Shown here one piece after another: positions 1 through 25,213 of a stretch of 25,213 bases of DNA; within the stretch, counting starts at the first letter, position 1, and each line of letters starts with the position of its first letter. The translations under genes were made by a program, and so were the position numbers. The stretch comes from a virus. The stretch is taken from positions 1 through 25,213 of IMG/VR virus record IMGVR_UViG_3300034152_000391. The stretch is one strand, 5' to 3'. The notes under the pieces were generated by a model. It worked only from the letters and a program-made list of their open reading frames with translations, had not been told where the DNA came from and searched no databases.

Positions 1-526
1 CAGTATCAGCACCGATTTCCACCAGAGAGGATTTGAGTTCGACGTTAGTTCCAGCAACGGCTGAAAACGAATTGAGATCTGGTGCAGAGAAACTAGTAGC
101 GTCATTAATAGTAAAAGAAGTACCGTCGTTATAAGTATAGGAAGTAGCCCCGTCGACGTTGTATGCTCCCGAGAGATTGAGGTCAAGACCAGCAAAATTA
201 TCAAAGCTAAGATTATTAGAACCATCAATTGCGAAGCCGGGGTCATTCGGTGAAGCTCCCGTGTCAAAAGTAAATGATTTGGCGCCGGTCGATCCATTGC
301 CTAACGAGAAATTATCTTTGTTATATGAGAGATCACCCGTCGCTCCATCACTTGTAAAGGCTGCATCAGGTGACTGGGCAGTATCTAATATGATTTGCTT
401 ATCGTCAGACGTACCTGTTCCAAGGATAAGTTCGTCTTTCGATATGCGCTCGAAACCTGCTGCTAAAGCTATCGTAGTTATAAGTCCGGCTAGAATCGCC
501 AGCAATACAATATTACGTTTTCTCAT
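1..526 (-). CDS. Signal-peptide-bearing repetitive tail/surface protein (3' truncated by window edge)
   Basis: Reading frame open from an ATG at 526 down to base 1 (175 codons, no stop seen), so the C-terminus is missing. A strong GGAGG ribosome binding site lies inside the last codons of the preceding gene. The N-terminus reads MRKRNIVLLAILAGLITTIA and is followed by LA-A: a basic n-region, a hydrophobic core and a plausible A-L-A cleavage site, i.e. a Sec signal peptide. The mature part opens with LILGTGTSDDKQI and continues as Gly/Asn/Asp/Ser/Thr-rich repeats with little Lys, typical of beta-structured tail fibres or adhesins. Its place after the tail-fibre-like gene fits a receptor-binding or virion-surface protein. 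The signal peptide is odd for a virion protein assembled in the cytoplasm. It could instead be a cell-surface protein made by the infected host or lysogen. Gene reality is well supported; function is inferred. Confidence 0.75.
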   Translation of the reverse strand, partial: MRKRNIVLLAILAGLITTIALAAGFERISKDELILGTGTSDDKQIILDTAQSPDAAFTSDGATGDLSYNKDNFSLGNGSTGAKSFTFDTGASPNDPGFAIDGSNNLSFDNFAGLDLNLSGAYNVDGATSYTYNDGTSFTINDATSFSAPDLNSFSAVAGTNVELKSSLVEIGADT

Positions 527-529
527 TTC

Positions 530-1156
530 TTACACCTCCGTGATTGTATCTGAAACTGGGCCTTGTTTACCTGCTGGAACTGCACTTTGGTCTACCTCCG
601 TGGTAGTTCCAGGCCCGAAACGACTTGCAAAGACTTTCGCGTATTCGGCTGCTGCTAGTTGCTTAATTGCCGAGTCACCTCCACTAGTCCAGCCAGTAAA
701 GCGACCGTAGTTAAGCTCGATGCCTTCAGCTTCTACGCTGATGGCTGACGTGGGAGCACCACCTCCTTTTGAGAATACCACACCTGGGGCAAAATCAACT
801 CGCCAGCGAGCTTTAGTTAAACTAACTGCGCTGTTTAAGCTTTCATCTTCTTTAACGAGCACCCAAAGGTCAGTGCCCAAAGCCCCGTCGTTATTAGCAT
901 CTTGGAGCGTAGCGTGTGTGGCGTCAGCTCCAGTGCCTACGACTACGGGATATTTACCTGCAAAGGCATCGGTAACACCTTCGAAATAATCGATCCATTG
1001 CCCGTGGATCCAAAATAACCAGTTCATAATAGGAGCGGGTGGCCGCTCGTCATCTAGCCATGCAGCTATCTTTTTTGCTGCTGATGGCTCTACTACCCTG
1101 TTTGCGAAATCTGGGTTTGATACACCCCAGTTACTTTTGGCTGTGGGTTTCGCCAT
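530..1156 (-). CDS. Tail-fibre-like protein
   Basis: A 208-residue protein. Residues about 20-60 (WLDDERPPAPIMNWLFWIHG, then QWIDYF) match the pattern common at the N-terminus of phage tail fibre and collar proteins: Pro-Pro, then an Asn-Trp-Leu cluster, then Trp-Ile-x-Tyr. Next comes a PVVVG..ATHATLQDA segment, also common in such proteins, and a Gly/Ser/Thr-rich C-terminal part. It lies directly after the DUF2612-like baseplate gene, where Mu- and P2-type phages place fibre genes. It is short for a complete receptor-binding fibre, so it may be the base or connector of a fibre completed by the following gene. The start ATG at 1156 is preceded by GGAGG (1166-1170 on the complement). Tail-fibre assignment is by motif and position only. 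Confidence 0.7.
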   Translation of the reverse strand: MAKPTAKSNWGVSNPDFANRVVEPSAAKKIAAWLDDERPPAPIMNWLFWIHGQWIDYFEGVTDAFAGKYPVVVGTGADATHATLQDANNDGALGTDLWVLVKEDESLNSAVSLTKARWRVDFAPGVVFSKGGGAPTSAISVEAEGIELNYGRFTGWTSGGDSAIKQLAAAEYAKVFASRFGPGTTTEVDQSAVPAGKQGPVSDTITEV

Positions 1157-1160
1157 TTGA

Positions 1161-1856
1161 TTAACCTCCTATACCTGCAAAGTGTCCTCCGACTATGGGG
1201 TCAATAAGTGAACCAAAACCCCCACCGTCTCGATCATTTCCATCAAAAGCAAACTTGATACCTCTACGTTTAAGACTAGCAAATTTGCCCCCCGTAGTCC
1301 CTGTAATATCGCTAAAACCTGCCCCTGGGATGGCTGTATTTGGCCCGTCAAAGGCAAATGGTTCAGTTGGATCAAAGCACACAATGTGGTCAATACGCAC
1401 ACCACCGGCTGCGACAAGCTCCATATTGCGGTAAATAAAATCGATCTGATCTTCAGCTATATCCACGTCAGTGCTAAGCATCACACTGGCTCTAGTAAGA
1501 TTCATGCAATAAACTACGTCAGACTCAGTTAGAAGCTGAAACACATTTATTATTTTTTCCGGGCCACCTTGAGAAGTGTTTTGCCCGATCTTGACAAAAA
1601 GTAAAATGCGGTAAAAATCATCGTCAAAGTTACCACGAGCTTGTCCGACAATAGTTCCTAGCTGGTCTAATTGTTCACCAGTGGCTGTGTTGATAGCGCG
1701 ACCAGACACCAGTCCGAAAGTGGCATCTTCAATGTCTTGGATCTGGTTTATAAGTGCTTCGTAAAAAGCATTCTGACGATCTTTCTCTTTTGACTGAGAA
1801 AGTGTGCGATTAAGGGCACGCACCACATGATCAGTAATTTGAGTTATTTCTGTCAT
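1161..1856 (-). CDS. DUF2612-like baseplate/tail protein (gpI-position)
   Basis: A 231-residue protein. The segment GEQLDQLGTIVGQARGNFDD (about 60-79), followed by DFYRILLFVKIGQNTSQGG, is the signature of the DUF2612 phage family: G-x-x-L-D-x-L-G-x-x-V-G-x-x-R, then Y-R, then a conserved Asn. Members occupy the position of P2 gpI, where they help attach fibres to the baseplate periphery. The C-terminal 70 residues are Gly-rich with repeated FAFDG units (FAFDGPN, FAFDGND), a small internal repeat. The gene overlaps the baseplate J gene by 4 bases (ATGA), indicating translational coupling. Family call is good; the precise role is inferred from gene order. Confidence 0.75.
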   Translation of the reverse strand: MTEITQITDHVVRALNRTLSQSKEKDRQNAFYEALINQIQDIEDATFGLVSGRAINTATGEQLDQLGTIVGQARGNFDDDFYRILLFVKIGQNTSQGGPEKIINVFQLLTESDVVYCMNLTRASVMLSTDVDIAEDQIDFIYRNMELVAAGGVRIDHIVCFDPTEPFAFDGPNTAIPGAGFSDITGTTGGKFASLKRRGIKFAFDGNDRDGGGFGSLIDPIVGGHFAGIGG

Positions 1857-3706
1857 ATTTGTGTCACCGTAATCCTTGAAGTATCAAAGTCTGCGATTTC
1901 TCTTGGCTCAATATCGACGTTGTTATCATTTGGTGGCGAAGCTACTTTACCTACTCTTAAGACAATACCAGTTATGCCCGGGATATCTGTGATGGAACAT
2001 TCAAGAGAGTCGCTACCATGAGATATGACGTCTGTTCCAATGCCAAGTGCGTCACCCCAAGCAACAACTGCGGCTTTAACCTGGTCGTCACCATCGGTAG
2101 GGTAAAAGTTAGAGTCGATTGTAAGGTCAAATTCTACGTATATGTCAACTGACGCTGGCCGTGAGAATTTTATCGTCTGGGCAAAACCTTGTGAGTCAGT
2201 GACAGTTTTTGGTATGTCACCAATGGTTTCAATACCGGCTGCTACAACATCAAAAATTGTTTCAGCGATTTCATCTTCATCACCGTCTTGAACTACGATA
2301 TCCACAGACTTTGGTGGACGTCCATCGACGTCAGTTATCCAAGTGTCGTTTTCAAAAACAAGGGCTGCGGTAACTTCATCTATTTCTAAAATTTTAGCCC
2401 GGATAGCTTCAGTTGTTGCCCGACCTGCGATAGCAAGTTCTTCAAGGCGACGAAGTTTTAACGCCGCGTCACTTTCAAGATCTTCGCCAAGTGGGTCTGC
2501 ATCCAGTGCGTTAGTTGCTGAAGTCCAGCCAGTTACCGGAGTTTCGATAACTGTAAGTGTTCCAGCAGGTGCTTGAACTGGGCCTGTGCTCTGGGCTGTC
2601 ATCGTGACGTCAACTTGTGGCAACACACCTGATTGAGTTTCAGTTATATTTATTGGAAGCGAACCTGCATCGTATCCTTGCTTTGGAGTAGAAGCGGTAA
2701 AGCCAGTATCAACATCTGAGCAATCTGTTCTAGTTCCCTGTGTTTGATCTGTAAAGGTAACACTGTTGCCAACTACATTGGCCGCAAATTCGGGATCCGC
2801 TCCGACAGCACTGCCTAATGCAGCGGCAACAGCGCTATCGCTATCACCGGTGTTTGCACCAGTGACTTCGATTTGTCTATCCTGAGCCAATGCATCGGGT
2901 GGAGCACTTGAGCCCGAATCATCGATATCAAACCAAACACCAACCGAACCGTCCTTGTCGTGCAAGATAATAGTAGTTCTGTCTAAACTTCCACCTACGT
3001 CAGCTACCGTTACAAATTTAGATTGCTCAGCGGAAGTAAGACCATTAATGCTAACTGTTATCAAGTTTTGTGGAGCAGAGCCAAGATCATTTAAGAACTC
3101 GATGTCCACAGTACCGCTACTAATGTCGCCTGTAACGTCAACATTACCAGCTCCTATATTCACCAAGTTTTCTAAAGCGGTTTCAATCTGGGCTGCTGTA
3201 GCGTTATAGTTAAGTGCAGCGGTTACTTCGCCGTCAAACTCTAGGGTGAACGTCCCTGCCTCTGGGATTGTGGGAAAACTTAGACGCTGGATCTCGTTAG
3301 TTCCAGCAGCAATGATAGCTGCGGAGTCTGTGACAAATTTAGCATCTGAGTTACCGTCCACAGAAATGATCGATCCCGCCGGGATCACCGTCGCTACTGT
3401 TCCATAAAGAGTTTCTACGACTCGTGAAAACGTAGGCTGATCTCTAACTGTTCCAGTAATAGATACGACGTTATCAAGGTTAGAACCTTCAGCCGTAGCT
3501 GGATACTGTGAGTTGTAAACTTCTTCAGCTAATTCCCAAAGCGCAGCCTCACGTTCTGCGAAGATTGCTCGAAACTGTCCAAAAGGCCCCCTATCATCAA
3601 GATCGATGCCGTCACCAAAGGTAGCGCGTAGTTCGACGTCGATTTCGTCTTTGATATCTCGAAGGCGCTTTGCTACGAAGCCTTGCTCAGTTACACCATA
3701 AGACAT
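1853..3706 (-). CDS. Baseplate J-like protein with inserted beta domains
   Basis: A 617-residue protein, the wedge component equivalent to P2 gpJ / Mu gp47. The N-terminus (about 1-115: GxxxK.L.DI..E...., LDDRGPFGQF, EGSNLDN, TVIPAGSIIS) and C-terminus (about 400-617: DLESDAALKLRR, the INPK-like DVVAAGIETIG, PASVDIYVEFDLTID) follow the baseplate_J pattern. Between them, residues about 150-345 hold two extra domains: one with G-T-F-T-L-E-F-D-G and NATAAQIETALENL, and one with VWFDIDDSG and NSVTFTDQTQGTRTD. Both resemble beta-rich modules I know from large repetitive surface and phage proteins. They account for the length over the usual 350-400 residues. The gene overlaps its downstream neighbour by 4 bases and is separated by 0 bases from the gp25-like gene upstream. 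Confidence 0.88.
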   Translation of the reverse strand: MSYGVTEQGFVAKRLRDIKDEIDVELRATFGDGIDLDDRGPFGQFRAIFAEREAALWELAEEVYNSQYPATAEGSNLDNVVSITGTVRDQPTFSRVVETLYGTVATVIPAGSIISVDGNSDAKFVTDSAAIIAAGTNEIQRLSFPTIPEAGTFTLEFDGEVTAALNYNATAAQIETALENLVNIGAGNVDVTGDISSGTVDIEFLNDLGSAPQNLITVSINGLTSAEQSKFVTVADVGGSLDRTTIILHDKDGSVGVWFDIDDSGSSAPPDALAQDRQIEVTGANTGDSDSAVAAALGSAVGADPEFAANVVGNSVTFTDQTQGTRTDCSDVDTGFTASTPKQGYDAGSLPINITETQSGVLPQVDVTMTAQSTGPVQAPAGTLTVIETPVTGWTSATNALDADPLGEDLESDAALKLRRLEELAIAGRATTEAIRAKILEIDEVTAALVFENDTWITDVDGRPPKSVDIVVQDGDEDEIAETIFDVVAAGIETIGDIPKTVTDSQGFAQTIKFSRPASVDIYVEFDLTIDSNFYPTDGDDQVKAAVVAWGDALGIGTDVISHGSDSLECSITDIPGITGIVLRVGKVASPPNDNNVDIEPREIADFDTSRITVTQI

Positions 3707-4060
3707 TTAAGGCACCTCCTGGGAAAAATTAATCACGCCGCCAACACTTGAAATCCTGGCGTTAACTGTGAGCTTTCTAACTGTATTATCATAGGTCATC
3801 GCAAATTCATCAATAGAAAGAACACCAGGTGTGCTGGCAATTTCGCTGATAAATAGGTTTTCAATTTCGGCTGAATTTGGGTTTTTAACAAGGATCGTAC
3901 TAAAATAAGGCAGCCCTTTTTCCACATCCAAAAACCACTCGCCTACAAAAGTTTTTAGCCTGATGGCAATCATCTGGGCTATTTCTTCTTTGCCTGTGGT
4001 AAATTGAACTGATCCACTTTGGACATCCCAGTCACCAGTGCTATCAAGAAGTATATTCAT
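3707..4060 (-). CDS. Baseplate wedge protein, gp25/gpW-like
   Basis: A 117-residue protein with the gp25/GPW layout: a short N-terminal strand (DWDVQSGSVQFTTGKEEIAQ), a helix with conserved Arg-Leu (MIAIRLKTFVGEWFLDVEKG), a Gly-x-Pro-Tyr, and a C-terminal beta region ending FAMTYDNTVRKLTVNARI. In contractile tails this protein clips baseplate wedge arms to the sheath and hub. The size matches the family, and the place next to baseplate J is the standard one. It overlaps the preceding gene by 4 bases (4057-4060). Confidence 0.82.
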   Translation of the reverse strand: MNILLDSTGDWDVQSGSVQFTTGKEEIAQMIAIRLKTFVGEWFLDVEKGLPYFSTILVKNPNSAEIENLFISEIASTPGVLSIDEFAMTYDNTVRKLTVNARISSVGGVINFSQEVP

Positions 4061-4614
4061 GCTACAGCCCTCGCTGCGTCAGTTAATGGATTTGGCCCCG
4101 CTGGTGGTGATACACTATTAAGCCCATCAGTCGTGACGGTTAAAAGTAAAAATGCTTCATAGAACTTAACAGGAAATTGAGGATCTTCGTTTTGTTCTTC
4201 AGGCACCAAGTTTTTAAGTTCTTTAACTTTATCTTTAGCTGACGCTATCGACGCGGCGTCAATAATTGTTGAATTAACTACGCTCCACGTTGTAGCAGGA
4301 GTTGCTGGGATTATAAAAGATCCTACAGCCGTAGCGGGTGTTGATGACAAAATTGCTGTTTCCCAGGCGCTTGCTACTTGATCCATCGATGCGTCTTGAT
4401 CGTTATTGGGAGTAAGAGTTGCAAGTTGAGTAGCAAACGTTGACTTGTCAAATGTAAACGAAAAACCTGGGCCACCAATACCTGGTAAACTCATCTTAGA
4501 AGTTACGCGAGCATTCATCCAATCGGCAATGACTTGTGGCCACGTAGGAGAATTTGTAGGCACTACATCTGTCTTGTAAGTGCTTTTCCACGTTGCTAGA
4601 GAGTCAATTGCCAT
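4057..4614 (-). CDS. Uncharacterised baseplate-region protein
   Basis: A 185-residue protein that I do not recognise. It is rich in Ala, Thr, Pro and Ser and low in Cys and His. It begins MAIDSLATWKSTYK, which suggests an N-terminal helix, has a central GIGGPGFSFTF segment and ends in a Pro/Ala-rich tail. It sits between the gp138-like spike and the gp25-like wedge genes, overlaps the latter by 4 bases and follows the former after 3 bases. A small baseplate or spike-tip accessory protein is the best guess from position alone. No signal peptide or membrane segment is seen. Confidence 0.6.
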   Translation of the reverse strand: MAIDSLATWKSTYKTDVVPTNSPTWPQVIADWMNARVTSKMSLPGIGGPGFSFTFDKSTFATQLATLTPNNDQDASMDQVASAWETAILSSTPATAVGSFIIPATPATTWSVVNSTIIDAASIASAKDKVKELKNLVPEEQNEDPQFPVKFYEAFLLLTVTTDGLNSVSPPAGPNPLTDAARAVA

Positions 4615-4617
4615 TTA

Positions 4618-5310
4618 TTAAGCCTTTATCGTCGTAAGTTTAGCTTTAATAGCTGTTATTGCAGCAGCATTATTCGGAACTCCTGACGGGCCTACTGCTG
4701 TCGGAACTGTTAAAGCTAATATTTGATCGATTAATTCATCGAGAAGTCCTAAAAGTTCAATGACACCATTTCCCAGCGATACTTTACCTGTTTTATCAAC
4801 TGTGATTTTACCAGCACCCGCTGTTACTTCTATTGCATCTTTTTTGACAGTTACCTTAGAAAGAAGATGGCGAATAACCAAATTGTCTGGATCCACAAGC
4901 ATTGGATTAGAAAGTGGGTAGACACCGGGGATTGCGATAGCGTCACTTATGTCATGGGTTCTAGGATCATTTGGCTCGACAAGTCCACCGACTGTTTTCC
5001 AAGACTCTAAGCTTCGTTGCGAAAAAACAAGAAGTACATTGTCGCCAGATTTAAGTGGGAAGGTGATCCCAGCTTGACCGGCGCGAGGAAACGCTACGGG
5101 GACATTATTTATAACAGGAAGATTTACGACTTCCTCGTCTTTTTCATATTTACGCTTAAACACAGGCTGCACATTTGCCAGGTTAGTCGTTGCATTGTAG
5201 CTTTCTACTTGACCAGGCATTGCCGTGTAAAGATCAACTAAAGATGCACGTATGCCGGTGCGGATAGCTTCAGCAAGTGTAGGGGTTTCCTTTTTAATTT
5301 GGGTTATCAT
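4618..5310 (-). CDS. Baseplate spike protein, gp138/gpV-like
   Basis: A 230-residue protein. Residues about 28-125 (VDLYTAMPGQVESYNATTNL, NVQPVFKRKY, INNVPVAFPRAGQAGITFPL, GDNVLLVFSQRSLESW) match the OB-fold N-terminal domain of gp138-type membrane-piercing spikes. Residues about 130-190 (LSKVTVKKDAIEVTAGAGKI, then TVDKTGKVSLGNG) look like the short triangular beta-helix strand repeats of these spikes. A C-terminal helix (IELLGLLDELIDQILAL) and a Val/Pro/Ala tail follow. As a trimer it would form the tip that contacts the host membrane on contraction. It shares one base with the hub gene upstream (5310). Confidence 0.85.
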   Translation of the reverse strand: MITQIKKETPTLAEAIRTGIRASLVDLYTAMPGQVESYNATTNLANVQPVFKRKYEKDEEVVNLPVINNVPVAFPRAGQAGITFPLKSGDNVLLVFSQRSLESWKTVGGLVEPNDPRTHDISDAIAIPGVYPLSNPMLVDPDNLVIRHLLSKVTVKKDAIEVTAGAGKITVDKTGKVSLGNGVIELLGLLDELIDQILALTVPTAVGPSGVPNNAAAITAIKAKLTTIKA

Positions 5311-6134
5311 TAAGATCCCCCCCGTGGTTCAGCTTCTACATGAGAAAACCAAGGGCCATCATGCGTATCCCCGTCGAATACAACTCGACGGCATTTAAAG
5401 AAACCTTCAATCTGAGCTGCACGTACAATACTTATTAGCCTTCCAGGTTGTATCTCTGGATTAAGAAGATTCTTGAATTCTATGAACTTTTCTTGCTTAA
5501 CGACGTTGCCAATAAGCCCTGAGACTGGGCTAATCATCACAGCAGTTTCGGGTGTGGGCTGTCCATCTTGGGTAACTTGTACAGCACCGTTTTGCACGCT
5601 CCACTCTAGGCCAAAACGTTTAGCAAGGACATCAAGCATGTCTTTAGCTTTTCCAGAAAAACTAAAGCCGTTACTTGTTATTGCTGTAATAGGAAAAACT
5701 TGTGGGCCAATATCAAGTCCAAGTGCTCGAATGCCTTGTTGAAAGATAGCAAGAAACGGAGTTCCAGGCCCCCAGCTTTTTTCTAGGTGACTTTCACGTA
5801 GTTTTGTTTCACCATCACCACATTCTAGGGTAGTGATCCAATCAGGTGATTTTTTCATCGAAGTAGCTTTAGTAATGTCACCTATAAATATTTGCTTTAT
5901 TTCTCCGGGGTATCCTGCACTAAGTTCAATTTGAGTGCCCTCTGACTCAAGAAAAGTTCTTGAATATTCATTCATGTTGAAAACTTTGATGGTGGCTTTA
6001 TTGGCCTCTGACCGGATATTTTTTTCTATTTTGAATTTAACACGTAGTCCAGTGTAATCTCTACCAAGTCCTTGCCCAGTAAAGATGGGGGCAAAAGCTT
6101 TCAGTTGTGCGACTCGTAGAAATTGTTGTGTCAT
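5310..6134 (-). CDS. Baseplate hub protein
   Basis: A 274-residue protein with features of simple-myovirus hubs (Mu gp44, T4 gp27, XkdQ-like): an N-terminal beta domain with LRVKFKIEKNIRSEANKATI and KVFNMNEYSR, a segment IELSAGYPGEIKQIFIGDIT, then SPDWITTLECGDGE. Later comes DMLDVLAKRFGLEWSVQNGA, typical of the LysM-like or second tube-like domain. The hub would be a trimer joining the tail tube to the spike encoded next. It overlaps the upstream plug gene by 4 bases. Assignment rests on these patterns and on gene order. Confidence 0.8.
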   Translation of the reverse strand: MTQQFLRVAQLKAFAPIFTGQGLGRDYTGLRVKFKIEKNIRSEANKATIKVFNMNEYSRTFLESEGTQIELSAGYPGEIKQIFIGDITKATSMKKSPDWITTLECGDGETKLRESHLEKSWGPGTPFLAIFQQGIRALGLDIGPQVFPITAITSNGFSFSGKAKDMLDVLAKRFGLEWSVQNGAVQVTQDGQPTPETAVMISPVSGLIGNVVKQEKFIEFKNLLNPEIQPGRLISIVRAAQIEGFFKCRRVVFDGDTHDGPWFSHVEAEPRGGS

Positions 6135-6457
6135 CCCTCGTCAGACTCAATGTAAAATAGTTTAACATCGTTGCCGAAATCCTCACGACTCGGTTGTTTA
6201 CCCTCACCTGATTCATCAATTGCAAAAAATTCACCTGGTGGAAGTCGATCATCTTTGAATCTTTCAATTAGATTAAAATCAGTTTGTACAGGTATGCCTT
6301 TTAAGAGAGGACTCTGGTTTTCATCATTAATATCCATAAGCCATCGCTCCATACGTTCATTGTATCTGAACTCAAAATTATAGAGCGTACCTTCCAAAGC
6401 TAACTGGAACGTATATGCTGGTAAATCAGCCCTAATTGGCATTACTAACGTAGCCAT
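6131..6457 (-). CDS. Baseplate plug protein, Pam3 gp18-like
   Basis: A 108-residue protein whose pattern (F-x-L-x-L-x-G-x-x-Y-x-F-x-F-x-Y-N-x-R-x-x-x-W-x-M-D-I) corresponds to the small beta-barrel plug found in the Pam3-type baseplate. Here it reads TFQLALEGTLYNFEFRYNER followed by MERWLMDI, then GIPVQTDFNLIERF and a Pro-Pro-Gly turn. The protein is thought to sit inside the hub. It overlaps the hub gene by 4 bases and shares one base with the upstream gene. Family call is by memory of the pattern. Confidence 0.75.
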   Translation of the reverse strand: MATLVMPIRADLPAYTFQLALEGTLYNFEFRYNERMERWLMDINDENQSPLLKGIPVQTDFNLIERFKDDRLPPGEFFAIDESGEGKQPSREDFGNDVKLFYIESDEG

Positions 6458-7245
6458 TAACTACCTGCTGCATTAAAAAGTCGTTTAACTAAACTAGCGC
6501 TTCTACCCTGGAACTCGGTAGCTTCAGTAGTTGCTTGCTTACCAAAACTCGCCTTAGATGATCCAGAAGCACCAGCAGCTTTATCCATCAATGATTCTGG
6601 CACCGTGATACTTGCACTTTTTACTATCTGCACTTGCTCACAAGACATTGTAAACCGCAGAGACTTACCATCTCTTGCTTCTTGTGGAGCACTTAAATTA
6701 GAAATCAAAAGATTGTCTAATTTTCCACGTCTAGTCGTAATTCTAATAAGCTGACGATCTTCTTGTAAGGCAAATAAATATCTATGAACCTTATTGGGAT
6801 AATCCGTATCACCAGGTATTCTATTAGCTACAATGGTTTCAAGTGATTCATTTGGAGGAATGTTCGGAGATTTTATCGCGTTAACAATCCCAGCACCAAT
6901 ACCGGCACCAGTAGCCGTTCCAAGTGTTCCCGCCAGCCCTCCGCCAAGCTTTGTTCCGATAGCGCCGCCGAGGATACCTCCAACAATAGCGTTGATCAAC
7001 GAAAGCGGGGCTTCACTTACAAGAGCTTCAATATCAAATTTAAGGTTATCCAGTCGAGCATTGTCAGTTATATTACCACCACCTTCAACTGGATTTTTAG
7101 TTATCTGCATCAGTCGAGACTGGGTGTATTTTATTGTGGCGTCGATAAGAAGTTGAGGGGCACCTGTTGGAGTGTTAAGACTGGACATTTTTTCAATCAC
7201 AGTCATCTGCGGTGCGCTGCCTGTTAAAAGTCCTAGGATACTCAC
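6457..7245 (-). CDS. Dit-like baseplate/tail tube initiator with Gly-rich insert
   Basis: A 262-residue protein. NPVEGGGNITDNARLDNLKF (51-70), followed by DIEALVSEAP, matches the N-terminal domain of Dit-like proteins (usually H-P-x-x-x-G-x-x-x-x-D-H). These form the ring between tail tube and hub. Residues about 84-124 are a long Gly/Ala/Ile stretch with G-x-x-x-G spacing (IVGGILGGAIGTKLGGGLAG and on), a glycine zipper with no charged residue except one Lys. The C-terminal part resumes with YLFALQEDRQLIRITTRRGK and a Ser/Ala/Lys-rich tail. The zipper insert is unusual for a ring protein and might be lumenal or membrane-active. The gene follows the tape measure gene after 4 bases. Confidence 0.72.
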   Translation of the reverse strand: MSILGLLTGSAPQMTVIEKMSSLNTPTGAPQLLIDATIKYTQSRLMQITKNPVEGGGNITDNARLDNLKFDIEALVSEAPLSLINAIVGGILGGAIGTKLGGGLAGTLGTATGAGIGAGIVNAIKSPNIPPNESLETIVANRIPGDTDYPNKVHRYLFALQEDRQLIRITTRRGKLDNLLISNLSAPQEARDGKSLRFTMSCEQVQIVKSASITVPESLMDKAAGASGSSKASFGKQATTEATEFQGRSASLVKRLFNAAGS

Positions 7246-7249
7246 TTAA

Positions 7250-9259
7250 CTACTCCGATACCGCTGGTCTAAGGGAGCGCTCTGTTTCTCTGAAAAGTTT
7301 AGCGTTACTTTCATCAAGAGCACTGCCTACAGCACTTTTAAGTTGTTCTTCGTCAAGTTGGCTACCGTTTATATTTACATTATTATTCACAGTCTGACTA
7401 AATGGTGTAAGACCTCTAGCCCTAGCCATCGACCCACCAGGTCTAAGTGGCGTTGCTTCTGGAAGTTGGCCGCGTATCCTTAGTATATCTTGCGGAACAG
7501 CAGAATTGCCTATAAGTTCAGCAAGAGTTATCTCACTATCAGCCGCAGCTTTAGTTAATCCACCGCTAACTCTACGACCAGCAAGTTCACCAGGTGTTAC
7601 CGTAAGGCGACGTTGGCGCTCTTGAGCTTTAGCAATAATATCAGGAGGAAATTGTTTAGATGCTTCTTCAAGACCAAAGCGTTTTATTGCACTTTGAGCA
7701 GTAGTTATATCTTGAGCACGTCCGGTCATTTTTGCTTCTGCACTTTTAGCAGCTTCTGATTTTATTCCTAGAAATCTAGCTAATGTAGGTGCTTTAACTG
7801 CAAACAATTCAACAATGCCATTGAAAATAGCTTCACCAATTTTAAAACCAATGCGTGCAAAGGCTGCCGATGACGCTACTGCAACATCAAACGCCGTAAT
7901 AATAGCTTCAGCAAGTTTAGCACGAACTGTTGCGAATTCTTCTGAAGTAAGAAATGCGACTACTTTTTGTACAAAATCTCTTACTTTAGTAAGAACTTTT
8001 TCTTCAAATTTATCTAAGGTAGCGAAGAAAGCAGGTGCATTCTTATCAAAGTCACTTATAAGCCCACCAATAAGTGAATCTCTACCTTGAAAGAACGCTA
8101 CAATATCTTCGATAATAAGAAAAAGTGCTACAAACGCTGCACCAATCGCTAGGGGTATTGCAAGTGCTATGGCCTTAAAGCTAAGCATCGCTACCCCAAC
8201 GGCGCGAGATACCGCAATAAACTTAAACAAGTTTCTTGTAGCTGAAAGTATCACCAAGCTTAAATTGCCGAAAAACTCAAGAACCCTTACAGCAATTAGC
8301 GAACCAAGAGCAAGGGTGGCAAGTTTTAATGTGTTTTCAAAACCTCCAAGTGTGTTCACCACTGCCTTCATTACTTGCCAGAGGGCCTTGGCAATTTTAG
8401 TCATATTTTCGAGCCACTTAACTATAGCTCTAACAGCAGTGACTGTTTTTTGCTTGATAATTTCCTCGTTAACTTTAAGGAAATTTATCATTTGCCTTAC
8501 AATTTGCTTTGCTTGGGGCAAAAACGCTTTACCAACGGAGATGGAAAATATCTCCACGGCGTCAATAAAGTTTGACCAGAGTCCGAGAAGAGTCTTAGAT
8601 TGCTTGATCATCAAATCAGTAAATCGTCCAGTTCCATTTGCGAGGTTCTGGATCGCAGCATTTACAATTTCAAAGCTTACTTTTCCTTGCCTAATTAAAT
8701 CTTGCACACCTTCTTGAGCTACGTTCATTTGTTTTGCAACAGCTTCAATGATTGGAACACCGGCTTCTGTGAACTGACGAGCTTCTTGGCCACGCAGTCT
8801 GGCTGCGGTTCGCACCTGTCCAAAAGCAAGAATTAAATTAGGTAATTTTTCACGACCAACACCAGCGGCGATGTTGCCCAGCGCGGTTAGCGTCGTAATG
8901 ATGTTGTCAGCTTCGATGCCAAAAGCAAGAAGGCGTTTTGTAGCATCGAAAAGACCGACTAACTGAAAAGGAGTTCTTTTGGCAAACTCAAAAAGATCTT
9001 GAAGAAGATCCCGCGAAACTTCGGCGTTATTGATCAAAGTTTCAAAAGCTATTTCAGTTTGCTCAAAATTACCAGCTCGTTTAAGAAGTTGGCCAATACC
9101 AAAGGAAAGTCCAGCGTAGGCTAACCCGACGTTTCGAGTAAGGCCAGCAAGATCTCGCATCGACCGCTTGAGGTTCTTAACCCTTTGGTCTACACGTCGA
9201 AGTGGGGCATCGTTTACCGAAAAACCCCACTTGGTTACTAGTTCTCGAACTGTTGCCAT
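7250..9259 (-). CDS. Tape measure protein
   Basis: A 669-residue protein. The N-terminal 250 residues match the tape-measure domain: GNFEQTEIAFETLINNAEVS, FEFAKRTPFQLVGLFDATKR, LLAFGIEADN, GQVRTAARLRGQEARQFTEA, GVPIIEAVAKQM. Residues about 310-410 contain several long hydrophobic stretches (LATLALGSLIAVRVLEFFGN, AMLSFKAIALAIPLAIGAAF), usual for the part that enters the host membrane. The remainder is helical and Ala-rich, ending in a VNNNVNING segment and helical tail. Length would set a tail of roughly 100 nm by the usual rule of about 1.5 angstrom per residue. It follows the chaperone frameshift region, the standard order. AAGG upstream of the ATG at 9259 serves as ribosome binding site. 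Confidence 0.9.
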   Translation of the reverse strand: MATVRELVTKWGFSVNDAPLRRVDQRVKNLKRSMRDLAGLTRNVGLAYAGLSFGIGQLLKRAGNFEQTEIAFETLINNAEVSRDLLQDLFEFAKRTPFQLVGLFDATKRLLAFGIEADNIITTLTALGNIAAGVGREKLPNLILAFGQVRTAARLRGQEARQFTEAGVPIIEAVAKQMNVAQEGVQDLIRQGKVSFEIVNAAIQNLANGTGRFTDLMIKQSKTLLGLWSNFIDAVEIFSISVGKAFLPQAKQIVRQMINFLKVNEEIIKQKTVTAVRAIVKWLENMTKIAKALWQVMKAVVNTLGGFENTLKLATLALGSLIAVRVLEFFGNLSLVILSATRNLFKFIAVSRAVGVAMLSFKAIALAIPLAIGAAFVALFLIIEDIVAFFQGRDSLIGGLISDFDKNAPAFFATLDKFEEKVLTKVRDFVQKVVAFLTSEEFATVRAKLAEAIITAFDVAVASSAAFARIGFKIGEAIFNGIVELFAVKAPTLARFLGIKSEAAKSAEAKMTGRAQDITTAQSAIKRFGLEEASKQFPPDIIAKAQERQRRLTVTPGELAGRRVSGGLTKAAADSEITLAELIGNSAVPQDILRIRGQLPEATPLRPGGSMARARGLTPFSQTVNNNVNINGSQLDEEQLKSAVGSALDESNAKLFRETERSLRPAVSE

Positions 9260-9269
9260 TTATTTTGCC

Positions 9270-9901
9270 TTATTTACGAGGCATCTGGTCGGCAAGTTGC
9301 TTTTCTTGCCAAGCTTCTTGCTCATCAATTACGTCCAATGCCTCGTTAGCATCAACTAAGTCTACTAAGGAGTAGTGTGTGTCATACTCTTGAAGCGTGC
9401 ATACTCCGCGCAGTATTGGCCGCCATTTAAATAAATTAATATTTAATGGGCCGGGGTCAAACTTTCGCTCCCCGCTGCGCTTTTCTTCGCTCCTTGCACT
9501 ACGTTTGCGGGGAGTACGTCGAAAAAATCGCTATACTGCACCTTTATAATCTGAGCCAAAACAGCCAGTAAATGACCAGTACGTCCCATAAAATGGGTTT
9601 CATATTTGATAGGTTTGCCGTCGCAAAGCATTGCATCGGCATCCAAGATTTCGTTTACTTTTTCTACCATGTTTCTTTCATTAAGATTAGATAGAAGTGC
9701 TTTTAAGGCAGGATATAAAAGTTGAGTATCGACATCAGAGTCCATTAGGTCTTTCACAGAATTAGTCTGCATCAAAAGACCTAATAGACCTTCCCCACAC
9801 ATCTTAGTAAGCCACGTTAAATTACGTATAGCTTTATCGGGGTGCCACATGTTTACTTGATATTCATGGCCTCCGACTTTAAAAGTTTCACCTGTTCTCA
9901 T
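9270..9901 (-). CDS. Tail assembly chaperone, -1 frameshift extended form
   Basis: Predicted fusion of 210 residues: codons 1-127 of the zero frame (9901-9521), then 83 codons in the -1 frame (9521-9270, stop TAA at 9272-9270). The -1 frame is open from just after a TAG at codon 123-124. It encodes a basic linker (RRTPRKRSARSEEKR) and then FKWRPILRGVCTLQEYDTHY with SLVDLVDANEALD. This Trp-Arg-Pro-Ile, Thr-Leu-x-E, Y-S-L-x-D-L, Asn-Glu-Ala-Leu-Asp pattern resembles the T domain of other chaperones. No ATG, GTG or TTG start lies in this frame before the conserved Trp, so it needs the shift. Without it, about 180 bases before the tape measure gene would be unexplained. Confidence 0.78.
9443..9901 (-). 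CDS. Tail assembly chaperone, unshifted form
   Basis: A 152-residue zero-frame protein between the tail tube and tape measure genes, where phages encode a tail assembly chaperone in two forms (lambda gpG/gpGT). It starts MRTGETFKVGGHEYQVNMWH and is mainly helical. It ends in ...AAGSESLTPAH with TAA at 9445-9443. A good AGGAG ribosome binding site lies 7 bases before the ATG. The chaperone binds the tape measure and recruits tube subunits and is absent from the virion. Codons 125-127 (GAT TTT TTC) contain a slippery heptamer, which gives a second, longer product. Confidence 0.8.
   Translation of the reverse strand: MRTGETFKVGGHEYQVNMWHPDKAIRNLTWLTKMCGEGLLGLLMQTNSVKDLMDSDVDTQLLYPALKALLSNLNERNMVEKVNEILDADAMLCDGKPIKYETHFMGRTGHLLAVLAQIIKVQYSDFFDVLPANVVQGAKKSAAGSESLTPAH
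9521..9527 (-). promoter_or_regulatory. Programmed -1 frameshift slippery site (T TTT TTC)
   Basis: On the minus strand the heptamer TTTTTTC fits X-XXY-YYZ exactly in the zero frame (GAT TTT TTC, codons 125-127). It sits 26 codons before the zero-frame stop. A -1 slip joins the chaperone N-terminal part to the only open frame that reaches the tape measure gene. I did not identify a clear stimulatory pseudoknot, though the next 40 bases are GC-richer than average. Confidence 0.78.
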
Positions 9902-9902
9902 T

Positions 9903-9923
9903 ATGCGGATCTCCTAAAAATTA
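9903..9923 (-). repeat. 21-base leader repeat, copy 2
   Basis: Identical to 13955-13975. It contains the stop of the tail tube gene and the AGGAG ribosome binding site of the tail assembly chaperone gene, with 7 bases to the ATG at 9901. Confidence 0.8.
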
Positions 9924-10352
9924 ACTGGTCTGGCGTTCTGTTCCGCCACCAACCATTATGAGTTCACCAGTTTCAACAGTCCACTCACGATTTTCGAGTT
10001 CTTTTCCACGGCCACGATCGGCTGGTTTTCTCACCCAAGCAATCGCAGCGGTTTCAAGCTCGCTACCATTATTGTCTCTAATTAACACCGGGAATGTTCC
10101 ATTATTGCTAAGCTCATCAGCAGTAGCAAAACCTTGAAGTATGGCGTTAGAAAGTGAAGTTTGCATAAGAGTAAATGTAAATGTTCCACTCTTATCATTG
10201 CTCTTTGCACGAGCTTGCTCACCATCAGCTCCGCCCACCCTGTTCCAAGTGTCATTGTTTCTAGCTACCGTGATGTATGTTCCATCAGCATAGCCTTGAA
10301 CAATGTGAGTCCCTACTACGACAGAGACTTCTTTTGGATCATATGTTTTCAT
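9921..10352 (-). CDS. Tail tube protein (DUF3277-like)
   Basis: A 143-residue protein with the DUF3277 pattern: MKTYDPKEVSVVVGTHIVQG, Y-A-D-G-T-Y-I-T-V-A-R, TFTLMQTSLSNAILQGFATA, FPVLIRDNNGSELETAAIAW, then VRKPADRGRGKELENREWTV. This family forms the inner tube of KPP10-like and related myoviruses. It polymerises into hexameric rings inside the sheath. It lies directly after the sheath gene, with 15 bases between them, and before the chaperone gene, which is the canonical order. Its stop codon lies in a 21-base sequence repeated upstream of another gene (see 13955). Confidence 0.88.
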   Translation of the reverse strand: MKTYDPKEVSVVVGTHIVQGYADGTYITVARNNDTWNRVGGADGEQARAKSNDKSGTFTFTLMQTSLSNAILQGFATADELSNNGTFPVLIRDNNGSELETAAIAWVRKPADRGRGKELENREWTVETGELIMVGGGTERQTS

Positions 10353-10367
10353 TTAAAGTCTCCCTTC

Positions 10368-11705
10368 TTAAAGCGAAAGCACGCCTTGGATTTCTACTTT
10401 ATGAATTGCACCAGCATAAGTTCCAGTAAATTCCATATCAGGTAATAAGCGATTGCCCTTATCAGCTACAGACACTTCACTAGCATCCGGTGCTGTTATT
10501 TCATAAGCTGGATCTGCTGCTAAGATGCCAAGTACCGTTGCACGACGAAGCACTGCGTCCATTGCATTTTGCACCTGGGCAATACCATCATTTGTGAATG
10601 GAACTTTATCAGCATTCGCCAGGACTGTGTAAACATCAGCCTGCATGTTTACAGCTATCCAATCGGTGCCTCGAATAATATCGATAAATTCCCCACCAGC
10701 TACCTTACCTTCTTCGGTCACGTTTAGACCAGCAATCTTAGTGTAGACGTTGTAGTTTTTACCAAGAAGCGCAGATTTTTGTGTGCTTGTCAGTGTATCA
10801 ACGGGAACACCAGAAAGTTCTTTATAGGCCCATGTGATCGAACCCGGATCTTTAGGAAGTTGACCTCCCATAAAAGCCATCTCAGGATGATCTGAGGCAG
10901 CGTCAGCCGAGTACAAGCACGCTGTGCGATCAAGGCTCTTTGCCTTTAAAAGACTGCCAATGTCAGTCGCATCGCCAGCATCATATGCGTTAGCATCATT
11001 TGTGCTTAAAAAGAAAAGCTTGGTAACTGTTTCCACGTAATCAGCTACAGGCTCCTGCTCAGCTTTGTCTTTGCTCTGAATTGCCAGAGCATACCAGTCA
11101 TCGTTTACAAGCTGTGCTCTTGTGATTGACTCGACGTATGTCTTAACTTCGTCATACATCTGGCTAAGACTGATAACACCCGTTGTTTGGGCTGCTCCAC
11201 CAGTTACTTCCAAGTTCTCCAAGAGAACTTCGTCGTTAACCGCAGCACCCGTTACAGTTATGGTGTTGTCGGTTGTGTTAGCAACGGCTGTTCCAACACC
11301 AGCTTCACCCTGGATGTTAGATGCCATGTCGGTAAGTGTGGTGTCACTATCTGAATTAAACGGCGTAGTGACTGTAGCGCCATCAACGTCGATATCGATA
11401 GAGTTACCTGTTATAAACTCACCGGCAAATGTGATTACTTGGATGTGTTCAAGGTCACGTCCTTTTTTAATCACGTAAAACTTAGGTGGCCTTACTTCTT
11501 GTGAAAAGTAAAGCGTGGCAGCCTTTTTAGTTTCAGCTCCCGCTAAATCATCATTTTGAACATAGGTATTTGAAGTGTAAATTTTAATTAACTCTTCAAA
11601 CACCGCATCTTCACTGACAAACGCGCCTTCTCCAAAACCTTGACGAGTTGGCACGCTTGTTTCTCTAGTGATCTGAACACTCACTATACTGTCAAGACTT
11701 GACAT
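10368..11705 (-). CDS. Tail sheath protein (DUF3383-like)
   Basis: A 445-residue protein with DUF3383 features: SIVSVQITRETSVPTRQGFG near the N-terminus, YFSQEVRPPKFYVIKKGRD, YVESITRAQLVNDDWYALAI, DGIAQVQNAMDAVLRRA near the C-terminus, and a final strand ATVLG...VEIQGVLSL. This contractile sheath subunit surrounds the tube. Residues about 92-175 (FITGNSIDIDVDGATVTTPF, then DNTITVTGAAVNDEVLLENL) look like a separate Thr/Val/Asp-rich beta module inserted in the sheath fold and probably facing outward. The next gene downstream encodes the tube. A terminal TTCTTAAAG-type spacer with AAGGGAG ribosome binding site links them. Confidence 0.88.
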   Translation of the reverse strand: MSSLDSIVSVQITRETSVPTRQGFGEGAFVSEDAVFEELIKIYTSNTYVQNDDLAGAETKKAATLYFSQEVRPPKFYVIKKGRDLEHIQVITFAGEFITGNSIDIDVDGATVTTPFNSDSDTTLTDMASNIQGEAGVGTAVANTTDNTITVTGAAVNDEVLLENLEVTGGAAQTTGVISLSQMYDEVKTYVESITRAQLVNDDWYALAIQSKDKAEQEPVADYVETVTKLFFLSTNDANAYDAGDATDIGSLLKAKSLDRTACLYSADAASDHPEMAFMGGQLPKDPGSITWAYKELSGVPVDTLTSTQKSALLGKNYNVYTKIAGLNVTEEGKVAGGEFIDIIRGTDWIAVNMQADVYTVLANADKVPFTNDGIAQVQNAMDAVLRRATVLGILAADPAYEITAPDASEVSVADKGNRLLPDMEFTGTYAGAIHKVEIQGVLSL

Positions 11706-11723
11706 AAGCGCGTCCTCCTTTCA

Positions 11724-12317
11724 TTATGGAACTTCAAATTCAGGGATGGTCTTATCAAAAGAACCATCCATATTAGAATCTATTTCACCAGATATTCTAG
11801 TTTTTTCTATAATACCCGGATCATCTTCAACATCAATTCTTACTCTAAATATAACATCCAAAGTTGCCCTTGGCTCAGTTTCAGTTTCAAGAAGTAGGGA
11901 TGTATCCACCACAGTGCCTTCACTAACCACAGCCAGATCAATCTCTGTGAACCTATCTAAGACTGTAGGACGTTCTAATGATAATTGTATCTCATTAAGT
12001 ATGTCAGTGGCGCGCACCTTATCGTCTAAATCTTCATCGTCGCTCACTGGTGAGCCAACTGCTGTAATTGACACCGTAAATTCTCGATGAGACACCACTT
12101 TATATTCCGTAGTGGCCGTTGCTGGACGGTGTTCGTCACGAGAACCGAGTTTCACCAGGTTTGTAAGGATTTTAAAAGCAACGTGAGGTTCGCCTTGATT
12201 TGGCCTTGGATCGCTTTCTTCTGCGATAACTACTGGAAAATCAGAGATATCTTCCAGCCACGCCAGCAGCACTGAGCGTATTTCGTTAAACTTTTCTTTT
12301 GTGTTGTCAAGTGCCAT
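11724..12317 (-). CDS. Neck/tail terminator-like protein (LIC_12616-like)
   Basis: A 197-residue acidic protein. The N-terminal half (FNEIRSVLLAWLEDISDFPV, then VIAEESDPRPNQGEPHVAFK) resembles the phage neck terminator family that caps the tail tube and sheath and joins the head connector. Thr/Glu/Asp-rich beta segments follow (TVLDRFTEIDLAVVSEGTVV), with a C-terminal 30-residue extension containing DSNMDGSFDKTIPEFEVP, reminiscent of a calcium-binding DxNxDG loop. It sits between the head-tail joining genes and the sheath, as expected. The family name is from memory of the N-terminal pattern. Confidence 0.68.
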   Translation of the reverse strand: MALDNTKEKFNEIRSVLLAWLEDISDFPVVIAEESDPRPNQGEPHVAFKILTNLVKLGSRDEHRPATATTEYKVVSHREFTVSITAVGSPVSDDEDLDDKVRATDILNEIQLSLERPTVLDRFTEIDLAVVSEGTVVDTSLLLETETEPRATLDVIFRVRIDVEDDPGIIEKTRISGEIDSNMDGSFDKTIPEFEVP

Positions 12318-12682
12318 TATTTATTAAGCCTTGCTGCAAAACTTTTGTAATGATCCAAATCAAGACCACGTTCTTTTTCACTCATAAATACTTCAAACAT
12401 CTCACCATCGATCTCTACATGATCTGCTTTTTGACCTGCCCGGTCATCTGAAACATAAAGTTGCTCTTTGGTGTATAATTTATATGTATGTGATTGGCGA
12501 CGACCTTCCGGCAGCATTTCTTTGTCCCGACCGTTCAATGGCTGGACAGATGCTGGCATTGCAAAGGGACGGTTTTTTGAGGTCTTCAACTTCCCACCTA
12601 CAAGCCGTCCTTTTGTGAATCTCGTAACCTTCACCACATGGGTGCTTAGGTCACAAGCCAAAAGTGAATCAAAATCGCTCAT
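12317..12682 (-). CDS. Head-tail joining / neck protein
   Basis: A 121-residue protein with no family I can name with certainty. It starts MSDFDSLLACDLSTHVVKVT and contains ASVQPLNGRDKEMLPEGRRQ then SHTYKLYTKEQLYVSDDRAG. That pattern, in which a Q-P-L-x-G-x-x-x-x-x-L-P-E-G-x-R stretch is followed by a beta barrel, is common in head-closure proteins of phages. It overlaps the gp10-like gene by 4 bases upstream and shares one base with the terminator-like gene downstream. The context strongly suggests a head-completion or connector role. Confidence 0.68.
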   Translation of the reverse strand: MSDFDSLLACDLSTHVVKVTRFTKGRLVGGKLKTSKNRPFAMPASVQPLNGRDKEMLPEGRRQSHTYKLYTKEQLYVSDDRAGQKADHVEIDGEMFEVFMSEKERGLDLDHYKSFAARLNK

Positions 12683-13173
12683 TCTTTACCACTCAATACT
12701 GTAACGTCACGCACCGATTGCCTCATAAACCCAGTATCAATTAAAGGATTACCAGAACCCTTTCGTAAAATTGTTATGGGGGCATTCGGCGGAGTTGTCA
12801 GTGTCGTTATCTTTCTTTTTATCAACGAAGTAATTTTCTTACCCAATATTCCCAAAGCTCTTTCAGTATTCATCTTACCGGCTGCCATCTGAAAAAAGAG
12901 CTTAATATTTTCCATTAAAAGTTTTCTACGGTTTTCATCCATCGTCGAACGAATAAAACTACGTTCTGGTATTCTTTCAGTTCCAAACTCATTAAAAGTT
13001 GCAACTTCCGCTAAAGTTGTCCTCTGACCTTCTGGATTATTTGGATGTGGAGAGGCGCCTTCTTCTCCTTGAAGTCCTACTTTAACAAACGGTTTATTAC
13101 GTTTTACAAAATCAATCTGCCTAAGAGCTTCTTGGTAGCCGTAATCTTTTTCTGTCGTAACTACACTTGACAT
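12679..13173 (-). CDS. HK97 gp10-like neck/tail completion protein
   Basis: A 164-residue protein with the familiar phage morphogenesis signature: VKVGLQGEEG, then LAEVATFNEFGTERIPERSF with IRSTMD, and a C-terminal PNAPITILRKGSGNPLIDTG followed by FMRQSVRDV. The E-F-G-T-x-x-I-P-x-R-x-F-I-R and P-L-I-D-T-G motifs are diagnostic of the gp10/gpG-like group, which joins heads to tails or completes the tail end. It overlaps the preceding connector gene by 13 bases and the next by 4 bases, so the three are likely coupled in translation. Confidence 0.85.
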   Translation of the reverse strand: MSSVVTTEKDYGYQEALRQIDFVKRNKPFVKVGLQGEEGASPHPNNPEGQRTTLAEVATFNEFGTERIPERSFIRSTMDENRRKLLMENIKLFFQMAAGKMNTERALGILGKKITSLIKRKITTLTTPPNAPITILRKGSGNPLIDTGFMRQSVRDVTVLSGKE

Positions 13174-13544
13174 GACGAAACTCTGGGTGTAAGGACAAGC
13201 GACCTACGCAGTCTTAAAAATTCTTTACCATAGCTTGTCGTGTTTAACTCATGGTGGCCTTCGATATATTTTCCAGCCATCGTAGTAGCAAATTCAATTT
13301 CACTGTCACCGATTTTTTTACGCTTTACTTCACCGCTAACACCAGCAGCTCCACCTCTGGTTAAAAAAGTCAAAATGTGTGCTGTTAAAACGGCTGCGGC
13401 GTAATCTGACTTATCACCCCAAATATCTTCTGCCACGCTTTGCTTGGCAACGTCTATGATCACAGAAAACCTACCCTCTGGGATACTCTCTAAATGCGGG
13501 GCAATGTTCTCTACAACATAATCTTTATCTATGGTGATAGCCAC
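13161..13544 (-). CDS. Head-tail connector, DUF4054/gp6-like
   Basis: A 127-residue helical protein. AAAVLTAHILTFLTRGGAAG, then VSGEVKRKKIGDSEIEFATT and LNTTSYGKEFLRLRRSLVLT match DUF4054, a gp6-like ring that docks under the portal. Conserved features include helix-ending G-G-x-A-G, then V-x-x-K-K-I-G-D, then S/T-x-Y-G-x-E-x-L-x-L-R-R. The size is typical. It overlaps the gp10-like gene by 13 bases. Confidence 0.82.
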   Translation of the reverse strand: MAITIDKDYVVENIAPHLESIPEGRFSVIIDVAKQSVAEDIWGDKSDYAAAVLTAHILTFLTRGGAAGVSGEVKRKKIGDSEIEFATTMAGKYIEGHHELNTTSYGKEFLRLRRSLVLTPRVSSCQV

Positions 13545-13556
13545 AGCCGTTATCCT

Positions 13557-13952
13557 TTAAGTAGTTTGTTTCACAGTCGGTTTTGTTTTTTCATCGATCA
13601 ATTTTAAGCGTTTAGAAATTGCCGATAGTACACCAGGTCTTTTTTCTGCTCCCTGCCATTCTTCGAGTAGCAAAGGGTTCATGGTCTTGTTGACAAGTGA
13701 AACGGCTGTCCTGACATCAGCAGATGCAAGAGCGTGTGTTTCAGTTGTGTCGTCTTTTTCAAATTCAACACGCATCACGTTAAGACCTAAAAGACGTGAA
13801 ACTTTTGGATACTTGGAACATCTGTCCCAATCTTTTTTCGCAACATTATTAATGCCCGGTGCAAACGTGATTGTTTTTTCGATAGTTTTTACTTCCCCTT
13901 TAGAAACTAAGGGGATGTTCAAAATGTTTGGTTTGTCGTAAAAAATTAACAT
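13557..13952 (-). CDS. Uncharacterised head-region protein
   Basis: A 131-residue protein with no recognised family. The N-terminal half looks beta-rich (MLIFYDKPNILNIPLVSKGE), includes FAPGINNVAKKDWDRCSKYP, and then turns helical and Lys-rich toward the C-terminus. The phrase F-x-P-G-x-N-x-V, then W-x-x-x-x-x-x-P is often seen in small phage head proteins just after the major capsid gene. Both its position, between the capsid protein and the connector, and its size fit a minor head or head-tail adaptor component. It is preceded by the 21-base leader that recurs upstream of the chaperone gene. Confidence 0.6.
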   Translation of the reverse strand: MLIFYDKPNILNIPLVSKGEVKTIEKTITFAPGINNVAKKDWDRCSKYPKVSRLLGLNVMRVEFEKDDTTETHALASADVRTAVSLVNKTMNPLLLEEWQGAEKRPGVLSAISKRLKLIDEKTKPTVKQTT

Positions 13953-13954
13953 AT

Positions 13955-13975
13955 GCGGATCTCCTAAAAATTATT
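13955..13975 (-). repeat. 21-base leader repeat, copy 1
   Basis: The 21 bases here are identical to 9903-9923. Each copy holds the stop codon of the upstream gene (TAA) and an AGGAG ribosome binding site just before the ATG of the next gene (13952 here). Two unrelated genes therefore share the same translation leader. Confidence 0.8.
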
Positions 13976-14204
13976 TGCCTCGTCTTTTTTGGCCTTCGGC
14001 TGGTTTATCTGCTGGTTTATCTGCTGGTTTAGCAACAGGTTTTGCAGCGACTTTGCCTTCTACAAGACGACCGGATTTCAAACACTTTTCATACTGGGGG
14101 CATGCCTTAAGTGCTTTAGCTTGTTTTTCATCAAGCTTATTTTCGCCTTTTACAAGACACAACCCAGCTATATGGTATTGGGCACCTTTGTTTACAACGA
14201 TCAT
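13971..14204 (-). CDS. Small Lys/Pro/Ala-rich tailed head-region protein
   Basis: A 77-residue protein. Residues 1-50 could fold (MIVVNKGAQYHIAGLCLVKG, two further Cys at about 34 and 41 in CPQYEKC). Residues about 51-77 are low-complexity, with KPVAKPADKPADKPAE encoded by a 12-base tandem repeat (13999-14030) and a basic KRRGK end. Similar short proteins following the capsid gene in other phages are usually unassigned. The C-terminal tail is probably disordered and could bind DNA or a partner. The start ATG has an AGGGAG-like ribosome binding site. Confidence 0.62.
   Translation of the reverse strand: MIVVNKGAQYHIAGLCLVKGENKLDEKQAKALKACPQYEKCLKSGRLVEGKVAAKPVAKPADKPADKPAEGQKRRGK
13999..14030 (-). 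repeat. 12-base tandem repeat encoding KPAD units
   Basis: The plus-strand unit gctggtttatct occurs twice in a row (13999-14010, 14011-14022), followed by an 8-base partial copy. On the coding strand it gives the repeated K-P-A-D of the small protein's tail. Copy number is likely variable by slippage. Confidence 0.8.
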
Positions 14205-14224
14205 TTCTGTACTCCCTATTAAAG

Positions 14225-14257
14225 AAAAGAAGCCCTAGGTTTAATAAGACTTCTTTT
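14225..14257 (-). terminator. Bidirectional hairpin terminator after the major capsid gene
   Basis: AAAAGAAGCC (14225-14234) and GACTTCTTTT (14248-14257) form a 10-bp stem with one G-U pair and a 13-base loop. On the minus strand it lies 15 bases after the capsid stop and is followed by a T-rich run (CTTCTTTTCTTT), the layout of a Rho-independent terminator. It would reduce transcription past the highly expressed capsid gene, giving less of the connector and tail products. The stem has only four G-C pairs, so it may act partially. Confidence 0.55.
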
Positions 14258-14271
14258 ATTAAAGTTTACTT

Positions 14272-15210
14272 TTATACGTCGTCTGATTTTGCCATTGCTA
14301 ATGGATAATAAATCAGCACGCCGCCAATACGCTCATGAACTGGAACTTCAAATTCCAAGCCTTTTTCCTGCGGCCTGAATTGTTCGAAGTCTTGAGGAAT
14401 CTCAAGAGTCATAACGTCGGGATCGCGTCGATAAGCAATAGCCGTATCGTTTGCAAGCTCCCCATTGGCTGCTGCTAACTCGTTTACCCAGTCTACACTT
14501 CTTACCATGCCGTTATTTTGCAGGTAATAGTTTAGAACCGTCGTGTCACTGGTTGTTGTTCTTGGAGTAGAGCGGATCAGTGTCAATTGAGCTAGAGGAA
14601 GAAGCATGGTGTCTGGTTCTTCAACGCCATTTGATTGAGTGATAACTGCATTAGAAATGCTGTTTAAGTCACGAATAATAAGATCAGGTGTCCCAATCTT
14701 GTCGGCAAAGTCTGTTCCACTAGTGCCACCATCTGCTGGAAGTGCAACGTCAGGAATATTTGCATTTGTGAAAAATCCACCTAGATTGTGATCGCTGTCA
14801 CCAAAATAAGCGATTGTGTTTTCACGTTGTGCAATACTTCTGCGTGCAGCATTAGCTTTACGCTGCTGAAGTGGTTTGCCAGCATGCTGTGCAGCGCGAA
14901 TTTCTTGGACACTGTAACCGTAGCTTGCGCCAAGAGATTTCACTGGGCTGGTAAACTCAGCGGCTTTCACGTCAGCACGAGGAAGATCAGTTGCATAATT
15001 AGCAATAACTTTTGCTATGCCAAACATGTCGAACTGTTCATAAGTGATAGATTCTGCACCGGGGCCAGCTTCAAATGATACTGGGATCAGTGAGCGAGCT
15101 TTAAGCGTTGCAAACTTCTTATCATACGTTTTGCCCTTGATGTATTCGAGCTGTCTTAAAAAGAAAATGCTCTGGTCACTATCAAGGTGAGTAAATTCTT
15201 GAGTTTTCAT
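14272..15210 (-). CDS. Major capsid protein (DUF2184-like, HK97 fold)
   Basis: A 312-residue protein. The N-terminus (FLRQLEYIKGKTYDKKFATL, then KARSLIPVSFEAGPGAESIT), YEQFDMFGIAKVIANYATDL, then GYSVQEIRAAQHAGKPLQQR, KANAARRSIAQRENTIAYFG and the C-terminal FEVPVHERIGGVLIYYPLAM match the DUF2184 major capsid family. Size and position after the cement gene agree. There is no sign of a long cleaved N-terminal delta domain; the scaffold function is provided by the gene two upstream. A consensus GGAGGTGAG ribosome binding site precedes the ATG, and a hairpin terminator follows the stop, both consistent with high expression. Confidence 0.9.
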   Translation of the reverse strand: MKTQEFTHLDSDQSIFFLRQLEYIKGKTYDKKFATLKARSLIPVSFEAGPGAESITYEQFDMFGIAKVIANYATDLPRADVKAAEFTSPVKSLGASYGYSVQEIRAAQHAGKPLQQRKANAARRSIAQRENTIAYFGDSDHNLGGFFTNANIPDVALPADGGTSGTDFADKIGTPDLIIRDLNSISNAVITQSNGVEEPDTMLLPLAQLTLIRSTPRTTTSDTTVLNYYLQNNGMVRSVDWVNELAAANGELANDTAIAYRRDPDVMTLEIPQDFEQFRPQEKGLEFEVPVHERIGGVLIYYPLAMAKSDDV

Positions 15211-15221
15211 TGCTCACCTCC

Positions 15222-15728
15222 TTAAGCTGGTAGATTAACGTCTACTTGAGCAAGCCCAGCAGCCGTTGCAGTTGAAGCGAAAAAACATCCAGGAGCTACT
15301 GCTGCATTTGCCGTGTCAGCATCACTTCTGCATGCACCTAATTTAACGAGTGGGCCGTTAGCCGTATGGCGTACATATACCGGCTTGCCGGCATCTACGG
15401 CTTCTTCGACTACTACCCAAATGCGTCCTTTTTTAAGGACTGGAACAGTAGCTTTAATCGCATATGCGGGATCTTCACTATCGCGTGTAGATTCCTGAGC
15501 ATGGCTGTGTCCTACAACACCTACCAAAGTATCCGCCGCAACATCACCGGCTGCTGCGGGAGCTTTGATGCGGTCATCTCCACCAGCGGCGCGGGAAACA
15601 AACCGGCCAAGATAAGATAGTTCAGTTAAATTAACTTTGCTTAAAACGTCTTTTGGCTGAAAGCTATCAGCAATAAGACCAGCAAAGGCTGTTTCTTGAT
15701 TGATTAAAGGAGCAGTTGTTTGACTCAT
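15222..15728 (-). CDS. Capsid cement/decoration protein
   Basis: A 168-residue protein with the pattern of phage structural cement proteins: FAGLIADSFQPKDVLSKVNL, then ELSYLGRFVSRAAGGDD, VGVVGHSHAQ, VPVLKKGRIWVVVEEAVDAG then KPVYVRHT. Such proteins trimerise on the outside of capsids and strengthen them. It lies immediately before the major capsid gene in transcription order, with 11 bases between. The sequence is Ala/Val/Asp-rich and low in Cys, with two Cys near residues 134-150. Confidence 0.8.
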   Translation of the reverse strand: MSQTTAPLINQETAFAGLIADSFQPKDVLSKVNLTELSYLGRFVSRAAGGDDRIKAPAAAGDVAADTLVGVVGHSHAQESTRDSEDPAYAIKATVPVLKKGRIWVVVEEAVDAGKPVYVRHTANGPLVKLGACRSDADTANAAVAPGCFFASTATAAGLAQVDVNLPA

Positions 15729-15730
15729 AA

Positions 15731-16342
15731 TTATTTACCTCCCACTGCTTCGAGACTGTGAGCTAGTGGCTGTTGCCATAACTCTGAGTCACGTTTCATG
15801 TTGTCTGCCCTGATTTCAGCAGCAGTTTTTTCCTCACCATCCTTTCTTGATTTTTCATTTTCATGAAGATCAAGAATAAGCGGATTGTCCTTTTTCTCAT
15901 CTTTTTTAGGCTCAGTTTCCATGATCGCATCAAAACGTGCATTGATGTAATCATCACTTCTGCCTTCTTCGTCAAACTTTTCTGACTTGGACTTAATAAC
16001 TGCCACTTTAACAGCCTTGTCATCCATTTCATCAAGCTTTTCCAAAGTTTCTTTATCCAGATGAGGCGTTGCTTGAGAAACAAGTTTCATTCGAGCAGAA
16101 ACCAAGTCTTTTACTTTTGGTGCTTCTTCCGCATCCTTTTTCATCTTGTCTCTTTCCTCTGTGACTTGATCAAGCTTAGCTTGGATCTCGTCTTTTTCTT
16201 TCTTGCCGTCAGTCTTGGTGCTTTCAAGCTCAGCTTTTACATCGGCGAGAGCCTTATCTTTCTTCTCATTCTCGCTTGCGATTGCAGAAGCCAAGGCCTC
16301 ACTAGCATCATACTGGACGCCATTGATCGTGACCTTAGTCAT
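15731..16342 (-). CDS. Predicted separate scaffold protein from an internal start
   Basis: Within the protease-scaffold gene an ATG at 16342-16340 (residue 202, start of MTKVTINGVQYDASEA) is preceded by GGAGGT (16354-16349) at a 6-base spacing, as good a ribosome binding site as those of whole genes here. It would yield a 203-residue protein of coiled coil plus capsid-interacting C-terminus, with no protease domain. Lambda C/Nu3 uses the same nested arrangement. The site is seen in sequence; production of the short form is inferred. Confidence 0.65.
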   Translation of the reverse strand: MTKVTINGVQYDASEALASAIASENEKKDKALADVKAELESTKTDGKKEKDEIQAKLDQVTEERDKMKKDAEEAPKVKDLVSARMKLVSQATPHLDKETLEKLDEMDDKAVKVAVIKSKSEKFDEEGRSDDYINARFDAIMETEPKKDEKKDNPLILDLHENEKSRKDGEEKTAAEIRADNMKRDSELWQQPLAHSLEAVGGK

Positions 16343-16945
16343 GTGACTACCTCCGTTATTGGGTTTATCCAAACGATCTTTTCTAGGACTCTCGCCTTCC
16401 AAGATCAATTCAGCATCTTCACTGTCGAGTCTTAATTTTACCTCACGTCCTGCCCTTCCTCTGTCTACTATTGCCAGATGATTACCGCGTATATTTGTCT
16501 GACGTGCATCGTAATGCTCACCTTTATAGACACCGGGCTCAAACACTACGTCACACTTATAACCACAACTAACTTCTCGAAGTCCTTGTTTTTCGACCTC
16601 ATCAATAATTTTCTGATCCATAAGCGTCACGACAGTTTCTACAAAATCACCATCTTGTTTAGGATTATCTGCGGTAACACCAACCATGTATTTCTTCACG
16701 TTACTTGATGTCACCAGCTCACTAGGGTGGCGATTAGTAACCGGAATACCCGCAAATGTAGAAAGCGAGTCTGCCTTAAACACTTCATCAGGGTGGCGAA
16801 GCTCACGCCTAACTGTGCCATCAGCTCGCCTATACTGAAAAATTCCAGCTCGTGTAACATGTGCTGGAACTTTTAAAAATCCACTGTCTAACTTGATGGC
16901 CTTGGCGTCGAGTTTGTATGTGTCAAATCTATTAGCAGTTGTCAT
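15731..16945 (-). CDS. Prohead protease-scaffold fusion (DUF2213-like)
   Basis: A 404-residue protein. Residues about 1-185 match the DUF2213 protease-like domain: GIPVTNRHPSELVTSSNVKK (67-86), LREVSCGY (122-129), NIRGNHLAIVDRGRAG (151-166). H73 and S126 are candidate catalytic residues by analogy with prohead proteases. Residues about 225-300 are a Lys/Glu-rich coiled coil (AKLDQVTEERDKMKKDAEEA), as in capsid scaffolds, and the C-terminal 100 residues are charged. The stop of the upstream gene overlaps its ATG (ATGA). An internal start with a strong ribosome binding site lies at codon 202 (see 15731-16342), so the scaffold half is probably also made alone. Confidence 0.82.
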   Translation of the reverse strand: MTTANRFDTYKLDAKAIKLDSGFLKVPAHVTRAGIFQYRRADGTVRRELRHPDEVFKADSLSTFAGIPVTNRHPSELVTSSNVKKYMVGVTADNPKQDGDFVETVVTLMDQKIIDEVEKQGLREVSCGYKCDVVFEPGVYKGEHYDARQTNIRGNHLAIVDRGRAGREVKLRLDSEDAELILEGESPRKDRLDKPNNGGSHMTKVTINGVQYDASEALASAIASENEKKDKALADVKAELESTKTDGKKEKDEIQAKLDQVTEERDKMKKDAEEAPKVKDLVSARMKLVSQATPHLDKETLEKLDEMDDKAVKVAVIKSKSEKFDEEGRSDDYINARFDAIMETEPKKDEKKDNPLILDLHENEKSRKDGEEKTAAEIRADNMKRDSELWQQPLAHSLEAVGGK

Positions 16946-18798
16946 AAATTTTCTCCAGTCTGTTCACCAAAACCACCTAGTAAAAAACCAGCACCGATGG
17001 TGGCCGCTGTCGATAAAAGTGAACCGCTACGCTCCTCATCTGCTTCTTCAGTAATTAAATCTTCAAGCACCGGCTCGGCATAACATCTACAGTTGCTCAC
17101 CATAGAATTTTGTGCTAAATACATGCCTGCAGATGTTTCTAGGTTATAAACATATTCATTTATTGATATTTTTTCAATCGAGGTAATTTTTTGAAATTTA
17201 TAAAAGGCCAGATCCCTTGGAACAAAATACAAGACATTTCCGCAAAAGAACTCGCTAAAAGGTATCTTGATGGTGAAAGCATCAATAGTATTTCTAATGA
17301 TCTCAAGATCAGTCGCGGGGCTATCACCAGGATTTTGAAAGAATCTGGGGTTTGTCTCCGTAAAAGATCCGAAGCTGAAATTCTCAAATGGTCTAAAATG
17401 ACCGCCGACCAGCGCAGGTCGCAAGTTAAAAATGCCCACATCGCAAGCAGAGGAAGTAAAAGAGCACACTCTCATAAATGCAGCGTTGCGAAAACTAATC
17501 AGGATCGACAAACTAGAAAAGGAAAATTTGAAAAAAGAATCAAAAATTTTCTTGAAGATAGTGGTTTTTGCTGCACTTCCCAGTTTGCTTGGCAGCAATT
17601 TAACATCGATATCTGCGTTAACGATGCCATCTCCGTGGAAATCTTGTCTTCTCCCGTGAACCCTCTTGGCAGGGTTCTCGATGCTCGAAAAATTGTCAAA
17701 CATCTCAGATATAGTAGGCCCATTGTTTACATTGTTATGAGTAATTATCGGTTTTTTAAAAAAAGTGGAGCGCACAAAGAGCTTGTCGCTATCTTGAATA
17801 ATATCCTTAGTAGCGACAAAGCCGCGCGAAGTAAATATTGGGTGATTAGGTGTCGTAATCATTTTGGAAGCATCGCCTTCAAAACTTACTGCGAAACCAT
17901 CCCCGCTATATTTTCTACGATACATTCGTTTCAAATGACCAAGAACCTTAACTTTAGTTGATCCTACAAAACATTGATAATCTTCCCCAGGATGGCCCGT
18001 GTCACTTGGAGGATCATTCCAGCTATATGTGCGACCTTCTTTAATGCGGTGCGTTGGCCTAACACGTTCATCAAGGGATGTTCTCCAAATATATTTCTTA
18101 ACCCCAAGGGATGTTTGTCTTACTTTCGTTAGCTGCCCGTTTAACTTACTCACTTGATCACGAGCAATCAAATTCAAGTTAGCCTCAGTTTTACCAGTTT
18201 TTTGCTCGATAAGTTCGCGTACAGCTTGTGCAGGTAGACCTTGGCGCACGCCACGCATAACTACCGAGCGAACTTCATTGATATGTCGTTGAGGCAAACT
18301 GGTAATAAGCTGAGCATTTTCTCTGGAAAAACTCTCAAGGATCCCTTCGAGATATGGTTCATGTCGAAACACATCCACACTTAGAACTTGTCTAAAAACC
18401 TTATCATTTTGGGCTAAGTTCCACCGAGAAGTTTGTCCACCGATACGTTTAGCTAAACTTTCTATCTCATCATCGGTTAAACGTCGGCCAAATTCAACTA
18501 AAATCCCACCAAGTATAGTTTCGAGTTCATCAGGAAAATCGTCAAAGCGTTGTGGCTCAAGCTCCATACGCGCCGTCGCCAAAAGTGAGTCTAAACGAGA
18601 AATCAGATTTTCGTTAACCGAAGCAAAAAACTCGTCGAAATATAAATTTAGTTCTTTTAGATATTGTCTCTCAATTTGCCTGGGATGCAAAAGGGGTGGC
18701 GGCGTTAAACTAAACTTTTTTCCACGGCGACGTTGCCAAGCACGACGTCGGCGCAGTGCTCGATCAATATCTGGATTTGTCCTAAGGCGCAGACCCAT
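16942..18798 (-). CDS. Mu gpF-like minor head protein interrupted by an intein
   Basis: A 618-codon frame. Residues 1-275 and 570-618 form the host protein (324 residues after splicing). The N-extein contains VMRGVRQGLPAQAVRELIEQ, ARDQVSKLNGQLTKVRQTSL and LDERVRPTHRIKEGRTYSWN, then GHPGEDYQ. The C-extein begins CRCYAEPV. Joined, they give the H-P-G-E-D-x-x-C-R-C motif of the phage Mu F head morphogenesis family. Such proteins sit inside the head near the portal and are needed for assembly or DNA ejection. Residues 276-569 are an intein inserted directly before the first Cys of C-R-C. The gene follows the portal gene after 7 bases and overlaps the protease gene (ATGA). An antisense gene lies within the intein. 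Confidence 0.9.
   Translation of the reverse strand: MGLRLRTNPDIDRALRRRRAWQRRRGKKFSLTPPPLLHPRQIERQYLKELNLYFDEFFASVNENLISRLDSLLATARMELEPQRFDDFPDELETILGGILVEFGRRLTDDEIESLAKRIGGQTSRWNLAQNDKVFRQVLSVDVFRHEPYLEGILESFSRENAQLITSLPQRHINEVRSVVMRGVRQGLPAQAVRELIEQKTGKTEANLNLIARDQVSKLNGQLTKVRQTSLGVKKYIWRTSLDERVRPTHRIKEGRTYSWNDPPSDTGHPGEDYQCFVGSTKVKVLGHLKRMYRRKYSGDGFAVSFEGDASKMITTPNHPIFTSRGFVATKDIIQDSDKLFVRSTFFKKPIITHNNVNNGPTISEMFDNFSSIENPAKRVHGRRQDFHGDGIVNADIDVKLLPSKLGSAAKTTIFKKIFDSFFKFSFSSLSILISFRNAAFMRVCSFTSSACDVGIFNLRPALVGGHFRPFENFSFGSFTETNPRFFQNPGDSPATDLEIIRNTIDAFTIKIPFSEFFCGNVLYFVPRDLAFYKFQKITSIEKISINEYVYNLETSAGMYLAQNSMVSNCRCYAEPVLEDLITEEADEERSGSLLSTAATIGAGFLLGGFGEQTGENL
17092..17973 (-). mobile_element. 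Intein in the gpF-like protein
   Basis: 294 residues (276-569 of the precursor). The N-terminal splice block is CFVGSTKVKV with Cys1. Block B is ITTPNHPIFTSRGF with Thr316 and His319. The C-terminal block is VYNLETSAGMYLAQNSMVSN, followed by Cys570 as the +1 nucleophile. All splice nucleophiles (Cys1, Asn294, Cys+1) are present. The usual penultimate His is Ser568, and block F also lacks its His. No LAGLIDADG motif lies in this frame. About 200 residues between blocks B and F include DFHGDG (386-391) and a Phe/Ser-rich part that is the mirror of a Lys/Glu-rich antisense gene. The insertion point, the most conserved motif of the host protein, is typical of inteins. Confidence 0.9.
17191..17961 (+). 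CDS. Antisense-nested Vsr/PD-(D/E)XK-like homing endonuclease
   Basis: A 256-codon gene wholly inside the intein on the other strand. The start is TTG at 17191, with GAGGT six bases upstream (17180-17184). Residues 1-12 (MKFIKGQIPWNK) carry the K-G-x-I-P-W-N-K motif common in phage homing endonucleases. Residues 17-51 (AKELAKRYLDGESINSISND, LKISRGAITRILKE) form a clear helix-turn-helix. Residues 112-222 fit a Vsr/PD-(D/E)XK nuclease: E114 in FEKRIKNFLEDSGF, D140 in FNIDICV, E150 in AISVEI, D164 with K167/K170 downstream, and a final strand KYWVIRC. A usual His after the Glu is not obvious. It would cut intein-free gpF-like genes and so spread the intein. Codons are exactly opposite those of the intein. 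Activity is untested; the reading frame and motifs argue against chance. Confidence 0.82.
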   Translation: MKFIKGQIPWNKIQDISAKELAKRYLDGESINSISNDLKISRGAITRILKESGVCLRKRSEAEILKWSKMTADQRRSQVKNAHIASRGSKRAHSHKCSVAKTNQDRQTRKGKFEKRIKNFLEDSGFCCTSQFAWQQFNIDICVNDAISVEILSSPVNPLGRVLDARKIVKHLRYSRPIVYIVMSNYRFFKKSGAHKELVAILNNILSSDKAARSKYWVIRCRNHFGSIAFKTYCETIPAIFSTIHSFQMTKNLNFS

Positions 18799-18805
18799 AT
18801 CTTAC

Positions 18806-20236
18806 CTAATCGTTACCTTCCATCTCTTTTTTGCCATCTTCTGGGTTTTGCTCAGGGTTTTCACCCAAACTTTCACCAGGTTTTCTTAAACCGGCATTAA
18901 TCTCTGTTTCAAAACTATATTCACCACGGCTAAAGCGACTAAGTGCCACCTCGTCAGGATCCACCACACCGAGTTCGATGTAGGTCTTATCGGTCTGGGC
19001 TTGCTTAGCTCTAGCGTCTATGAGCTGAGATTTTGTAAGGCGCTCGACTGGTTCAAACACGATATCCCATTTTCCAGGCACCTTACCACCAGTGGGGCCA
19101 TCGCCTGTGGACATGATAATCTCAAAAAGTTTCTTAAGCCTGGGCTTAAGCATTTGTTTTTGGTTTCCACGTATCGTGTCCTCGTATACGCGGCGCTCCG
19201 ATTCTCCAGTAGCCCCCAGCCCGCTTGGTGATTCACCAAAGAGCACAGTGTGTGGGTATTCGGTAGCCGCTGCAAACTTCTTATTGATCTTCTCTAAAAC
19301 CTGCCAAAGACCACTCATTGTGGTCGGCTTTCTTTCAAAGTCCTCGGCGTCAGCGTCGATCAAAGCAGCCCTAAGCACCGAGCGTGACTTTTCGACAATA
19401 GCTATTCGTTTTTCTATCAAGTCCATGCCGTCGACCGAGCTGATGATATCCGCCAGGTTTTTTATCTTGTATACGGCTTGGCCAAAATCAACTATCAAAA
19501 CATGCACCGAGGCATAGGCTACTTGGTAATCACGTATGTCGTCACCAAGCTTTGTAAAAAGGCTGTCATGCCAGTAATGATTTTGTATAAAGTGACGCCG
19601 AGGAAGTCTCGAACCATCGAAGCGAATTATCCTCGAATGGTGAATTTCATTTACAAGCATCTGCGAGCTTTTTCGCTCAAGTTCTGACATGGATCCCGAT
19701 ACTCTAGGCTGGATAGCATAAGTTTCAGGACGGCCAAAGTTATCGCTTCTAGGATCCGCGTTTATAGTTCTCGCTACAAGTTCAAAGCGATGAAGCAACG
19801 TTAAAAACTCAAGCCTATTCACTTTATCTAAATCAAGTGGTGTCGAGTAGTCGTCACTGTCATCCGTTCCCAACAACAACCCCGCCCCACCGTAAAGTCT
19901 GCCCCACTGCATACCAAGGGTAATCTTGTTTGTATCATCGATTATCACCAAGTCGTCATAAGCTTTCATCACCTCATCGATAGTTTCTTCAGAAAGCTCC
20001 GGGGATACAAGCCTAAAGCCTTCTCGCATCATATCTTCAGGTAAAATGTTTATGACTTTCTGGGCCATCTCGTCAGAAGCATATATTTCTTCAAGCTCTG
20101 CTTCTGCTAGACGGTCATGGACGGCGCGGGCAGCAAGGCGCTTATCCTTTTGGCTATAGCCAAGACCTGTTAATATATTTTGCCACCCATCTAATTTTAG
20201 TACACTTTCTATTGGGCTTCTAACTTCGTTGCTCAT
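18806..20236 (-). CDS. Portal protein (DUF1073-like)
   Basis: A 476-residue protein. It starts SVLKLDGWQNILTGLGYSQK and includes AELEEIYASDEMAQKVINIL, then PEDMMREGFRL, GMQWGRLYGGAGLLLGTDDS, DLIEKRIAIVEKSRSVLRAA, YPHTVLFGESPSGLGATGES, ERRVYEDTIRGNQKQMLKPR and LKKLFEIIMS. This is the anti-CBASS-free core pattern of the DUF1073 portal family: acidic motif, G-x-L-Y-G-G-A, and F-G-x-S-P-x-G-L-x-A-T-G-E. Twelve copies would form the DNA channel and bind the large terminase. It overlaps the small upstream gene by 4 bases (20233-20236). Confidence 0.9.
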   Translation of the reverse strand: MSNEVRSPIESVLKLDGWQNILTGLGYSQKDKRLAARAVHDRLAEAELEEIYASDEMAQKVINILPEDMMREGFRLVSPELSEETIDEVMKAYDDLVIIDDTNKITLGMQWGRLYGGAGLLLGTDDSDDYSTPLDLDKVNRLEFLTLLHRFELVARTINADPRSDNFGRPETYAIQPRVSGSMSELERKSSQMLVNEIHHSRIIRFDGSRLPRRHFIQNHYWHDSLFTKLGDDIRDYQVAYASVHVLIVDFGQAVYKIKNLADIISSVDGMDLIEKRIAIVEKSRSVLRAALIDADAEDFERKPTTMSGLWQVLEKINKKFAAATEYPHTVLFGESPSGLGATGESERRVYEDTIRGNQKQMLKPRLKKLFEIIMSTGDGPTGGKVPGKWDIVFEPVERLTKSQLIDARAKQAQTDKTYIELGVVDPDEVALSRFSRGEYSFETEINAGLRKPGESLGENPEQNPEDGKKEMEGND

Positions 20237-20487
20237 TTTTTAGCTTCCCCGCCCTTTTTTGGTTTTTCTTCCCAATAAGTTTTCTGCACTACTTCTATAG
20301 GATCAAAATCTTGCTCGAAAGTTTCTTCTTTTTCCACGTATACCAGTTTTTGCTCAGCTTCACTTCCCTCAAGTCGGTTGTAAGCTACGCCTTTAAGCCA
20401 CTCCCCAGTGAGCGGATCTTTCATAAAAGGCGTCGTGATCTTAATAAACTTCTCACCAGATTTTTTATGTTTATATACTATTGCCAT
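20233..20487 (-). CDS. Small protein between terminase and portal
   Basis: An 84-residue, highly charged protein (Lys/Glu-rich) of unknown family. The N-terminal 50 residues (MAIVYKHKKSGEKFIKITTP, then KDPLTGEWLKGVAYNRLEGS) look like a small beta domain containing a D-P-x-T-G-x-W segment. The C-terminus is Lys/Gly/Glu-rich and probably disordered. It is tightly coupled: its ATG overlaps the terminase stop (TAATG) and its end overlaps the portal start by 4 bases. Small genes at this position are common in phages, and this one may assist packaging. Confidence 0.68.
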   Translation of the reverse strand: MAIVYKHKKSGEKFIKITTPFMKDPLTGEWLKGVAYNRLEGSEAEQKLVYVEKEETFEQDFDPIEVVQKTYWEEKPKKGGEAKK

Positions 20488-22001
20488 TAAAACACCACCA
20501 ACTTTCTTAAATCAGTTCCCTCGTGTTCTTCTAACTTAGTTAAAGCCTGGGTACAGGCGTCCACTTGGTCATCATTTTTTGCAAGTGGAAATTTTGAGCA
20601 TTCATCAATAAAATCATACACCCAAGGACAACATTCGGGCAATGGCAGATAAACGTTACCGCTTTCAATCTGTGAGCTTATGGCACGAGCGCGAGCGACC
20701 TTGCCCCCCTCTGGGTTGACCGCGATTAGCCCCGATACCCTTCTTTTCATCGCAGAAATCACGGCACTTCCGTTGGCCTTATCCTCAATCCACTTATGGC
20801 GGATATTTGGATACTTACCGCAAAGATTTGTAATAGCATCACAGGTTTCCACAAAATCCATTTTGTCTTTTACCTGGTCTATCAGGTATTTGTCCGCACC
20901 ACGGCGGATCCATATCTGTATCGCTACAAAATCTGAGGTCTTAAAATCCTTAAACGCACAGTCTGCGCTCAAAACCGTTTCGTCAAAGTATCTAGGTATC
21001 TGGGGACATTCTTCTTCGGTCTTACCAGGTGGCTTATCATATCCTGGGGGCAAGTAAAATTTCCACCAGTGCCTTTTAAGTATTGTCCCACCTTCAGTAT
21101 ATGGTGACTGTTGATAGAGCGACGACCAATCACGAGAATCCGCTGCTTTTGCTCGTTGCAAAAACTTAACGCCGTATTTACTCCAAAGGGGTTCACCAGG
21201 TTTTCTCTTATCATTCTTGTTACGCGGTTCACCCTCAAGAAGTGCGGGTAAGTCTAGAATATGCCACTGGTCTGCATCAGGGTTTTTCTTTGCAAGATCA
21301 AGAAGGCGTCCGGCTAAATCATCCTCATGCCAGCGGTGCATAATTATGCAAATGCGTGCGTCACGAGTATTTTGGCGTGTTAAAAACGTAGATGTATACC
21401 ACTTCCAAACCGATTCCCTAATAAGTTCACTGTCTGCTTCCTCGCGGTTCTTAAAAGGGTCATCAATAATACCCATCGAGAAACCAAACCCGGTTAGACC
21501 TCCACCGACACCGACTGATTTCATCGAACCGTTGTAGTCAGCATGGGCCATCTCGAAATACTCCAGGGATTTTTTAGGCACGCGACCTTTAAATTCCATC
21601 CCCCTCCTTAATAAATAAGAATCAGGGAACACGCTTAAATATTTGCCGCCATCCATTATATTCTGTACGTCTACGCACATTGCACTTGCAAGCGCTGCTG
21701 CATATGATGCTAGTACGATATCTTCGTTTGGGTTTTTCCCAAGAGCATAGGCTGGAAGTCGCCTAGACACCAGCTCGCTTTTTCCATGCCTTGGAGGAAT
21801 GAAAATCATTAAACGTCTTATGCGACCTGAAACAAACGCATCTAAGTAGCCGCAAATAACCCGGTGGTGCCAATTTGTTTCGTAATCTGGTTTTGTATAT
21901 TCTGTGAACTTAAGAAGGCTGTTTTGTGCTAACAAGATGCCCTTCTTTTCTAAGATGGCAGCGCGTTCAATTTTAATGCTATCAAGTTCGGTTTGTTTCA
22001 T
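20487..22001 (-). CDS. terL: Terminase large subunit (TerL)
   Basis: A 504-residue packaging motor and nuclease. The ATPase half carries Walker A as IPPRHGKSE (about 68-76), Walker B as MGIIDDP (about 176-182) and coupling-motif-like IIMHRWHEDDLAGR (about 219-232). The nuclease half has D347 (VLSADCAFKD), E406-D407 (WIEDKANGS) and D477-D478 (AKNDDQVDA), a complete RNase H-like acidic triad. Length is usual. It cuts concatemers and pumps DNA through the portal encoded downstream. The ribosome binding site is weak (GTGAAG), and a 23-base gap follows the preceding small gene. Confidence 0.95.
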   Translation of the reverse strand: MKQTELDSIKIERAAILEKKGILLAQNSLLKFTEYTKPDYETNWHHRVICGYLDAFVSGRIRRLMIFIPPRHGKSELVSRRLPAYALGKNPNEDIVLASYAAALASAMCVDVQNIMDGGKYLSVFPDSYLLRRGMEFKGRVPKKSLEYFEMAHADYNGSMKSVGVGGGLTGFGFSMGIIDDPFKNREEADSELIRESVWKWYTSTFLTRQNTRDARICIIMHRWHEDDLAGRLLDLAKKNPDADQWHILDLPALLEGEPRNKNDKRKPGEPLWSKYGVKFLQRAKAADSRDWSSLYQQSPYTEGGTILKRHWWKFYLPPGYDKPPGKTEEECPQIPRYFDETVLSADCAFKDFKTSDFVAIQIWIRRGADKYLIDQVKDKMDFVETCDAITNLCGKYPNIRHKWIEDKANGSAVISAMKRRVSGLIAVNPEGGKVARARAISSQIESGNVYLPLPECCPWVYDFIDECSKFPLAKNDDQVDACTQALTKLEEHEGTDLRKLVVF

Positions 22002-22024
22002 TACTTCACGTTTTTACATGGTTG

Positions 22025-22276
22025 TCATTCTTTGTCTTGTCCTATTTGTTGCAAAATTGGCTGGGTTAAACTTTCTGCAAAAGTTGTAGCAGCACGTTTT
22101 TTCCAAAAGACACCAAGTTGCCAGCAACTTTTTCCTACAAGCATTCCAACTAACCAAGCATTGCCACCAGCTATTTTCATGTCGGGATCAGGGCAGATAA
22201 AAAGTTCGTTCTGCTTTGGAGCAAAAGCAGGATGCTTAATCTCAGTGAACGGGACGCGAAAGATTTTGTATTTCAT
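22025..22276 (-). CDS. Small uncharacterised protein between terminase subunits
   Basis: An 83-residue protein of unknown family. The N-terminal part (MKYKIFRVPFTEIKHPAFAP, then KQNELFICPDPDMKIAGGNA, WLVGMLVGK) is mixed, with Cys, Trp and Gly. The C-terminal part is helical (AATTFAESLTQPILQQIG). No signal peptide or catalytic motif is seen. It overlaps the upstream gene by an ATGA and has AAAGG as ribosome binding site. It may be a packaging accessory; no assignment is made. Confidence 0.6.
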   Translation of the reverse strand: MKYKIFRVPFTEIKHPAFAPKQNELFICPDPDMKIAGGNAWLVGMLVGKSCWQLGVFWKKRAATTFAESLTQPILQQIGQDKE

Positions 22277-22455
22277 TTTTTTGCCTTTAGCTTTCTTTCA
22301 AGCAGTAGCATTAGCTTTTTTCTCATTTTACATACATTGAATTTATTTTTCGCGTGCTCTTCCACGTAAATTTCCGTTGGTATATGTGTTATTCGGAGCA
22401 GGGTATAGGGTTTCCTTTCATGCAGCTCAATATACACATCAGTCGATTTCAACAT
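22273..22455 (-). CDS. Release-factor-domain-like microprotein
   Basis: A 60-residue basic protein. LLRITHIPTEIYVEEHAKNK (18-37), followed by a helix of MRKKLMLLLERKLKAKK, closely resembles the part of bacterial class I release factors that follows the GGQ loop: V-R-I-T-H-I-P-T-G-I, then an N-K-x-x-A helix and x-x-K-L. The GGQ motif itself is missing, and the first 17 residues are unrelated. It would not hydrolyse peptidyl-tRNA in the usual way but could bind ribosomes or tRNA ends. A GAGGA ribosome binding site lies inside the end of the small terminase gene, and the gene overlaps its neighbours by 17 and 4 bases. The resemblance is by eye only. Confidence 0.6.
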   Translation of the reverse strand: MLKSTDVYIELHERKPYTLLRITHIPTEIYVEEHAKNKFNVCKMRKKLMLLLERKLKAKK

Positions 22456-23335
22456 CTATGATGTCCTCGTCGCCAGACTCCAGGCGTTTTAACTCATCAA
22501 GTCTATTGTCAAGTTGTTCCGGTGAGAGTTCTTTCATGCGCTTTAAAATTTCGTTATCAACTGTATGAACGTGTGTTACCTCACCTTCAACTTTTAAGTG
22601 ATTGGTTTCACGCCACCTTGCTTGGGTTTTTAGGAAAAAGATACATGCTGTAACGTCACCAGCCATTGCTTTCTGTGCTAAAGATTGTGCAACTTTCTTA
22701 ATACCTATGCCCGATCCTCTTTCTATTGCACATCCGATCTCAGGATCTATTGACATCCTGTATTGAAATTGACGTCTTGTTAGCCCCATACAACCGGCAA
22801 TTTGTTCTGCGGTAAGGCCATAGCCACCAAGTCTTTCTAGTAATGTATAGTCTTTTTCAGTATAGGGGTTTACCTTCAGGGTCACGGGGCCTTTGTTAAA
22901 GCGTCTTTTATCGACTTTGCCGTAAAAAGGTTCCTCTATTTCTACAGTATGCGGTGTTTTCGCTAGATCGACGGTGACATTTTTCTTATCACCAGGTGTT
23001 TCTTCTAAAATTTTTTTTGCAATTTTTTTGGCGGTTTTTTCGGCTTTTTTTGGTAATTTTTCTTCAGGCTCTAAATTTTTTTTCTTCACGTTTTCGGAGC
23101 GGTTACTTTCAGAAAGCGTAGGAGTCCCATGTCTAGGGGTGTTTTGTGCGTGCTCCCCGCTCCTTGCCACCTGCTTCTTTTTTAATGCTTTCCTTGCAGC
23201 GTACCCCTTAGTTATATGTGCGCTGGGCTCAGGTGGCTTGGTTTTAGGCGCAGGGTGTTTAGGTGTTTCCTTTTTGCTCAAGGATACACGGGGGCGTGGG
23301 GGCTGTCTTATTTTATCGTTTTTGCGCGGATCCAT
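22439..23335 (-). CDS. Terminase small subunit (TerS)
   Basis: A 298-residue protein. Residues about 163-245 match small terminases: LTAEQIAGCMGLTRRQFQYR (helix-turn-helix, 174-193), then IDPEIGCAIERGSGIGIKKV, AQSLAQKAMAGDVTACIFFL and KTQARWRE. The G-D-x-x-A-x-x-F-x-L-K-x-x-x-x-W-R-E ending is characteristic. Residues 1-160 are an atypical extension rich in Lys, Pro and Glu (KKAEKTAKKIAKKILEE), largely disordered or charged helix and likely DNA-binding. The C-terminus is acidic (DEDIIDVEID). It recognises the packaging site. This is the first gene of the minus-strand block. No clear ribosome binding site precedes the ATG at 23335, so the exact start is uncertain. Confidence 0.82.
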   Translation of the reverse strand: MDPRKNDKIRQPPRPRVSLSKKETPKHPAPKTKPPEPSAHITKGYAARKALKKKQVARSGEHAQNTPRHGTPTLSESNRSENVKKKNLEPEEKLPKKAEKTAKKIAKKILEETPGDKKNVTVDLAKTPHTVEIEEPFYGKVDKRRFNKGPVTLKVNPYTEKDYTLLERLGGYGLTAEQIAGCMGLTRRQFQYRMSIDPEIGCAIERGSGIGIKKVAQSLAQKAMAGDVTACIFFLKTQARWRETNHLKVEGEVTHVHTVDNEILKRMKELSPEQLDNRLDELKRLESGDEDIIDVEID

Positions 23336-23473
23336 ATAAAAGCTTTATATATGTAATGATCTAAAAAGAAAATCCTTAATATAAATATATCAGTAAATAC
23401 AGCAACTTGACCACAAAAATCTGAGGTATGAAAAAATAGCAGCATATAAGCTATTAATATTACAAGTGTAATA

Positions 23474-23492
23474 AGTTTAGTTAAACTAAACT
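23474..23492. promoter_or_regulatory. Palindromic operator candidate
   Basis: AGTTTAGTT-A-AACTAAACT is a perfect 9+9 inverted repeat around a single central base. It lies in the divergent spacer and touches the -35 of the plus-strand promoter candidate, a position typical of a repressor operator for a dimeric helix-turn-helix protein. No regulator for it is evident in the window. Confidence 0.6.
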
Positions 23493-23520
23493 GAAAATAT
23501 TCCGTATAGACATATATAAG
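23491..23520 (+). promoter_or_regulatory. Plus-strand promoter candidate
   Basis: CTGAAA (23491-23496; 4 of 6 to TTGACA), an 18-base spacer and TATAAG (23515-23520; 5 of 6 to TATAAT), 36 bases before the first plus-strand gene. The match is moderate and the region is AT-rich, so chance is possible. The overlap with the palindrome strengthens it. Confidence 0.4.
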
Positions 23521-23555
23521 CATTAAGGCAACGCAACTTTTTAAGGAGATGTAAT

Positions 23556-23699
23556 ATGAGCCAAACATTAATAAATACAGTAAGAAGCAGTGTTAAAAAC
23601 GGTATGTCATTAGAAAGGGCAGTTATTAGGGCAACTTACGGCCTATCCTTAGAAGTAATGGAGCAACTTTATAATCATTTCTTAAGTAATAACAGTTAA
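23556..23699 (+). CDS. 47-residue small protein, first gene of the plus-strand block
   Basis: ATG at 23556 follows a strong AAGGAGAT ribosome binding site and the frame ends with TAA at 23697-23699. The protein starts MSQTLINTVRSSVKNGMSLE and continues RAVIRATYGLSLEVMEQLYN. It appears all-helical, with two helices separated by Gly-Leu-Ser, resembling a minimal helix-turn-helix or small regulatory protein, but I cannot assign it. The palindrome and promoter candidate lie just upstream. Short length makes it easy to miss in automatic annotation. Confidence 0.65.
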   Translation: MSQTLINTVRSSVKNGMSLERAVIRATYGLSLEVMEQLYNHFLSNNS

Positions 23700-23726
23700 T
23701 TAACACATTTAATAAGGGGTTTTATT

Positions 23727-24377
23727 ATGATGCATGCGACAAAAGAAAAACTATATTTAAAAGATTACCCAGAATTTGATGCTATTATCAAAGAATTTAT
23801 CGACGATCTATCGCCCAACTATTCCGAAGGTTATCTGATCAAAGAAACTGAAGCTATTGAATGTATTCGCCGTGATGGTTTCATTCCACATAGCCACAAT
23901 CATGGTGGCTATGACAAAGAATGGATCACAGACTTAATGTCTATATGGGGATCAGGCTGTGAGATTGGTAAATATACACAAGAGGTAGCCGACAATGAAG
24001 CTATCGAAGCAGCCGAAACATATATCAAATATGATGCAGAAAATAAAGATAAAAAGCTGTTAGCAACTATTCCCGAAGATAAAAGAAATTACCATGATTT
24101 GTACGAATTAGGGCATTCTGAATTAGCTGAAACTATGGACGAATACTGTAGCGACTGGTTACGTGATGACTCTATTTACTATGGTTACCGCGCCATGTAT
24201 GAAGGCCAACAAGGCTGTTGGCATACGCTAATGATATATGCGTCAGCTAACCGATCTCAATATTTTGGTGCACAACATGGCGACACACTAGGCGAATTCG
24301 AAATTAAATTTCGAAATGCCAATGAATTAAAGACCAAACTAAAAGAAATAAAAACAGATCTTGAAAGCTGTCTTTAG
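23727..24377 (+). CDS. Uncharacterised acidic protein
   Basis: A 216-residue protein with no family I recognise. It is acidic and rich in Tyr, Glu, Asp and His (GFIPHSHNHGGYDKEWITDL; DEYCSDWLRDDSIYYGYRAM), with mixed helix and strand and no signal peptide or membrane segment. A helical Lys/Glu tail ends the protein. The ribosome binding site AAGGGG is 7 bases before tandem ATG codons. Eight bases at that site (AAGGGGTT, 23714-23721) are exactly complementary to AACCCCTT just after its stop (24379-24386). It is probably an early, host-interaction or DNA-metabolism gene of the phage. Base use is more AT-rich than in the late block. Confidence 0.75.
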   Translation: MMHATKEKLYLKDYPEFDAIIKEFIDDLSPNYSEGYLIKETEAIECIRRDGFIPHSHNHGGYDKEWITDLMSIWGSGCEIGKYTQEVADNEAIEAAETYIKYDAENKDKKLLATIPEDKRNYHDLYELGHSELAETMDEYCSDWLRDDSIYYGYRAMYEGQQGCWHTLMIYASANRSQYFGAQHGDTLGEFEIKFRNANELKTKLKEIKTDLESCL

Positions 24378-24379
24378 TA

Positions 24380-24403
24380 ACCCCTTAGCTCAAGGACGAG
24401 CTG
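24380..24403 (+). promoter_or_regulatory. ACCCC-hairpin element with AAGGAC loop, copy 1
   Basis: ACCCC (24380-24384), one base, a 6-bp stem TAGCTC/GAGCTG (24386-24391 with 24398-24403) and the six-base loop AAGGAC. A-N-G-G-A in a hexaloop is the CsrA/RsmA recognition pattern. The AGGAGA ribosome binding site of the next gene lies about 19 bases further on and gives a second GGA. A following GTTTTT run could also make this a weak terminator. A second copy with compensated stem bases is at 25188-25211. Confidence 0.6.
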
Positions 24404-24425
24404 TTTTTAATAGGAGATAAAAACA

Positions 24426-24947
24426 ATGCTGAATGATAAACAAACTAAAAAATTAAAAACACTGATCAACAAATGTAACCGCTTCGGATCATATGATAGA
24501 TGTGTCCAGATAAAAGAAAATCTTGTTAATTATACCAATGGCTATCTTTTAATAAGGATAAAAACATCAGACACCAAGGATTATATTTTATATCTTAATA
24601 ACAAAAACGAGTTTATAGAAAATGAGCACTACAAAAAAACATACCCCGAAATTGATAGTGTTATCCCTGATATGGACAAATTGACTCCAATAGAAAATAA
24701 AAACTTTATAAACTCTATTAAATACATCAAACCAGTGACTAAACATAAAGCAATCTTTATAAATATTAATGGTGTCGTCACTGCGGGTATACAAGATTTA
24801 TCAGAAGATAGTCCATTATTTAACTTAGGATATATCAGAGACATTCTAACACTTATCGAAAATCCATTTTTTTATTTAACTGAAAATGGCGAAAGACTAG
24901 TTATTCAAGGAAAAGAAGCTTATGCAATTTTATGCGCCCTAAAATAG
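24426..24947 (+). CDS. Uncharacterised protein, possible clamp-like fold
   Basis: A 173-residue, Lys/Ile/Asn-rich protein of unknown family. It begins MLNDKQTKKLKTLINKCNRF and then alternates short strands (ENLVNYTNGYLLIRIKTSD; KAIFININGVVTAGIQ) and helices, ending FNLGYIRDILTLIENPFFYL and an EAYAILCALK strand. The layout of a helix followed by strand pairs, then tyrosine-rich helix and final strand, is faintly like a half sliding clamp, but this is only an impression. An AGGAGAT ribosome binding site lies before the ATG. It is coupled to an upstream hairpin element. Confidence 0.7.
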   Translation: MLNDKQTKKLKTLINKCNRFGSYDRCVQIKENLVNYTNGYLLIRIKTSDTKDYILYLNNKNEFIENEHYKKTYPEIDSVIPDMDKLTPIENKNFINSIKYIKPVTKHKAIFININGVVTAGIQDLSEDSPLFNLGYIRDILTLIENPFFYLTENGERLVIQGKEAYAILCALK

Positions 24948-24958
24948 GAGATAAAACA

Positions 24959-25177
24959 ATGAAGGATAAGTTTTTAACAGCTATAAAAAAAGCAGCTATA
25001 TCAAATAAATCAAAAATTTCGATTTTTCCGGTATTTTCGAAACCTGTTAATGGAAGTAATTACGGCAAGCCTAGAATATTTACAGATCCAGAAAAAGCTT
25101 ATATCTATTTTCAAACTATACAAGCTGAAGGTATCGAAATTAGAGTTGACGGTGTGCGAATCAATAATTGGATATAA
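24959..25177 (+). CDS. 72-residue uncharacterised protein
   Basis: The start is placed at ATG 24959 because AGGAGAT lies 6 bases upstream. An earlier in-frame ATG at 24932 would overlap the previous gene and lacks a ribosome binding site. The protein begins MKDKFLTAIKKAAISNKSKI and ends VDGVRINNWI. It is basic at the N-terminus and likely mixed alpha/beta, with a phrase PRIFTDPEKAYIYFQTI. No family is recognised. Its leader is nearly the same as that of the preceding gene (AGGAGATAAAA-CA-ATG), suggesting duplication of translation signals. Confidence 0.65.
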   Translation: MKDKFLTAIKKAAISNKSKISIFPVFSKPVNGSNYGKPRIFTDPEKAYIYFQTIQAEGIEIRVDGVRINNWI

Positions 25178-25187
25178 TTTATTTTTC

Positions 25188-25211
25188 ACCCCGAGGATTA
25201 AGGACGATCCT
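25188..25211 (+). promoter_or_regulatory. ACCCC-hairpin element with AAGGAC loop, copy 2
   Basis: ACCCC (25188-25192), one base, a 6-bp stem AGGATT/GATCCT (25194-25199 with 25206-25211, one G-U pair) and loop AAGGAC (25200-25205). Lead-in, spacing and loop are identical to the copy at 24380, while the stem differs at most positions yet still pairs. It lies after the 72-residue gene at the window edge, and the following gene is not visible. Confidence 0.6.
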
Positions 25212-25213
25212 AA

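Follow-up and report, generated by a model that had tools for sequence, protein, structure and literature searches.

An intein in phage MuF-type head protein genes with a probable homing endonuclease gene overprinted in codon register on the opposite strand

In all mobile inteins known to us, the homing endonuclease is either part of the same polypeptide chain or, if the intein is split, encoded in separate DNA. An intein found in a 25.2 kb phage fragment (25,213 nucleotides, here called the window) raises the question whether such a nuclease can also be encoded on the very bases of the intein. The intein interrupts a gene for a MuF-type minor head protein, which belongs to a late operon on the minus strand. 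The original prediction, made from the sequence alone, had claimed that the plus strand of the same DNA carries a separate 256-codon nuclease gene, overprinted in register on the intein. Both the minus-strand intein frame and the plus-strand gene were found where they had been placed (Table 1). Considering the evidence presented below, we assign a probability of about 0.88 to the reading that this intein is mobile and that its homing endonuclease comes from a second gene, written over the intein in codon register on the other strand.

Within the host protein the intein is bordered by ...PGEDYQ on the N side and CRCYAEP on the C side, and its motifs follow the order C1 ... TPNH (residues 41-44) ... 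VYNLE ... MVSN/CRC (the slash marks the splice junction). An N-terminal Cys, a TxxH motif in block B and a C-terminal Asn followed by Cys are all present, and C1, H44 and N294 are invariant in an alignment of 74 intein sequences. While the Pfam model Intein_splicing matches the window host ORF with an E-value of 8e-5, a hit that falls short of the model's cut-off, the match to the HINT fold is strong. The structure model shows confident HINT parts (residues 1 to about 70 and 255-294; pLDDT about 95) around a poorly ordered middle (pLDDT about 50), and superimposes on the Mtu RecA mini-intein with Z 12.3 and an rmsd of 1.5 over 107 residues. Searches with profiles, among them Pfam and NCBIfam, revealed no nuclease domain in the sense-frame intein chain.

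Table 1. Positions of the intein, its host gene and the antisense gene in the window.
Feature	Coordinates	Strand	Basis and remarks
MuF-type minor head protein gene (intein host)	16942..18798	-	Pfam Phage_Mu_F E 2.4e-17; NCBIfam phageSPP1_gp7 4e-15
N-extein	17974-18798	-	part of the MuF-type host gene
C-extein	16942-17091	-	part of the MuF-type host gene
Intein, 294 residues, Cys1 ... Asn294 / Cys+1	17092..17973	-	sequence, HINT fold, relatives
Splice block A, residues 1-13	17935..17973	-	sequence and alignment; in part opposite the C-terminal end of the nuclease gene
Splice block B, TPNHPIFTSR, residues 41-50	17824..17853	-	faces the WVIRC strand of the nuclease; T41, N43 and H44 conserved in 74 relatives
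Splice block F region with VYNLE	17119..17163	-	in relatives, location of the antisense Shine-Dalgarno sequence and start codon
Splice block G, AQNSMVSN, residues 287-294	17092..17115	-	sequence and relatives
Antisense homing-endonuclease-like gene, 256 aa	17191..17961	+	TTG start at 17191, TGA stop at 17959-17961; codon-aligned with the intein
Shine-Dalgarno-like GAGG	17180..17183	+	sequence; 7 nt upstream of the TTG
Weak sigma-70-like site, ATAACA-17-TAGAAT	17080..17108	+	9/12 bases; relatives carry strong promoters here
Helix-turn-helix region of the nuclease, residues 18-61	17242..17373	+	Pfam HTH_58 over cut-off
Vsr-like catalytic core, residues 109-234, with E114, D140, E150	17515..17892	+	alignment, fold, sequence profile

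The two reading frames are exactly in register: position 1 of each nuclease codon lies opposite position 3 of an intein codon, and middle bases face each other. Inside the overlap, 13 Leu and 24 Ser codons of the intein include no TTA, CTA or TCA, so that the earlier hand count was exact. Given the intein protein and the codon usage of the genome, the probability that the antisense frame stays open is 3.6e-5, and the codon-aligned open run extends over 264 codons compared to a maximum of 149 among the other genes of the window. A chance open frame was rejected on these grounds. The remaining two plus-strand frames contain 10 and 33 stops across the intein. The ribosome binding site that had been proposed is present ahead of the TTG, as is the helix-turn-helix (HTH), which scores 35.4 bits with Pfam HTH_58 against a cut-off of 23.8. 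The motif KGQIPWNK, also pointed out at the time, does occur in the window copy but is not conserved in the alignment of relatives, and was therefore dismissed as a family signature. Compared to its relatives the window copy appears modest. It lacks the first of two HTH repeats present in many of them, it starts at TTG where the usual start is an ATG or GTG opposite block F, and its predicted promoter matches at 9 of 12 positions; given these features, its expression may be weak. No convincing terminator for the nuclease gene was found on the plus strand of the window.

The proposed Vsr/PD-(D/E)XK-like core was borne out by its predicted fold. An AlphaFold2 model of the nuclease (mean pLDDT 85.9) consists of HTH helices and a mixed core, and its best matches among solved structures are the Vsr endonuclease (Z 10.7) and the catalytic domain of I-Bth0305I (Z 10.3). 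These Z scores come from a second aligner, added because the Foldseek E-value is weak by itself (0.09 for I-Bth0305I, at a probability of 0.97-0.98). Whereas a sequence search of the PDB with the single nuclease protein gave no match, the profile search that the original prediction had proposed retrieved 3hrl (8e-7) and I-Bth0305I (3r3p; 9e-5). The structural matches are moderate, and a common fold is no proof of function. In an alignment of 92 nuclease sequences D140 and E150 are invariant, E114 is found in more than 90%, and Y137 and N138 are also nearly invariant. For the E-D-x-H-D motif (EDxHD, I-Bth0305I type) the comparison covered an E and a D, both of which are present. The Pfam family MTES_1575 is matched by 50 of the 92 members and a resolvase-type HTH by many.

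The combination of an intein and a codon-aligned antisense nuclease is both real and general: the layout is common to hundreds of phages, and some 250 related loci were assembled. A tblastn search with the antisense protein returned 39 phage records (weakest match 4e-17, about 30% identity). Beneath every match the annotation gives either a minor head/MuF protein or a hypothetical one, and wherever the record was opened, the match runs antisense inside that gene. Scans of viral contigs yielded 69 loci when one alignment served as query and 489 relatives, of which 80 were kept, with another; bacterial genome contigs contained four loci with nuclease relatives. When a single protein served as query, only one viral contig was found. 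In an HMM survey, 172 of 173 nuclease matches longer than 300 bases have the codon-aligned antisense frame, and this one alone, open, and 153 loci of this survey hold a complete intein (C1...N/C). A search with the first 75 intein residues, for which the nuclease was not used, found 355 relatives. The best 80 of these all carry the antisense nuclease in identical register; they are the closest of the 355 to nuclease-bearing queries, and hence describe this intein family, not inteins generally, and are not an unbiased sample. A few contigs of this set also occur in the nuclease-found set. The complete inteins number 231, of which 176 are distinct. TTA, CTA and TCA account for none of 5694 Leu and Ser codons in the overlaps examined, compared to 998 of 6352 in the exteins. 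In all phage and plasmid records examined here (the plasmid gene table being incomplete) no gene is annotated opposite the intein, and the analysis thus exposes a gene absent from their annotation; the record of Escherichia phage Snoke annotates the intein, but not the antisense gene.

To evaluate the nuclease frame, intein codons were resampled synonymously, either from genome codon usage or by permuting the window's own codons, and the nuclease HMM score was determined again. From 190.8 bits in the window it falls to a mean of 41 (maximum 89) with genome codon usage and to a mean of 58 (maximum 109) with permuted codons. In the reverse experiment, synonymous shuffling of nuclease codons lowers the score of the intein N-block from 48.7 bits to a mean of 8-10 (maximum 32). 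These results show that both frames carry information beyond each other's shadow. The same picture emerges from substitutions in 14 close pairs, counted by intein codon position. Differences at positions 1/2/3 amount to 598/170/374 in the intein middle, 71/15/99 opposite blocks A-B and 283/187/788 in the exteins, which means that the wobble base of the nuclease is free in the intein middle and that of the intein at blocks A-B. Among codons with a single change, 337 in the intein middle are silent in the nuclease only and 119 in the intein only, while opposite blocks A-B the corresponding counts are 27 and 60. The locus is thus an overlapping antisense gene pair with constraint in both frames.

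The splicing blocks also appear to contain expression signals. The nuclease start codon in most relatives is the reverse of the His codon in the block F sequence HVYNL, with GAGGT or GGAG upstream, opposite NLE/NLQ. Signals were counted in 118 non-redundant loci and compared to synonymous resampling. Opposite the last 45 intein codons, 84 cases of a Shine-Dalgarno sequence with an in-frame start were counted (17.5 ± 3.4 in resampled sequences), and opposite the last 20 intein codons, 53 cases of TATAAT (12.1 ± 2.7). Sigma-70 promoters with 11 or 12 of 12 bases matching number 38 against 2.5 expected, and 19 are perfect TTGACA-17/18-TATAAT. Family-wide, a predicted sigma-70 promoter, Shine-Dalgarno sequence and start codon thus sit antisense to splice blocks F and G.

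The distribution of the intein was followed among related phages. A search of Guernseyvirinae with the Jersey MuF gene gave matches in 406 records, of which 58 cover at least 80% of the query; among the matches listed, many others align in two pieces with the intein alone missing, and more distant records match a short 3' part only, which is uninformative on intein presence. For Klebsiella phages and their relatives, full coverage of the query was seen in 8 of 71. Empty sites are exact at the junction of the Asn and Cys codons (SETP7 and JustaPhage compared to Jersey and RCIP0054). Jersey and Snoke share 67.5% base identity in the N-extein and 95.7% in the intein; for Jersey and LSPA1 the values are 68.3% and 96.6%. 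Mobility is evident from the clean empty sites, from the patchy occurrence of the intein and from intein sequences that resemble each other more closely than the exteins do. In the intein-less Klebsiella phage JustaPhage (locus L177:1-232, minus strand), an annotated HNH endonuclease adjoins the MuF gene; it is possibly another competitor for the MuF site.

Members of the family also occupy other genes and another MuF site. Two dCMP deaminase genes (L017:2108-3514, plus strand, Pfam 5.6e-11; L261:2312-3655, minus strand) contain the intein with an antisense nuclease, the two nucleases being 60% identical. An RtcB RNA ligase gene (L245:1664-3712, plus strand, Pfam 2e-122) carries a family intein and an antisense nuclease whose frame has one stop near the C-terminal end. 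The unit is also present in a minor capsid 2 gene (L228), and L230:1970-4705 (plus strand) has a family intein at a second MuF site (RVE/C ... N/TIYRTN), with apparently Thr as the +1 residue.

Relatives of the nuclease that stand free of an intein, and copies in decay, complete the picture. At L148:2878-3843 (plus strand) a free-standing Vsr-like relative with an extra Cys/His-rich N-terminal part lies tail-to-tail with an intein-less MuF gene (3834-4688, minus strand); its three antisense frames are closed by 4, 17 and 10 stops. In the antisense family, the nuclease motif VAVE faces FHGD of the intein and YxVIRG faces TPNH of block B. As VIRG is kept in the free-standing protein, it is not just the reverse of TPNH. 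A free-standing HNH endonuclease (L088:2860-3582, plus strand) that immediately follows an uninterrupted MuF gene has the HTH and a SEAExLKWSxM part in common with the antisense family, joined to an HNH nuclease; it probably has the same target, with the nuclease swapped. The position of both genes beside intein-less MuF genes suggests, without proof, that the DNA-binding part targets MuF. An antisense frame broken while the intein is kept was clearly seen once only, at L253:1679-3112 (plus strand), where a shortened intein of 188 residues persists and stops break up the decayed nuclease frame. Since nuclease decay is expected of homing elements, we regard this case as an exception, not a refutation. 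L228/L229 have a shortened intein (191 aa) with a decayed or internally deleted antisense nuclease. Together with L253 they are snapshots of nuclease loss.

Expression, cutting, target and homing are what we infer from these observations. On the sense strand, the late operon would give rise to a minor head precursor translated with the intein, in which the two HINT parts at the ends of the intein (residues 1 to about 70, and 255-294) would fold around the poorly ordered middle and splice the intein out. On the opposite strand, separate start signals would drive expression of the nuclease; in most relatives these are a promoter and ribosome site opposite blocks G and F. In mixed infections it would bind an intein-less MuF allele via its HTH region, and the Vsr-like core would cut at or near the conserved HPxC/RC codons, so that intein and nuclease are copied jointly when the break is repaired with the intein-bearing allele as template. 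This arrangement has its cost, as TTA, CTA and TCA codons are barred from the overlap. In its middle the intein mainly reflects the nuclease, but it dominates opposite blocks A-B.

Could one of the two frames be a mere consequence of the other? The least probable reading, which we strongly disfavour, takes the antisense ORF as an untranslated by-product of intein conservation read backwards. The codon-aligned antisense frame is indeed the easiest to keep open, and complementary motifs mirror each other (TPNH/VIRG, FHGD/VAVE). However, a mere shadow was rejected by the shuffling scores (190.8 to a mean of 41-58 bits) and the substitution pattern, with the nuclease frame better conserved in the intein middle (337 against 119), and it would account neither for the HTH and Vsr folds of the product nor for a free-standing homologue without any intein (L148) or the enrichment of promoters and Shine-Dalgarno sequences. 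The opposite case, in which a nuclease gene has been inserted in reverse into the head gene and the sense frame is a read-through linker without splicing, would fit a middle that is poorly ordered in the model and mostly obeys nuclease constraints, but is highly improbable as well. Blocks A, B, F and G, C1 and the Asn/Cys junction are kept in all complete members, the ends adopt the HINT fold with Z 12.3, the intein wobble base is the free one at blocks A-B, empty sites are exact and lie ahead of a conserved Cys, and even the shortened members (L253, L228) retain the splicing ends.

A genuine antisense protein might also serve another purpose, e.g. as a DNA-binding regulator or as a nuclease directed against competing phages or host DNA. 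HTH repeats dominate its N-terminal part, Vsr-like folds are also found in repair and restriction enzymes, and phages use nucleases against rivals; nevertheless we consider this unlikely, since the acidic residues of the active site do not vary, the unit always accompanies an intein, with empty alleles and intein-specific horizontal transfer, and both free-standing relatives examined (L148, L088) adjoin intein-less MuF genes. In contrast, a separate, oppositely oriented nuclease overprinted in register on the intein, as first proposed, is supported by the architecture and its in-register conservation across about 250 related loci, by selection in both frames, the folds (the core did match a nuclease fold), the signals embedded in the intein and the empty sites, and by a patchy distribution with indications of horizontal transfer.

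By its expected working the element should be regarded as a mobile intein, while no precedent for its encoding was found in the literature searched. With canonical homing inteins, which contain a LAGLIDADG or HNH domain, it has in common the HINT domain, a conserved insertion site and mobility with empty alleles; it differs in that the nuclease is a separate polypeptide from the opposite strand, overprinted on the splicing blocks and, in most members, equipped with expression signals of its own. Split inteins with free-standing Vsr-like nucleases were reportedly described by Dassa et al. in 2009 as 'fractured genes'. There, too, a Vsr-like nuclease accompanies the intein without being fused to it, but its gene lies between the split halves, whereas here intein and nuclease occupy the same bases. 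Vsr-like (EDxHD) homing endonucleases including I-Bth0305I have been reviewed (PMC3943268). I-Bth0305I likewise combines a Vsr-like catalytic fold with DNA-binding modules in a phage mobile element, but derives from a mobile group I intron and not from a gene antisense within an intein. The ShiLan element, an HNH gene hidden out of frame in a phage methylase insertion (PMC11855218, 2025), also places a homing nuclease in another frame of an insertion kept open in the host frame; it is, however, on the same strand, HNH and no intein, and a splicing domain and ribosome binding site were not found there. Ambigrammatic narnaviruses show in-register antisense coding with avoidance of UUA, CUA and UCA (PMC8316113). 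They resemble the present locus in having two long opposite-strand ORFs in -0 register with this codon avoidance, but are RNA viruses, whereas the inteins belong to DNA phages and both products to recognised protein families. A 2025 preprint by Gosselin, Arsenault and Gogarten, as cited in PMC11855218, deals with actinobacteriophage inteins of 'non-canonical architecture', and these may include the Gordonia MuF inteins found here. An intein with an antisense nuclease was not described in the literature searched, the coverage of which was partial and did not extend to this preprint.

We consider it likely that these elements represent a large, undescribed class of double-strand-coded ('ambigrammatic') mobile inteins of DNA phages, about 0.8-1 kb long, with the promoter, ribosome site and start of the nuclease folded into the splicing blocks, which move as a unit into unrelated genes (MuF, dCMP deaminase, RtcB) and provide a natural case of two unrelated folded proteins encoded in register on complementary strands. 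As splicing element and mobiliser have every base of the overlap in common, mutating either one will often alter the other as well. This changes the homing cycle, because the nuclease is not free to decay without consequences for the intein. The family offers a natural, widespread and testable instance of two proteins of known fold encoded antisense in register, and it includes phages amenable to laboratory culture (Jerseyvirus, Kagunavirus, Klebsiella and Gordonia phages). Such coding is under debate for early coding (Rodin-Ohno) and is sought for synthetic gene entanglement. As a minor observation, the public 'head protein' profile phrog_15127 (PHROG 15127) takes in the intein plus its antisense shadow. 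It matches residues 1-232 of the window intein and the intein within the dCMP deaminase gene of L017, so that annotation by this profile can mislead.
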